Below, in pieces: positions 1 through 64,000 of a DNA stretch of 64,000 nt (positions are counted from its first letter, which is position 1; each line of letters opens with the position of its first letter). The translations under genes and the position numbers were made by a program. The notes below the pieces were generated by a model. The model did no database searches. It was not told where the DNA came from and saw only the letters and a list, made by a program, of their open reading frames with translations. The stretch comes from Candidatus Poribacteria bacterium (GTDB lineage Bacteria > Poribacteria > WGA-4E > WGA-3G), in assembly GCA_028818705.1 (NCBI GenBank), contig JAPPNJ010000011.1:26464-90463 (forward strand). The letters run 5' to 3'.

Positions 1-162
1 GGCAATTTGTCGTGACAAGCCTCTAACAAATCCACATCTATATCACGACCTCTGAGATCCCCGCGGCTTTTGAAAAGAGGACTTTTCTCACAAAAAATTA
101 ATAAAGTCCCACAGTATTCTGCAATTTCCAAGCAAGATCAACAATTTTTATGGATATAACAC

Positions 163-222
163 GACGCCGATATCAACGAGGATGGCGTAGCCAATACCGC
201 TGACCTTGTTCTGGCCGTCTGA
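163..222 (+). pseudogene. Dockerin type I-like remnant (..DADINEDGVANTADLVLAV*)
   Basis: Translation of 163-222 gives DADINEDGVANTADLVLAV then TGA, matching a dockerin/EF-hand-like half repeat (DxNxDGxxNxxDLxL). An in-frame TAA lies just upstream, so no intact ORF. Confidence 0.45.
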
Positions 223-399
223 TTTATACGGGGGTTGGGAATTTAGGGGGTTAAATATAACGAAACACTCTCACTGCAAGACATTTTCAGCAAAATATTC
301 TGTTTGCGTAAGCCCTGTAATGGTTAAATGAGAGATAGCCCCAACCAACACTTGGTAGATTGTAGCTACAAACACTATGCAGAAACGCTTGCTGTCATC

Positions 400-1161
400 T
401 TATGCAGGTTTAACCGCCTCCACCTTAACACTGGCGACCTCCACCTGACGCATTTTCGCGTAGGCTGATTTACTGAGAACCTGAACGTTCTCAAATCCAG
501 CCTGACGCATCGAATCTAAATATTGGTTTTCAGGTAACGCACCTGAAATACAACTCACCCATGCGCTTACTGCGGCTCTCGCCCATCTGGGCATGTTGTT
601 GGCGACCATGTCGGACACCACCAATTTACCGCCCGGTTTAAGGACGCGGTAGGCTTCTTCAAACACCTTATTCTTATCCGGCGACAGACAGATCACGCAA
701 TTGGAGATGATCCAATCCACACTTTCATCTTCAACCGGCATAGATTCGATCTCACCCAGACGGAAATCAACATTCTTCGCGCCAGCCTCCTCGGCGTTCC
801 GTCGCGCTCTCTCAATCATCTCAGGGGTCATATCGATGCCTATCGCCCTGCCACTTTCACCGACAAGGTGCGATGCGAGTAACACATCAATCCCGGCACC
901 CGATCCGAGATCAACCACAACGTCGCCCTCTTGCACATCCATATATTCCAGTGGATTCCCACAACCAAAGGAATGTTCAGCAGCATCAGTGGGAATGCTG
1001 GAAATCTGTGCTTCGGTGTAACCATTCTTTTCTGCGGGACTATCCGTCTTGGTGTCCGGACAGCAGGTAAGTGATGAACAGCACGATTCATCGGTTTTTA
1101 TTCTGTCGGCATAATGCTGACGAACAGATTCTTTAATTTGCTTTACATCTTGAGACTTCAT
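400..1161 (-). CDS. arsM: Arsenite S-adenosylmethyltransferase (ArsM-like)
   Basis: SAM-binding VVDLGSGAGIDVLLAS; N-terminal CCSSLTCC; ISNCVICLSPDK; conserved SCISGAL region. Confidence 0.88.
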   Translation of the reverse strand: MKSQDVKQIKESVRQHYADRIKTDESCCSSLTCCPDTKTDSPAEKNGYTEAQISSIPTDAAEHSFGCGNPLEYMDVQEGDVVVDLGSGAGIDVLLASHLVGESGRAIGIDMTPEMIERARRNAEEAGAKNVDFRLGEIESMPVEDESVDWIISNCVICLSPDKNKVFEEAYRVLKPGGKLVVSDMVANNMPRWARAAVSAWVSCISGALPENQYLDSMRQAGFENVQVLSKSAYAKMRQVEVASVKVEAVKPA

Positions 1162-1225
1162 AATTTTCCTCCAAAGTGAGGTATTGTTATTTTTTTAAGA
1201 CAACCAATTCGTGGTGAGAATCTGG

Positions 1226-2683
1226 CTATAAACACCACGCATAAGGACCAGGACCTGTCCGACGAACCATTTCGGCGATCTGCTGGCGCATCTGCGCGAT
1301 GCGGTTCTGGTGTTCCGGACGATCAACAACGTTTTGCATTTCGCCCGGGTCGGTCTTTAGGTCGTACAGTTCATCAATATCGAAGCGGTTTTGAACATAT
1401 TTCCAGTCTCCATCTTTTACCATCACGTGAGCCGCCAACTCCTCTGGCGCGTCGGCGTTGTGATAGATTGCATCAAGGCTGGCGATTTCGGCGAAGATCG
1501 GTTGATGTTCAGGTTCCTGCCCGTTCAAAATCGCCTCCGCAACGGATCTCCCATCAATCGGCGTTTCTGGTGCTTGACTCGCGAAACTCAGCAAAGTCGG
1601 CATCAGATCCACGCCAGCCAGAGGGGTTGTGACCCGAAAACCTGAAGGTAAATGGTTCTGCCATGAGATCAGACACGGCACCCGCACCGAAGCCTCATAC
1701 ATCAAACACTTCTCGGTATAACCGTGGTCACCGAGCAACTCACCGTGATCACTCATAAAGGCGACAACCGTATTTGTTCCTTCAAGTGCCTTCAGTAGCC
1801 TTCCAACTTGATCGTCAATGTGCGTGATTAAGGCGTAATAGTAAGTCATCATTCGGCGGAATTCATTGTCGGTCACCGTTGAAGGGATACGAAATTTTCC
1901 TCGCTTCTGAAATTCGGGCTTCTCGTCGAGGGGATCGCGCAACGAGTCAGGTAGTGGCATCTCTTCTTCGCGATAGCGTCCCGGCAGGTCGGGTGGCACC
2001 AAGACAAGTGGGTGAGGGTCTTTGATACTCGCAAACAAGAAAAATGGGGCATCATCTTGCTGTTGAACAAATTCCAGTGCCCGGTCAATTGTCCAAGTTG
2101 TGCGTTGCTGTCGAGGATCCGTGATCGCGCCAAACGCCAGGATATTTCCGTACTGCGTCATTCCGGGTGCACCTGAGCGATATAAATTTTCCACACCCTC
2201 CGCATCAAAATAATCGAACAGCGGATCTGGATGGTCCCCGAGATAACGATAGGTAGACCAGAAATCGGTAAATCCGTGTTGTGGGCGATGGTCGTCTCCC
2301 AAGTGCCACGGTCCAACAATACCACAGCGATAGCCAGCACGTTTGAGCACATCCCCGATAGTCGTCCGGTCGTGAGGTAGGTAGCCGCCGAACTCGTCCA
2401 TCCTTTCGGGTCCATAATTTCGCAGCTGTAAGTGGGCATGCGGATAGAGTCCAGTCAACCAACTCGCTCGCGCCGGTGAACAGACAGGAGACGCACAGTA
2501 AGCGTTTTCAAAGCAGACACCGTTCGCTGCCAACCGATCCAGATGGGGTGTCTGAACGACCGGGCTACCAGCGAATCCGGCTGCGTCCCACCGCATCTGA
2601 TCACACATAATGAGTACGATATTGGGTCGAGATGTTGTCATCACTTTAAAACGGCTATGTGAGAGGGCATGAAAAATGTTCAA
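1226..2683 (-). CDS. Cys-type sulfatase
   Basis: N-terminal RPNIVLIMCDQMRWD; signature CSPARASWLTGLYPH; MSDHGELLGDHG. Confidence 0.93.
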   Translation of the reverse strand: MNIFHALSHSRFKVMTTSRPNIVLIMCDQMRWDAAGFAGSPVVQTPHLDRLAANGVCFENAYCASPVCSPARASWLTGLYPHAHLQLRNYGPERMDEFGGYLPHDRTTIGDVLKRAGYRCGIVGPWHLGDDHRPQHGFTDFWSTYRYLGDHPDPLFDYFDAEGVENLYRSGAPGMTQYGNILAFGAITDPRQQRTTWTIDRALEFVQQQDDAPFFLFASIKDPHPLVLVPPDLPGRYREEEMPLPDSLRDPLDEKPEFQKRGKFRIPSTVTDNEFRRMMTYYYALITHIDDQVGRLLKALEGTNTVVAFMSDHGELLGDHGYTEKCLMYEASVRVPCLISWQNHLPSGFRVTTPLAGVDLMPTLLSFASQAPETPIDGRSVAEAILNGQEPEHQPIFAEIASLDAIYHNADAPEELAAHVMVKDGDWKYVQNRFDIDELYDLKTDPGEMQNVVDRPEHQNRIAQMRQQIAEMVRRTGPGPYAWCL

Positions 2684-2716
2684 ACCTTCGTCAGATTAAT
2701 GTAGTATGTGTCACTT

Positions 2717-3439
2717 CTATTTCATTGCGTAATCTACTGTTACCAAAGCACTAACCTTCTTAGATATGGAGGAGACATCATCAGTACTCTTCTCGGAAAT
2801 ACCACTCGAATCTGCAGAGCGTACGCTGAACACGCCCTGACGCGCAGCACGGAGCGAACCGAGGTTCACGCCGCTCCCTTCAGCCAACGTTTTGGCCCGT
2901 TCTCGCGCATCCTTAGTCGCTTCTACCAGCAACTGACTCTTTAACGCATTCACTTGCGTATAATAGTAACTCGGCATTCCTGAACGTAGGGCTATGCCTT
3001 CTCCGAGCAGCGAAGCAATTGCTGTAGATAGCTTTGATATGTTATGTACGTCCCTTGATTTAACCCCAATTCCCTGCGAAAGCTCAAAGAATTCTATCTC
3101 ATTTGTTTCATGCCCATTTTCTGCCCTTCTCCTGCGCTCATTTACAGAGACCGCGCGAATTCTTATCTCCTCAGCTTCCACCTGGTTGTTCTGTAAAAAA
3201 TTTAATACTTTCTCCCGGTGTTCAGCAAGAACAGTGTACGCTTCTGCCATATTTCTATCTCTTGCTTTGACTGTAATGTACCATATCACCATATCTGACT
3301 CGACTGAGATCTCGGCATATCCCCTCACCTTAATAATTTGGTGAGACATTCGTATATCTCGCATCGCATCTGTAACAAGGTAAGTCGAAATCACGAGTCC
3401 AAGAGCGAGTATGAGACCAAATGGTATAAATCCTTTCAT
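2717..3439 (-). CDS. SIMPL domain (DUF541) protein, membrane anchored
   Basis: N-terminal TM followed by KVRGYAEISVESDMVIWYITVKARD and a DARERAKTLAEGSGVNLGSL region typical of SIMPL/DUF541. Confidence 0.85.
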   Translation of the reverse strand: MKGFIPFGLILALGLVISTYLVTDAMRDIRMSHQIIKVRGYAEISVESDMVIWYITVKARDRNMAEAYTVLAEHREKVLNFLQNNQVEAEEIRIRAVSVNERRRRAENGHETNEIEFFELSQGIGVKSRDVHNISKLSTAIASLLGEGIALRSGMPSYYYTQVNALKSQLLVEATKDARERAKTLAEGSGVNLGSLRAARQGVFSVRSADSSGISEKSTDDVSSISKKVSALVTVDYAMK

Positions 3440-3492
3440 GTTACGTATACCTCCTCAATGAATGCGAACTTCAATATTTTGACCGCTGTCTA

Positions 3493-3903
3493 TTATGGTG
3501 CGAAACTCGATCGGAGTTTGATACCCCAGCGTCCCGCTTCGTAGGTTAAGACATAGAGCGATTCATAGGAGGCAATGACCGAGCCATCGGCGCGATAGCG
3601 TGTGAACTGCGTATCAACATGGACTTTGGACTCCGAGATGTGGACAATGTTACGTCTGTCCCAAGCACTGTGGTGCCAACCCCTTGCAGTTAGGTTGGTT
3701 CTCATTCTCTCCGCATCCTGCTCACCCGGTTTGTTGAGTATTCGCATGTTCCCAGAAGCGAGACGGTAGTGCGGAAAGTGAAACGTTTTTTCCCATGCGA
3801 TTATATCAAGACGATTGAAAGCCGCCATCCACGTGTCAAGAACTTCTATAACTTCAGCTTCGATTGTTTCTTTCATTTTTTTCACCTCAGGTAATTTTAT
3901 CAA
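3493..3903 (-). CDS. SnoaL/NTF2-like small protein
   Basis: VLDTWMAAFNRLDIIAWEKTFHFPHYRLASG resembles the NTF2-like fold; clean ORF with start context. Confidence 0.6.
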   Translation of the reverse strand: MIKLPEVKKMKETIEAEVIEVLDTWMAAFNRLDIIAWEKTFHFPHYRLASGNMRILNKPGEQDAERMRTNLTARGWHHSAWDRRNIVHISESKVHVDTQFTRYRADGSVIASYESLYVLTYEAGRWGIKLRSSFAP

Positions 3904-4218
3904 ATTCGGGACGTTTCATTGGGACACGGATGCCCTGCCTAAGATCGTTTATTTTAACATAGATATCCTATCCATGCAAACAATAATTCTTGACGAAAGT
4001 TTGTTTTGTTGGGTTTCAACTGCGTTTCAACCCAACCTACTGACCACTAAACCCTGACCACCGAGAGCATTACGTAGGAATGCACCCTGAAAGGTTTGCG
4101 AAGCAAACCGCCCTGACCGCTGACTACTGACGACTGTCCGCTAACTCACTGGCACAATCTAACAGATTATGCTACAATGGTCGTAAATTGGGTAGGGAAT
4201 GGAGCATCGTAAGTATCT

Positions 4219-5585
4219 ATGAACATTGTCTTTCTATTTTCAGATGAACACGCCGGTACTGTGATGGGGAATAGTGGGCATCCCGTTGTCCAGACGCCAC
4301 ATCTTGATCGCCTCGCCGAGCAGAGTTACACATTCGACAACGCTTATTGCAATTATCCAATCTGTACACCTTCACGCCTATCTATGCTCACTGGACGCTA
4401 TCCGCATCAGATTGAAGCGTGGGATTTGGCGGCAATTGCTGATGGGCAGCAGCACCAGACATGGGGCGACTATTTGACGGAGGCGGGTTATGAGACTGTG
4501 TTATGCGGACGAACGCATTTCAACGGGTCGGATCGACTGCTCGGCTTCTCCCATCGCTTGTTGGATGATCTGCCCCGGTGGTGTCGCTCAACGGGGCGTC
4601 CACCACGGCGTACGCCCGACGAACGTCGAGGTTCTAATTCGCACGTTACCGAATGCGGACCGGGAGACCACGAACACACGAGATACGACAGAAACGTCAC
4701 GAACTTGGCAGTAGACTTCCTTAATCAGAAAGCAGATGCGTCAGATGATAACCCTTTCCTCCTCTACTGCGGATTCATGAACCCACACTACTGATTGCAC
4801 CGCCCGAATTCTATTCACAGTACGACCCGGACACGCTTGAACTACCCGCCACGTGGAACGAACCGCTCGAATCTCAACATCCCATAATCCAACACCACCG
4901 TTGGGCGTGGCGAAACGAGATTCCACCACCTGAAGCAACTGTGCGTTGTGCGTTGGCTTCGTATTACGCACTTGTTTCGACTCTCGATGCTGAGATTGGA
5001 CGGATACTTGAGGCAATTGACACGTCTCCGCTACGCGAAAATACGCTTGTCATCTACACCAGTGATCACGGTGAGATGGCAGGACACCACGGCATGTGGC
5101 AAAAACAGTGCTTCTACGAACCAGCAGTAAAAGTGCCACTCATGCTCCGCCTACCTTCGGGTGAGAACGGTCGCGTGGCACAAAACGTTTCTCTGGTAGA
5201 TGTCTTACCGACGCTGTTGGAGGTCGCAGGTCTGGAAACACCGCGCGATTTACCGGGGGACAGTCTGCTAGGAATAGCCCAACACCAATCAGACGAAACG
5301 ACACGTTCCGTCTTCTCAGAGTACCATCACATGGGTATGCTGAATGCCGGTTTTATGCTCAAGCGTGGAAATTACAAACTGTGTCATTACGTCGGGAGCG
5401 AATCGCAGCTGTTCAATGTGGATATTGATCCGTTAGAGAACGATGACTTGGCATCAAAGCCCGAATATGCAGCGACACGTAGTGAAATGGAAGTTGCCTT
5501 GCGTGCCGTTCTTGATCCAGAACGCGAAGATGCACGGGCAAAAGAGAATCAAAGCGTGCGTAGATTGAAACTTGGGGAGATCTAA
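4219..5585 (+). pseudogene. Cys-type sulfatase, frameshifted (ORFs 4219-4794 and 4941-5585)
   Basis: CTPSRLSMLTGRYPH signature in ORF1, which ends NPHY*. Frame 3 from 4791 continues LIAPPEFYSQYDPDTLELP into ORF2 (SDHGEMAGHHGMWQK). Confidence 0.85.
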
Positions 5586-5588
5586 CTC

Positions 5589-6650
5589 TTAAACTTCGCC
5601 ATCCCAATAACTCAGGCTTGGGTCTTTACGGTAAATCTTCCCAACAACATAAGGCAACACTTTGTTGGAATCTGGATACTCGCTCACATCGTGGGGTGTA
5701 GTGGTGCCGAGTATAAATAACACAACCGCCGCATCGCTATTATTGACAAACTTATGCGCGCCGATTGTGCCGGGCGGAAAGGCGATGAAATCCCCTTCCC
5801 TTACCTCTGCATCGCCTCGTGGCGTTTTGAGCGTGCAGGTGCCTTCCATTACGTAGCACATCTCCTCACCGAAATTGTGAAAATGCATCGGGAAACTCAT
5901 CTTCCCCGGTAGGAGACGGATAACGCGATACCCCAAATTCTTGCCGCCGATAAGCGGGTCAATGTCTTTATCTTCAAAATCATAAGGGTGTGGTGCATTC
6001 TTATACTGCCACTCTATTTCATCAATGTGAATCCGATTGATGTAAATATCTCGCCGCGCTTGCAGGCAGTCAACGAGGTATTGACGCGCATCTTTAAAGA
6101 TGGAGTGCCCGTCGCCAACAAGAATCGTGTTGAAGCGAAGTCCCAAAATTTTACGCAGTTCAAGTGCCGCTTTAGGCGGATCAGCCAACTTTTCATCGGC
6201 GAGTAAAGTCAACGCACCCATCGGTTCGCCTACTACCAGATCTCCGAACAGAACAGCCCCTTTCTCTGGAAAGTAGAGTGCAATCTCGCCAGGGCTTTTT
6301 CCATAACTGAGATGAATGGCATGTAAACCTGGCACAATCGCCTCTCGGTCCTGAACAGTTCTTGTTGGCGTGATGCTCAACGCATCAGCATCCGCTTCAT
6401 GCACAATCACTTCGGCACCCGTCCGCTGCTGAAAAACAGCCGCTTCACGTTCATGATCCGCATTTGTCAGCACAATCAACTTCGCGCCGCCGAGTGCCGT
6501 TAGATGTTCATAGTCAGCATCGGACATCGGAACTGGGTCTATGAGAACATTGCCGTCAGGACGCACCCACAAATGCCCGTTAAAATCTACCTGCCGTTCA
6601 GGACTAAAGACACCCCAACTGTATATATCTTCAAAAATCAAGCGTTTCAT
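5589..6650 (-). CDS. Metallo-beta-lactamase-like domain fused to C-terminal cupin
   Basis: N-terminal MBL-like fold (IDPVPMSDADYEHL..GKSPGEIALYFPEKGAVLFGDLVVG..ILVGDGHS); C-terminal cupin (SFPMHFHNFGEEMCYVMEGTCTLKT..EGDFIAFPPG). Start taken at internal MKRLIFED. Confidence 0.8.
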   Translation of the reverse strand: MKRLIFEDIYSWGVFSPERQVDFNGHLWVRPDGNVLIDPVPMSDADYEHLTALGGAKLIVLTNADHEREAAVFQQRTGAEVIVHEADADALSITPTRTVQDREAIVPGLHAIHLSYGKSPGEIALYFPEKGAVLFGDLVVGEPMGALTLLADEKLADPPKAALELRKILGLRFNTILVGDGHSIFKDARQYLVDCLQARRDIYINRIHIDEIEWQYKNAPHPYDFEDKDIDPLIGGKNLGYRVIRLLPGKMSFPMHFHNFGEEMCYVMEGTCTLKTPRGDAEVREGDFIAFPPGTIGAHKFVNNSDAAVVLFILGTTTPHDVSEYPDSNKVLPYVVGKIYRKDPSLSYWDGEV

Positions 6651-7194
6651 CTGTATGCCCCTCTGGGGACCCCTCCTTTGAGACAAGCCCGTAGACCTCA
6701 ATTTCGTGGACAAAGGCTCTACCTAACCGGACTCTCGATACGACTCTACCATGCATCGGATCAAACTCGCCTCGCATCTTTTCATCTTCGGTGGTACCAC
6801 TGATGTAGATGCGGAGTGCATCCGTTACAACACCACTAACACGCATTTGGACGACCGGACTCTCGTTATTTTGAACTTGCCGAATTGGGTGCCACCGTCC
6901 CTCACCTTCTAATTTTTCGTATATCATAAAGCTTGTGATGTTCGTCCCGCGGATGGTGATCCGATGAATTGCTTTTTGTGTCGGCAAGTTAAGATGAATC
7001 CACCGTCCGGCAGCGTATCCTCTCGTTTTTTCATCACCGTCTATCATTTCTGGGGCAGTGCAGGTGACCCCTTCCGTGACGGCATAGTTGTAATACTCCT
7101 GTGGTTCAAACAACATTTGCAATACCTTGGATTGGCACCCCGAAAAAAGTGCCACGGCGCAGAGCACTGGAAAGATAAAGAGGTAACGTCGCAT
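6631..7194 (-). CDS. Putative lipoprotein with discoidin-like (F5/8C-like) region
   Basis: Lipobox-like LFSGC signal; RWIHLNLPTQKAIHRITIRG pattern; overlaps the next gene start by about 20 bp. Confidence 0.65.
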   Translation of the reverse strand: MRRYLFIFPVLCAVALFSGCQSKVLQMLFEPQEYYNYAVTEGVTCTAPEMIDGDEKTRGYAAGRWIHLNLPTQKAIHRITIRGTNITSFMIYEKLEGEGRWHPIRQVQNNESPVVQMRVSGVVTDALRIYISGTTEDEKMRGEFDPMHGRVVSRVRLGRAFVHEIEVYGLVSKEGSPEGHTDETLDF

Positions 7195-7280
7195 TTCTCT
7201 CCTCCCGTTATCCGTTCCCGTTTTTGTGGAATATTATAGCACACTTTTATTCTTCTTTGAACCCGAATTTTGCGAAAGCG

Positions 7281-7309
7281 TTGTTTTAAAATCGAAACTG
7301 CGATATAAT
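7281..7309 (+). promoter_or_regulatory. Candidate sigma70 promoter (TTGTTT-17-TATAAT)
   Basis: TTGTTT 7281-7286, TATAAT 7304-7309, upstream of the oxidoreductase gene. Confidence 0.45.
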
Positions 7310-7403
7310 AATCCCTTACAAAAATGAGCCTCTAAATCATGGTCACAAAGTTGCGCGGTTTCCTATCGCGGCAGCCGAAATGGGTCTCACACAGGAGAAA
7401 ATT

Positions 7404-8441
7404 ATGTACAAAAGCGCGATTTTAGGATGTCGTGGACGTGCACGTGGACACGCACGCGCCTATGAACACGTCAAGGGCGGAAAACTCGCCGCTATTTGCG
7501 ATATGCAGGAAGATTTGCTCAACGATTTCGGCGAGGAATTCGGGATTGATGCCCGCTATACCGATCTCGACGAAATGCTTTCAAAGGAGAAGCCGGATAT
7601 GTTGCATATTGTCACCGCACCCGTGCTACGCGGCAGCAATGAACGCATCCGCTACCCACTAATGAACCAAGCCTCTGAGCACGGCGTGCCTGCTGCGATT
7701 GTCGAGAAACCGATCGCCGTCGAAAGCGAAGACTGGCGGCAGATATCCGAACTCGCTGAACACACTAAAACGAAATTCGTTGTCAACACACAACTCAATT
7801 TTCACCCGCAGAACCTCGCACTTAAGCGGGATGTCGCTGAAGGAAAAATCGGCGCAATCAAATTTATAGAAGCGAGCGCACGCAACCCGCCCGTTGATCA
7901 GGCACCACACGTCCTACAACTCGTGTCATCGTACATTGATAACTCCCGTCCAGTGCAAGTGCAAGGACAAATCTCTGGATCAGAACAACTCGATTCAGCG
8001 CAGCCTTCGCCCGCCAATGCCACAGCACTCGCAACCTACGCAAACGGTGTGCAAGTCTCGCTCGCATTCGGTCCGGTGGTGGCACCACGTGTGCTACCCG
8101 ACACCTCAAATAACAGGCACAAACGCGTCTGTGTGTTCGGCGAACAAGGGTTTGTTCACTGGCGATTCGAGAGTTGGGAACGCAATCTACCCGGAACCGG
8201 TTATGAAGGTGGTGACCTGAGCTACGGCGACCAAGATGTCATCGCGCAGGGCGGACTCACCGACGCAGTCTTCGAGTGGCTCGACGACGAGAGTAAGGTT
8301 CATCCGACGCATCTCAAGCAATCCCTCGCTGAGTTCAATTTGCTCTTGGGTATTTACTATAGCGGCTTGACGAACACTGTCGTCGAATTGCCGTTCGATC
8401 CGCCCGATGGCATGATTGACATGTTCCATGAACGCCTTTAG
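7404..8441 (+). CDS. Gfo/Idh/MocA family oxidoreductase
   Basis: N-terminal YKSAILGCRGRARGHARAYE Rossmann-like; AIVEKPIAVESEDW (EKP motif). Start taken at internal ATG 7404. Confidence 0.85.
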   Translation: MYKSAILGCRGRARGHARAYEHVKGGKLAAICDMQEDLLNDFGEEFGIDARYTDLDEMLSKEKPDMLHIVTAPVLRGSNERIRYPLMNQASEHGVPAAIVEKPIAVESEDWRQISELAEHTKTKFVVNTQLNFHPQNLALKRDVAEGKIGAIKFIEASARNPPVDQAPHVLQLVSSYIDNSRPVQVQGQISGSEQLDSAQPSPANATALATYANGVQVSLAFGPVVAPRVLPDTSNNRHKRVCVFGEQGFVHWRFESWERNLPGTGYEGGDLSYGDQDVIAQGGLTDAVFEWLDDESKVHPTHLKQSLAEFNLLLGIYYSGLTNTVVELPFDPPDGMIDMFHERL

Positions 8442-8511
8442 CTATATTCATTGCCATCCCGAAATTGTAGGGCGAGGTCCCTGTGCCTCGCCACCCCAAA
8501 AGGACCAGATC

Positions 8512-9663
8512 GTGAACAATATCATCTACATGGACAATCATGCAACAACGCCGATTGCCCCCGAAGTGTTGGAAGCCATGATACCCTACCTCACAACGCA
8601 TTTTGGTAATGCCTCGAGCACACACTCGTTCGGCACGACGGCGAAGGATGCGGTAGACAAAGCACGTCATCAAGTTGCTGATCTGCTCGGATGTTCAGTG
8701 GAGGAGATCGTCTTCACCAGCGGTGCAACTGAATCCGACAACCTTGCTATTCGAGGGATCGCCTACGCTCGTAGAGATAATGGAAACCACATCATTACAA
8801 ACACAGCAGAGCATCACGCAATCCTCGATACATGCCACGCCTTAGCAGCAGAAGGATTTGAAACCACATATCTCCCTGTGGACAAATACGGGATGGTAAG
8901 CCCAGACGATGTGGAAGCCGCGATAACCCCGAAAACCGTTCTGATGAGTTTCATGTATGCGAATAATGAAGTAGGCACGATAAACCCAATATCCGATATT
9001 GCTACCGTAGCTGCCAAACACGGTGTGCTTTTCCATTCAGATGCCGTGCAAGGGATTGGGCAGTTATCATCAGATATGGAGCGATTGGGTGTGGATCTTG
9101 CATCCCTGACGGCGCACAAGATTTACGGTCCGAAGGGGATTGGTGCGCTTTATATCCGTCGAAACATCTCTCCACCACACTCGCTTTTTCACGGCGGTGG
9201 ACAAGAATTGGGGGTCCGACCCGGCACACTAAACGTCGCAGGGATAGTAGGTTTAGGTGCAGCGTGCGAACTTGCTAAAAATTACATGGAGCAGGGAAAA
9301 AATGGCGTCTCAGCCTTGCGCGACACCCTCCATCAGAAGCTAAATGTCTGCTTAGAAGACATCCATCTCAACGGACACCCTGAACAACGACTACCGGGTA
9401 ATCTGAACCTCTGTTTTGCGAGTGTACAAAGCCACGCCTTGCTAATGGGATTGAAAAGCGTTGCGATATCAACCGGATCGGCATGTGATTCTGAGTCGGT
9501 GACAGCATCACACGTTTTGGTTGCAATGGGAGTTCCGAATGAACTCGCGTTGACTGCCATCCGTTTCGGCTTGGGACGCTATAACACGGCTGAAGAAGTG
9601 GATATTGTTGCGGATGAGGTTATAAGAGTTGTTAACCGGCTACGGGCTTTGGCACCTGAATAG
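8512..9663 (+). CDS. Cysteine desulfurase (NifS/IscS-like)
   Basis: YMDNHATTPIAPEV; VEEIVFTSGATESDNLAIRG; SLTAHKIYGPKGIGALY (PLP Lys); STGSACDSESVTASHVL. GTG start at 8512 preferred over the annotated ORF start. Confidence 0.93.
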   Translation: MNNIIYMDNHATTPIAPEVLEAMIPYLTTHFGNASSTHSFGTTAKDAVDKARHQVADLLGCSVEEIVFTSGATESDNLAIRGIAYARRDNGNHIITNTAEHHAILDTCHALAAEGFETTYLPVDKYGMVSPDDVEAAITPKTVLMSFMYANNEVGTINPISDIATVAAKHGVLFHSDAVQGIGQLSSDMERLGVDLASLTAHKIYGPKGIGALYIRRNISPPHSLFHGGGQELGVRPGTLNVAGIVGLGAACELAKNYMEQGKNGVSALRDTLHQKLNVCLEDIHLNGHPEQRLPGNLNLCFASVQSHALLMGLKSVAISTGSACDSESVTASHVLVAMGVPNELALTAIRFGLGRYNTAEEVDIVADEVIRVVNRLRALAPE

Positions 9664-9670
9664 CAAGGCA

Positions 9671-9898
9671 TTAGGAACTTTGTTCCATTTGTGAGGGGTT
9701 TTTGGCCACATGCTGGGCAATCAATTCGCGTACAGCAGGCACTAACTCTATGGGAACTTCTATCAGCACGCTGGATTCATCCGCAAACGCTGCTTCGTCT
9801 TCGGCAACGGCTTCATCTTCTGTCTGCTGCTCGTAGTGTGTAATGACACTCTGGACGCGTTCTTCATCCCAACCGGGGGGAAATTCATTTTTTTTCAT
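9671..9898 (-). CDS. Putative antitoxin (partner of BrnT-like toxin)
   Basis: Short acidic ORF (MKKNEFPPGWDEERVQSVITHYE) overlapping the upstream toxin-like ORF by 4 bp. Confidence 0.6.
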   Translation of the reverse strand: MKKNEFPPGWDEERVQSVITHYEQQTEDEAVAEDEAAFADESSVLIEVPIELVPAVRELIAQHVAKNPSQMEQSS

Positions 9899-10182
9899 CG
9901 TCTGCCTTTCCTTCTTTGTCGCCGGCGGTATGCCGTTAAAGGTTTTCCGCTCAATTCATAAGCCGTAACCACAAAAACACTATTAGGTCGTCGATCTTCA
10001 ACATAGACAATTCGTAAATAGCGACCACTCTGTGTCTGACCTATGACAACTTTTGACCTTCTGTCTCCTGATCTCTTTTCACCAGGGTTTAGTAAAACTT
10101 CCTCTACCTCATGCTCCGTGACACCATGGTTATAAATATGGGGTAAGCCGGTTTCGGGATCGCTGTAAAAGCGAATGTTCAT
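9895..10182 (-). CDS. BrnT/DUF4258-like putative toxin
   Basis: MNIRFYSDPETGLPHIYNHGVTEHEVEEVLL..SGRYLRIVYVEDRRPNSVFVVTAYEL; toxin-first gene order as in BrnTA. Confidence 0.6.
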   Translation of the reverse strand: MNIRFYSDPETGLPHIYNHGVTEHEVEEVLLNPGEKRSGDRRSKVVIGQTQSGRYLRIVYVEDRRPNSVFVVTAYELSGKPLTAYRRRQRRKGRR

Positions 10183-10542
10183 TTGTCACCTAACCATTTC
10201 GTTGATTAATCAGAATAATTATAGCATAGATCAATGTAGACTGCAAAAGATATTGATCGGTAGCCGCAATCCGCTGATCGCCTCTTTCGCTGGCGAGGTT
10301 TCCTGGGGAAATACCCAAGGAAAAATACCTCGCCTTTTTTATCTTTTGGGGTTATTCAGTTTTCGGTTTTTTAACCTGTTTCGTTAGAAAGTCGGGATTC
10401 GGAGAAATCAACGGTATCTATGCCTGATGGCATAGCCCGCCTCCTACAGAAGAATTGAATCTTGACTTCCACCTATTGCAGTTTTCCCTATATCATGGTA
10501 TACTTTCGATATTATAAGATCTAAAAAGGAAACGTTTGTTTC

Positions 10543-12588
10543 ATGCTAACCGTTGAACAAATCACCGCTTGTGGATTAGAAAAAAAGGAAGCATTAAAAA
10601 TAGCAGAAACCGTTAATAGGCTATTATCAACTCAGTCTTCGACAGCCTGTTGGTACGAATTATCGCGCTACATCCTTACACCACAACACCCTTTTACGCT
10701 CCACCAATTGCTCTATGCGACGGTGTACGCCGATTTCGATCGCGCAACGTCCGGGCTACCCCCCGCATGGTTTCCTACTGACGAAGACATCACCGAAGCG
10801 AATATCACCCGTCTCATGAGGAAATTATCCATCAAAACCTATCCCGAATTTCACGCTTGGTCAGTTGACAATCGCGATATGTTTTGGCAGATGATGATTG
10901 ACACATTGGGCATTAAAACAATAGCCACAAATACCGAAGCACAAAAAGACGCAACAGGCACCGCAACAAACCTCGCTAAACTCAATATCGTTGACAGCTG
11001 CTTCAGTGGTCCCAATGATGCTACCGCGATTATTGCACAACGCGAAAACGACGAAAATCTCGGAACACTTACCTATGGCGAATTGGAACGCCTTACCAAC
11101 CGAGTCGCAAACGGACTTGTGGATCTCGGTCTGAAACAAGGGGACGCAGTAGCGGTCGATATGCCGATGAACGCTGAATCCGTTGCCATCTATCTCGGAA
11201 TTGTCAAAGTGGGATGTGTCGTTGTTGGCATAGCTGATAGCTTTGCGCCAGATGAGATAGCCACCCGTCTCCGCATCGGAAAAGCAAAAGCAATCTTTAC
11301 ACAGGACTATATCAACAGAGCGGGCAAGCGTCTGCCGCTGTATGAGAAAGTAATCGCCGCAAACGCTCCGACAGTCGTTGTTTCTTCGTGCGTGGGCAGC
11401 GATACTGTTGCACAGGTCCAGCGCGAAGGAGATATAACGTGGAACGACTTTTTGAGTGATATAGAGACCTTCACCGCTACCCCGTGCGATCCAGATGCAC
11501 ACACTAACATCCTCTTCTCCTCTGGAACCACCGGCGAACCGAAGGCGATTCCGTGGACGCATACCACCCCGATCAAATGTGCTACAGATGCCTATCTACA
11601 CCACGACATCCATCCGGGCAACGTGCTTGCGTGGTATACAAACCTCGGTTGGATGATGGGTCCATGGCTCATCTATGCCAGTCTTATTAACAAAGCCACC
11701 ATTGCGTTGTACGACGGTGTGCCGACAGGACGTGAGTTTGGGGTCTTTGTCCAGAACGCCAAGGTCACTATGCTCGGTGTTGTTCCAACCCTCGTTCGCG
11801 CCTGGAAAAACATGGACTGTATGCAAGGACTCAACTGGCACGCGATTCGAGCGTTTAGTTCAACGGGTGAATGCTCTAACCCTGATGAAATGCTGTACCT
11901 TATGTCCTTGGCTGGCTATAGACCGGTGATTGAGTATTGTGGAGGCACCGAAATCGGCGGCGGCTATGTCACTGGCACGCGCGTGCAGCCCGCTGCGCCT
12001 TCGATGTTCACAACACCCGCACTCGGCTTGAATTTCTCACTCTTCGACGAGAACGGAGAGCCGACCCGAAACGGCGAAGTCTTCATCTCGCCACCGTCCC
12101 TCGGTCTCTCTACAACGCTTCTCAACGCTGACCACAACGAAGTCTACTTTGGAGGGGCACCAGGACCGAACCTGCGTCGCCACGGCGATGCAATCGAAGA
12201 GTTAGGCAACGGTTCTGACACTGAACCTTGGCTGGAAGGTGTCAAGTATCGGGTTCTCGGTCGCGTTGACGATACAATGAACCTGAGCGGTATCAAAGTG
12301 AGTTCTGCAGAGATCGAGGAAGTGCTTAACATCGTCAGCGAAATCCAAGAGACCGCAGCAGTTGCCGTCTCATCCAAAGACGGCGGTCCCAGTCAACTCG
12401 TCATCTACGCCGTGCTAACAGCATCAGAATCTGCACCAACAAAACAGGAGATTCACGATGCGTTGCAAGCCGAACTCTCCCAACACCTCAACCCACTGTT
12501 CCGCATTCGCGATGTCGTCATCGTAGATGCCCTCCCACGAACCGCCTCCAACAAGGTCATGCGCCGATTGCTGCGCGATCGTCTGTAA
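10543..12588 (+). CDS. AMP-dependent acyl-CoA synthetase/ligase
   Basis: NILFSSGTTGEPKAIPWTH; CGGTEIGGGYVTG; YRVLGRVDDTMNLSGIKVSSAEIE; PRTASNKVMRR. Confidence 0.9.
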   Translation: MLTVEQITACGLEKKEALKIAETVNRLLSTQSSTACWYELSRYILTPQHPFTLHQLLYATVYADFDRATSGLPPAWFPTDEDITEANITRLMRKLSIKTYPEFHAWSVDNRDMFWQMMIDTLGIKTIATNTEAQKDATGTATNLAKLNIVDSCFSGPNDATAIIAQRENDENLGTLTYGELERLTNRVANGLVDLGLKQGDAVAVDMPMNAESVAIYLGIVKVGCVVVGIADSFAPDEIATRLRIGKAKAIFTQDYINRAGKRLPLYEKVIAANAPTVVVSSCVGSDTVAQVQREGDITWNDFLSDIETFTATPCDPDAHTNILFSSGTTGEPKAIPWTHTTPIKCATDAYLHHDIHPGNVLAWYTNLGWMMGPWLIYASLINKATIALYDGVPTGREFGVFVQNAKVTMLGVVPTLVRAWKNMDCMQGLNWHAIRAFSSTGECSNPDEMLYLMSLAGYRPVIEYCGGTEIGGGYVTGTRVQPAAPSMFTTPALGLNFSLFDENGEPTRNGEVFISPPSLGLSTTLLNADHNEVYFGGAPGPNLRRHGDAIEELGNGSDTEPWLEGVKYRVLGRVDDTMNLSGIKVSSAEIEEVLNIVSEIQETAAVAVSSKDGGPSQLVIYAVLTASESAPTKQEIHDALQAELSQHLNPLFRIRDVVIVDALPRTASNKVMRRLLRDRL

Positions 12589-12594
12589 CCCTAT

Positions 12595-12715
12595 AGGGTC
12601 ATTTAGTTCTTCTGTAGGAGGGAACTCCGATTCCCGACTCTTCCTTGTAGGAGCAAGCTCCCACTCGCGATTTTTCAATGAAAATGCGAAAAAAAACCGA
12701 AAACTGAATGACCCT
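12595..12715. repeat. Composite repeat bounded by AGGGTCATTTAGT / ACTGAATGACCCT
   Basis: Near-perfect inverted ends enclose two TTGTAGGAG..-type units; related sequence near 10353-10410. Confidence 0.6.
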
Positions 12716-12735
12716 GAGGAACCCTACTATCAGAC

Positions 12736-12764
12736 TTGACAATTTTCTCATAAGATGCTACTAT
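12736..12764 (+). promoter_or_regulatory. Candidate sigma70 promoter (TTGACA-17-TACTAT)
   Basis: TTGACA 12736-12741, TACTAT 12759-12764, 35 bp upstream of the DUF362 gene ATG. Confidence 0.5.
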
Positions 12765-12798
12765 TTTACAAAATCATCCACCCGCACTGGAGACCATA

Positions 12799-14013
12799 AT
12801 GGAAAAACAGTTCAAAGTTAGAGCAGCACACTGCGATTATCGCGCCACGGAAGAGGAAATTTATCAGACGCTCCGTCGTATCACCGACCCGCTCACTCGT
12901 GCTTGGAAACCGATTGAAAACGCCAAGAAGGTGGTCATGAAATTCAACATGATGAAGCCAGCTGAGCGGATTATCTATTACGAGGGTCGCCGCCGAGAAT
13001 TAGTAGATGATGCCACTTGCCGTGCCGTCCTACGCTTGATTAAGGAGCACACTACGGCGCAGCTTGTCGCTACTGACACGAACCCTTATACCCATGGGCA
13101 TCGGATGCCGCCCAATTTCAACTATGAACATCATTTGAAAGAATTCGACGTGCAATTTGTCGATTCCAACCTCCCTCCGTTTAAGGACTACGATGTACCC
13201 GGTGGCGGTTCAATGTTCGATCGCTACACACTGAGTGCCTGTTTCGACGATGCCGATGCAGTCGTCTCGGTAGCGAAGATGAAAAACCACGCCTTTATGG
13301 GTATCACGCTATGCACGAAAAACCTGTTCGGATTACCGCCGATGCTGCTGCCAGAAGGTCGAACACGCAGCTACTACCACCATCTCATCCGTCTCTCCTA
13401 CGTACTCCCAGATTTAGCACTCATCACGAAGCCGTGTCTCAATATCATCGATGCGTTGACAGGACAGTGGGGACGTGAGTGGGGCGGTGAAGGCAGAATC
13501 TGTAATGCTCTCATCGCTGGCGATCACCCAATTTCCACGGACACTGTTGGCATGCACCTGATGGGACACGATCCGCAGTCCGACTGGCCCACGCCTCCGT
13601 TCAAACGCGATAGGAACCATATCCTCATCGCTGCACAGCGTGGATACGGCACCGTCAACCTTGACGAGATCGATTGGGAGAGCGAAGTCACAGCACCTTT
13701 GGCGGAATTTGATTCAGTCGAAACGGATACACCGGAAACGGTTGCTAACTGGCGGCGCACGACGTGCGAGCAGGGGTTAATCTATCAAGAAAACCAGAAA
13801 GCACTCATCGACCGGTATCGCGACAACTTCATTTACATGCAAGGCGGCGAAGTCGTCTGGGCTGGACCCGACCCGTCGAATCTCGGCAGTCGTCGGCAGC
13901 TGAGCGGTGATAAGAAGGACAGCGCACTCTGGCTCAAACTCGTGGATGCCGAAGAACACGAAGGCGAACGTTTCAACGTCTATGGCGAGTGCCTAAAACC
14001 CTTCGCTGCATAG
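12799..14013 (+). CDS. DUF362 domain-containing protein
   Basis: VVMKFNMMKPA..VVSVAKMKNHAFMGITLCTKNLFG..NIIDALTGQ..ALIAGDHPISTDTVG pattern of DUF362. Confidence 0.8.
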   Translation: MEKQFKVRAAHCDYRATEEEIYQTLRRITDPLTRAWKPIENAKKVVMKFNMMKPAERIIYYEGRRRELVDDATCRAVLRLIKEHTTAQLVATDTNPYTHGHRMPPNFNYEHHLKEFDVQFVDSNLPPFKDYDVPGGGSMFDRYTLSACFDDADAVVSVAKMKNHAFMGITLCTKNLFGLPPMLLPEGRTRSYYHHLIRLSYVLPDLALITKPCLNIIDALTGQWGREWGGEGRICNALIAGDHPISTDTVGMHLMGHDPQSDWPTPPFKRDRNHILIAAQRGYGTVNLDEIDWESEVTAPLAEFDSVETDTPETVANWRRTTCEQGLIYQENQKALIDRYRDNFIYMQGGEVVWAGPDPSNLGSRRQLSGDKKDSALWLKLVDAEEHEGERFNVYGECLKPFAA

Positions 14014-14026
14014 TTTAGGCCTGTTT

Positions 14027-14224
14027 GGCGAGGATGGCTTCGGCTTTGGTGCCTCGCCCTTCCCTATACCCACTGACGGCGTTTTCTAACTGCATCGTAT
14101 AGTTCAGAATTGTTCGGCGAGGATGGCTTCGGCTTTGGTGCCTCGCCTATTCTCACACCTACTGGCGAGGTTTCCAAATTATGCTACGAAAGCATAATTT
14201 GTCTTAGCCTTACATTCCTCGCCT
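14027..14224. repeat. Cluster of GGCGAGG...CCTCGCC palindromes (3 units)
   Basis: 32-bp identical units 14027-14058 and 14116-14147 (GGCGAGGATGGCTTCGGCTTTGGTGCCTCGCC), then a third GGCGAGG..CCTCGCC pair at about 14164-14224. Confidence 0.8.
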
Positions 14225-14241
14225 ATTAAGGAGAACACAAA

Positions 14242-14994
14242 ATGGGCATCACCGACGCACAAAAGAAACAATTAGACGAGCAGGGATGCATCGTCATTCC
14301 CGATGTGTTCTCCGATGCGGAGATTGAAGTCTACAGAGCCGATATACTCCGGTTAGCAGAAGCGGAGAAGCAGAATGGGTTGGCGCGTCAACACACTGAC
14401 GGATATGGACAGCACGTCCGTTGGTTGGTAAACAAGGGACAGATGTATGAGAAACTCGTCGCCCACCCAAAAGTGATGCCGTTCTTTGAACACGTGCTCG
14501 GTCCCGACTATACCCTCAGTACACTCACCTCTAACATCATCGATCCCGGCGCGTCTGATGGCGGCTACCACGTCGATAGTGTATTAGGCACAATGCCGGA
14601 ACCACTGCCCAGTTTCCCACTGGTCGCCAACAGTCTTTGGTTGCTTGACGATTTCACACCGGAAAATGGTGGCACACGCCATGTACCAGGCATCCATCTT
14701 CAACGAAAAAAACCGCCGCCCGGCACGACACACCACCCCGACGAAGTCAGATTGTCCGCCTCGAAAGGCTCTGTATTTCTCTTTAACGGTGCAATTTGGC
14801 ATTCCGCCGGTGCCAATAAAACCGACGAGCAGCGTATTGCGCTCATCTGTTTCTGTTGTCGTTCATTTGTCAAGCCGATGTTCGACTTCGTGCATCACTT
14901 GAAACCGGAGGTTGTTGAGCGTGCTACGCCTACCATGCGCCGCATCTACGGGTTTGATTCCCAACCACAGCCACCGGATCAGCCCACTCAGTAA
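14242..14994 (+). CDS. Phytanoyl-CoA dioxygenase (PhyH) family protein
   Basis: GGYHVDSVLG (HxD), ENGGTRHVPGIHL, IWHSAGANKTDEQRIAL. Confidence 0.88.
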   Translation: MGITDAQKKQLDEQGCIVIPDVFSDAEIEVYRADILRLAEAEKQNGLARQHTDGYGQHVRWLVNKGQMYEKLVAHPKVMPFFEHVLGPDYTLSTLTSNIIDPGASDGGYHVDSVLGTMPEPLPSFPLVANSLWLLDDFTPENGGTRHVPGIHLQRKKPPPGTTHHPDEVRLSASKGSVFLFNGAIWHSAGANKTDEQRIALICFCCRSFVKPMFDFVHHLKPEVVERATPTMRRIYGFDSQPQPPDQPTQ

Positions 14995-15028
14995 TTACCT
15001 TTGCTGGCGAGATTTCCCAACCGGAGGT

Positions 15029-15125
15029 ATATCTACACAAACTTAGTCCCGTAGGGCCCTGCGTCAGACTGCCAACCGAGCCCGCGAAGTAGGACAGATA
15101 TCTACACAAACTTAGTCCCGTAGGG
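15029..15125. repeat. Direct repeat ATATCTACACAAACTTAGTCCCGTAGGG x2
   Basis: 28-bp identical copies at 15029-15056 and 15098-15125. Confidence 0.85.
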
Positions 15126-15194
15126 TTTATTTGCTTGGGTATTTCTTCAGTATGTTTATAGCAAACGTTTCTCTCAATTCTTTAGCCCCGTAGG

Positions 15195-15235
15195 AAATTG
15201 TGCCATTAAGGCACAATTTGTCTTTGCTTTACATT
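15195..15235 (-). repeat. Hairpin plus GTCTTTGCTTTACATT box
   Basis: AAATTGTGCC-ATTAA-GGCACAATTT followed by GTCTTTGCTTTACATT. Confidence 0.8.
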
Positions 15236-15291
15236 GGCATGCATATAGCACAAACATACTAGCCATCGAAAATTAATTCTAAGGAAATATT

Positions 15292-18279
15292 ATGCCCAAC
15301 CGACGCGAAACAACAATTACAAATGAATTGGTAAATATTCTACGAAACATGCGCCACGGTTGGGAACTCGAAACAGAAGTCAACGCCTTCATCAAAGGCA
15401 ACAGTGAACTGGATGCCCTCGTAATTGAACGGGGCAGAGAACCTATCGGCATCGAAGCCAAATTCGCCACAACCACCAACGCCAAAAACCTCATCAAACA
15501 AGCCGAAACAAGACTCGTCTATGAACTCGAAGCAGAATACCATACCGCCACGAAAACCCTCAACAACGTCATGGCAATTTTGTATCCTGAGCGTTTTAAA
15601 ACGATGCCGGGACGGGACATCAGCTCACAACTCCGTGAGGCGGATGACCTACAGTACAAACTCATTAGTACCCTCAGGGGCACCGTCGGACACTTTCCAG
15701 AAAATGGATGGGCAATTGGCACGGTGGGAGACATTGCGAATGCGTTACACGTCGGCGCAATGCCCAACTCTCAACTGGAACAAGCAGCAAAAGACATGGA
15801 ATATAGTATTGACAGCGCGGCTCACTTACTTGAAGACGCAATCGTCAATCATCGTGCTATCGGGACCAAAATTGAGACAATTCTTCACCAAGAAGTCTTT
15901 GTAGGAGCGATTTCCGAATCGCGACATCTCAACATACAAACCCTCCGTATGGCTGCACTGATTATCACCGATGCCTTTGTTTTTCAAAGCTCACTTGCCG
16001 GCAAAGCAGAAATGGAATCTGTCCGATCACTTCGCCAACTTTTGCCCACGATTGACTACGCCCATGTTATCGCTGATTGGAACACCATCCTCAAAGTCAA
16101 TTATCGTCCTATCTTTGAGGATGCCCGTAATCTCGTTGAGGCACTCGCTACTGATGATAGGTTGGTTAAACCCATCTTAACCCTCCTTTGTGAAGCAGCT
16201 AAAGACCTCGTTGACACCGATATCGCACAGATTCACGAACTTGCAGGCATCGTTTTCCAAAAACTCATCACCGATAGGAAATACGTTAAGGCAAATTACA
16301 CACTCCCAGAAAGTGCTGTACTGTTGTCAACCCTTGTGATGCCCGAACTGCCCGAAGGTAAACTCCCGAAAGTGGCGGACTTCGCCTGTGGGACCGGTGC
16401 GCTCCTCAACGGCGTATATCAACGTATCCTATCTTTATACGAACAACAAGGTGGAAACGGGAGGGATATTCACCAGAAGATGCTTGAGGAAAACATCGCT
16501 GGTGCCGATGTTATGCCTAATGCTACACATCTTACAGCGGCATCTCTTGCAAGTACGTATTCAGGTATCAAAATCGGTGACACTCAAATACTCACCGCCC
16601 CCTATGGGGTAATGGAGGATGGAAGTTACGCGATAGGTTCATTGGAATTGCTTGATGACGTGTCGTTACTGGACACTGATGCTGAACAGATCGGGGGCGA
16701 GGAGAACACAGTGGTTAAACTTCAACAGCAATTCCAGCACGGTGATATTGATATCGTGATACAGAATCCGCCCTTTACAAGACCTGGATCGGACAGCAAC
16801 ACCAACATTCCAAAGTCTATATTCCAAGGTAGTGATCGACCCAAGGTAGAACAGAAAGCAATGCAGGCTATGCTGAAATCTAAAGACAGAAGAGTAGCAG
16901 AGGGAATTTCTGACTTTGCACCCAATTTCGTTGACCTTGCGGATAAGAAACTTAAGCGCGGCGGGACAATGGGATTTATTCTCCTATTGACAGTATTGAG
17001 GTCACCCATTACACAGAAAATTAGGGATATGTGGGCAACCGAATACCACAATGTAGTTGTGATTACTATACCTAAGAGGACGGCAAAGGATTGTGCATTC
17101 TCTGCCGATACTAAGAAAGCGGAATGCATCGTCGTCGCAACGAAAGGTATCGGGGAAAATACAGGGCGAGGTACATTCGTCTGCTTAAAGCAGAGACCTC
17201 AAAGTACACTTGAAGCAATGGAAATCGCAAAACAGATATTCGCGAGCAGTAGCACACGAAAACTTGAAGATGTTCCTAACGGTGGGAATATTATCAGCAT
17301 AGGAAACACCAATAGCGGACAAGTGATAGATTGCCCCATCAAAGATGGCGTGGAATGGGTTGCAACACGGACGCGATCAATGGCATTGTTACAGAGTGCC
17401 CACAAACTCGCTGCTGGAAAATTACATCTTCCAATGGAAAGAGAACCTATTCCCATTGACATCTGCAGAATGCAAGATATAGCAAAAATTGGATCAGCTG
17501 ATTTGTACAGAAAAGACGGATCATTTATTATGGTAGAAGGATGGGAACCTAACAGTGATGGTTACGATGCCTTATGGAAAGTTAACGCGCCTTTACAACG
17601 AGCTATGGTTGCCTTGCCAAACTCTAAAGCGATACCTCGTTCAACTGAAAACGCTACGGTTAAACGAGCCTTAGATTGCATGAGCAAAACCCATTATCAT
17701 ATCAATCTGAGATTCACTTCAAATTCAATTATATCCTCCTTTACTGAGGATCCCTCCATTGGAATCCGATCAATGATAAATGTTTTACTCAACAACCCGC
17801 GACACGAAATTGCGTGGACATTGTGGTGCAACTCAACACTAGGAATCTTCTGTCACTGGTTACATAGCAGTAAACAGGATATGGGGCGCGGGACCCTGCG
17901 TCAGCAGACATTAGGAACACTGCCGACGCTGGATATTCGCAGTCTTTCCGATAAACAGTTAGCAAAAGCTAGGATGCTCTTTGAGCGACTGAGATATAAG
18001 CGTATGCTGCCAGTCAATGAGTGCGCCCATGACCTTATCCGACATGATCTGGATACAGAACTGCTGACAGAGGTGCTTGGCATTAATAATCTTGGTGTCC
18101 TCACAGCCATGCAAACTCTCCGTGAAATGCTCTGTGCTGAACCAAGTGTCCAAGGTGAGAAGAAAGATAAGTGCAACCTTGACGCGGAGTTGGCGATGCT
18201 TAAGAAGAAGGAGGTTGCGTTGCCGAGTTGGTATAAAGATGAAAAACTAAACACCTCGGTAAAGAACACTCCAATTTGA
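15292..18279 (+). CDS. N6-adenine DNA methyltransferase with N-terminal nuclease-like region (type IIG-like candidate)
   Basis: Motif I-like VADFACGTGALLNGVYQRI, motif IV NPPFTRPGSD; N-terminal SELDALVIERGREPIGIEAKF resembles PD-(D/E)XK. Confidence 0.82.
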   Translation: MPNRRETTITNELVNILRNMRHGWELETEVNAFIKGNSELDALVIERGREPIGIEAKFATTTNAKNLIKQAETRLVYELEAEYHTATKTLNNVMAILYPERFKTMPGRDISSQLREADDLQYKLISTLRGTVGHFPENGWAIGTVGDIANALHVGAMPNSQLEQAAKDMEYSIDSAAHLLEDAIVNHRAIGTKIETILHQEVFVGAISESRHLNIQTLRMAALIITDAFVFQSSLAGKAEMESVRSLRQLLPTIDYAHVIADWNTILKVNYRPIFEDARNLVEALATDDRLVKPILTLLCEAAKDLVDTDIAQIHELAGIVFQKLITDRKYVKANYTLPESAVLLSTLVMPELPEGKLPKVADFACGTGALLNGVYQRILSLYEQQGGNGRDIHQKMLEENIAGADVMPNATHLTAASLASTYSGIKIGDTQILTAPYGVMEDGSYAIGSLELLDDVSLLDTDAEQIGGEENTVVKLQQQFQHGDIDIVIQNPPFTRPGSDSNTNIPKSIFQGSDRPKVEQKAMQAMLKSKDRRVAEGISDFAPNFVDLADKKLKRGGTMGFILLLTVLRSPITQKIRDMWATEYHNVVVITIPKRTAKDCAFSADTKKAECIVVATKGIGENTGRGTFVCLKQRPQSTLEAMEIAKQIFASSSTRKLEDVPNGGNIISIGNTNSGQVIDCPIKDGVEWVATRTRSMALLQSAHKLAAGKLHLPMEREPIPIDICRMQDIAKIGSADLYRKDGSFIMVEGWEPNSDGYDALWKVNAPLQRAMVALPNSKAIPRSTENATVKRALDCMSKTHYHINLRFTSNSIISSFTEDPSIGIRSMINVLLNNPRHEIAWTLWCNSTLGIFCHWLHSSKQDMGRGTLRQQTLGTLPTLDIRSLSDKQLAKARMLFERLRYKRMLPVNECAHDLIRHDLDTELLTEVLGINNLGVLTAMQTLREMLCAEPSVQGEKKDKCNLDAELAMLKKKEVALPSWYKDEKLNTSVKNTPI

Positions 18280-18305
18280 CGTTCCTATATTATGAGTGTT
18301 ATAAT
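18276..18305 (+). promoter_or_regulatory. Candidate sigma70 promoter (TTGACG-18-TATAAT)
   Basis: TTGACG 18276-18281 overlaps the methyltransferase stop; TATAAT 18300-18305. Confidence 0.35.
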
Positions 18306-18502
18306 TCCAAAACGACGGTCAACTTAGTTCAGGCTATAAGGCTATCCAAAGCGGGTTCAATTCAGACTTTATTCGACGTGGAGATATAGACATGCAAATC
18401 GAAGACTACTTCAACGTCGAAAAGGAACGAGGTTAGGAAACCTCGTCAGCGGAAGGAGCGTAAAGAGTGAGGTCAGAGAGAACACCATCAGTCATTAAGG
18501 GT

Positions 18503-19285
18503 CTAAAAGGACTTTTTTAGTGTTCCCCACGTCACCGCAAGCTTACCCGATGCCTCAACTGCCAACGCATCCCGCATATTCATGGTGATGTCCTGGATTT
18601 CATCTTCAGTGAGCGCCTGACTGAACATTGCGACTTCGTCAAGTACACCTGACCAGTAATCGCCTCTTGGATTGCCCCAGCGTCCAATCCTCACGGGTTC
18701 CGTATTGTGGTCGGGCGGAATCTCAGTCTTGGTTTCACCTTCCATCACACCGTCAAAATATGCCCGAAGCACTTTACCGTCAAAGGTTGCGGCAACGTGA
18801 TGCCATTTGCCATCGGCAGCGACTGTCTTACTAAAGGCAGTCTTCCATGCCCCACCTGTGGTATAGTTCACTCCGAGCAGATTTGTATTACCCGCGACGA
18901 ATATACCATAGTTCCTGGGGTTCCCAGCGACTGGCTCCTTGCCAATCACGGTTTGCCACTTACCCGTCGGCTCGGTTTTGACCCACGCCGATATTGTGTA
19001 TTCAGTGAGATCAAAATCGGCATGATGTGGGATTTCTACGATATTACCATTTCCATCGAATTCAAGAGCGGTTTTTATTTTCCCCTGAAGCCACTTCGCA
19101 CCGATAATCTTACCGTCATGCCCGTTACCGGAAGCATCTTTTGCGGTCCCTCCTTGATTCTCATCAAAAAGCCATACACCAACAAGGGCATCCTCTAATA
19201 CATTCGCTACGCATACACTGGTGCTGCACAGCAGTCCAATCAGTATTATCAATAGAATCATAGGTAATTTTTGAACAGTCATCAT
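18503..19285 (-). CDS. Secreted LamG/concanavalin-like protein
   Basis: Signal peptide; VGVWLFDENQGGTAKDASGNGHDG; KWHHVAATFDGKVLRAYFDGV; GVLDEVAMFSQALTEDEI. Confidence 0.85.
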   Translation of the reverse strand: MMTVQKLPMILLIILIGLLCSTSVCVANVLEDALVGVWLFDENQGGTAKDASGNGHDGKIIGAKWLQGKIKTALEFDGNGNIVEIPHHADFDLTEYTISAWVKTEPTGKWQTVIGKEPVAGNPRNYGIFVAGNTNLLGVNYTTGGAWKTAFSKTVAADGKWHHVAATFDGKVLRAYFDGVMEGETKTEIPPDHNTEPVRIGRWGNPRGDYWSGVLDEVAMFSQALTEDEIQDITMNMRDALAVEASGKLAVTWGTLKKSF

Positions 19286-19305
19286 GTTCTCCTTTCAAAA
19301 TACCA

Positions 19306-20169
19306 TCAATCGGATTCAGGGATAGGTAGGACATCGCGTTCGACTTCGTGAACCTTGTCGGAGAAGGTCTTACCACGAATCCACATGACAGGTTGTCGCT
19401 TCCTGCTATTGCGTGCCTCAGGACGTGCCCATTCCGCTGTGGCACTGAGGTAGTGGATGACATAACTCCTGCGGAACCGTAGGCTATGGTTGTCCGTGCT
19501 CTTATGTAAAAGATGGCTGTGGAACCAGATCACCGCACCGGGTGGCACCTCTACAGCAACACTGTCTTCGTCGCGTACGCCGCGTGCCAACTTGAACTCC
19601 CGTTGTTGAGAACCTTCGAGGTCGTCGTGCTGAAAAATATCCCATTTGTGGCTACCCGGAACAACGTAGAGACAGCCGTTCTCGCGATCCGCTGGGTCAA
19701 TAGCCGTCCACGTTCCGATGGTCGTCTCAGTTTTAAACCGATTGCGGAAATAGAACTTGTCTTGATGCCACGGGAAGCCGAGACCAATCTTCGGAGCCTT
19801 CCAGATAAACAGATTATTGATGCCGAGGATGTCCGGACCGAGGATGTCAACGAGCGGGTCTGTTAAACGAGGGTCGCGCACACGCGTAAGGAATTCCGGG
19901 CAGAAACAACTCGGATGATGGATTTTGTGCATCGCATAGATGCCTTGCTCTTCTATTTTTCCGTCTCTGACGAGTGCGTTCTGATCAACGTGTGTCGATG
20001 GATATGGACGTTTCTGATCCACAACATCTTCAGCGACTCGACGGAGCATATCGTTCTCTTCAGCCGAGAATACGTTCAATCGGACGAGGTAACCCTTCTC
20101 GTTCCAACACGCCACCTCATCTGGAGTCAAGGCAAAAGGTCGATCTTGTGGTGTCAATGCTGTACCCAT
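19306..20169 (-). CDS. PhyH family dioxygenase (tandem copy 2)
   Basis: FPWHQDKFYFRNRFKTETTIGTWTAIDPADRENGCLYVVPGSHKWD; HKSTDNHSLRFRRSYV. Confidence 0.9.
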   Translation of the reverse strand: MGTALTPQDRPFALTPDEVACWNEKGYLVRLNVFSAEENDMLRRVAEDVVDQKRPYPSTHVDQNALVRDGKIEEQGIYAMHKIHHPSCFCPEFLTRVRDPRLTDPLVDILGPDILGINNLFIWKAPKIGLGFPWHQDKFYFRNRFKTETTIGTWTAIDPADRENGCLYVVPGSHKWDIFQHDDLEGSQQREFKLARGVRDEDSVAVEVPPGAVIWFHSHLLHKSTDNHSLRFRRSYVIHYLSATAEWARPEARNSRKRQPVMWIRGKTFSDKVHEVERDVLPIPESD

Positions 20170-20179
20170 TAATACCCCC

Positions 20180-21034
20180 TTAATGTCCCGTGGATTCCGG
20201 AATAGGCAGCACAGCGCGTTTCACTTCGTTAACCTTGCCGGGGAAGGTTTCACCGCGAACCCACATGACCGGTTGCCCTCTCCTGCCATTCGACCACTCC
20301 GCTTGTGCGCTGAGATAATGGGAGACGAAACTCCGGCGGAACCGCAGGCTATGGTTGTCCGTACTTTTATGCAAGAGGTGGCTATGGAACCAGATGACCG
20401 CACCCGGCGGTGCTTCTATCGCAATGCCGTCTTCGTCGCGCACACCCCGTGCCAACTTGAACTCCTGCTGTTGTGAACCTTCGAGGTCGTCGTGCTGAAA
20501 AATATCCCATTTGTGGCTGCCCGGAATAACGTAGAGACACCCGTTCCCTGTATCTGCTGGATCAATCGCCGTCCACGTTCCGACAGTTGTTTCGGTTTTG
20601 AACCGAGAACGGAAGTAGAACTTGTCTTGATGCCACGGGAAGCCGAGACCAATCTTCGGTGCTTTCCAGATAAAGAGTGTATTGATACCGAGGATATCTG
20701 GACCGAGGATGTCAACGAGCGGGTCAGTGAGACGCGGATCCCGTACACGGGCAAGGAACGCTGAGTCATAGCAGCTGGGAAAATGGATTTTGTGCATCGC
20801 ATAGATGCCTTGTTGCTCGGTTTTGCCATCTCTGACAAGCGCGTTCCGATCAATGTGTTCAGGTGGAAACGGACGTTTGCCATCAACAATATCTTCAGCA
20901 ACCTGACGGAACGCATCGTTCTCTTCAGCCGTGAATACATCCAAACGAACGAGGTAACCGTTCTCGTTCCAATACGCTAATTCGTCCGCGCTTAGCGCAA
21001 AACGTCGGTCTTGTGGTGTCGATTCTGTAGGCAT
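20180..21034 (-). CDS. PhyH family dioxygenase (tandem copy 1)
   Basis: Near-identical layout to 19306-20169, 10 bp apart; FPWHQDKFYF; CLYVIPGSHKWD; HKSTDNHSLRFRRSFV. Confidence 0.9.
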   Translation of the reverse strand: MPTESTPQDRRFALSADELAYWNENGYLVRLDVFTAEENDAFRQVAEDIVDGKRPFPPEHIDRNALVRDGKTEQQGIYAMHKIHFPSCYDSAFLARVRDPRLTDPLVDILGPDILGINTLFIWKAPKIGLGFPWHQDKFYFRSRFKTETTVGTWTAIDPADTGNGCLYVIPGSHKWDIFQHDDLEGSQQQEFKLARGVRDEDGIAIEAPPGAVIWFHSHLLHKSTDNHSLRFRRSFVSHYLSAQAEWSNGRRGQPVMWVRGETFPGKVNEVKRAVLPIPESTGH

Positions 21035-21356
21035 TGCTATCTCCTATTTCTGAGTTTGCGGGAGCGAGAAAACCCGCTGAACCGCTGTAAATATAATAAC
21101 ACATCAGACGAAAAAGTCAAATCCATTTTTCCTAAGAGTTAGGGTTATTTATGGTAGATTTTAGAATTACCTTTACATTGCACATTGGCAAGGAATGTAA
21201 AGCAAAGACAAATTTTGCCTACCAAGCGAAGGAACTTTCCCTTGCCGACGACTGACAGCTGATAGTCCACACTAAAGTTTTGAGAAATACGCGAAATATG
21301 CTAAAATAGCGTACTTTCTGGTTCAAGGTCACTGTCTAACATAGGGAGGAACGACA

Positions 21357-22535
21357 ATGAACACGAATGCATCACCAGTAAAAGAGACCTATCGCGCCCC
21401 AGCCTTTGCTGATTCTCTACCCGAACTTTCTGCTCCGGGTGCCACACCTGAAAGACTGGCATTCCTAAAGGAGCACGGCTTTCTTATCATTACCGACTTT
21501 GTCGATAACCCTTGGATCCCTATTCTTCGCGAGGCAGGTCGCCGTGTTACCGAGGCGACTGCACCCGAACATGTTTACGATAAAATTGATTGCTCAAAGG
21601 GCTACGTCCATCGTGCTGCACACGATGAACCGTGGGCAATCCGAGGACTCATTCACCCCGCTTTCAATGAACCATGTTTCTCTGAATTCCATGGTTCTAC
21701 GGATTTCCTCGATTTCGTCAGTTCATGGTGCCACGGACTCCAGCCTGAGGACCTGACATTCAGTGGTATGCTGCTCTGGGCAAACCCACGGAAACAGGAG
21801 AACGGACCGAGTTGGCACCGAGATGTGACGTGGTGGGGTGATGGCGCAGGTTACTTCTCACAGCGAGAAGTCCGCGGAGAGACCCCTGAAGACTATTCCG
21901 AAGAGGTGGAGCGAATTCGCTGGAAAGAAATTCAGGAAAGTAATGAGAAGCGAATTACCGAACGGAACAGCGTGAGCATGTTTTTGGCACTCGTTGACGA
22001 TGAATGCCATGAAGTTATCCCGGGGAGCCACCACCGATGGCGCACGCCGTATGAGCATGACGTGCTACTCCCGCAATCCATGAAAGATCAGGGTGTCCCA
22101 TATACACCGAGTTGGAACGGGACCGACCCATTGCCCGGTCAAGTCGCTATCCGGCTCAAGGCGGGAGAGGCACTCATCCGCAATGGTAACAACATCCACA
22201 CTGGACACACTGTACCTGAACGCGAGCGTAACACATTGTCGATCGGCTGGTCGAAATGGTCAGGTGAATCCACCGATGAACCTTCGGTCGCGGACGCACG
22301 AAACGCGTGGCAACTCGATCCTGCTGTCCGGGAGGCATTGCCACAGGCGTGGATGCAGACAGCGTGGGATCGGTGGGCAGAAACCCAAAAACTTGGAGAC
22401 ACGCTTGAGGACCGGTACGCTGGATATGATATTCGGCAGATTAAATCCGGGAAAGTCGCCGGGTGGCGCACCGAGCTGGAACGCCAAGCCGCGGCAGCAG
22501 GCGAGGCATGGGAAGCATTCCAAACGGCTGTCTAA
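21357..22535 (+). CDS. PhyH family dioxygenase
   Basis: SWHRDVTWWG; HEVIPGSHHRWRTPYE; NIHTGHTVPERERNTLSIGW. Confidence 0.85.
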   Translation: MNTNASPVKETYRAPAFADSLPELSAPGATPERLAFLKEHGFLIITDFVDNPWIPILREAGRRVTEATAPEHVYDKIDCSKGYVHRAAHDEPWAIRGLIHPAFNEPCFSEFHGSTDFLDFVSSWCHGLQPEDLTFSGMLLWANPRKQENGPSWHRDVTWWGDGAGYFSQREVRGETPEDYSEEVERIRWKEIQESNEKRITERNSVSMFLALVDDECHEVIPGSHHRWRTPYEHDVLLPQSMKDQGVPYTPSWNGTDPLPGQVAIRLKAGEALIRNGNNIHTGHTVPERERNTLSIGWSKWSGESTDEPSVADARNAWQLDPAVREALPQAWMQTAWDRWAETQKLGDTLEDRYAGYDIRQIKSGKVAGWRTELERQAAAAGEAWEAFQTAV

Positions 22536-22964
22536 ATCCATGCCTATAGTAAACTTAGGATTATCGATACATTGTACCAGGCGAGGTTGGAAAACCTCGC
22601 CTACCTATTTTGGAGAAAAATGGAAGGATTTCCAAATCTCAATGCTCCAACTGCCAACCCCTAATCGCTATTAGAAAATACCTATTCGTTAAATAAAATA
22701 TAACCAAAAACCGCTTTCACGGAGAACGCACAATTCCAAGTTCAGAAACCCAGTAAAATCAAGGCTCCAAAAACACCTCCGTGAAACCTCCGTGAATACC
22801 CCTGTTAAAATACAATCCTTGGTAAAGTTTGAAAATAACTAAAGTTTGGACAAATATGCTAAAGTGTGATAAAGTAATCACAAGTAAACAACACGTTTGA
22901 AGTAACAAAAGGAGCGGGCTTTCCTCCATTCTAAAGACTGGAGCTCCCAAGCCTGAAGAATCTG

Positions 22965-24407
22965 ATGACAGGATTTGATGGATACAACACTGACGGATTT
23001 TATGACGAGATGTTCGCGCCCGATGGAAATGCTCGTCCCGCCGCTCAGATGTTAATGGAGCGAATAGAAGGTTTTCCTGACGGCGAATTGGCGCGCCGTC
23101 AAATAGCCGCTGAATACGCGCTGCTTCGGATGGGCATAACCTTCAACGTCTACGCTGATGAACAAGGCATCGAAAAAATCTTTCCTTTTGACCTCATTCC
23201 CCGAATTATTGATGCCAATGAATGGAATTGGATAGAACGCGGTCTTAAACAGCGCATCCACGCCCTGAATCTATTCATCGACGATGTTTATCACGATCAG
23301 AAAATTATCAAAGACGGTGTGGTTCCAGCAGAGGTTGTACTCTCATCAGAACGGTATTTGCAGCAATGCATAGGGTTAGATCCGCCGCGCGGTATCTGGT
23401 GTCATATCACCGGCACAGACTTGGTGCGGGATAGTGACGGACAAGTCTATGTCTTGGAGGATAATCTCGGTTGCCCATCCGGTGTCTCTTACGTGGTGGA
23501 AAACCGGCAGTTAATGAAACGGACGTTTCCACAGCTTTTTGGGATGTCCCAGATTCAACCCGTGGAGGACTATCCGAGTCATCTGTTAAATATGCTTCGC
23601 TACCTTGTAATGGATAGAGTGCCATCCCCGGAAGTTGCCCTCCTCACACCAGGGATCTATAATTCTGCCTATTTTGAGCACTCTTTCCTGGCACAACAGA
23701 TGGGGGCTGAATTGGTTGAGGGGCGCGATCTCGTCGTAATGGATGGGTTTGTTCATGCCCGAACCACGAAAGGGTTTGAGCGGGTTGATGTCCTCTACCG
23801 TCGCATCAACGACGATTTCCTTGACCCGAAAGCGTTCAGGTCCGAATCAATGCTCGGTGTTCCCGGTTTAATGGAAGTTTACAAAGCTGGACGTATCGCG
23901 CTCGTCAATGCCCCTGGAACCTGCGTCGCCGACGACAAAGTTGTTTGTTCGTTCGTGCCACAGATTATCAAGTACTACCTCGGCGAAGATATTATCGTCC
24001 CAAACGTCCCGACTTATATGTGTTGGGAAGACACAGACCGAAAATACGTTTTGGAGCATCTTGATGAACTCGTTGTGAAAGAAGCGAACCAATCTGGTGG
24101 CTATGGGATGCTGATTGGTCCGCATTCAACACAGGTAGAACAGGAAGAGTTTGCCCGCCGTATCAAAGCCAATCCGCGTAACTACATCGCGCAACCGACA
24201 CTCTCGCTTTCACGTGTGCCAGTACTTATTGATAATGACCATTTTGAAGGACGACACGTTGATCTGCGTCCGTTTATCCTTTATGGCGAAGATATTTACG
24301 TCCTTCCGGGTGGATTAACACGGGTTGCCCTGAAAAAAGGCTCACTGGTTGTCAACTCGTCTCAAGGTGGCGGTAGTAAGGATACGTGGGTCTTGTCAGA
24401 AATGTAA
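22965..24407 (+). CDS. Circularly permuted ATP-grasp protein (COG2308-like)
   Basis: DGVVPAEVVLSSERYLQQCIG..YVLEDNLGCPSGVSYVVENRQLMKRTFP..VVKEANQSGGYGMLIGP..PGGLTRVALKKGSLVVNSSQGGGSKDTWVL. Confidence 0.92.
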   Translation: MTGFDGYNTDGFYDEMFAPDGNARPAAQMLMERIEGFPDGELARRQIAAEYALLRMGITFNVYADEQGIEKIFPFDLIPRIIDANEWNWIERGLKQRIHALNLFIDDVYHDQKIIKDGVVPAEVVLSSERYLQQCIGLDPPRGIWCHITGTDLVRDSDGQVYVLEDNLGCPSGVSYVVENRQLMKRTFPQLFGMSQIQPVEDYPSHLLNMLRYLVMDRVPSPEVALLTPGIYNSAYFEHSFLAQQMGAELVEGRDLVVMDGFVHARTTKGFERVDVLYRRINDDFLDPKAFRSESMLGVPGLMEVYKAGRIALVNAPGTCVADDKVVCSFVPQIIKYYLGEDIIVPNVPTYMCWEDTDRKYVLEHLDELVVKEANQSGGYGMLIGPHSTQVEQEEFARRIKANPRNYIAQPTLSLSRVPVLIDNDHFEGRHVDLRPFILYGEDIYVLPGGLTRVALKKGSLVVNSSQGGGSKDTWVLSEM

Positions 24408-24460
24408 AGCAAAGACAAATTCTGCCCGTGTGGGCAGAATTTCCCGTGTGGGCAGAATTT
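24401..24460 (+). repeat. AATGTAAAGCAAAGACAAATT box plus hairpin, overlapping a CDS stop
   Basis: AATGTAAAGCAAAGACAAATTCTGCCCGTGTGGGCAGAATTTCCCGTGTGGGCAGAATTT; the TAA of 22965-24407 lies inside it. Confidence 0.85.
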
Positions 24461-24476
24461 AGTATAGGAGGGTATA

Positions 24477-25457
24477 ATGCTCAGTCGCGTTGCAGAATCA
24501 ATTTATTGGATGAGCCGCTACATTGAACGCGCCGAAAACGTTGCCCGTTTTGTCGATGTCAACTTGCATCTTATGCTCGACATGCCGGTTGGCATGCAAA
24601 CGCAGTGGGAACCGCTTGTTGCCACAACAGGCGACGATGAGGTGTTTGCCGAACGCTACGGTGATGCATCCCGTGAATCGGTGATCCGATTTCTGACCTT
24701 TGACACTGAGAATCCGAACTCAATTACCTCGTGCCTACGAGCTGCCCGTGAAAATGCACGATCCGTCCGCGAAAATATCTCATCAGAGATGTGGGAACAG
24801 TTGAACGATGCCTATTTGCTGGTGACCAACACCTCTGAAGAATGGGCGATGGCGGAACCTCACGAATTCTTTAGAGACACCAAACTCGCGTCGCATCTCT
24901 TCATGGGACTGACGGATAACGTTATGTCGCATGGTGAAGGCTGGCATTTCAGCCAACTGGGACGGCTCATCGAACGTGCCGATAAAACATCAAGAATCGT
25001 TGATGTTAAATACTTCATTCTACTTCCATCCGTTTGGGACGTGAACACGTCGTTTGATGATATTCAGTGGGGTGCGCTCCTCCATTCTGCCAGCGGTTTT
25101 GAGATGTATCGCCGCACTTACGGACTCATCTCTCCAGATAATGTCGTTGCTTTTCTCCTATTAGACCGTGAATTCCCGCGTTCAGTGCTCTATTGTCTCT
25201 CCAAGGCGGAAGAATCATTACACGCTATCTCTGGCACGCCCTTGGAAACTTTCTCCAATTCAGCAGAACAACGTTTAGGGCAGCTCCGCGCCGAATTCGC
25301 CTATGCCCAAGTCAAACAAGTGCTTTCAAGCGGTCTGCACGAATTTCTTGACGCATTCCAAATCAAACTCAACTCAGTCGGGGACGACATCCACAAAACG
25401 TTCTTCGCATTGCGACCCGTCAACGGAGAATTTACGGCGGAAGAGCCGCTACTGTAG
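24477..25457 (+). CDS. Alpha-E (DUF403) domain protein
   Basis: MLSRVAESIYWMSRYIERAENVARFVDVNLHLMLD; repeated helical pattern and FLLLDREFPRSVLYCL. Confidence 0.92.
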   Translation: MLSRVAESIYWMSRYIERAENVARFVDVNLHLMLDMPVGMQTQWEPLVATTGDDEVFAERYGDASRESVIRFLTFDTENPNSITSCLRAARENARSVRENISSEMWEQLNDAYLLVTNTSEEWAMAEPHEFFRDTKLASHLFMGLTDNVMSHGEGWHFSQLGRLIERADKTSRIVDVKYFILLPSVWDVNTSFDDIQWGALLHSASGFEMYRRTYGLISPDNVVAFLLLDREFPRSVLYCLSKAEESLHAISGTPLETFSNSAEQRLGQLRAEFAYAQVKQVLSSGLHEFLDAFQIKLNSVGDDIHKTFFALRPVNGEFTAEEPLL

Positions 25458-25499
25458 GTGCGTTCACAACTGCACAGGTCTGAAGGGAGCGCGACAAAC

Positions 25500-28400
25500 A
25501 TGTCAATTCGTGTAGCTATCAACCACAAATCTCTTTACCACTACGATCGGCTCGTCAACTTGTCGCCACACGTTTTTCGACTGAGACCAGCGGTGCACTG
25601 TCAAACGCCGATTGAAGCATACTCACTCAAGATTGAACCCGAGAATCACTTCATCAACTGGCAGCAAGACCCCTTTGGCAATTACCAAGCCCGCGTCGTC
25701 TTCCTCGAACCCACACGCGCCTTATCTATCGAAGTTGATCTCATAGCGGATATGACTATTATCAATCCGTTCGATTTCTTTCTCGAATCCAGTGCTGAAC
25801 ACTACCCATTCCAGTACGAAGCGCAGCTTAAAGAAGAACTCACACCTTTTCTCGAAGTCAGGGAAAGCGGTCCACTCCTTACAGCACTGCTTGCAGATAT
25901 TCCCCGGACGAAGAAGAAACTCAATGATTTTCTTGTTGATATCAACCAATCGCTCTGGGAAAAGATAAAATACACAATTCGGATGGAACCGGGTATCCAG
26001 TCTTGTGAAGAGACTTTAGAAAAGCAGATCGGTTCGTGCCGAGACACAGGGTGGCTACTGGTTCAGATTTTGCGTCATCTTGGCTTAGCTACTCGCTTCG
26101 TCTCTGGTTACCTCGTACAACTCGTCGCCGATCAGAAACCTATAGAGGGACCCACCGGTCCACCCCAAGACTTTACCGACTTGCACGCTTGGTGCGAAGT
26201 ATACGCACCCGGCGCAGGATGGATAGGTTTAGATCCCACATCCGGTTTATTCGCTGGTGAGGGACACATTCCGTTGGCATGCGTGCCAGATCCAGTGAGT
26301 GCCGCACCGGTTACCGGCTATACAGATCCGTGTGAAACAGAATTTACCTACAGCAACACCATCCAGCGTATCCACGAAGACCCGCGTGTAACAAAACCTT
26401 ACACAGAAACACAGTGGGCAAATATTAATACCCTCGGTCAACAAGTCGATGCAGATATAATCCGAAACGATATTCGGCTGACTATGGGCGGCGAACCCAC
26501 ATTCGTATCAATCGACGACCCAGACGGTCCAGAATGGGACACAGAAGCAGACAGCCCAAAAAAGAGGGAGTTGGGCGCAACACTGTTGCGACGGCTGCGA
26601 GATAGTTTCGGGCCCGGTGGAGCGCTGTATCATGGACAAGGAAAATGGTATCCGGGTGAACCACTACCGCGTTGGAAGTTCGGATGTTTTTGGCGAAAAG
26701 ACGGCGTTGCTATTTGGCAGAACGACAAACTTCTCGCTGAACCCGACAAAGATTACGGCTTCGATATTCAAGACGCTGAACGATTTACACATCTCCTCGC
26801 GGAACTATTGAGAATCACGCCAGATTGGATAGTCCCGGCTTACGAAGATACGCTCTTTTTTCTTTGGACAGAAGGTAGACTCCCTATCAACGTCGATCCT
26901 CTCGACTTTGACTTCAAAGAGGCATCCGAACGTCATCGACTTGCACAGCTGCTACAGACAGAAACCCTTGGTGAACCGATCGGCTACACCCTACCGCTAC
27001 GCTGGAGTCGTGTAGACGAGGGATGGGAGAGTTGCGCGTGGAATTTCAGAGGCGGACACATGTTCTTAGTCCCCGGAGATTCACCCATAGGACTCCGTCT
27101 ACCGTTAGAATCCATAGAGTGGGTGCCAGATGAAGAGCGAGCGGATGCTTATGAACGCGATCCGCTTGAAACACGAGAGGAAAACTTAGATGCATTAGAA
27201 CAGACAAACTCGCAAAACACAACTACTACAGAAAACGGGGAAGAAGAGAGGATTTTTCACACTGCTCTGTGCGTTGAACCACGGGATGGACGATTGCACG
27301 TTTTTATGCCGCCCTTGACACATTTAGAACACTATCTCAGCCTGCTTGCAACAATGGAAGCGACGGCTGAAGCCTTAGACATGCCCGTGATTATCGAAGG
27401 GTATGAGGTACCGCACGATTGGCGAATCCAATCGCTGAATGTAACCCCTGATCCGGGTGTCATTGAGGTCAACATCCATCCAGCAGCAAATTGGAACGAA
27501 CTCGTCCATAATACCACTACGCTTTACGCACAAGCACGATTGGCGAGGCTTAGTGCTGAAAAATTTATGTTAGACGGTAGACACACTGGCACCGGAGGCG
27601 GCAATCACATTATCGTTGGCGGTCGAACACCCGCTGACAGTCCACTGCTGCGGCAGCCTCACCTGCTACGCAGTCTTGTTACGTACTGGCAGCACCATCC
27701 CGGTCTGTCCTACCTCTTTTCCAGTGCCTTCATTGGTCCGACGAGTCAGGCCCCGCGTGTAGATGAGGGACGCGATGCGCAGCTTTATGAACTCGAAGTC
27801 GCTTTCGAGCAGATAACCGAAGCGTCGGAAAATCAAGGCGAAGATACCCCGCCTTGGCTAATTGATCGATTATTGCGGCACCTGATGGTAGACCTCACAG
27901 GCAACACACATCGTGCCGAGTTCTGTATTGATAAACTCTACTCTCCCGACTCGGCAAGCGGACGGCTTGGGCTGCTGGAGATGCGGGCTTTCGAGATGCC
28001 ACCACACGCCCAGATGAGTATCGTTCAGATGCTTCTGATTCGGACGCTCATCGCCAAATTCTGGAACACACCTTACAAAGGAAGACTCGTACGTTGGGGA
28101 ACGGAATTACACGACCGATTCATGCTTCACCACTACGTCCGCGCCGACATACAGGAAATCGTTAGCGAACTTCAAGCGGCTGGCTATCCGTTTGAAATGG
28201 CATGGTTTGACCCCTTCTTTGAATTCCGTTTCCCGAAATTAGGAACCGTTAATATACGAGATATTGAACTGGAATTAAGGACGGCAATCGAGCCGTGGCA
28301 CGTGTTAGGCGAGGAAGTGACTCGGTCAGGAACATCGCGTTTTGTCGATTCTTCTGTTGAACGCTTGCAGGTGAAGGGGTCTGGACTGACCGACTCTCGA

Positions 28401-28844
28401 TACATTGTCACATGCAACGGGCGACGCTTAATTCTCCACAACACAGGAACCCACGGAGAATACGTCGGTGGGGTGCGTTATCGCGCATGGCAACCTCCAT
28501 CAGCATTACACCCAACCATTGGTATACATTCGCCGCTCGTATTTGACATCATCGATACATGGAACGGGCGTTCAATCGGGGGTTGTACCTATCACGTCTC
28601 CCATCCGGGTGGCAGGCATTACGACACCTTCCCGGTTAACGCTTACGAAGCAGAGACACGCCGGACAAGCCGCTTCGGAGCAGACGGGCATACACCGGGT
28701 GTTGTTCAACCTCAACCCGCAGGTCCAGCGGCTGGACAGTTTCTGGCTGAAGGGCATCCGTCTGGTCCGATGGCTGTCCCGCCAGAAGAGACAAATGCCG
28801 AGTACCCGTATACATTAGATCTCCGTAGGCGTTTTTCAGACTGA
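25500..28844 (+). CDS. Transglutaminase-like plus DUF2126 protein
   Basis: Transglutaminase motifs (GSCRDTGWLLVQILRHLGLATRFVSGYLVQL, DLHAWCEVYAPGAGWIGLDPTSGL) followed by a DUF2126-like region (RLTMGGEPTFVS, GTGGGNHIIVGGRTPADSPLLR). ATG at 25500 fits better than the GTG at 25458. Confidence 0.9.
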   Translation: MSIRVAINHKSLYHYDRLVNLSPHVFRLRPAVHCQTPIEAYSLKIEPENHFINWQQDPFGNYQARVVFLEPTRALSIEVDLIADMTIINPFDFFLESSAEHYPFQYEAQLKEELTPFLEVRESGPLLTALLADIPRTKKKLNDFLVDINQSLWEKIKYTIRMEPGIQSCEETLEKQIGSCRDTGWLLVQILRHLGLATRFVSGYLVQLVADQKPIEGPTGPPQDFTDLHAWCEVYAPGAGWIGLDPTSGLFAGEGHIPLACVPDPVSAAPVTGYTDPCETEFTYSNTIQRIHEDPRVTKPYTETQWANINTLGQQVDADIIRNDIRLTMGGEPTFVSIDDPDGPEWDTEADSPKKRELGATLLRRLRDSFGPGGALYHGQGKWYPGEPLPRWKFGCFWRKDGVAIWQNDKLLAEPDKDYGFDIQDAERFTHLLAELLRITPDWIVPAYEDTLFFLWTEGRLPINVDPLDFDFKEASERHRLAQLLQTETLGEPIGYTLPLRWSRVDEGWESCAWNFRGGHMFLVPGDSPIGLRLPLESIEWVPDEERADAYERDPLETREENLDALEQTNSQNTTTTENGEEERIFHTALCVEPRDGRLHVFMPPLTHLEHYLSLLATMEATAEALDMPVIIEGYEVPHDWRIQSLNVTPDPGVIEVNIHPAANWNELVHNTTTLYAQARLARLSAEKFMLDGRHTGTGGGNHIIVGGRTPADSPLLRQPHLLRSLVTYWQHHPGLSYLFSSAFIGPTSQAPRVDEGRDAQLYELEVAFEQITEASENQGEDTPPWLIDRLLRHLMVDLTGNTHRAEFCIDKLYSPDSASGRLGLLEMRAFEMPPHAQMSIVQMLLIRTLIAKFWNTPYKGRLVRWGTELHDRFMLHHYVRADIQEIVSELQAAGYPFEMAWFDPFFEFRFPKLGTVNIRDIELELRTAIEPWHVLGEEVTRSGTSRFVDSSVERLQVKGSGLTDSRYIVTCNGRRLILHNTGTHGEYVGGVRYRAWQPPSALHPTIGIHSPLVFDIIDTWNGRSIGGCTYHVSHPGGRHYDTFPVNAYEAETRRTSRFGADGHTPGVVQPQPAGPAAGQFLAEGHPSGPMAVPPEETNAEYPYTLDLRRRFSD

Positions 28845-28939
28845 ATAGCTGTTGGCACTTAGTGGAAAGTGTCTATTTTTAGAATGCCCATAATTAAATC
28901 TAATCTTATAGAACACGTAACATAAATCAAGTAGAAAAA

Positions 28940-31648
28940 ATGCAACGCGCAGATATAACAAATTCAAAGGTGATTGGGGATAGTTATAGCACTCCTAAAT
29001 TTGCTAACGTCCGGCACGGCAAACAGATCGATGAGATGCTGAACCGGGATAGGCAAATCAACCCACACTGGCACAGTTTCATACAGGCACTTGATACGCT
29101 CGGACTCCCAGAGATGGAATCTCGACACGCGGAGGTTCAGCGGCTGCTGCGTGAGAACGGGGTCACCTACGTCGTACACGGCGAACAGCAAGGGCATCGC
29201 CCGTGGGAATTGGATCCCATCCCACTGATTATCTCGAATATGGATTGGGAAGCTATCTCTGCTGGACTGACACAGCGTGCGGAACTGCTAAACCTCATCT
29301 TGAAGGACCTCTATGGGGAAAGAACGCTAATTAAAGATGGGTTGATACCGCCAGAAGTGGTTTATGCACACGCGGGCTTCCTACACGCCTGTGTCAGGTT
29401 CACACCACCCGGATTCCCATTCCTTTTGAACTACGCTGCCGATTTGGCGAGAGGATCCGACGGTAGAATATGGGTACTTGCTGATCGAACACAAGCACCA
29501 TCAGGTGCCGGCTACGCACTTGAAAACCGTACAGCACTTGCCCGCGCACTGCCAAACCTTTTTGGTGAAGTTGGTGTTCATCGACTCTCCTTCTTCTTCC
29601 GCGCGCTACAGAACAGCATCCTGGACATGCAATACCAACTCGAAAGCGCTACTCGTATTGCACGACACCAAACAGACAACCCACACGTCGTTGTGCTGAC
29701 TCCCGGCCCGCTTAACGAAACCTATTTTGAACACGCCTACCTTGCAAGCTATCTCGGTTACACGTTGGTACAAGGCGACGACTTGACCGTGTGGGATGGA
29801 CGCGTTTGGTTGAAATCACTTGACGGCTTACGACCCGTCGATATTATTCTGCGCCGAGTTGACGACACTTTCTGTGACCCGTTAGAGCTTCGACAAGACT
29901 CACGCCTCGGTGTCGCTGGGTTGTTGGAAGCGATTCGACAAGGCAATGTAATTGTGATAAACCCACCCGGTAGCAGCGTTTTGGAAAATCCGGGCTTAAT
30001 GCCGTTCCTACCTAATATCTCACAACATCTAATAGGGGAAGACTTGCGACTCCCTTCTGTTGCTACGTGGTGGTGCGGGCAACCTAAACAACGAGACTAT
30101 GTCCTCGCGAATCTTCAGCATTTGGTCATCAAACCCATCCATCGCCGACCGGGGGAACGTCCGCTATTTGGAACCGAGCTGAGTAGTTCTCAACGCGAAA
30201 CACTCCGTTCCCAAATTATTGCTGAACCACATCTCTATATCGGGCAGGAACATGTCCACCTTTCCACAACCCCTTCACTCATTGAAGGCAAACTTGAACC
30301 ACGGCGCGCAATCCTGCGGAGCTTCTTATTTAGAGAAAAAGAGGGATACGTCGTGATGCCGGGTGGACTCACCCGATGCACAAGTGAAAAAGGCGAACTG
30401 ACCATCTCAATTCAAGATGGCGGCATTAGTAAAGATACTTGGGTCCTCGCGCCTGAACCAGAACCGCATATCAGTTTATGGCAACAGCGCATAGGACGGA
30501 TACAAACCGTAGATGCATCTGAGGGACTTTCAAGCCGAGCCGCCGAAAACCTATTTTGGGTTGGACGCTATGCCGAACGCGCCGAAGGACAAGCACGTCT
30601 ACTGCGGATTATGCTCGATAAAGCCAAAATGGGGAAGATGGGTTTAGAAACTTCGCGCTTAGGACGTGTGTCACCCGCAAGACTCTTCACTGAGACCCTT
30701 GGAGAAGACACCAGAGAGGTATCCGAGCTCACTTATCTATGTAGTATGCTCCGCTCTCTGACCGGATTAACCTCCTCACACCCGGGTTTCGCAAACAACA
30801 GCGAACAATCTTTAGAGAACGAACTTCTTTCGATCATGCTCGACACAGAAAATAGTGCGAGTTTAGTGTCAACACTTCAAGCACTCGTAAGTGCCGCATA
30901 CGCAGTCAGGGACCGCTGGTCTACTGATACCTGGCGCGTTATGAACAGCATTGAAAACTTATGTACAACACTTGAAAAGAGCATTCCCGAAGATCAAGAC
31001 ACAGGTGTACAGATATTAACAGATTTCGTGTTGCGAGAGACGGAATTGGCTTCACTCGACCAACTTATGATTTTTCTCGCAGCGTTGAGCGGACTGAACG
31101 CCGAAAGTATGACACAGACAATCGGTTGGATTAGTTTGGATATAGGACGGCGTATTGAGCGCGCCCTCCTTCTCATTGTGCTGTGTCGTTCAAGCCTCGT
31201 CGCTGTGAAAGACGACTGGATCGAGGATCTGCTGCTTGAATCCGTACTCGCTGCCTCTGAAAGTCTAATCACTTATCGGAGTCGATACCGCTCAGCACTT
31301 CATTTTCCAACGGTACTCGAGCTGCTACTCCTTGACGAAGACAATCCACGCTCGCTTCTCTATCAGCTCAAACGACTTGAAGAACAGATCAGTGTGCTAC
31401 CCAGAGAAAAACTCGGTTATCGGCTTAGCGAAGAAGAACAACTTATTTTGGAAGCTTTAACCCAACTCCAACTTTCTAACACTCTTGATCTTGCCGAGCA
31501 CGCCGAGCACACAACACAACGGAGAGGCTTAGAAAAACTCCTGGTTCGCCTTGCACAAATACTGGTCGATATTTCTGACGTACTGACCCAGACGTATTTC
31601 AGTCATGTCCAAAGACCTCATCAACTAATTACAACAAACAGCAATTAG
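28940..31648 (+). CDS. Circularly permuted ATP-grasp / alpha-E fusion protein
   Basis: N-terminal ATP-grasp (GAGYALENRTALARALPNLFGE..GGLTRCTSEKGELTISIQDGGISKDTWVLAPE), then SSRAAENLFWVGRYAERAEGQARLLRIML. Confidence 0.92.
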   Translation: MQRADITNSKVIGDSYSTPKFANVRHGKQIDEMLNRDRQINPHWHSFIQALDTLGLPEMESRHAEVQRLLRENGVTYVVHGEQQGHRPWELDPIPLIISNMDWEAISAGLTQRAELLNLILKDLYGERTLIKDGLIPPEVVYAHAGFLHACVRFTPPGFPFLLNYAADLARGSDGRIWVLADRTQAPSGAGYALENRTALARALPNLFGEVGVHRLSFFFRALQNSILDMQYQLESATRIARHQTDNPHVVVLTPGPLNETYFEHAYLASYLGYTLVQGDDLTVWDGRVWLKSLDGLRPVDIILRRVDDTFCDPLELRQDSRLGVAGLLEAIRQGNVIVINPPGSSVLENPGLMPFLPNISQHLIGEDLRLPSVATWWCGQPKQRDYVLANLQHLVIKPIHRRPGERPLFGTELSSSQRETLRSQIIAEPHLYIGQEHVHLSTTPSLIEGKLEPRRAILRSFLFREKEGYVVMPGGLTRCTSEKGELTISIQDGGISKDTWVLAPEPEPHISLWQQRIGRIQTVDASEGLSSRAAENLFWVGRYAERAEGQARLLRIMLDKAKMGKMGLETSRLGRVSPARLFTETLGEDTREVSELTYLCSMLRSLTGLTSSHPGFANNSEQSLENELLSIMLDTENSASLVSTLQALVSAAYAVRDRWSTDTWRVMNSIENLCTTLEKSIPEDQDTGVQILTDFVLRETELASLDQLMIFLAALSGLNAESMTQTIGWISLDIGRRIERALLLIVLCRSSLVAVKDDWIEDLLLESVLAASESLITYRSRYRSALHFPTVLELLLLDEDNPRSLLYQLKRLEEQISVLPREKLGYRLSEEEQLILEALTQLQLSNTLDLAEHAEHTTQRRGLEKLLVRLAQILVDISDVLTQTYFSHVQRPHQLITTNSN

Positions 31649-31742
31649 TAATCGGTGAATGGCTATCGGCTATTGGAAAACTGCAGGAAGAAATTCTAAT
31701 TCCCGATTGCTAACCGCTAATCGCTAACCACCAACAACTACC

Positions 31743-32624
31743 ATGAATTATAAGATTACTCACAAAACTGAATACAATTATACTCATCCGGTGAACCTCT
31801 GTTACAATGAAGCACGTTTGACCCCGCGCAATTTCACAGACCAAGTGTGTCGCAACAGCCAATTCGTCGTCGAACCCGAACCCAAAGAGTGCCGAGAACG
31901 TCAGGACTTTTTCGGAAACACCGTCTACTATTTCACAATCCAACAACCTCACAACCAACTCACTGTTACAGTTACAAGCCATGTCGATGTCAAAGGCAGA
32001 GAAAGACAACGAAACTTCGCTGAGCATTTGGCGTGGGAAGAAACTCATCGGCAGCTACACACAGATTCAGATCCAGAAATCCTGGAGATGCGACAATATA
32101 TTCTCAACTCCGCCATGATTCCGGCTATGCCTGAACTTCGCGCTTATGCTGAAAAGTCCTTTCCGAAAGGGTGTCCGCTACTGGAAGCCGTCGAAGATTT
32201 GACCACTCGTCTCTACGCCGACTTTACCTACGATCCAGGCTTCACAACAATCGCTACACCGCTTGCAGATGTAATAAGATACCGTCGAGGCGTTTGTCAA
32301 GACTTCGCGCATCTCGGCATCGGCTGCCTACGCGCTATGGGACTCGCTGCCCGTTACGTTAGCGGCTATATCGAAACAGATCCACCGCCCGATCAAGAAC
32401 CGTTAGCAGGTGCTGATGCATCCCACGCTTGGTTTTCCGTCTATCTCCCACAACTCGGCTGGATAGATTTCGACCCAACCAACAACCAAATACCAACTGA
32501 TCGACATATCACTATCGCTTGGGGCAGAGATTACACAGATGTAACACCGCTCAAAGGTGTCGTTTTCGGCAGTGGCACACATGCATTATTCGTGGCAGTC
32601 GATTGTGAGCGGATTTCCGAGTGA
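31743..32624 (+). CDS. Transglutaminase-like family protein
   Basis: YKITHKTEYNYTHPVNLCYNEARLTPR; RGVCQDFAHLGIGCLRAMGLAARYVSGYIET; DASHAWFSVYLPQLGWIDFDPTN. Confidence 0.92.
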   Translation: MNYKITHKTEYNYTHPVNLCYNEARLTPRNFTDQVCRNSQFVVEPEPKECRERQDFFGNTVYYFTIQQPHNQLTVTVTSHVDVKGRERQRNFAEHLAWEETHRQLHTDSDPEILEMRQYILNSAMIPAMPELRAYAEKSFPKGCPLLEAVEDLTTRLYADFTYDPGFTTIATPLADVIRYRRGVCQDFAHLGIGCLRAMGLAARYVSGYIETDPPPDQEPLAGADASHAWFSVYLPQLGWIDFDPTNNQIPTDRHITIAWGRDYTDVTPLKGVVFGSGTHALFVAVDCERISE

Positions 32625-32861
32625 AAGCAGACTTTCATGTAGACGCTGGGAGTATTTCTATACAAAGCGTATAGTTAAAAAACGTTATAAGGTTGGACAT
32701 CAATCTTTGGTGGAGAGGATGAGACTTGAGATCGCAAACACCCTTGTTAATATAGGGGTCCCACCCCAGTCTCCTCCTGTTACTGGGAAGGAAAATCTGG
32801 CAAACAGTGGGAATCCTTTAAGAATCTTCACGCCTTAACTTGGAAGTATGTCAACTGTGCG

Positions 32862-33752
32862 TTATTCCCTGATAAACAACGCACCTTCTTGCGTCGCACA
32901 TATAAGTTTTTCACCATCTGGGGAAAATGTTAACACTTGAATGATACCCTCTTGGACCGGAAACGTTGATATAAGCTCTTTGGTATCCACACGCCATAAT
33001 TGCAGATAACGATCTCTTCCACCACTTGCGAGAATATCACCATCATTGGAAAATGCCAAATCAGTGATCGAGTCGGTATGCGCTCTTAAATTAGCGAGTA
33101 GGCGTTGGCTGTCCAAATCCCACAGCCGAACAAGGGTATCTGAACCACCTGTCGCCAGCACCTCACCATTGGCGGAAAATGCCAGTGCCAAAACGAGACC
33201 ATCATGTGCTGAGAAAGATGTCGAAATCCCCCCTGTCTCGACTTCCCACAATCGAATGCGCCCGTCAGCACTCCCACTCGCAAGCGTTGCCCCATCCGGG
33301 GAAAATGCCAAACTTCTAACGCGCCCGGGATTTTCATTCGAGGAGGCGAGCAACCTTTCCGTGCGAGGATCCCAATTCGGGAGCGGAATACCATCAGGCG
33401 ACGAAGATGCCAATGCCTGCACCAAATTGGAATCTCCCGCCAGCGTTAGCACTTCGCGCGCTATCTCCGTATCCCACAATCGGAGCGTATTGTCTTCGCT
33501 TCCGCTTGCAAGCAGAGAGTTATCCGGCGCAAATGCCAATGCGCGAATCTTTTCTGTATAACCAGAAAGCATCGCAAATTGCGCGCCACTGGCTACATCG
33601 TATATCCAGATACGCCCATCACCGCCCGCAGCGAGTCGCGTGCCGTCTGGTGAAAACGCGAGATCTGTCACCTGCTTCTTGTCCAGCCTTGACTTGAGTC
33701 CCGGCGGCAATTCAGATTGGATGCAGTTCTGGAACAATGCCGTTTTTTTCAT
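32862..33752 (-). CDS. WD40 repeat protein
   Basis: Repeated VTDLAFSPDGTRLAAGGDGRIWIYD / ALAFAPDNSLLASGSEDNTLRLWD / SLAFSPDGATLASGSADGRIRLWE units. Confidence 0.93.
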   Translation of the reverse strand: MKKTALFQNCIQSELPPGLKSRLDKKQVTDLAFSPDGTRLAAGGDGRIWIYDVASGAQFAMLSGYTEKIRALAFAPDNSLLASGSEDNTLRLWDTEIAREVLTLAGDSNLVQALASSSPDGIPLPNWDPRTERLLASSNENPGRVRSLAFSPDGATLASGSADGRIRLWEVETGGISTSFSAHDGLVLALAFSANGEVLATGGSDTLVRLWDLDSQRLLANLRAHTDSITDLAFSNDGDILASGGRDRYLQLWRVDTKELISTFPVQEGIIQVLTFSPDGEKLICATQEGALFIRE

Positions 33753-33775
33753 AATAACCTCTCCTAATCACCAAT

Positions 33776-34801
33776 CTAATCCGAGGTCCAATCTAAAACA
33801 ACCCCTGTATACACATTCGGTTCATTGAGGAGACCATCGTAAGCCTGCTTAATCTGCTTGGGTTTGAGCCGATGAGAAATTAAAGGTTCAACTTGTAGCT
33901 GTCCACGCGCCATCCAGTCAAAAATGGTCTGCTGTTTACTCCATTGTGAAGTTCGATTGCCGACATCAGGATACATCGGAACACACCATTCTAACGCCCC
34001 ACGAATGGTAATCCATCGCAGATGGGTTTCGGAGAGAAGATCTGTCAGATCGCCAGGGACTGAGACCCGCGGTGTACCGAGGATAATGATTTGTCCGTGA
34101 CTCGCGGTAGCACGCAGTGCCTGCATAACTACGCCACTATGCCCAACGGCATCAACGGTAATATTGCCGAGATCGCCATTCGTAATTTCCTGAATCTGTG
34201 CTTGTGCTTCGTCAGCATCGCCACCGACAGTGCGCGCAATGCCACACCGCTGCGCGAGCACCCGTCTTTCTGCTACCGGATCCACACCGATAACACGGCA
34301 TCCATGAATCCGAAACATCTGTGACACTAAATTCCCGACGAGACCTAATCCGAAAACAACAACCCACGGGTTCGTGCCAATCTCACCAACAACAATTGCA
34401 GTCATTGCAACGCCAGCCATCCGCGATGCAGCAACAACAGCTGGATCCACCGCTTCTCTAACTGGGGCAACCAGGCGGTCTTGTGAATACTGAATCGTCG
34501 AGGCGTGTCGTCCGTATGTGAAGACCCGATCACCGGGTGCCGCACGCGTAACGTCTGCACCAACCTCACGGACGATACCGACATTCGCATAACCGGAACG
34601 CCACGGATACTCACACCATTCCCCCTTCTGAAAAACTTTCGGTTCCCTTCCAGTATAATTTGCGAGCTCTGTTCCGCTACTGATAAATGTGTATTCCGTG
34701 TCTACCAGAAGCTCATTGGAAGCGAGATCTCGGGTGTCTATTTCGGCAGTTTGCAACTCCACTTGATTCTGACCGGTTACAACGACTTCTCTTATTCTCA
34801 T
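33776..34801 (-). CDS. Zinc-binding alcohol dehydrogenase-like (MDR family) protein
   Basis: VTGQNQVELQTAEI; WRSGYANVGIVREVGADVTRAAPGDRVFTYG; VVVFGLGLVGNLVSQMFRIHGCRVIGVD. Confidence 0.85.
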   Translation of the reverse strand: MRIREVVVTGQNQVELQTAEIDTRDLASNELLVDTEYTFISSGTELANYTGREPKVFQKGEWCEYPWRSGYANVGIVREVGADVTRAAPGDRVFTYGRHASTIQYSQDRLVAPVREAVDPAVVAASRMAGVAMTAIVVGEIGTNPWVVVFGLGLVGNLVSQMFRIHGCRVIGVDPVAERRVLAQRCGIARTVGGDADEAQAQIQEITNGDLGNITVDAVGHSGVVMQALRATASHGQIIILGTPRVSVPGDLTDLLSETHLRWITIRGALEWCVPMYPDVGNRTSQWSKQQTIFDWMARGQLQVEPLISHRLKPKQIKQAYDGLLNEPNVYTGVVLDWTSD

Positions 34802-35133
34802 GATGGACCTTTTTTTTCTAATTCCTTTAGCTCTTCTTGTTTAATCTTGTGAATCAGTGCCCGCATTCGTATGAATTTCACAAGCCCAAAGAAAAAGGTT
34901 ACAATACCCAATAAAATAAAGATAAAACCTATCAACTCAACGATAAAAGGAATCTCTGAACTGAGTATTTTGAGATGTACGAAGGTTAAACCCGCAACGA
35001 ACAGTGTTAGTGCCGTGCGGATATACGCGAGGAAAGTTCGCTCGTTCGCAAGGATGGTCCGGTCAGCCGCGAGATGATCTCGTAAGATAAGCTGATCCTC
35101 TAAACCTGTGTAAGGTCTTGATTCATCTTTCAT
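34798..35133 (-). CDS. DUF202 family membrane protein
   Basis: LAADRTILANERTFLAYIRTALTLFVAGLTFVHL; two TM helices; overlaps the ADH by 4 bp. Confidence 0.85.
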   Translation of the reverse strand: MKDESRPYTGLEDQLILRDHLAADRTILANERTFLAYIRTALTLFVAGLTFVHLKILSSEIPFIVELIGFIFILLGIVTFFFGLVKFIRMRALIHKIKQEELKELEKKGPS

Positions 35134-35151
35134 GCGTGACTTCCCTGCTGC

Positions 35152-35517
35152 CTAAAAGAAAAAATTTAAAATAATAACACCAGCGAGCCATCCATAGAGC
35201 GTCCACATGCAGCGCAGCCTTCTCGCTATTTTTCGGTATTCGGCTGTATAGCACGCCGGATTTTGGAAATAGAACACCAGCCGCTTCGACGATGACAAAT
35301 CTATGTTGGGTGTTAAAACACTTACAACGATAGCACTTACAGCCAACAAGACAATGTTGACTGCTGGTACAATGCTAAGAATCATACCGAATACTGTCCA
35401 GCGCCACCTTGAAACACTTTGCGATGCGTCCGTCCGTGCCATACAGATTACCGATGCAGATGGCATCCTTGTTTTAGGGTCCATGCATGACATCCATACT
35501 GGTGCACGCGGCACCAT
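35152..35517 (-). CDS. Hypothetical small membrane protein
   Basis: Hydrophobic segments IVPAVNIVLLAVSAIVVSVL and LYGWLAGVIILNFFF, next to the DUF202 gene; N-terminal part doubtful. Confidence 0.35.
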   Translation of the reverse strand: MVPRAPVWMSCMDPKTRMPSASVICMARTDASQSVSRWRWTVFGMILSIVPAVNIVLLAVSAIVVSVLTPNIDLSSSKRLVFYFQNPACYTAEYRKIARRLRCMWTLYGWLAGVIILNFFF

Positions 35518-35564
35518 TGCCTCAAGATTTTACATTATGCAAACGTCTCGACAGGCGGCACAAA

Positions 35565-36041
35565 CTACCCTTTGTAGCGTAGATTTTTCCCGTTATCAGG
35601 ACCATCCTGATGCCATACCCAAACATCTCGGAAGTACGCCTGTTTTTCAGGAGGCAAACCCTCAATTACATCTAACGGAACTGACGGTCTGTGAAACTGA
35701 CATCCAACGAAATTATAAGAATTAAAGACTGCTATTCGCGGTCGATCTGGATTTGTCCACGCAACGCCAGAATGACAGAGGTTTTCCGTGAAAATAATGA
35801 CAGAACCCGGCGGGCAGCTGTACGTCTCAAAGAGCGGAGAATCTGTCTGCCTATGCACTTCAGGGATTCGGAAATTCGCCTTATGGCTTCCGGGCAAGAA
35901 CAAGATATCCCTTGAGATCAAAGATAAATTTTTGCTCTTCAGCCATAACAAATCCTTCCAGCAAACCGTATTTCCGATTGCCTCAAGTATTATATCAAAT
36001 TTCCCGTTTAATTCAAACTGGTTTTTATAGGGAATTATCAA
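35565..36041 (-). pseudogene. PhyH dioxygenase, 5'-truncated remnant
   Basis: C-terminal half only: LFLPGSHKANFRIPEVHRQTDSPLFETYSCPPGSVIIFTENLCHSGVAWTNPDRPRIAVFNSYN; the HxD half is absent. Confidence 0.65.
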
Positions 36042-36383
36042 AACATATAGACCTCTCGGTACACTGCAGAAGACATTCTCACATCAACCGTGAGGCTGGA
36101 AAACCGCACGCTCTCTCAGTCTTAAAGTCATGGCTTCCCTGTTTGTCCACTTCTGATGAGATCCGAGATTTCCTATCTCGCCCTATTATAAATACGCATA
36201 CATCGAAAAAAAGTTGACACTCCTCCGGTGATTTGTCTAAGATAAAAATAAACCCATATCTGTTTTTTTACGGAGAACAGGGACATTCAATCTCAAGAGC
36301 CCTTATGATACCTACACTCAGGAAATTCTCCGTGAATCTATAGAAAACTGAAAACTAAATATCACAGAAAATTTATCATCTTC

Positions 36384-36413
36384 TTGACACCGATGCCCAC
36401 GCTATGCTATACT
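36384..36413 (+). promoter_or_regulatory. Candidate sigma70 promoter (TTGACA-18-TATACT)
   Basis: TTGACA 36384-36389, TATACT 36408-36413, upstream of the 36568 CDS. Confidence 0.5.
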
Positions 36414-36567
36414 AAAAACATGTCACAGATAACACTTTTCGGCACAGCCTGCAAACGAAATCGTGCGACACAAGCACAATTCATCCCTGTCTACATTCAA
36501 CCTGCTCCGAAAAGCGACATCTTGCTTTGAACTTTACTTACAAAAAAGAAATGGAGTAACTCATTTA

Positions 36568-37158
36568 ATGGATTTCCAACAATCATTAGATAGTAAAATC
36601 GCAGATCACAACTTACTCAATCACCCATTCTATCAAGCGTGGAGTGCTGGCGAATTGTCGCTCGTAACACTGCGTTCCTATGCCCGCGAATACGGTGCTT
36701 TCATCTCTACTATACCGCAGGGATGGGAGGCAGTTGATGATGCTGAAATCGCAGCAGAAGAAACCGAACACATCGACTTATGGGCTGACTTCGCTACCGG
36801 TCTCGATACCACTGTTTCTGAAGCACAGATTCCACAGGTGAAATCACTCGTCGAAACGGCAAATGAACTCTTCTCCGAACGCCCGACGGCACTTGGGGCA
36901 CTCTATGCCTTTGAGGCACAGCAACCTGCAACATCACAATCGAAATTGGAGGGTCTGCAGACGTTCTACCAACTCCCGAAAAAAGTAGAACCCTACTTTG
37001 AAACGCACGCCCACAACGAGCATGAAGCGGAAATACTACTTGAGCAAATCGATGAATTGCCACCGGAGTCGCAAGCCATGGTTGTCGAAGCATGTGAACA
37101 GATGAGTGTTGCCTTGTGGAATGCCCTCACAGGAATTCACGATGCGGAATGCGCATGA
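36568..37158 (+). CDS. CADD/PqqC-like heme-oxygenase-fold protein
   Basis: HNLLNHPFYQAWSAGELSLVTLRSYAREYGAFI; EETEHIDLWADFATGL; FETHAHNEHEAEILLEQI (iron-binding-like His/Glu pattern). Start ATG 36568 with GGAG upstream. Confidence 0.75.
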   Translation: MDFQQSLDSKIADHNLLNHPFYQAWSAGELSLVTLRSYAREYGAFISTIPQGWEAVDDAEIAAEETEHIDLWADFATGLDTTVSEAQIPQVKSLVETANELFSERPTALGALYAFEAQQPATSQSKLEGLQTFYQLPKKVEPYFETHAHNEHEAEILLEQIDELPPESQAMVVEACEQMSVALWNALTGIHDAECA

Positions 37159-37528
37159 TACAGTAAAAGCGTATTTTGACGCGCTTATTGCCAGAGATGC
37201 TGAAACCCTCATTGCGATGATGCTGCCTGCCTCCCATTATGTCAAGATCGGCACGGATGCTGATGAAGTCGTTGAAGGCAGCGCAGAAATCGCTGCGTAC
37301 TACCAAGACCATGTCGCAAGCACTGAGGATTTCAGCATCACGTTTATTAACTTCGATGTTCAAGAACGAGACGATGTAGCGTGGTTCTACACGCGCCAAG
37401 TTTGGCATCTCAAATGGCAAGGTACACCAGAGGAATTCGTGATGCGGATGACCGGGGTCTTGGAAAAGATCAACGAATCGTGGAAGTTCGCACAGATCCA
37501 CGCCTCAATCGGTGTTCCAACATCCTAA
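37142..37528 (+). CDS. SnoaL/NTF2-like protein
   Basis: AHDTVKAYFDALIARDAETLIAMM..WFYTRQVWHLKWQGTPEEFVMRMTGVLEKINESWKFAQIHAS. Confidence 0.75.
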   Translation: MRNAHDTVKAYFDALIARDAETLIAMMLPASHYVKIGTDADEVVEGSAEIAAYYQDHVASTEDFSITFINFDVQERDDVAWFYTRQVWHLKWQGTPEEFVMRMTGVLEKINESWKFAQIHASIGVPTS

Positions 37529-37546
37529 TCTCTAACGGAGGGACTC

Positions 37547-38236
37547 TTGCAAATTTCGGCAATCTCTTTTGACGGTGATATGACCTTATGGGATTTCCTA
37601 AAAGTGATGCGTCATTCACTTAAACATACATTGGCGGAGCTGCAAAAACAGCGTCCAACGCAGCGCGTCTTAAACCTGACAATTGATAAAATGATTGCTA
37701 TTCGCGATGAATTTGCGGAAGAGGTAAAGGGAGAAGTCTGGAATTTAGAAGCAATCAGACGAGGCGCATTCGAGCGGACGCTTGAACATGTGGGTTGTCC
37801 AGATAAAGACCTCGCTGCCCATCTGAACGCGATATATCGGAAGCATCGGTTTGAAGATATAGAGTTGTACCCAGATGTCGTTCCGACCTTTGATATTCTG
37901 GCACCGCATTTCAAACTGGGATTGCTCTCGAACGGGAACACCTATCCAGAACGCTGTGGACTTGACGGACGTTTTGATTTTGTTGTTTTTTCTCAAGATG
38001 TTCAGCTCGTAAAACCCGATCCCAGAATCTTTGAGATAACGGTGGAACGCGCAGGCTGTGAACTAACCGAAATGCTACATGTAGGAGACTCCCTTAAAAA
38101 TGATGTGGCTGGTGCGCGGAATGCCGGCGTGCCTTGTGCCTGGCTCAATCGTGAAGGCGTCCCGAACGACACAGCAACGCAACCCAACTATGAGGTCGCT
38201 TCGTTGTCTGAAATCCCTGCGATTTTAGGTCTGTAG
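37547..38236 (+). CDS. HAD family hydrolase
   Basis: ISFDGDMTLWDF, LGLLSNGNTYPE, QLVKPDPRIFEI, LHVGDSLKNDVAGARNAG. Confidence 0.88.
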   Translation: MQISAISFDGDMTLWDFLKVMRHSLKHTLAELQKQRPTQRVLNLTIDKMIAIRDEFAEEVKGEVWNLEAIRRGAFERTLEHVGCPDKDLAAHLNAIYRKHRFEDIELYPDVVPTFDILAPHFKLGLLSNGNTYPERCGLDGRFDFVVFSQDVQLVKPDPRIFEITVERAGCELTEMLHVGDSLKNDVAGARNAGVPCAWLNREGVPNDTATQPNYEVASLSEIPAILGL

Positions 38237-38461
38237 AGGACAAAATTAGGAGTACACTTGTCTCCTGCTGGGGTTAAAGTTAAGGCTAACATTGCTGCTA
38301 TAGACCTGTCGCCTTGCTGGGGCTAAATAGTAGATTGACAAGAAATTTTTCTGTAAACAGATTTCCTTCCCTGTAGTGCTCACGAATAGAAAATTAAATA
38401 GCCCTAATAGAACCCAAAAACACTTTGCATAAAACTACTTCCTTATGGTATCATAATAAAC

Positions 38462-39361
38462 ATGGAGAGCAGGAACGGCGTTACATCAAAAAATATCCTG
38501 AATATTACAAAGCCGAAAGAATCTCGAACTGCCCTCGTAGAAAGCAATACACCAGATGCCTTCCGAAAACTACGCCAAGATTATTGGACTTGGCACTTTG
38601 ATGAATCGTTGTCGGATGCAGCCCGGCTGCTACTTAGTACAGACCTCGGTTGGGAGGCGATGCCACAGCTTGAAGCACCACCGGTGGGCGAAGTCATTTC
38701 GCCTCTCGGTTATGCCCTCTCACATGAGGACAAGAGTGTTCGTGATGCCGCACTACAGGCATTAGATACAACCGTTTACATCCCTGCTGGGATAGCATGT
38801 ATCGGCGAGGCGCGAGCACCGCTGGAGGTGGATGAATGTAGGGTAGGCGTCTACCCTGTAACCAACTCCCAATACCAACGGTTTGTTCAGGATACCGGAC
38901 ACGCGCCGCCACAGGATTGGACAGACGGCAATTATTCGGTAAACAGAGGTGATCATCCCGTCGTCTGGGTTACGTGTGAAGATGCAGAGGCGTACGCTCG
39001 TTATGCAGGTGGCAGATTACTGACGTTCGAGGAATGGCAATACGCTGCACGCGGTGTCGATGATAGGCTCTTTCCGTGGGGATACGAAATTGACAAGCCA
39101 CGGTGCAATACCGCTGAACTCGGCGCTGGAACGACAACACCGGTCGTTGCCTTCAGAGACGGTGTGAGCCCTTTCGGCTGCTACGATATGGTCGGAAACG
39201 TCTGGGAGTGGACAGATACACCCTACGACGATGCAGGAAATTTCCGGGTAGCCTGTGGTGGCGGATGGTACTACAATCACGACTATAGTACCTGCACCAG
39301 TTACGATTTTTTTAGCAACGGATATGCAGAGTTCGTGATCGGATTCCGGATCGCGCAGTGA
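38462..39361 (+). CDS. SUMF1/FGE-like (formylglycine-generating enzyme superfamily) protein
   Basis: VGVYPVTNSQYQRFVQDTGH, HPVVWVTCEDAEAYARYAGGRLLTFEEWQYAARG, GCYDMVGNVWEWTD, CGGGWYYNHDYSTC. Confidence 0.88.
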   Translation: MESRNGVTSKNILNITKPKESRTALVESNTPDAFRKLRQDYWTWHFDESLSDAARLLLSTDLGWEAMPQLEAPPVGEVISPLGYALSHEDKSVRDAALQALDTTVYIPAGIACIGEARAPLEVDECRVGVYPVTNSQYQRFVQDTGHAPPQDWTDGNYSVNRGDHPVVWVTCEDAEAYARYAGGRLLTFEEWQYAARGVDDRLFPWGYEIDKPRCNTAELGAGTTTPVVAFRDGVSPFGCYDMVGNVWEWTDTPYDDAGNFRVACGGGWYYNHDYSTCTSYDFFSNGYAEFVIGFRIAQ

Positions 39362-39403
39362 CCTTACACAGCGGATCAAGATTTATTCTACAGGAAAAGA
39401 TTT

Positions 39404-39955
39404 ATGAAAGACGGCAAAACTGAGGCAGGACACGCTTTGACACCTGATGATGCCGAGGTGTCTTCCAGTGGTTTACAAAAGGAACTCATCCAGCGTGGAC
39501 ATGTCGATATTCATACGCACCAGACCGTCGCGAAGCACCTGAAACAGGGCGCGGATGCCTTAAAAATCCGAGACTACGGAAAAGCGATTGAAGAATTCCA
39601 ACTGGTAATTCAACATAATCGTGAATCGGCAGAGGCACATTTTCATCTCGGTTTGGCGCACTTTATGATTGGGGCTTACGAAAAGGCAATAGACGCATAC
39701 AAGATGGCGGTGGCATGCGAACCGAGCGAAGCGATAGTATACCTCAATCTCGCTGCAACCTATCGTCTGCTCAAACGCTACGATGAGGCAATTGACGTTT
39801 ACACACGTGCCATCCGTTTTATCCCAAATCACCCTGAACTGCATTCCGAACTTGGGAAAGTGTATACATTTCAAGGCAAGCGACGCGAGGCGGTCAGTGC
39901 ATATAAAACAGCGATGCGACTTAAATTGCAACGCGTCGTAAACGCACCTTCATAA
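39404..39955 (+). CDS. TPR repeat protein
   Basis: AHFHLGLAHFMIGAYEKAIDAYKMAV / AIVYLNLAATYRLLKRYDEAIDVYTRAI / PELHSELGKVYTFQGKRREAVSAYKTAM. Confidence 0.88.
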   Translation: MKDGKTEAGHALTPDDAEVSSSGLQKELIQRGHVDIHTHQTVAKHLKQGADALKIRDYGKAIEEFQLVIQHNRESAEAHFHLGLAHFMIGAYEKAIDAYKMAVACEPSEAIVYLNLAATYRLLKRYDEAIDVYTRAIRFIPNHPELHSELGKVYTFQGKRREAVSAYKTAMRLKLQRVVNAPS

Positions 39956-40020
39956 AATGAATGTCAAGCAAGAAAACTACGAGGTATTTCCCGGTGTCAG
40001 CAGTCATCACGGAGAACATT

Positions 40021-40623
40021 ATGTTTGTTTCAGACGAAGACTTAATGATGAAATGCCGTAAAGGGGATATGAGTGCGTTTGAGTTGCTGGTACGACGCTA
40101 CCAAAATCCGTTGATTAACTACATTCACCGCACTGTCAACGACTATCACCGCGCTGAAGATCTCTCTCAAGAAACGTTTCTACGGGTCTTTAAGAGCGCA
40201 AGCCGTTACGAACCTACAGCGTCGTTCAAAAGCTGGCTTTACACTATCGCCACCAACTTGTGTCGAAACGAGGTGCGGAATCGATCACGGCGGAATACAT
40301 ACTACCTTGAAGACCTCGTTGAGGAAGGTGAAGACGTCTATCATACAGACATGATGCGAGATACGCGCCACATGCCCGATGTCCTGTTAGAAAAAAAGGA
40401 ACAGCGGCAAATTATACGCAAAGCACTCGCACAATTACCAGAAAATCAGCGTGTGGCACTAACGCTCGTCACTTACCAAGATTTGCGCTACGAAGAGGTC
40501 TCAGAAATTCTCGGATGCTCGGTAGGTGCCGTGAAAGCACTGATCCATCGCGCTCGACAAAAAATGAAAAAACTCCTCACCAAAGCAGGAATAGGGGAGG
40601 AAAACATCAATGCGAAAATATAA
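40021..40623 (+). CDS. ECF RNA polymerase sigma factor
   Basis: DMSAFELLVRRYQNPLINYIHRTVNDYHRAEDLSQETFLRVFK; SFKSWLYTIATNLCRNEVRNR; LRYEEVSEILGCSVGAVKALIHRARQKMKKLL. Confidence 0.93.
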   Translation: MFVSDEDLMMKCRKGDMSAFELLVRRYQNPLINYIHRTVNDYHRAEDLSQETFLRVFKSASRYEPTASFKSWLYTIATNLCRNEVRNRSRRNTYYLEDLVEEGEDVYHTDMMRDTRHMPDVLLEKKEQRQIIRKALAQLPENQRVALTLVTYQDLRYEEVSEILGCSVGAVKALIHRARQKMKKLLTKAGIGEENINAKI

Positions 40624-41305
40624 ACACACCGAATTCCCAAATTTATACAACGCAGAATGCGAAGCAGAAATTGCGAGTGCAGATGAGCTGTCAGCCTACA
40701 TTGATAAAGAATTGCCGACCTGGAAACGTTACCTCATCAAGCAGCACTTAAAAAAATGCCAGATCTGCGCCGACTACGTACAGCGGTTGCAAACAACCGA
40801 CAAATTCCTACGCCAAAGTGGAGAGGTAGAGACCTCTGCTGACTTTTTAGGAAGCGTCATGGCACGTGCGTCATCTCTGACGCAATACCAGCGACAGCAA
40901 GAGTCGTTCTGGTCGCGCGTCGCGCGATATATGGTATCGGGGTTAGAAACCCCTCCTACAAGATGGATGCGACACATTTCACTATTGGCGGGCAAACTTC
41001 GCCACAACATTCAGACGCGCAGCCCAATTTACATATTTGCCTTGACCTTCTGTGTCTTCACGATGGTGGGGGTAACGCTTTACCCACCGCGTAGCGACAG
41101 AAATGTAAAGCAAAGACAAATTAATGTAAAGCAAAGACAAATTCTGCCCGTGTGGGCAGAATTTCCCGTGTGGGCAAAATTTGGACAATCGGCGCATGCG
41201 TGGAAGAAGTCAGATGACCTGCACAGTGGAAAGTTAATATCATTTGAGGTCATCCGTCCTGAACCTCCTAAACGCTTACTTACGACTACCCTTCAGCAAA
41301 AGTAA
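40610..41305 (+). CDS. Zinc-finger anti-sigma factor (zf-HC2-like), single TM
   Basis: ELSAYIDKELPTWKRYLIKQHLKKCQICADYV (HxxxCxxC); TM YIFALTFCVFTMVGVTLY; overlaps the sigma factor by 14 bp. Confidence 0.85.
   Translation: MRKYKHTEFPNLYNAECEAEIASADELSAYIDKELPTWKRYLIKQHLKKCQICADYVQRLQTTDKFLRQSGEVETSADFLGSVMARASSLTQYQRQQESFWSRVARYMVSGLETPPTRWMRHISLLAGKLRHNIQTRSPIYIFALTFCVFTMVGVTLYPPRSDRNVKQRQINVKQRQILPVWAEFPVWAKFGQSAHAWKKSDDLHSGKLISFEVIRPEPPKRLLTTTLQQK
41102..41182 (+). repeat. Same repeat family, box duplicated, inside the anti-sigma CDS
   Basis: Two 21-bp AATGTAAAGCAAAGACAAATT copies (41102-41122, 41123-41143), then hairpin AAATTCTGCCC-GTGT-GGGCAGAATTT and a partial repeat. Confidence 0.9.
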
Positions 41306-41352
41306 CCGGGTAGTTGACGAATTTCATCCATTACCCACTGGCAATCCAAAAA

Positions 41353-43134
41353 ATGAAATCGGTAACTCGGAAAGCGTTATTATTTTCGTTTATATTTCAT
41401 ATCTTCTTTTTCATCACGGCGTTCTATGTCGCGGTGCAGAACCAGCCGATAGCATCGGAGAAGGCAGATCTCGCGGTGGAACTGATCTCAACGGAAAATA
41501 CCGGTCAACTGAAACCCCTGCTAAAAAAAGTTTCACCTCGTTTTCGCGCACCTACACGTGAATTGGTAAAACCCATCTCTCCGCAGGTCAGCACGGCGGA
41601 GTCCTTGCCATCTCTCGCAGCTTCATTCTCGGTCACAACTGAAACTTCGCGCCCTGCTTTAGGTCGTAACTTGCAAGCCGACATTGATACAGAAGAGCCT
41701 TCAGAATCTCTCGACATTTCAAAAGAAAACTGGGGAGATGTCAGCACTGCAACGCAGACGCTTCGGGACATCAAGGAAGATTTATCGAAAACAGAAGCCA
41801 CAAGTCCCGCTGGCAACACAACACTCGGTGCGAAACGTCCGGGTCCACCGAGAATTCAGCGCACACCAGAGATAGCACCCATCAAAATAATCGAAGAAGA
41901 GGTAAGTCTTACTCCTGCACAATTGGCAGAGATTCGCGAAAAACGGAAGACACTACCACATGTTTCGTTTCCAAGGCTTATGCAAAAACTTGCGCGGGAG
42001 ATTGTCGAAACAAGCGACGGGGGTCCCATTGATGTTGTCTTCGTTATCGACGCCAGCGGCAGTATGCGCGACAATATTAAAGCCGTCGTCGAACATCTCA
42101 AGGAGATGGTAGACGTATACAAAACCTCCAAAATAGACTACGCTCTCGGTGTAACAGAATTCTGGGCACAGAAAAACCGAAACAGAATCAGAGTTGTCCA
42201 ACTAACAAAGAGTTTCATAAAATACAAACGCACGCTTCAAGAAATTACCGTCCATCAGGACGAAAATGCCCTGGACGCTATCGTGCAGACTGTCAAGGAG
42301 CTCCGATTCCGTGCGACATCTAAAAGACACTTTATTCTTGTCACCGACGAACCTTTCACAAGCCGTGAAGGGTTAGAGGTGAAAGACGCAATCGCCTACT
42401 GCCGAGAGTTCGGTATCTATGTAAACGTCCTCGGACTCCCTATCGATGAACACCAGAGCCTCGCTGCTGCAACGGGCGGCACGTGGCATGTCATTCCTGA
42501 AGAACAGCAACCTCAAATGGCACAGCGAATCAACGTGCAAAAGACGCCGCGCGGTAAAGCAGTGTCGCTACGTCAAGCACGATGGGCAGATGTCACAAAA
42601 GTCGGCGATTCCGCACTCCAACTGAGTGGTAAGACTCCTGTGGACATTGTTCTGTTTGTTGATAGTAGCAAAAGCATGGACAAAAAATTGCCACATTTCT
42701 TGCAGCAACTCAACCTCATCGTCCGCGATTGGGATAATGCCCTCATAGACTATCAGATAGGTGTAGTGCGTTTTCGGTCGCGGGCATCTGTGAATATAGT
42801 GAACGTTTTTAATCCACCACAGACACTCAAACAGATCCGGAAAATTGTTGAACTGCCGTGCCAAGAGAATGAAATGTTATTAGATGCTGTCGCGGAGGGG
42901 TTAAGGAGGCTTAAGCTCCGCCCGAATGCGCAGCCCTATTTCATCCTAATTACAGATGAACCCGCAGCCGGCGAATACTCGCCACTCGCAATTATCCAAA
43001 TGTTACAGCAGAAGCACATCCTCGTCAGTGTCGTTGGCACTTACGACGATTTCCAGCAGCAGGTAGCGAACAAAACAGGTGGTATCTGGGTACCTATTCC
43101 AGAAGGACACACAACAAACAATTTGTATTGGTAA
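41353..43134 (+). CDS. Protein with two VWA domains and N-terminal TM
   Basis: GPIDVVFVIDASGSMRDNIKAVVEHL and PVDIVLFVDSSKSMDKKLPHFLQQL (two DxSxS MIDAS motifs). Confidence 0.85.
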   Translation: MKSVTRKALLFSFIFHIFFFITAFYVAVQNQPIASEKADLAVELISTENTGQLKPLLKKVSPRFRAPTRELVKPISPQVSTAESLPSLAASFSVTTETSRPALGRNLQADIDTEEPSESLDISKENWGDVSTATQTLRDIKEDLSKTEATSPAGNTTLGAKRPGPPRIQRTPEIAPIKIIEEEVSLTPAQLAEIREKRKTLPHVSFPRLMQKLAREIVETSDGGPIDVVFVIDASGSMRDNIKAVVEHLKEMVDVYKTSKIDYALGVTEFWAQKNRNRIRVVQLTKSFIKYKRTLQEITVHQDENALDAIVQTVKELRFRATSKRHFILVTDEPFTSREGLEVKDAIAYCREFGIYVNVLGLPIDEHQSLAAATGGTWHVIPEEQQPQMAQRINVQKTPRGKAVSLRQARWADVTKVGDSALQLSGKTPVDIVLFVDSSKSMDKKLPHFLQQLNLIVRDWDNALIDYQIGVVRFRSRASVNIVNVFNPPQTLKQIRKIVELPCQENEMLLDAVAEGLRRLKLRPNAQPYFILITDEPAAGEYSPLAIIQMLQQKHILVSVVGTYDDFQQQVANKTGGIWVPIPEGHTTNNLYW

Positions 43135-43144
43135 AGGATCTGAA

Positions 43145-43747
43145 TTGAAAGTCGCAGTCCTCGTTTCAGGGAGTGGCACTAACCTCCAAACCCTCATTGA
43201 TCAACTACACCAAGATGGAACAAGTGGTATTGACATCGCAGTTGTGATTAGCGACCGAAAGAATGCCTACGCACTCACACGCGCCGAACGCGCCGGTATA
43301 CCGACGCACGTTGTTAGAACCCAAGATTATGAGAATCGTGTCGATTTCGACACAGAAATTTCAAGGCTCATCGAACAGTATACTGCAGAACTGCTTGTGC
43401 TTGCAGGCTTTATGAAACTTTTCCAACCCCCTTTCGTCCGAAAATACCAGAATCGCATTATTAACGTCCATCCAACGTTGTTACCGGCATTCCCAGGTGC
43501 ACACCCTGTCGCTGATACATTAGCATACGGCGTAAAAATTGCGGGTGTGACTGTCCATTTTGTTGACGAAGGTGTTGACTCTGGTCCCATCATTGCTCAG
43601 GCGGCTGTTCCCGTTTTAGATACGGACGATGAGGAGAGTTTACACAACCGAATTCAAGTCGAAGAACACAAACTTTATCCAGAAGTGATTAAGTGGTACG
43701 CACAAGGGAAATTGAAAGTCAAAGGAAGAAAAGTAATAGTGGAGTAG
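43145..43747 (+). CDS. purN: Phosphoribosylglycinamide formyltransferase
   Basis: KVAVLVSGSGTNLQTLIDQ; RIINVHPTLLPAFPGAHPVADTLAYGVKIAGVTVHFVDEGVDSGPIIAQAAVPV. TTG start at 43145. Confidence 0.93.
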   Translation: MKVAVLVSGSGTNLQTLIDQLHQDGTSGIDIAVVISDRKNAYALTRAERAGIPTHVVRTQDYENRVDFDTEISRLIEQYTAELLVLAGFMKLFQPPFVRKYQNRIINVHPTLLPAFPGAHPVADTLAYGVKIAGVTVHFVDEGVDSGPIIAQAAVPVLDTDDEESLHNRIQVEEHKLYPEVIKWYAQGKLKVKGRKVIVE

Positions 43748-43833
43748 TCGGTTGTCAGTTGTCAGTTAAGAAGTGGCTTGGGTAAGTCAAAATCTCTCTA
43801 ACCGATGACCGATCGCTGATAACCAACCAAAAG

Positions 43834-44757
43834 ATGTTAGCAATCTCAACAATGTGGAACGCCTTGAAGCAGCCTGATGGTGCCGCGCTGTTCGATGAAC
43901 TCAAAAACCTCGGTTTTGAGAAACTCGAACTCAGCAGACATCTGACCCTGGATCAGGTTGAACAACTCAAGCCGTACCTCCATGAAAATCCGCCCTGCTC
44001 GATTCACAATTTTTGCCCCATCCTTCCTGGAACATCACAGGCAGATGCGGGGCAGGATAAAATTTTACTTTCCAGTCTCAATGCAGATGAACGCAAGGAG
44101 GCAGTTCGACGCACTATCCAAACGATGGAGCTCGCCGTTGAATTGGAAACGCCAATTGTAGTTTTACACCTCGGCGAAGTCGATACCTACGATCGCTCAT
44201 ACTTGATGGTTGATCTTTACAATTACGGTGAGCGTGAGTTTGAAGCCTTTCACCAGAAGGTAACAGAAGCCACCGAATGGCGAAAACGTAAAGAAGAGAA
44301 ACACCGGAATGCAGTCCTACGGAGTCTTGACGAACTCAACGAACGTGCCTTGCGGATGGATCTCTGTATCGCCATCGAAAATCGTCCGCATTACTACCAA
44401 ATCCCGAATTTTGACGAAGTCGAACTGTTTTTTGAAGAATTTTACGGAAGCCCGATGCGCTACTGGCACGACATTGGACATGCCGCACGACAGGAAAAAC
44501 TCGGCGTATGCTGGGCAGATAAATGGCTTCAGCAGTATGAGGCATATCTCGTGGGTGTGAATCTGCATGATCTGCAAGGTCTTGAGGCGTATCACCCTCC
44601 GGGGATCGGGGACCTGGCGTGGGACGATATCTTCGCGAAGATGCCTGCAGATGTCCTGAAGGTATTAGAAATCCGTCCTTGCGAGGCAGAACCAGTAATA
44701 GCGGCGCGAGAATTATGCGAATCCTTATCGCAATCAAGTGAGCAACTGGATGTTTAG
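43834..44757 (+). CDS. Xylose isomerase-like TIM-barrel (sugar phosphate isomerase/epimerase) protein
   Basis: TPIVVLHLGEVD; IAIENRPHYYQIPNFDEVELFFEEF; YWHDIGHAARQEKLG; GVNLHDLQG. Confidence 0.8.
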   Translation: MLAISTMWNALKQPDGAALFDELKNLGFEKLELSRHLTLDQVEQLKPYLHENPPCSIHNFCPILPGTSQADAGQDKILLSSLNADERKEAVRRTIQTMELAVELETPIVVLHLGEVDTYDRSYLMVDLYNYGEREFEAFHQKVTEATEWRKRKEEKHRNAVLRSLDELNERALRMDLCIAIENRPHYYQIPNFDEVELFFEEFYGSPMRYWHDIGHAARQEKLGVCWADKWLQQYEAYLVGVNLHDLQGLEAYHPPGIGDLAWDDIFAKMPADVLKVLEIRPCEAEPVIAARELCESLSQSSEQLDV

Positions 44758-45121
44758 AGAAACGCCACAGGATAGTTATTTTTTCACGCAAACTGAACAC
44801 AATATTCTCAAAGCCCTGTGCGCGTATATGGTCGGAACCTCAAATGACGCAGAATTGGACATATCGGTTATCACGATAGACGCGTTCGTTCAGCAGTTGT
44901 CTAAACCCTTACGGACGCGGATCCGTTTCGGACTCCACTTATTTCAATGGGGCCCGCCGCTTTTCATTCGGAAATTGCGCCTCTTTACACAACTTGACCC
45001 GCGCGATGCGGTGAGATACATAGAGGGTTGGGCACGGAGCCGCCGCAGAATCCGCCGTCAACTCTTCCGCGGTTTACGTGACATCGCCTTCCTCGGCTAC
45101 TACAGCGACAGACAAAAATAG
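44750..45121 (+). CDS. Gluconate 2-dehydrogenase subunit 3-like / GMC-associated small protein
   Basis: FFTQTEHNILKALCAYMV..FTQLDPRDAVRYIEGWARSRRRIRRQLFRGLRDIAFLGYYSD; overlaps the upstream stop (ATGTTTAG). Confidence 0.5.
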   Translation: MFRETPQDSYFFTQTEHNILKALCAYMVGTSNDAELDISVITIDAFVQQLSKPLRTRIRFGLHLFQWGPPLFIRKLRLFTQLDPRDAVRYIEGWARSRRRIRRQLFRGLRDIAFLGYYSDRQK

Positions 45122-45157
45122 GCGTGCTTAGAAAGCGTACCACCCTCTGCGTCCCAT

Positions 45158-48100
45158 CTACTTCCGTATTAACATTTTGCGGGTAGCCGCGAAATCACCG
45201 GCAGTCAGCGTATAGAAATAAACCCCACTCGCAACCGACTCACCCACTTCGTTTCTGCCGTCCCAATACACCGCACGACTCCGACCCCGATAGATACCAG
45301 GAGCCTGATGTCCCAACGTCAGCGTCCGAACCAAGACACCACTAACAGCATAGATATGCACTGTGACTTCCGCAGAATCAGCGAGTTGATAGGGTATCCA
45401 CGTCTCCGGGTTAAACGGATTCGGATAGTTTGCCAGCAGAGCCGTCTCGTCGGGACGCAATACAGGTGCGGCAGGCGTATTACCTCCCACAATAATTGTA
45501 AACGCCAGCGGAGTCGCTCGGATTTTTTCTCCTCGACGAGAACCTGCTTGGAAGTTATCCGCTGTTAATTGGCTTTCACCACTCCTAACAGCCCTAAACC
45601 TTACCGAAAGCAACGTCCCTTGCCTGTCCATATCGCCTTTGGAGAGTTGCACCACTCTTACACCGGCAATCTTACCGGCGGCGTTATTAATCGTGCCTTT
45701 CGCAAAGAAAGTGTCCCCACCATCCTGCTTCAAGAAATCGCCCTCACTGACACCGAGTGCTGTTAAGACTGCGGGGTTAAACACGATATCAGTTTGCCAG
45801 CCTGCCAAATCGTCAATGTTTTCTGTTTTCAGATGCACAGTGAACGTATCTCCAACATTAATTTCCGGTACATCCGTAGAAAAGGAAAAATTAATACTCC
45901 GCTGGAACACTTCATATTTCGCATCCCGTGCGAATCCAAAGAAGCCACTAAACCCACCATGCCCGTGGTTGTCAAGCGCGACTAATAAGACATTTCTCCC
46001 CTGTTTTAGGGTGACAGGGAAAAAGTCTTGGTAATCGTCAGCGCCACGCGCAACAAACGCCCTATGAACCTCTTCGCCGTTGAGCCAAACTTTAACCGCA
46101 TCATCGCTACCGACCAACATTGTTGTCTGCTGTTCTTCCGGTGAATCCAAGACGACTGAACCGTAGACAATATGGTCGTATATCTCCTCACGTGTTCCCC
46201 AACCGAGGGCAGCCGTCATTCGATTTATGTTATCACCACCGGCAGAAAGTCGATGAAGCGTCCAAGTACTTCTTCCAACAGCCTTTCCTTCTTTGGCACC
46301 GTTGGTAGACACCTTTAACTCTGTTGCTGCGTCGTTGGTCGCCAGTGCCAAGAAATCCACGTCGTCCTCAAGACGTGTCCCGGGGACTATCGCCCACAAC
46401 CAAGGTCCTGTTATTTTCGGACCGCCAGTGGGAAAACCCGGATTGCCTTCCATACGAACAAAAGTCTTCTCGGGTAATCCATCCAAAGGTGAAAAATCGG
46501 ATATCGCGTTATTCCGAAGGTCGAGTCGATCCAAATTTTTGAAGCCAGCGAGGGATGATACGTCCGATATAACGTTGTTTTCAAGATACAGCACTTCCAA
46601 GTCTGTCAACTGCGCGAGTGCTGATGGATCGGATATGAAGTTAGCATCAAGGTTCAACGTCTCCAAATTTTTCAGTGTCACCAACGGAGAAACGTCTGAT
46701 ATCAAGTTATCAACTAATTCTAACCACTGTAGTTGTGTTAACTCCGCCAATGGTGAAAGGTCTGAGATGGTGGTGCCGCGGATCTCCAGTCGTCTCAGTG
46801 CTCTTAATCCTTTTAGAGACGGAATCTTCGTCACAGACCTATCATTACCAAACTCTATCCACCGCAGCCTCGGTAACCTTGACAAGGCGGAGAAATCTGA
46901 GACAGGTGTGCTCCACGCCGCTACCCCTTCCAAACTGACTAAACTTGCGAGAGGTGACACGTCGGATACAGGATTGCCGCTAATTCCTATTCCATTCAGT
47001 TTTATCAAATCTCGCAGCGGCGATAAGTCGGTGATTGCGTTCTCCTCAAGCCCCAGCCAGTCGACATTGGTTAATTCGGCAAGTGGAGATACGTCGGTTA
47101 TTCTATTTCCGCGCAATTTAATGTTATTCAGCCGTATTAATCCCGCCAAGGGGGAGAGGTCAGATATAGAATTGCGGCGGAATTCTATTCGTTCCAGCCT
47201 TGTTGCATGCTCCAGTCCTGTTAAATCGCTTATACCTCTTTCATCAGCGTCAATACGCCTCAATCTCTTTAAATCTGCTTCCGTAATCGAGTCACTGGGT
47301 GCCTTACCGAGTGCTTCTGCAATCACGGCGTGCAAGTTTGCCTCTGGAATCAGACCGCCAGGACGGGGGGTTGGTGTCGGTGTTGGTCTTGGCGTTGGTG
47401 TTGGTGTCGGAGGCGATACCAAGCAATCATTACGGTGCAAGCAAGCAACCATCTCGCTAAAGTTAGATGTCCACGCGTCACGTTGCACGTTCCCGCCACT
47501 CAGCAGCCCCGCCAAACCCAAGTTTTGTAAGCTTGGGTTATCACGAATCGCTTTAAGGAACGCTTCAGTGCCTAAACCGACTGACGCAGCAGCATGCGCC
47601 GCATCAATCGGACCATGAAACTCCTCGTAGAAGCGATGCACCGGTTCAATACCACCAAACACGCCTCCAGTCAATTCCAATGCATCCTTGTAACGCTGCG
47701 TATCCTGTTCCCGGAGGGAATCAATCACAGCTTCTTCTACATATAAACGCAAGGCTTGATCCTTGTCGTAAGACGGATTCGTTGTCTGTTCAATCACGGA
47801 GCGAACACCATCTTCAAATTCCTTCATCCCTTCCGTGTGGCAACCGATACACGACAAACCGTTGCGAACAGCCGGATCGCTCGCCGCAGGATTGGAAACG
47901 ATCTCCGTCGGTGCCACATCTATTCGATTACCCCGTGCATCCGAGATATAATACGCCTGCAAACCGTTTGGAAGATTGAAGATTACTTCGCCGCCATCAG
48001 GTGTGAAAGACAACGGGTGTGTGAAGATATTCTGTGTCCCTATACTTCCAGCAAAATCATAACTCTTCCAATATGCACCATAAGGCGATCTGTGCCGCTC

Positions 48101-49069
48101 AACAACACGGTTGTGATTCGACACACCTGAATCGTTGAATCCGGCACGCCAAACGCGCACACCGGGTGAACTCTGGAGATTTCTCACGACATCTATACCA
48201 AGCTCTCTTTCGAGTTCTCCATCCGTTCTTGGTAAATCCAGAATAGCGTGATATAACGGTGGCAACGACGCAGTCGCAAGAAACCAATCAATATGCACAA
48301 ATGGTTCTCGACAATCCATTTCTCCACGCAGGTACGTCAGTTTGGTAAGCAAACTGAATTGTTTTACAGGATCAAATTCAATGGCGTACGGATATGCGTC
48401 CTCAATCTGCGTCCACGCGTCGCGGATATCCCATTCATAATCGCGTAAGTCGATGTAGAAGATGGTCTCTTCTGCGTCAATGGGTACTGGATTGATAATC
48501 TCAAACCCCCAAGAGAGACTGTTCACGAGTTTCGAGAGCGCAACCCGATAGGCACCCGGTGCTTCTGGTCTCTCGCCAGCGTTATGGAGGTGGGTCATCG
48601 TAAGATAACGGGCAGAGGGACGGTCAAACGGATCCAGCGACTTGAGGTGATTCTGCATGGCAGTGAGCATCTTATCAGTTGTAATGAAGCTGACGTCGTG
48701 CGGGATATCCCAATCCGGCGCACCTACTTGAATCCACTGCCGAATCGTGGCAATCGCTGCCTGGGATAACGGTGGTTGCAGATATGGCATCTGTGCGCCA
48801 CTTGCGGTTGGTCCGAGAAGTCGCTTATAGAATTCGGAAGCATCAGGATTTCCGGGCACAACAACCCCAGTAGCAACCAAATCGGGTGCCGACTCAATAA
48901 TGAGTTGCTCAGTAAAAGATCCGTGTGGTCCGTGGCAGTTGAGGCAACTTTGTTGAAAGATAGCATACGCCTGTTGTGCGATGTCTACTTGGGCATCTGC
49001 TGTTCCAAGTCCGAATCCGATGAGTGTTAAAACAACTAAAGTAAGGTATCTGTTGGTTTTCATCATCAT
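45158..49069 (-). CDS. Giant secreted protein: signal peptide, c-type heme region, PT-rich linker, SDS22-like LRRs, PA14/CBM-like module, cohesin-like module, FlgD/T9SS-type C-terminal domain
   Basis: CLNCHGPHG and CIGCHTEG heme motifs; PTPTPTPRPTPTPTPRP; repeated LRRs ISDLSPLAELTQLQWLELVDN; LLANYPNPFNPETWIPYQL..GVYFYTLTAGDFAATRKMLIRK. Confidence 0.88.
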   Translation of the reverse strand: MMMKTNRYLTLVVLTLIGFGLGTADAQVDIAQQAYAIFQQSCLNCHGPHGSFTEQLIIESAPDLVATGVVVPGNPDASEFYKRLLGPTASGAQMPYLQPPLSQAAIATIRQWIQVGAPDWDIPHDVSFITTDKMLTAMQNHLKSLDPFDRPSARYLTMTHLHNAGERPEAPGAYRVALSKLVNSLSWGFEIINPVPIDAEETIFYIDLRDYEWDIRDAWTQIEDAYPYAIEFDPVKQFSLLTKLTYLRGEMDCREPFVHIDWFLATASLPPLYHAILDLPRTDGELERELGIDVVRNLQSSPGVRVWRAGFNDSGVSNHNRVVERHRSPYGAYWKSYDFAGSIGTQNIFTHPLSFTPDGGEVIFNLPNGLQAYYISDARGNRIDVAPTEIVSNPAASDPAVRNGLSCIGCHTEGMKEFEDGVRSVIEQTTNPSYDKDQALRLYVEEAVIDSLREQDTQRYKDALELTGGVFGGIEPVHRFYEEFHGPIDAAHAAASVGLGTEAFLKAIRDNPSLQNLGLAGLLSGGNVQRDAWTSNFSEMVACLHRNDCLVSPPTPTPTPRPTPTPTPRPGGLIPEANLHAVIAEALGKAPSDSITEADLKRLRRIDADERGISDLTGLEHATRLERIEFRRNSISDLSPLAGLIRLNNIKLRGNRITDVSPLAELTNVDWLGLEENAITDLSPLRDLIKLNGIGISGNPVSDVSPLASLVSLEGVAAWSTPVSDFSALSRLPRLRWIEFGNDRSVTKIPSLKGLRALRRLEIRGTTISDLSPLAELTQLQWLELVDNLISDVSPLVTLKNLETLNLDANFISDPSALAQLTDLEVLYLENNVISDVSSLAGFKNLDRLDLRNNAISDFSPLDGLPEKTFVRMEGNPGFPTGGPKITGPWLWAIVPGTRLEDDVDFLALATNDAATELKVSTNGAKEGKAVGRSTWTLHRLSAGGDNINRMTAALGWGTREEIYDHIVYGSVVLDSPEEQQTTMLVGSDDAVKVWLNGEEVHRAFVARGADDYQDFFPVTLKQGRNVLLVALDNHGHGGFSGFFGFARDAKYEVFQRSINFSFSTDVPEINVGDTFTVHLKTENIDDLAGWQTDIVFNPAVLTALGVSEGDFLKQDGGDTFFAKGTINNAAGKIAGVRVVQLSKGDMDRQGTLLSVRFRAVRSGESQLTADNFQAGSRRGEKIRATPLAFTIIVGGNTPAAPVLRPDETALLANYPNPFNPETWIPYQLADSAEVTVHIYAVSGVLVRTLTLGHQAPGIYRGRSRAVYWDGRNEVGESVASGVYFYTLTAGDFAATRKMLIRK
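45487..45900 (-). other. Cohesin-like domain within 45158-49069
   Basis: SINFSFSTDVPEINVGDTFTVHLKTENIDDLAGWQTDIVFNPAVLTALGVSEGDFL..RVVQLSKGDMDRQGTLLSVRFRAV. Confidence 0.75.
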
Positions 49070-49141
49070 TTTTTCTCCTAATAGATTAGTGCTACATTCT
49101 TTTTAATGTTGCTCTTGGCTGGATGAATATAAAGATTGACG

Positions 49142-51286
49142 CTACTTTCTTATTAACATTTTCCGTGTTTCTGCGAAGTCACCCGCAGTGAACGTATAGA
49201 AATAGACCCCACTCGCGACGGATTCACCGAGTCCGTTTTTACCATCCCAATACGCTGCACGACTGCGTTCCTGATAGCGTCCTGCGAGCTGATGTCCCAA
49301 ATTTAGTGTCCGAACCAAGGCACCATTTGCTGCATAGATACGAATCTGGACATCGGTAGCGGTTGCAAGTTGATAAGGTATCCACGTTTCTGGATTGAAT
49401 GGGTTCGGGTAGTTCGGGAGCAGCACCGTTCTTTCGGGAATCAATGATGCTAAAAGCCTCTGAAGATTCGCAATACCTTGTTGGAAAACAAAGGAGCCGT
49501 CGCTCTCAGCACGTGCTTGCGCTATCCACGCGCGTATCATTTCTGGAGATATTTGATTGCCTGACACAAAGCCAGCGGGTGCAGCGGGTATTGTCGCGTC
49601 TATATTACTTGCAACAAAGCTAATGTCTAAGATGTTAACCCTTCCATCACCATTTACGTCCGTTCGCGGATTACTGGGTTTGTTTCTTTCAAAATCACGC
49701 GCTACAAGAATCAGATCCAGAATGGTCACACTGCCATCTTCATTTACATCTGAAATACGTAAGATCCTAAAGGGAACTGGCGGACTCTGCGTCCACACCG
49801 TATATTTCGTCGCATGATCAAACCCGAAAAAGCCACTCCACCAACCCTCACCTTCGTAAACAGCAACGAGTAAGATATTCGTTCCTGCTTTTAGTGTAAC
49901 AGGAAAATCCTCTTCGTAATTGTCAGCATCTCGATCAGTGGCATTATTATGAACCAAAATACCGTTGAGCCAGACCTTAACAGCATCACCACTTCCAACG
50001 AACATCCTTGTGTTTTGGGCACGCGAGACGTCCAAATTCACCGAACCGTAAGCCACATGATGATCTATATTACCTGTTCCCAATCCGATAGCATTCACAA
50101 GCTCATTGATGTTATTGCCGCCTCCTTTGGAAATTTTACCTAAAGTCCAGACTTTATCTCCAACAGCATCTCCCTCAGTCGCCCCTTGTCTCGCAATGGT
50201 CAACTCTGTCACAGTGCCACCACTCATCTGTCTCAGAAAATCTGTGCCAGAATCCGCAGCTTTTGCGCCGGACATTCCCTCTGTCGGTGCGATAACCCAC
50301 AGCCAAGGCCCCTCTATTTTGGGAGCATCGCGCGTAAATCCGGGATTATTATGACTAACGATATTGACATTTCCAGGAAGCACATCCAAGGGCGAGAAGT
50401 CCAATATGTTATTGTTCTCAAGGTTAATCGATGTCAAGTTAGGTAAAGATGCCAGCGGAAATACATCAGATATTCGGTTATTTTCAAGCCCCAGACGTGT
50501 TAAACCAGTTAAAGTCGCCAATGGAGAGAGGTCCGAAATCTCGTTGCCAGCGAGATAGAGTTCTCTCAAACTTGTGAATCCAGCCAGAGGTGAAAGATCA
50601 GATATGTCTCCACCACAAATATCTATCTTTCTCAGTTTTGGTAGTTTCGTCAAGGCAGAAAGATTTAATATAGGCGTGCCCCAAGAGTGAAAATTTCGCA
50701 GACTGACCAGTCCTGTAAGTGGCGATAGATTTCCGATTGGGTTCTCGCTCATCCACATCTCTCTTAACCTTATTAGACCCGCGAGCGGTGATAAGTCAGA
50801 TATGACATTATCCGAAATATCCAACCCGTGCAAGTTGATTAATCCCGCAAGTGGTGAGAGATCAGATATATTGTTATGGGGAACAACAACCCAACCCAAG
50901 TTGATTAATCCCGCAAGCGGTGAGAGATCAGATATCACGTTATGTCTAAACACTACAACATGCAGCCTTGTCAAATCTTTAAGCGGCGATAGATCAGAAA
51001 TCAGATTGTCATTACATCTTATCTCTTCAAGTTCTGTTGCAAATTCGAGACCTGTTAAATCAGTAATATTGGCATCATGCGCTTCAAGATGTCTTAGCGT
51101 CGCCATCTCACCTGCCGTAATTAGGTCTTCGGGTGCCTTATCGAGTGCTTCTGCGATTGCAGCACGTAGGTTCGTGTCAGGAATCCTCACGTTCTGGGCT
51201 AATGTTGTTAGTGAAAACATCAAGAACAGCGCTACACTGAGTATTAGCGTACAGGTTAATATCCGTCTTGTTTTTATAAATTGCAT
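49142..51286 (-). CDS. Secreted LRR protein with PA14/CBM-like module, dockerin type I and FlgD/T9SS-type C-terminal domain
   Basis: Signal peptide MQFIKTRRILTCTLILSVALFLMFSLTTLAQ; LRRs ISDLSPLAGLINLHGLDISDN; two dockerin half-repeats; LLPNYPNPFNPETWIPYQL..MLIRK. Start ATG 51286. Confidence 0.88.
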   Translation of the reverse strand: MQFIKTRRILTCTLILSVALFLMFSLTTLAQNVRIPDTNLRAAIAEALDKAPEDLITAGEMATLRHLEAHDANITDLTGLEFATELEEIRCNDNLISDLSPLKDLTRLHVVVFRHNVISDLSPLAGLINLGWVVVPHNNISDLSPLAGLINLHGLDISDNVISDLSPLAGLIRLREMWMSENPIGNLSPLTGLVSLRNFHSWGTPILNLSALTKLPKLRKIDICGGDISDLSPLAGFTSLRELYLAGNEISDLSPLATLTGLTRLGLENNRISDVFPLASLPNLTSINLENNNILDFSPLDVLPGNVNIVSHNNPGFTRDAPKIEGPWLWVIAPTEGMSGAKAADSGTDFLRQMSGGTVTELTIARQGATEGDAVGDKVWTLGKISKGGGNNINELVNAIGLGTGNIDHHVAYGSVNLDVSRAQNTRMFVGSGDAVKVWLNGILVHNNATDRDADNYEEDFPVTLKAGTNILLVAVYEGEGWWSGFFGFDHATKYTVWTQSPPVPFRILRISDVNEDGSVTILDLILVARDFERNKPSNPRTDVNGDGRVNILDISFVASNIDATIPAAPAGFVSGNQISPEMIRAWIAQARAESDGSFVFQQGIANLQRLLASLIPERTVLLPNYPNPFNPETWIPYQLATATDVQIRIYAANGALVRTLNLGHQLAGRYQERSRAAYWDGKNGLGESVASGVYFYTFTAGDFAETRKMLIRK
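49600..49758 (-). other. Dockerin type I domain within 49142-51286
   Basis: DVNEDGSVTILDLILVARDFERNKPSNPRTDVNGDGRVNILDISFVASNI: two DxNxDGxVxxxDxxxxA calcium-binding repeats. Confidence 0.85.
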
Positions 51287-52038
51287 AGTACAAAGCAAAC
51301 CAAATTTGGCTCTCCGCATATCGGCAAAATTTAGGTTTATCTCCTTTTCTACTGCTGTAGTTGGTAACACGTTTTGAAACTAAAAATAACCCAAGTTACC
51401 ACCCAAACAAAGCATTGATTAAACCTTGAAAAACTATATAAAGGTGATTAGATTTGTAAGAAGAACAAACATTAACTGGAGTCTTTATACAGGCAATTAT
51501 GACGTACCTTAGAACTAATTATCAAGTGAAATTTCAGAACTCGAACTTTGTGCAATGCAGTACAATTTATACAATTATGTTCTTAACAATATTAAAGACA
51601 CAATTTTTAGGCAAAACATTACAACACGTGAAAAAAATCTGAATTATGTGAAGGCGGATTGCCAATTTGCTCCAAGAAATCTATGATCTACGTAAGTTTC
51701 ATTTCAATCAAGCTGATTAGTGACCCAAGTGTTATTTCCAATTTCGCAGCTTACCGAGATGCCTATATATTCTGATATTCATAAAAAATAAAGCTGGTAA
51801 CTCGGGTGAGAAACAGATAAAATTCGCGCAAGTTTTCTGAATAAAGAATACCTTAAAATTTGAGTTAACGTCAACATTTATCTTCTGATTCTGAAATTTT
51901 AATTTGACAAAACTTTGATAATTTTTAATAATTAATAAAATATCATAATCGTAAACTTGAGGCACCCAATGTCTGTCTCAAAAACATCTACCTCCCTATT
52001 CAACAAACTACAGGGGGCATTTTATCAGGAGGGAAAAA

Positions 52039-52875
52039 ATGATTCGTGTATTTGTTTCCACAGCGTGCATCGCTCTACTGTTATGCGTGTTGTTTCCCAT
52101 CGTGCCAGTAGACGCACAACGGGATGAAGGCACAGTTGCTGCAATTTGGGATTTTAACAACGGAAATGCTGACGATAGTTCAAATAAAGGACTGGACGGC
52201 AATTTTACTGGAAAGCCGCAAGCTGTCGATGGTATCGCTGGCAAAGCCTTAAAGTTTAACGGCAAAAAAGACGGTATCAAATTTCCAGACTCTGTAGATA
52301 TTAACACCGGTGGACCTTACACCAACCGGACAGTCGCTGCGCTATTCAACTGCGATGATGTCAAGATTGATGATCGGAAACAAGTCATCTTCGAAGAAGG
52401 GGGCGCGACACGTGGCTTAATATTGTATGTGCACGGTGGTAAAGTCTACGCCGGCGGTTGGAACCGAGCAGAATACAACTGGAACGGTGCATGGCCTTCC
52501 GCGGACATTAAGTCAAAACGTTGGTATCATGTCGGTTTAGTTATTCGCGATGCGAAGGACAAAGTAGAGAATAAGAAGTTTGAGATGTGGCTCGATGGCA
52601 AACGCATTGCCCAAGAAAAAGGCGGTCAACTCTTCGCACATGGCGATGATATAGGCATCGGTCATCTCAACCAAAACACCGTCTATCATGATGGCGGTGG
52701 TGGTGGGCAAACCGACGTTGACTGGTTTGGCGGTATAATCGACGAAGTGCTTGTCTACGGGTCGGCTTTTGACGAAGCAGATTTTGCTACACTCGCGGAG
52801 CCTTTGAGCGTTGAAGCCCAAGGCAAATTCACAACAACGTGGGCAAATCTGAAAGCCCAACGAACCGAAAAGTAG
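52039..52875 (+). CDS. Secreted LamG-domain protein
   Basis: Signal peptide; AAIWDFNNGNADDSSNKGLDGNF; RWYHVGLVIRDAKDKVENKKFEMWLDGKRIA; GIIDEVLVYGSAFDEADF. Confidence 0.88.
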   Translation: MIRVFVSTACIALLLCVLFPIVPVDAQRDEGTVAAIWDFNNGNADDSSNKGLDGNFTGKPQAVDGIAGKALKFNGKKDGIKFPDSVDINTGGPYTNRTVAALFNCDDVKIDDRKQVIFEEGGATRGLILYVHGGKVYAGGWNRAEYNWNGAWPSADIKSKRWYHVGLVIRDAKDKVENKKFEMWLDGKRIAQEKGGQLFAHGDDIGIGHLNQNTVYHDGGGGGQTDVDWFGGIIDEVLVYGSAFDEADFATLAEPLSVEAQGKFTTTWANLKAQRTEK

Positions 52876-52931
52876 TCTCAGATTCCAGATTGAGGCTAAA
52901 TAATAACAACCTATAAAGGAGATATACCATA

Positions 52932-53771
52932 ATGGTAAAATATCGTTTTATTTTTCTATTTAGTGTTCTACTCATGTTTATCGCTGCAGCCACTTACGCA
53001 GCGAAAGACGAAGCGACCATTGAAGGAGAGTGGAAGCTTGAAGACTTGGATGTTGCCGACACGTCCGGGAAAGGTTTGGATGGCGAAATTGCAGGAGACC
53101 CTGAGATCGTTGACGGTATTGTTGGCAAAGCATTACGTTTTGACGGTATAGACGATGCGGTCAAACTCCCTAATGACGTGGGTATTAATACCATCGTAGC
53201 ACCCGATTTCTACAGTGATCGGACGATCGCCTGCTACTTTAACTGTGACGATGTGGATATCGCTGATCATAAGCAGGTACTCTATGAGGAAGGCGGTACA
53301 GCGCGCGGCTTTAATCTCTATGTGTTCAAGGGTCAACTCCATATAGGGGCGTGGAACAAAGAAGAATACGGTTGGGATGGTGCGTGGCCTTCCATCGCAA
53401 TAGATTCTGGGGTGTGGTATCACGTGGCTCTGGTTTTACGCGACGCCACAAATGCAATCGAATCAGACAAACTCGAGATGTGGGTTAATGGTGAACGCGT
53501 CGTGACTGAAGACGGCGGCGCACTTTTTGGGCATGGTGCTGGTATCGGTATCGCTCATGTCAACGGCGACACCGTTTTTCACAACGATGAACTCATTTCA
53601 GGCACTGATATCCACTACTTTGGCGGTAGCGTAGATGAAGTGATTGTCTACAATTCCGCTTTCGATGAAGCCGATTTGGCTGAGTACGCTGAACCAGTCG
53701 TAAGCGTTGAACCGCAAGATAAATTCACCACGACGTGGGCGAGTATCAAGGCACAACGCACACTGCGATAG
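52932..53771 (+). CDS. Secreted LamG-domain protein (tandem paralog)
   Basis: Same layout as 52039-52875: VWYHVALVLRDATNAIESDKLEMWVNGERVV; GSVDEVIVYNSAFDEADL. Confidence 0.88.
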   Translation: MVKYRFIFLFSVLLMFIAAATYAAKDEATIEGEWKLEDLDVADTSGKGLDGEIAGDPEIVDGIVGKALRFDGIDDAVKLPNDVGINTIVAPDFYSDRTIACYFNCDDVDIADHKQVLYEEGGTARGFNLYVFKGQLHIGAWNKEEYGWDGAWPSIAIDSGVWYHVALVLRDATNAIESDKLEMWVNGERVVTEDGGALFGHGAGIGIAHVNGDTVFHNDELISGTDIHYFGGSVDEVIVYNSAFDEADLAEYAEPVVSVEPQDKFTTTWASIKAQRTLR

Positions 53772-53881
53772 CATTTATTTCGATTTACTGGAATGTCCAT
53801 TTATTTATATAATTCACCATAGTTTACCTTGTAGGGCGGAGGCTCTGTGCTTCAGCCCTACATTTTTTAAGAGGTTGAAAT

Positions 53882-54667
53882 ATGTTAGGCGCAATTATCG
53901 GAGATATTTCCGGTTCGATCTACGAACCGAAGGATCGCCGAATCAAAACCAAAGATTTCCCCTTTTTCAGCGCGGACTGCCGTTTCACAGACGATTCGGT
54001 TTGCACGGCAGCTGTCGCCGATGCCCTCTTGCATAATCTCCCACCCGCAGAAACGATGCGGGACTGGGGTCGTCGGTATCCAACCTGCGGCTTCAGCCAA
54101 ATATTCAAACAGTGGATCGCTTCCCCAGAGGACGCCCCTAACTGTACCTTCCGCAACGGTGCAGCAATGCGTGTTTCACCAGCGGCGCTTCTGAACCGAG
54201 AAGACCTCAATGCAGCACTTCTCGCCGCTGAGAAAGTAACCGTTATCAGTCACGACCATCCTGAAGGCATAAAAGGAGCGCAGGCAACAACCCACGCTAT
54301 CTGGCTTGCCTATCGAGGTGAAAGCCCTATAGAGATTCGTGAAACTATCACTACTCAATACGGCTATGACTTGACTCGGACGGTGGATGACATCCGGTCG
54401 AGTTATGCCTTTGATATGACATGCCAAGGGACAGTCCCACCGGCTGTGACCTGTGCTTTGGAATCAGAAAATTACGAAGACGCCGTGCGTAATGCGATCT
54501 CTTTAGGCGGTGATTCCGACACCCTCGGTTCAATAGCAGGGGGAATTGCTGAAGCACTACACGGAATTCCTGAAGACATTAAAGAAGAGGCAAAAAACCG
54601 CTTTCTCTCTAAAGCACCGGATATCATAGAACTAATGCGGGAGATGTACGACACGGTTAGCACTTAA
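53882..54667 (+). CDS. ADP-ribosylglycohydrolase family protein
   Basis: MLGAIIGDISGSIYE; FTDDSVCTAAVADALL; SHDHPEGIKGAQATTHAIWLAYRG; ISLGGDSDTLGSIAGGIAEALHG. Confidence 0.93.
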   Translation: MLGAIIGDISGSIYEPKDRRIKTKDFPFFSADCRFTDDSVCTAAVADALLHNLPPAETMRDWGRRYPTCGFSQIFKQWIASPEDAPNCTFRNGAAMRVSPAALLNREDLNAALLAAEKVTVISHDHPEGIKGAQATTHAIWLAYRGESPIEIRETITTQYGYDLTRTVDDIRSSYAFDMTCQGTVPPAVTCALESENYEDAVRNAISLGGDSDTLGSIAGGIAEALHGIPEDIKEEAKNRFLSKAPDIIELMREMYDTVST

Positions 54668-55161
54668 CCATGTGTAACAAATTGTCCCGATCTAATCCGT
54701 TTTTCCTGCCAAATTAGCACATCGGATGCCAAAGTGTCACAGGACGGGTAGGAACGCTTTCAATTGTGATGCGTTTATAAAGGCGATCCCTCGATTGGGA
54801 TATGTCTTCGGTGATGTTGTACATAGGCTTTCCGTATGTACTGAAGCCTCTCGTTATCCAAACTCTATCATATCTCAATGCTCAGAGAGAACTGGTATAG
54901 ATTTTGCTATATCTATAACAGAACTGACTTGAATTGCTATTATAACCCAAGTTGCTACTTACAAGAATGTAGACATGCAAACCTCGTTTTTTACGCAAAA
55001 GCGTTGAGGATCGGCACGGTTTTGTAGCGCAAACTGTTAGTTTGCGGCACTTAGAGGCACAATCTAACAGATCATGCTACATACTGGCAACTCGCGTTAT
55101 TATAGTAAAATCCGAAAATAAGTTTACATTTTGGAAAACCCGTGCCCTGCTTCACAAACTG

Positions 55162-55193
55162 TGTAGGAGGGAACTCCGATTCCCGACTCTTCC
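55162..55193. repeat. TGTAGGAGGGAACTCCGATTCCCGACTCTTCC dispersed repeat
   Basis: 32 bp identical to 12613-12644. Confidence 0.85.
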
Positions 55194-55256
55194 CCGGGTG
55201 TATAAGTAATTACGGGCTCTACTATAAAATAAAACATGCAGCAACGGAGGCATATT

Positions 55257-57839
55257 ATGAGATTTGATAGACTTACAATTAAAGCACAAGAAGCATTACA
55301 GACAGCACAAAGTTTAGCCTCAGATACCCAAAGCCCGGAACTTGGTGTTGAACATTTGATGTTGGCACTCATTAGACAGGCTGATGGAATTGTGCTACCA
55401 ATTTTTCAGAAATTAGGTGTTGAGATTCCAGGAATCACTGCGGCAGTCGAAGCCGCTGTTCAGAAAACACCGAAAGTGCAAGGCGCGGCTGCTGAAATGC
55501 GCATCGGTCCAGCACTACAATCCGTTTTGGATACGGCGTTTAAAGAGGCGACGGGCCTTAAAGATGAGTACGTCAGCACAGAACACCTCCTGATAGCCTC
55601 TGCTGAAGCAAAGCAGGGTGAAATCGGCAAAATCCTGCGGGAAGCGGGTGTAACAAAAGATAAAATCCTCAAGGCACTCGTTGACATCCGCGGCAACCAG
55701 CGGATAACCGATCAGAACCCAGAGGATAAGTATCAGGCACTGACCCGGTTTGGCAGAGAACTCACACAAGAGGCAATTTCAGGCAAACTCGATCCGGTTA
55801 TCGGACGCGATGATGAAATCCGCCGCGTGATGCAAGTGCTCTCCCGCAGACGGAAAAATAATCCCGTGCTCATCGGTGAACCTGGTGTCGGGAAAACAGC
55901 GATTGTGGAAGGGTTGGCACAGCGCATCGCTGATGGAGATGTCCCAGAAAGCCTACGCGAGAAACGTCTGATTGCACTCGATTTAGGAGCACTTATCGCC
56001 GGTAGTAAATACCGTGGCGAATTTGAGGACAGATTGAAAGCCGTTCTTGCCGACATAGAACAAGCCGAAGGGCAGGTAATCCTCTTTATTGATGAACTTC
56101 ATACTATCGTTGGCGCGGGTGCTGCAGAAGGTGCGGTTGACGCATCAAATATGCTCAAACCCGCACTGGCACGAGGTGAACTCCGGTGTATCGGGGCAAC
56201 CACGCTCGATGAATATCGCAAGCACATTGAGAAAGATGCCGCTCTGGAACGGAGATTCCAGCCTGTTCAGGTTGAAGAACCGTCTGTTGAAGACACGATT
56301 GCTATCCTGCGAGGTCTGAAGGAACGCTATGAAACCCACCACGGCGTGCAAATTCAGGACAACGCCATTGTCGCCGCTGCCACCCTCTCAAAGCGTTATA
56401 TCTCTGAACGTTTTCTACCAGACAAAGCCGTGGATTTGGTGGACGAAGCTGCATCGCGCCTGCGGATTGAAATTGACAGCGTCCCAGAGGAAATTGATGA
56501 GGTCGAACGTCGTATTATCCAACTCCAAATAGAACAGCAGGCATTAGAAAAAGAACAGGATAGTGCGTTGCAACAACGTCTTGAAAAACTGGTTGCTGAA
56601 CTCGCCGAACTCAAAGAAAAGGCAAACACGCTCAAAGCAACATGGCAGAATGAAAAAGCGAGTTTGACGCGGATTGGCGATCTAATGGAGCAGATCGAGG
56701 CACTCCGTATTGAATCGGAGCAAGCCAAACGCGCAGGCAATCTCGGCAGCGCTTCAGAACTCGAATACGGTAAGATACCAGAACTGGAATCACAGCTCAA
56801 GAGCGTCCGAGAAGCACTGGAAACAGACGCGCAAAGCACACAAATGTTAAAAGAACAGGTCGGTGCAGAGGACATCGCCGAAATTGTAGCGAAATGGACG
56901 GGTATCCCTGTTTATCGGCTTATGGAAGGCGAGACGCAGAAACTCATCCACATGGAAGAGCGTCTGCGTGAACAGGTCATTGGACAGGATGAGGCGGTGA
57001 GTGCTGTTTCCAATGCCATTCGACGCGCCCGCGTCGGTCTCGGCGATCCTGATCGACCTCTTGGCTCTTTCCTCTTTATGGGTCCAACGGGTGTCGGCAA
57101 AACGCACCTCGCTAAATCGCTCGCCGAATTCCTTTTCGACGACGCAAATGCGATGGCGCGTATCGACATGAGTGAGTACATGGAAAGACACACCGTATCT
57201 CGATTAATCGGAGCACCGCCAGGGTACGTCGGTTACGACGAAGGCGGACAGCTGACTGAAGCAGTGCGACGACATCCTTATTGTGTCATCCTGCTTGACG
57301 AGGTTGAGAAGGCGCATCCAGAGGTATTTAACGTCTTACTCCAGATGCTCGACGACGGCAGAATGACGGACGGACAGGGACGCACCGTCGATTTCAAGAA
57401 CACGGTTGTTATCATGACCTCTAACATCGGCAGTCAATGGATTAGCGATGCGCTCCTGGACGGAAAGGAAATCCGACATAAAGTGATGGAAGCCGTGCAA
57501 GCACACTTCCCACCCGAATTCTTGAACCGTATTGATGACCTGATTATCTTCGACCGACTCGGTATTGAAGAGTTGAAGCGGATCGTCACGCTGGAACTTG
57601 CGCAGTTGAGTCATCGCTTTGCGGAGAAGGAGATGACTTTGGCACTCTCTGAATCTACAAACGAGGAACTGGTGAAACGCGGATTCGACGCAGTCTACGG
57701 CGCACGTCCACTTCGACGGACAATCCAACGGGATATTCTCAACCCGTTGGCTATCCAGATATTGGAAGGCACTTTCCACGACGGTGATGCAATCACTGTT
57801 GACCTTGAAGATGAAGGGTTCGTTTTCAGGAAGGCGTGA
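55257..57839 (+). CDS. clpB: ATP-dependent chaperone ClpB
   Basis: [45 protein letters not shown] coiled coil; [43 protein letters not shown]. Confidence 0.97.
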
Positions 57840-57912
57840 TTTAACTAAACCAAAATGTTGTTAAGGGTGGCCTCCGTGCCACCTTTACGATACACCACCT
57901 TCTATTTCCGAT

Positions 57913-57944
57913 GGCGAGGTATCCATGCCTCGCCTATTTTTTTC
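57913..57944 (+). terminator. Hairpin plus T-rich tract downstream of clpB
   Basis: GGCGAGGTATCCATGCCTCGCC followed by TATTTTTTTC. Confidence 0.5.
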
Positions 57945-57993
57945 TCAAGGACAGTCCTGCCCCAGACTCTTTCTTGGTGAAATGCGCGAAAAT

Positions 57994-58022
57994 TTGACAT
58001 CCGCGCGATTTTATGTTATATT
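57994..58022 (+). promoter_or_regulatory. Candidate sigma70 promoter (TTGACA-17-TATATT)
   Basis: TTGACA 57994-57999, TATATT 58017-58022, 39 bp upstream of the antitoxin ATG. Confidence 0.55.
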
Positions 58023-58060
58023 ACAGTTTATAAATCCGCGAAAATACAAGGAGTTATCTC

Positions 58061-58312
58061 GTGAAAAAATCGAACTGTGCACCAGCAGAAATTCCAGTCA
58101 AAGCCCCAACATCCGGCTCGCGGAAAGATGATGTTGAAATTGCAAACAGTGATATTCCACCTAAGAAAGAGCGACAGGGTCCTGTCCCACCTCCAAACTA
58201 TACCTTGGAGGAACTCTTAGCTAAAGTGCCAGAACCCACAAATAGAGGGCCAGAATCCAATTTTTCGGGTAAAGTTGACACGGGTCCACCAGTCGGCAAA
58301 GAAGTATGGTAA
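58061..58312 (+). CDS. MazE-like antitoxin with atypical N-terminus
   Basis: C-terminal YTLEELLAKVPEPTNRGPESNFSGKVDTGPPVGKEVW resembles the MazE/PemI tail; directly upstream of mazF. Confidence 0.75.
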   Translation: MKKSNCAPAEIPVKAPTSGSRKDDVEIANSDIPPKKERQGPVPPPNYTLEELLAKVPEPTNRGPESNFSGKVDTGPPVGKEVW

Positions 58313-58321
58313 GATTAGTTT

Positions 58322-58696
58322 ATGTATGTGCCACGACACGGTGATATAATATGGGTTGACTTCAATCCACAAATAGGACATGAACAAGCAAAAGAACGTC
58401 CAGCACTTGTCCTATCGGAGGAGCTCTACAATCGCAGATTGCAGTTGGCGATTATGTGTCCTATTACGACGAGTCAGAAACCTTATCGCGTAGACCTTGA
58501 CGTTTCTATACCTCCGGGAGTGGAGATTCGTAACAAGGATAATACGGGCGTTTTTGAACTCACCGGAGTCATTCAAGCCGATCATATTAAGAGCCTTGAT
58601 TGGTGGGCAAGAGGTGCCAAGTACGCAGGTGACATGCCAGATGCAACGGTTATTCAAGTTTTGCAAATAGTGGGGAAACTCGTGAAAATTTGGTAA
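58322..58696 (+). CDS. mazF: MazF/PemK family toxin
   Basis: YVPRHGDIIWVDFNPQIGHEQAKERPALVLSEELYN; MCPITTSQKPYRVDLDV; QADHIKSLDW. Confidence 0.92.
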   Translation: MYVPRHGDIIWVDFNPQIGHEQAKERPALVLSEELYNRRLQLAIMCPITTSQKPYRVDLDVSIPPGVEIRNKDNTGVFELTGVIQADHIKSLDWWARGAKYAGDMPDATVIQVLQIVGKLVKIW

Positions 58697-58708
58697 GGAA
58701 AACTAACA

Positions 58709-59008
58709 ATGAAACCCCCAAACTGGACAGATACCGACTCACGTAAATGTAAGCAGATTTGGGCAGAATACCAGAAACAGCACGATATCACAGATAGGAT
58801 TGGACAGACAGCCGGTATTGACCCAAAAAGCGGAAGAATTTGGTTCGGTGATTCTGCCTTAGAAATTGTCGAAAAGCGCGAAACTGAATGCTTGACCTCC
58901 CCGCTTTTCTTTGAACGTGTGGGCTATGAAGCCTATTTTCGGAAAGGACGAGGAAAAAATGAGGCGTTTCGGCACCCCAGGACTTGTGCATCCATGAGGG
59001 GGAACTGA
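58709..59008 (+). CDS. Hypothetical small protein (paralog of 59389 remnant)
   Basis: MKPPNWTDTDSRKCKQIWAEYQKQHDITDRIGQTAGIDPKSGRIWFGDSALEIVEK; clean ORF in the mazEF transcription direction. Confidence 0.6.
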   Translation: MKPPNWTDTDSRKCKQIWAEYQKQHDITDRIGQTAGIDPKSGRIWFGDSALEIVEKRETECLTSPLFFERVGYEAYFRKGRGKNEAFRHPRTCASMRGN

Positions 59009-59010
59009 TA

Positions 59011-59274
59011 ATGCTTAAACACATCATAGATCCCGAAGTTGAAGAATACGAGGATGTCTACAATGACGCTGAATACGTCGCAGCCCAAGAGCTGCAGCAA
59101 CAGGAGGGAATGCTCTTGAAACAGGGCAATGAATTCAAAGCCTCTGTCTGGCTAACATCTGAAGACGCAGAAATTGTAATAAGACTTGCTGAGGAACGCG
59201 GGATGCCAGCGGGTGAACTTATTGAAGAGTGGATTTATGAGCGCATTAATGAAGCGTTAGACATAGGGATCTAA
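59011..59274 (+). CDS. Hypothetical small protein, CopG/antitoxin-like
   Basis: MLKHIIDPEVEEYEDVYNDAEYVAAQELQQQEG..SEDAEIVIRLAEERGMPAGELIEEWIYERI; starts 2 bp after the previous stop. Confidence 0.55.
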   Translation: MLKHIIDPEVEEYEDVYNDAEYVAAQELQQQEGMLLKQGNEFKASVWLTSEDAEIVIRLAEERGMPAGELIEEWIYERINEALDIGI

Positions 59275-59303
59275 CCTTTTACACACCGCCCGGTGAATTC
59301 AAT

Positions 59304-59332
59304 TTGACATTGCTCAAGTTTGGTGGTATTCT
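59304..59332 (+). promoter_or_regulatory. Candidate sigma70 promoter (TTGACA-17-TATTCT)
   Basis: TTGACA 59304-59309, TATTCT 59327-59332, upstream of the frameshifted paralog. Confidence 0.5.
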
Positions 59333-59388
59333 GTAGTTGGAAAGCCTCGGTCTCAAACTGCGCTTGCAACAGAACGGAGGAATCAACG

Positions 59389-59556
59389 ATGAAACCCCAA
59401 ATTGGACGGAAACCGATTCTCGCAAATGCAAGCAGATTTGGGCGGAATACCAGGAACAGCACGATATTACTGAACATATTGGACAGACAGCTGGGATAGA
59501 TCCAAAGAGCAGACGAATTTGGTTCAGCGATTCCGCCTTGGAAATTGTCAAAAAAT
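59389..59556 (+). pseudogene. Frameshifted and truncated paralog of 58709-59008
   Basis: RBS GGAGG 59376-59380 and ATG 59389 kept, but CCCC replaces CCCCC of copy 1. Shifted frame reads DETPNWTETDSRKCKQIWAEYQEQHDITEHIGQTAGIDPKSRRIWFSDSALEIVKK, then homology stops. Confidence 0.8.
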
Positions 59557-59563
59557 ATATAAT

Positions 59564-60082
59564 AACCCAAGTTGCTGGTTGCAAATCCATGAGGTATCCT
59601 TTATAGCGTTTTTAACCACGAAAACCAAAAGGAGCATCCCATAGATTTGACTATTGTAGCGGTTTATACAATTTGTGATGACCTTCTCATAAAACTTGGC
59701 ATCGTAACTATCGAAACGAGCACCTGCTCGCGCCCTCCTCGAAAAATTCACAAAAATCGCAAAAACTAAATAGCCTTGGCAATTTTTATGGACGTAATTT
59801 GTATTTTCTGATAAAATATCGCACAATATCATAGTTAGATATAGAGTTTCATACATGTTTTAATTTACTAAAATAAATATTGACCTATTATAACTTAATA
59901 ATACAAGTTTTCTATTCTCACTGCGAAGCAATATCATCCCTGAATCAGAATCAGAATCAACGGTATAAAGCCTATAAAGGCTTTACCGGGGTATGAATGC
60001 CTTATGGCATTCACCGGGGGTGAAGAAAGGACCTGGCAAACTCCATTAAAATGCTCAAAATTTGTTAGTAGCAACTTGGGTT
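59564..60082. mobile_element. Possible MITE-like non-coding element bounded by inverted AACCCAAGTTGCT
   Basis: AACCCAAGTTGCT 59564-59576 and AGCAACTTGGGTT 60070-60082 are perfect 13-bp inverted repeats around AT-rich non-coding DNA that truncates the upstream paralog. Confidence 0.4.
59967..60012. repeat. Double hairpin with ACCGGGG spacers
   Basis: AAAGCCT-ATAA-AGGCTTT and GAATGCC-TTAT-GGCATTC, each followed by ACCGGGG; a related unit lies near 10410-10440. Confidence 0.6.
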
Positions 60083-60125
60083 AATTATAGCATACGGATA
60101 TATCGACAAAATAAGGAGGGTCAAA

Positions 60126-60875
60126 ATGACCACCAAATTGTATCAAGCGTTTGTATTGCTGTGCACAGTGGTAGCGATAGCATTCTTCTCCTCTTCTTGC
60201 GCAGAGAAAGATGACATCCTGCTGGAAGAAGAAACGTTGGCAGAAGAGGTGCAACCGGAAGAAGTACCGATAGCCCCAAAGCCTGACTGGGATGATGGTG
60301 TTATGACTATCACGGTCGGAGGAAGGTTTCAAAGCAAAGAACAGATGCTCCGGGAATTGGAGAAACACTTCCTCATTAGCCACTTCATGAGAAACAGCAT
60401 CATGAACGAAAAATTCACTCCAACACCGCTGGAAAAACGGTACACTGTTGACATTGCGGTAGTGACCATGCTGGAGGCAGGTATCACTGAACCTGCCACC
60501 CTGCAAGAGATCAAGGATGCGTATTGGGAGAAGGGGTACGGACCCCTCACCTTTGAAGAGGTGTTGGAGCTGCGACTCCAACTCAAGGACCAGCCGAGCA
60601 GTGCAACAGGACACAGGATGAGTAATTTTCTCACCCTTCCTGCAAGTAATTACACCACACCCAGAGCCTACCACATCCAAAATGTGGTAATAACCAACAA
60701 GGAAGCAAAAAAAGAGATAGGTGCCAGCGGTCTTCTCAAGGGTAAGCATCTCTATAACCAGAACGAGATATTCTTGAAAACAATTTTCAAAAAGTGGAAC
60801 AAACTGGTGATGGGTCAGCAGGAGCTGCCGATTCGTTTTGCCGTCACAGTACGCGGATCAATGACACGACAGTAA
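60126..60875 (+). CDS. Hypothetical lipoprotein
   Basis: Signal with lipobox-like FSSSCAEKDD; RBS AGGAGG upstream. Confidence 0.65.
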   Translation: MTTKLYQAFVLLCTVVAIAFFSSSCAEKDDILLEEETLAEEVQPEEVPIAPKPDWDDGVMTITVGGRFQSKEQMLRELEKHFLISHFMRNSIMNEKFTPTPLEKRYTVDIAVVTMLEAGITEPATLQEIKDAYWEKGYGPLTFEEVLELRLQLKDQPSSATGHRMSNFLTLPASNYTTPRAYHIQNVVITNKEAKKEIGASGLLKGKHLYNQNEIFLKTIFKKWNKLVMGQQELPIRFAVTVRGSMTRQ

Positions 60876-60888
60876 CCCCAACAAAACT

Positions 60889-60920
60889 AAACGCACGACA
60901 CAGTCGTGCGTTTTTCTTTT
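60889..60920 (+). terminator. Rho-independent terminator
   Basis: Perfect 9-bp stem ACGCACGAC-ACA-GTCGTGCGT followed by TTTTCTTTT. Confidence 0.85.
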
Positions 60921-60931
60921 GCGCCACAAGA

Positions 60932-61483
60932 TTACTGCTGCCGATACCTCGGCGGCAATTCCTGCAAAAACACACCCAAAGCGCGGCCGAAATACGCATC
61001 AAACCGAGCGCTATACTCACTCTTATACCGCTCTTTTGCCTTATCAGGAGTAAGAAACCCGAAATGCTCAGTAGGAAAACGACCATCACTCTCATCAACA
61101 AACAAAAATGCCAGCAACTGGTACCGCCGCAGATTCTCATTATTGTTCAGCGCCTGTAATACTGACGCACTATCCGAACGCCCCTTGCCGTCAGGGTCAG
61201 GAACAGTGTATGGCAAAGCGGACAACAAGTCCTGTATTGAAAAATACGGCATGCGAATGAATCCGGTATACCACCCTAAGAAATATGTGTAATACAGTGC
61301 CGTACTCATCCTTTCAATACGCTCATTAGCGTTCACATCCGATAATAGGTCGTTCATATACCCATGCAGCGTCGTTCCATCCTGATGTTCCGACACTGTC
61401 ACAGTCGCCGTAAGCATATCCGCGCCAACAAGAGTATTATCTATCTCAATGTTACTTCTATTGGCGGGGTTTTCTAACCTCAC
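60932..61483 (-). CDS. Hypothetical protein
   Basis: Clean 183-aa ORF with charged/aromatic composition, converging on the terminator at 60889-60920; no family recognised. Confidence 0.5.
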   Translation of the reverse strand: MRLENPANRSNIEIDNTLVGADMLTATVTVSEHQDGTTLHGYMNDLLSDVNANERIERMSTALYYTYFLGWYTGFIRMPYFSIQDLLSALPYTVPDPDGKGRSDSASVLQALNNNENLRRYQLLAFLFVDESDGRFPTEHFGFLTPDKAKERYKSEYSARFDAYFGRALGVFLQELPPRYRQQ

Positions 61484-61491
61484 CTACTTTT

Positions 61492-62070
61492 TTATGCGAT
61501 GATTTCTGGGACACGTCTGTAGATGTCTTGCAAAGGGAGTTCGCATCGGATGGAGTTAAGAGACAATACATCTTCATGTCCGCGCAGCTCGGTCTGAACC
61601 CATTGCGTCTTAACAAGACGATAGTGTTCAACGCGAATTCTGTCTTGTGAAACGAGAATGTATTCCTGCAAAGAAGCGAGTTCTTGATAATGCCTAAATT
61701 TTTCGCCTTTGTCATACGCTTCAGTTGATGGTGAAAGTACTTCTATCGCAAGAATAGGGTTGAGAAGTGTGTCAAAGACATTATCCTCAAAGCGGGGTTT
61801 GCCGCAAACAACAACCACATCTGGATAAAAATAGGCACCTTTCGGACTAGTTCGAATGCGCATATCACTGGTGTAGACTAAGCATTCACGCCCTCGCAAT
61901 TGGATGTTAAGTTCAGTTCCTATATCCAGTGTAATGAGATTGTGGGCACTACTTGCTCCGGACATTGCAAGTATTTCTCCGTTAATATATTCACTTTTCA
62001 ACGTCCCTTTCCGTTCTAAGGCAAGATATTCTTCGGGTGTTAAGAGCGTTTCTGCCGCGAGTGATGACAT
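61492..62070 (-). CDS. Uma2 family (PD-(D/E)XK-like) protein
   Basis: LTPEEYLALERKGTLKSEYINGEILAMSG; YFYPDVVVVCGKP; PILAIEVLSPSTEAYDKGEKFRHYQ. Confidence 0.9.
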   Translation of the reverse strand: MSSLAAETLLTPEEYLALERKGTLKSEYINGEILAMSGASSAHNLITLDIGTELNIQLRGRECLVYTSDMRIRTSPKGAYFYPDVVVVCGKPRFEDNVFDTLLNPILAIEVLSPSTEAYDKGEKFRHYQELASLQEYILVSQDRIRVEHYRLVKTQWVQTELRGHEDVLSLNSIRCELPLQDIYRRVPEIIA

Positions 62071-62270
62071 TTGTCTCTCCGTAAATATTGATCAACCTGT
62101 TGTGCCTTCATGCTCTTGATAAAAATATAGCGTAAACAGCATTTAATGGACGGTTAAAATAGATTAGCATATACTTTTAGTGTAGTCAAGCCGTTTTGTT
62201 GAGGTGCTTCGTGAAGCACTCGAAGCATTTATAGCAATAGGCTAAGGGTCCTGTAACCAAACATATATCC

Positions 62271-62299
62271 TTGACAATTCGACACATGTAAGGTATAAT
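62271..62299 (+). promoter_or_regulatory. Consensus sigma70 promoter (TTGACA-17-TATAAT)
   Basis: TTGACA 62271-62276 and TATAAT 62294-62299, 43 bp upstream of trpA. Confidence 0.7.
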
Positions 62300-62341
62300 T
62301 GAAAAAACATCTCAACAGAAAGCCGAAACCTAACCATATCC

Positions 62342-63142
62342 ATGAACCGAATTGACAAAAAATTTCAAGAACTCCGGGATCGAGGTGCCAGTGCATTTAT
62401 GCCTTATGTCTGTGCCGGAGACCCAAACCCTGAACTTACTTCTAAACTTTTCCTCACACTTGAGGAAGCAGGTGCAGATCTCATTGAACTCGGTGTCCCC
62501 TTCTCCGATCCGATTGCTGACGGGCCCACTGTCCAACGTGCAAGCGAACGTGCACTCACACATAACATCTCACTCGAGCAGATTTTGGCGATAGTGGCAG
62601 ACCTCCGCCCGCAGACGGAGATTCCTATCGCTTTGATGAGTTACTATAATCCGATCTTTCGGATGGGTGAGGAAGCATTTTGCAAAGCTGCACACGAGGT
62701 AGGTATTGATGGCCTTATCGTCCCGGATCTACCACCAGAGCAAGCACAGTCCCTCCTTGAAATCGCGCCGAACTATAACCTTGCTACGATTTTTATGGTC
62801 GCACCGACAAGCACACCTGAACGGATGCAATTAATCGCATCGGTCAGCACTGGATTCATCTATTGTGTTTCAGTAACAGGGGTAACCGGTGCGCGGGCAA
62901 CGTGGTCAGACGAAGTCACGCCGATGGTCACAGAACTGCGAAAACACACGGACAAACCAATCAGCATCGGGTTTGGTATATCAACACCTGAACAGACAAC
63001 ACAGGTAGCGCAAATCGCTGACGGGGCAATCGTGGCGAGCGCTATCATAAATGCTTATGAAGCGCACATAGACGACGAGGCGAAATTACTCACCACGGTG
63101 AGGCAATTCGCCTCAGAGTTAGCGGCTGGTGTAAAGGCGTAA
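62342..63142 (+). CDS. trpA: Tryptophan synthase alpha subunit
   Basis: FMPYVCAGDPNPELT; LIELGVPFSDPIADGPTVQRASERAL; GLIVPDLPPEQA; YCVSVTGVTGAR; GFGISTPEQ. Confidence 0.95.
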   Translation: MNRIDKKFQELRDRGASAFMPYVCAGDPNPELTSKLFLTLEEAGADLIELGVPFSDPIADGPTVQRASERALTHNISLEQILAIVADLRPQTEIPIALMSYYNPIFRMGEEAFCKAAHEVGIDGLIVPDLPPEQAQSLLEIAPNYNLATIFMVAPTSTPERMQLIASVSTGFIYCVSVTGVTGARATWSDEVTPMVTELRKHTDKPISIGFGISTPEQTTQVAQIADGAIVASAIINAYEAHIDDEAKLLTTVRQFASELAAGVKA

Positions 63143-63178
63143 GAATCTTCTGAATTTAAGGAATGGAGGTTCTCGCAG

Positions 63179-63784
63179 ATGGCTTACAGTAATTTCACTT
63201 TAGAAGCAGTCAGGGAAACATTTCAACTCGAAGCGATTCAGGCTGTAGGTATCTTTTCCGAAACAGAGCCGATCGAACCCAGCGTGGAGCTTACGAGCGC
63301 GTTGGCGAAAAAGGTTCCATTAGCCGTCGCTATAGGCACGGAGAAGGCAAAGTCGGAGATGATTGTTGCTGACCTTCTTGTCGAACTCCGGGAGCATTTT
63401 GAGCACCGCATCAGTCTCTTTTCAGGTATTGATTTCAATGTGGATACGGAAAACGATTTGACAGGGGTATGTGATTTTTTGGTGAGTCTGTCCCCAAATC
63501 AGTATTATTTGGAGGCACCTGTCATTATCCTTGTTGAAGCAAAGAAGGACGATCTCATAGCAGGCCTCGGGCAGTGTGTAGCGGAGATGATCGCCGCGCA
63601 ACGCTTTAATGCCGAAAAAGGGAACGATATTCCGTGCGTTTATGGTGCTACTACGACGGGAGTCAATTGGCTTTTCCTCAAATTGGAAGGGAAGCGACTC
63701 CACATTGATATGTCTACTTATATGCTTGAGCGATGTGACAAAATTCTCGGCATTCTCGCGAGCATGGTGTCGCAAAAGGCATGA
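63179..63784 (+). CDS. Hypothetical protein with PD-(D/E)XK-like motif
   Basis: GVCDFLVSLSPNQYYLEAPVIILVEAKKDDLIAGLGQCVAEMIAAQRFN (D..ExK pattern). Confidence 0.6.
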   Translation: MAYSNFTLEAVRETFQLEAIQAVGIFSETEPIEPSVELTSALAKKVPLAVAIGTEKAKSEMIVADLLVELREHFEHRISLFSGIDFNVDTENDLTGVCDFLVSLSPNQYYLEAPVIILVEAKKDDLIAGLGQCVAEMIAAQRFNAEKGNDIPCVYGATTTGVNWLFLKLEGKRLHIDMSTYMLERCDKILGILASMVSQKA

Positions 63785-63793
63785 AACAACCAA

Positions 63794-64000
63794 TTACATC
63801 CCACGCTTGATTCCGAATTCCGCCTCAAATGCTTCCCAAATGTCTTCCGAGATGTCAGCCGTTGCCGCTTCATACCCGTCTTCGACCTGTGCTTTATCGG
63901 CGGGACCGAACATCACGACCCCGTCTATAGGGGCAGCGAGACAAAACTGCATCGCCAGATGACGGATGTTGACATTGCGTTCCTGACACCATTTCCACAT
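63794..64000 (-). CDS. Aldo/keto reductase C-terminus (truncated by window edge)
   Basis: NVNIRHLAMQFCLAAPIDGVVMFGPADKAQVEDGYEAA resembles the AKR C-terminal segment; the frame runs to the window end. Confidence 0.6.
   Translation of the reverse strand: MWKWCQERNVNIRHLAMQFCLAAPIDGVVMFGPADKAQVEDGYEAATADISEDIWEAFEAEFGIKRGM

Follow-up and report, generated by a model that had tools for sequence, protein, structure and literature searches.

A MazF toxin paired with a MazE-type antitoxin that lacks the AbrB domain, in a Poribacterial family with a frequently doubled docking helix

The antitoxin-mazF locus

A two-gene toxin-antitoxin pair occupies positions 58061-58696 of the plus strand of the window, the 64,000-nucleotide stretch analysed here, and fills exactly the interval that an earlier note on this DNA had assigned to it. 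The source assembly is a Candidatus Poribacteria MAG of 6.0 Mb, 95% complete with 5.6% contamination. The antitoxin gene (58061..58312) starts with GTG at 58061, stops with TAA at 58310-58312 and encodes 83 residues. It is followed after 9 nt by mazF (58322..58696), which starts with ATG at 58322, has a stop codon ending at 58696 and encodes a predicted endoribonuclease toxin of 124 residues. Both genes lie on the same strand with the antitoxin gene upstream, and this order is conserved across many loci.

Expression signals precede the pair. Upstream lies clpB (55236-57839), separated from the antitoxin gene by a terminator-like hairpin (57913..57934, plus strand) with a 9-pair stem, six of its pairs GC, followed by the T-run TATTTTTTTC; this element is a consensus match only. 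A sigma-70-like promoter follows at 57994..58022 on the plus strand, with TTGACA (57994-57999), a 17-nt spacer, TATATT (58017-58022) and a TG before the -10 element. The earlier note had proposed a promoter at precisely these coordinates. It matches the consensus at 11 of 12 positions, where a threshold of 9/12 is expected to give about three chance matches in a region this size, and four orthologous loci linked to clpB (L006, L007, L016 and L017) retain the block. A Shine-Dalgarno-like AAGGAG, read from the sequence, stands at 58048..58053 (plus strand), 7 nt before the GTG, and the same motif or near forms of it are present in most orthologues.

The toxin is, by every sequence test made, an intact member of the MazF/PemK family, and RNase and toxic activity are predicted for it. 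Pfam family PF02452 matches with E=6e-25 (88 bits against a cut-off of 23.1), the PemK/MazF fold extending over the full length. The nearest solved structure is K. pneumoniae MazF (7bye_B, E=9e-25), and a Foldseek search with the predicted structure recovered many MazF chains at TMt ~0.9. In the alignment to 7bye, R26 and T49 of the window protein fall on R28 and T51, which the K. pneumoniae study gives as the catalytic residues (PMC8086154). Among MazFs of relatives whose antitoxins lack AbrB, the Arg is present in 54/55 and the Thr in 55/55. The positions that we take to be equivalent to E24, R29 and T52 of E. coli MazF, on an assumed numbering of that sequence, are invariant or nearly so in related MazFs. 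Relative to the E. coli and K. pneumoniae proteins, the window MazF carries an insertion of ~13 residues around IPPGVEIRNKDNTGVFEL.

The region downstream of mazF holds a small repeated arrangement of its own. Two copies of a small protein (58709-59008 and 59337-59606), with the pattern PNWT(D/E)TDSRKCKQIWAEYQ...GIDPKSxRIWF and the second copy shorter, flank an RHH/DUF6290-like ORF (58984-59274). Neither copy has a Pfam match.

A MazE-type tail on an AbrB-free antitoxin

The antitoxin resembles MazE in its C-terminal half only. The C-terminal MazF-binding helix and acidic tail are present and the N-terminal AbrB/SpoVT swapped-hairpin domain that marks a PF04014 MazE is absent, so we class the protein as a MazE-tail antitoxin and not as a PF04014 MazE. 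As a single query, the 83 residues gave no match in Pfam, NCBIfam or PDB. A family profile, which includes 18 members with AbrB, aligned the helix and tail to E. coli MazE (1ub4_C, E=3.5e-7) and Deinococcus MazE (7d2n_E, E=3.4e-10), and the correspondence can also be followed by eye (YTLEELLAKVPEP...KVDTGPPVGKEVW), which upholds the MazE-like tail recognised in the earlier note. Residues 46-59 (NYTLEELLAKVPEP; 58196..58237, plus strand) form the putative MazF-docking helix, equivalent in the profile alignment to the MazE H2 or site II segment. Residues 71-83 (KVDTGPPVGKEVW; 58271..58309, plus strand) form the extended tail, equivalent to MazE 68-82, the site I segment.

The N-terminal half is predicted to be disordered. 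Residues 1-45 (58061..58195, plus strand) are rich in Pro and Lys with a net charge of about +1.5, and AlphaFold2 gave residues 1-29 a pLDDT below 50, in keeping with the disordered look noted before. The only antitoxin helix formed in the model spans residues 49-54 (TLEELL), within the docking segment, and the MazF part is well folded; the input was an artificial read-through fusion of both genes, taken from the natural DNA with stops as Gly so that a single prediction covered the two proteins. Compared with the MazEF systems of E. coli, K. pneumoniae and D. radiodurans (1ub4, 7bye, 7d2n), the pair is alike in MazF fold, catalytic residues, an antitoxin gene immediately upstream, and a docking helix and acidic tail ending in W that align over the whole tail. 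It differs in lacking the AbrB dimer, in its disordered N-terminus, in an insertion of ~10 residues between helix and tail, and in having relatives with two docking helices.

Both observations that could have overturned the AbrB-free reading were looked for. The earlier note had named an AbrB fold in the N-terminus or an alternative upstream start encoding one; Pfam and the AlphaFold2 model contain no such fold, and the frame upstream of the GTG is open for only nine codons (IRENTRSYL) before a stop, with no ATG, GTG or TTG among them, so a longer in-frame N-terminus is impossible. A six-frame search of the whole assembly with PF04014 at E<=0.01 found no AbrB protein, and the same search succeeded in 10 of 14 control genomes. 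The MAG contig and the GTG start might raise the suspicion that an AbrB-coding stretch was overlooked through start choice or misassembly. Against this stand the upstream stop, the genome search and the recurrence of the same short frame, 92 aa from stop to stop, in the independent assemblies L006, L007 and L016, which leave such an artefact scarcely credible. Because the assembly is a MAG, a separate AbrB partner could fall in a gap.

Published contacts between MazE and MazF indicate how such a protein could work. The E. coli MazE tail has two main parts: a helix (residues 54-67) binds site II, on the MazF dimer edge, and an extended segment (68-82) binds site I, in the dimer centre. The 54-67 peptide by itself inhibits MazF, 68-82 by itself does not, and a helical peptide binds a single MazF dimer in two copies, one at each edge (PMC12557383). 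Since the helix alone inhibits and the last 23-35 MazE residues are enough for inhibition (PMC3281143), a tail of this kind would neutralise MazF without needing AbrB. The window antitoxin has one helix and one tail, and neutralisation by the same contacts as in E. coli MazE is therefore expected.

We think it likely that the locus is a two-gene mazEF-type pair in which an AbrB-free, disordered MazE-tail antitoxin neutralises MazF through linear docking motifs; neutralisation, a monomeric state and lost autoregulation are what we infer from these comparisons. As in E. coli MazE, the helix (residues ~46-59) would bind the hydrophobic groove at the MazF dimer edge and so block access of RNA to its site, and the tail (71-83) would strengthen the interaction by lying in the central groove, which is positively charged. 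Without an AbrB dimer, the antitoxin would behave as a monomer, a peptide-like inhibitor that is easily degraded. No MazF2-MazE2-MazF2 chain would be built through an AbrB core, the part of MazE that joins a pair of MazF dimers and recognises the operator. Such an antitoxin might be weak, because the synthetic helical peptide SamF binds MazF about a thousandfold less tightly than full-length E. coli MazE does (PMC12557383) and here there is no folded part.

In this the antitoxin looks like a natural counterpart of man-made MazE C-terminal peptides. MazEp, a 35-aa MazE tail fusion and SamF are AbrB-free MazF inhibitors that also target these helix and/or tail sites (PMC3281143, PMC12557383). 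What sets the antitoxin of the window apart from them is that it comes from a natural gene and has a longer linker, and that its helix is naturally doubled in relatives.

Regulation is also likely to be unlike that of MazE. Altered autoregulation and assembly, as the earlier note expected, are plausible given what the AbrB domain is known to do in MazE: repression of the promoter through that domain would be absent, and expression would be set by the conserved sigma-70-like promoter. Upstream of five clpB-linked loci we saw no conserved operator palindrome, the promoter block alone being conserved. Other type II antitoxins without a DNA-binding domain, PaaA2 (paaR2-paaA2-parE2, from an E. coli O157 prophage) and epsilon (omega-epsilon-zeta), are controlled through a third gene (PMC8630535, PMC4803016), and a separate regulator encoded elsewhere might likewise control this promoter, as PaaR does for PaaA-ParE or omega for epsilon-zeta. 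Those systems serve toxins, ParE and zeta, that are unrelated to MazF, and have a dedicated adjacent regulator gene. We regard a three-component system as unlikely here. No regulator gene recurs beside the antitoxin-mazF pairs; each fixed site has its own housekeeping genes as recurring neighbours. The window genome has no AbrB protein to fill the role, and the RHH-like ORF downstream of mazF was not found as a recurring neighbour.

Distribution and chromosomal sites in Poribacteria

AbrB-less antitoxins are a Poribacterial family rather than a peculiarity of one genome. The nearest homologues of the window antitoxin are 84-87% identical, and homologues stand upstream of MazF in many Poribacteria. 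A single-sequence query at E<=1, many of whose matches are weak, found antitoxin homologues in 57/85 Poribacterial genomes; MazF is present in 73/85. We gathered ~200 loci and searched all open frames with the helix and tail profile, which gave 113 distinct tail-bearing antitoxins, 18 with AbrB and 95 without; an independent Pfam scan detected PF04014 in 15 of 111. Apart from one 43-aa fragment, the AbrB-less forms are confined to one family-level Poribacteria clade (genera g1-g4), an assignment in which eight AbrB-less rows from named contigs carry no lineage code.

We found AbrB-less relatives neither in the sampled genomes of other phyla nor on mobile elements. In ~540 genomes from a limited sample of other phyla, every listed profile match lay at positions from 104 onward, covering the last helix and tail, and every antitoxin frame read out had AbrB. 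Phages and viral contigs yielded no antitoxin relative and plasmids only one weak match to an AbrB-MazE tail, on which grounds we rejected a mobile-element or phage origin. A search of mainly freely accessible literature returned no description of an AbrB-less MazE, a Poribacterial MazEF or a doubled docking helix.

The pairs occupy fixed chromosomal sites, the one in the window following clpB. At 12 loci from several genera (the L046-L063 group), an AbrB-less pair is embedded in the iron-sulphur assembly cluster, with NifU-like, Rieske and FeS_assembly_P genes on one side and a PF06155/rhodanese pair on the other, on the same strand. Other AbrB-less pairs stand in front of a UvrD helicase gene. 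Because these sites are held in several genera, the pairs appear to be vertically inherited rather than mobile addiction modules. Beside one pair, L058:1-1257 (minus strand) encodes a UvrD-type helicase whose N-terminal part is interrupted by a GIY-YIG nuclease domain.

The family does not look like a set of dying genes. Truncated MazF or antitoxin frames at L011, L016, L017, L033 and L039 might suggest that the AbrB domain was lost by truncation from a locus on its way to disappearing. Yet the pair is widespread in one Poribacteria family, the docking helix is under purifying selection class-wide (dN/dS 0.10-0.16), the MazF catalytic positions are invariant, the helix has been duplicated repeatedly and the promoter is conserved. 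We consider decay very improbable. The sequence comparisons show an intact MazF, a conserved helix and tail, absence of AbrB from protein and assembly and a conserved gene order, and they point to vertical inheritance.

Poribacterial MazFs also have other kinds of partner. The other two MazF-like genes of the window genome (L003, L004) have different upstream partners, neither showing AbrB or a MazE tail by eye. Hybrid antitoxins occur at L135:2260-2751 and L145:690-1172, where an N-terminal part, VVLPAExF...YYDDSPITEEE..., which resembles other Poribacterial MazF partners, is followed by a MazE-type docking helix. At seven Poribacterial loci (L167, L170, L171, L184, L185, L188 and L201), MazF is preceded by a protein of ~400 aa; the two scanned against Pfam contain XRE-HTH and ImmA/IrrE (Peptidase_M78) domains. 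The C-terminal 40 residues of this protein resemble (41% identity over 41 aa, E=6e-8) L157, a short antitoxin that stands alone next to a MazF, and this metallopeptidase-regulator may carry an antitoxin tail.

Duplication of the docking helix

Half of the AbrB-less antitoxins carry the docking helix twice. A second, internal match to the helix, ending at profile position 20-34 of 40, is present in 48 of the 95, in the order site-II helix, linker, site-II helix, site-I tail; among the same 95, the profile found no second tail and no third helix. All 18 AbrB forms have a single helix at most (Fisher p=3e-5, on observations that are not independent, the tree having only one or two AbrB transitions). 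Equivalent helix positions are 41 residues apart in 32 of the 48 and 39-43 apart in 10 more, and one spacing value of 31 stems from an assembly gap. AlphaFold2 places the two helices of one such member, L055, at residues 82-87 and 123-129, exactly one period apart, and predicts two further N-terminal helices (12-23 and 30-49) with no overall fold (pTM 0.24).

The sequence before the helix is wholly unlike between classes (PPPKKERGPVPPPDYTLEELL, FGPPRREKGSDSIKRPDYTLEDLL, PNRSIPEEAYSPVNVSKPTYTLADLL, KPHRPEKTGRPADLPRLKLADLL and others), yet is common to both copies within a protein, and for 41 of 45 proteins copy 1 is nearer to its own copy 2 than to any copy 1 from another class. Because copies within a protein are closer than copies between classes, either the duplication arose several times or recombination keeps the copies alike. 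On the MazF tree, which has few columns and many unresolved forks, the one- or two-helix state changes seven times, at least four of them forced by well-supported branches. Strong purifying selection acts on the internal helix: pooled pairwise dN/dS, over pairs that are not independent, comes to 0.10 there, compared with 0.16 in the terminal helix and 0.20-0.37 in the linkers.

Basic linkers raise the question of whether DNA binding survives in another form. The Pro/Lys/Arg-rich linker might bind DNA like an AT-hook (KRGRPPGLPRLKL in L174, KKGRPPGRPRLKL in L172), in which case autoregulation would persist and the doubled modules would provide two DNA contacts. In one subgroup, GRP cores with flanking basic residues do recur and are duplicated along with the helix, and the copy-2 linker is moderately constrained (dN/dS 0.20). 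We nonetheless think this reading unlikely: L172 and L174 have no Pfam match even at E<=10, linkers are unrelated between classes and evolve faster than the helices, the window linker is nearly neutral (+1.5 over 45 aa), and it is the promoter block, not a palindrome, that is conserved upstream.

The simplest explanation of the doubled helix is spatial, though we hold it tentatively and at rather less than even odds. In the two-helix forms, one chain could fill both edge sites of a single MazF dimer, so that AbrB dimerisation would be replaced by helix duplication in a disordered chain; the ~41-residue period would correspond to the distance between sites, and the product would be a 1:1 complex of chain and MazF dimer without a DNA-binding part. 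The one-helix form in the window would then be a simpler member of the family. That a two-edge clamp is necessary is called into question by the one-helix members, which are equally common, and by the possibility that one bound peptide suffices. One peptide at one site is said to switch off both MazF active sites, in work cited in PMC3281143.

The pattern reaches well beyond the single locus of the earlier note: a phylum-restricted family, with the helix doubled in half of its members, at fixed chromosomal sites. It thereby gives more interest than one truncated antitoxin. The usual picture of a type II antitoxin joins a DNA-binding domain to a disordered tail that binds the toxin, and gives autoregulation a central place in the behaviour of these systems. 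The Poribacterial MazEF pairs are a natural set, passed on vertically, whose antitoxins have lost the DNA-binding half and in many cases have the toxin-binding half doubled. With the AbrB-less pairs it becomes possible to examine if such systems need autoregulation, and with the two-helix antitoxins to examine if multivalent short linear motifs can substitute for a folded dimer. They also provide natural templates for MazF-inhibiting peptides. Helix doubling at a fixed spacing suggests another route to neutralising MazF without a folded, self-regulating antidote.
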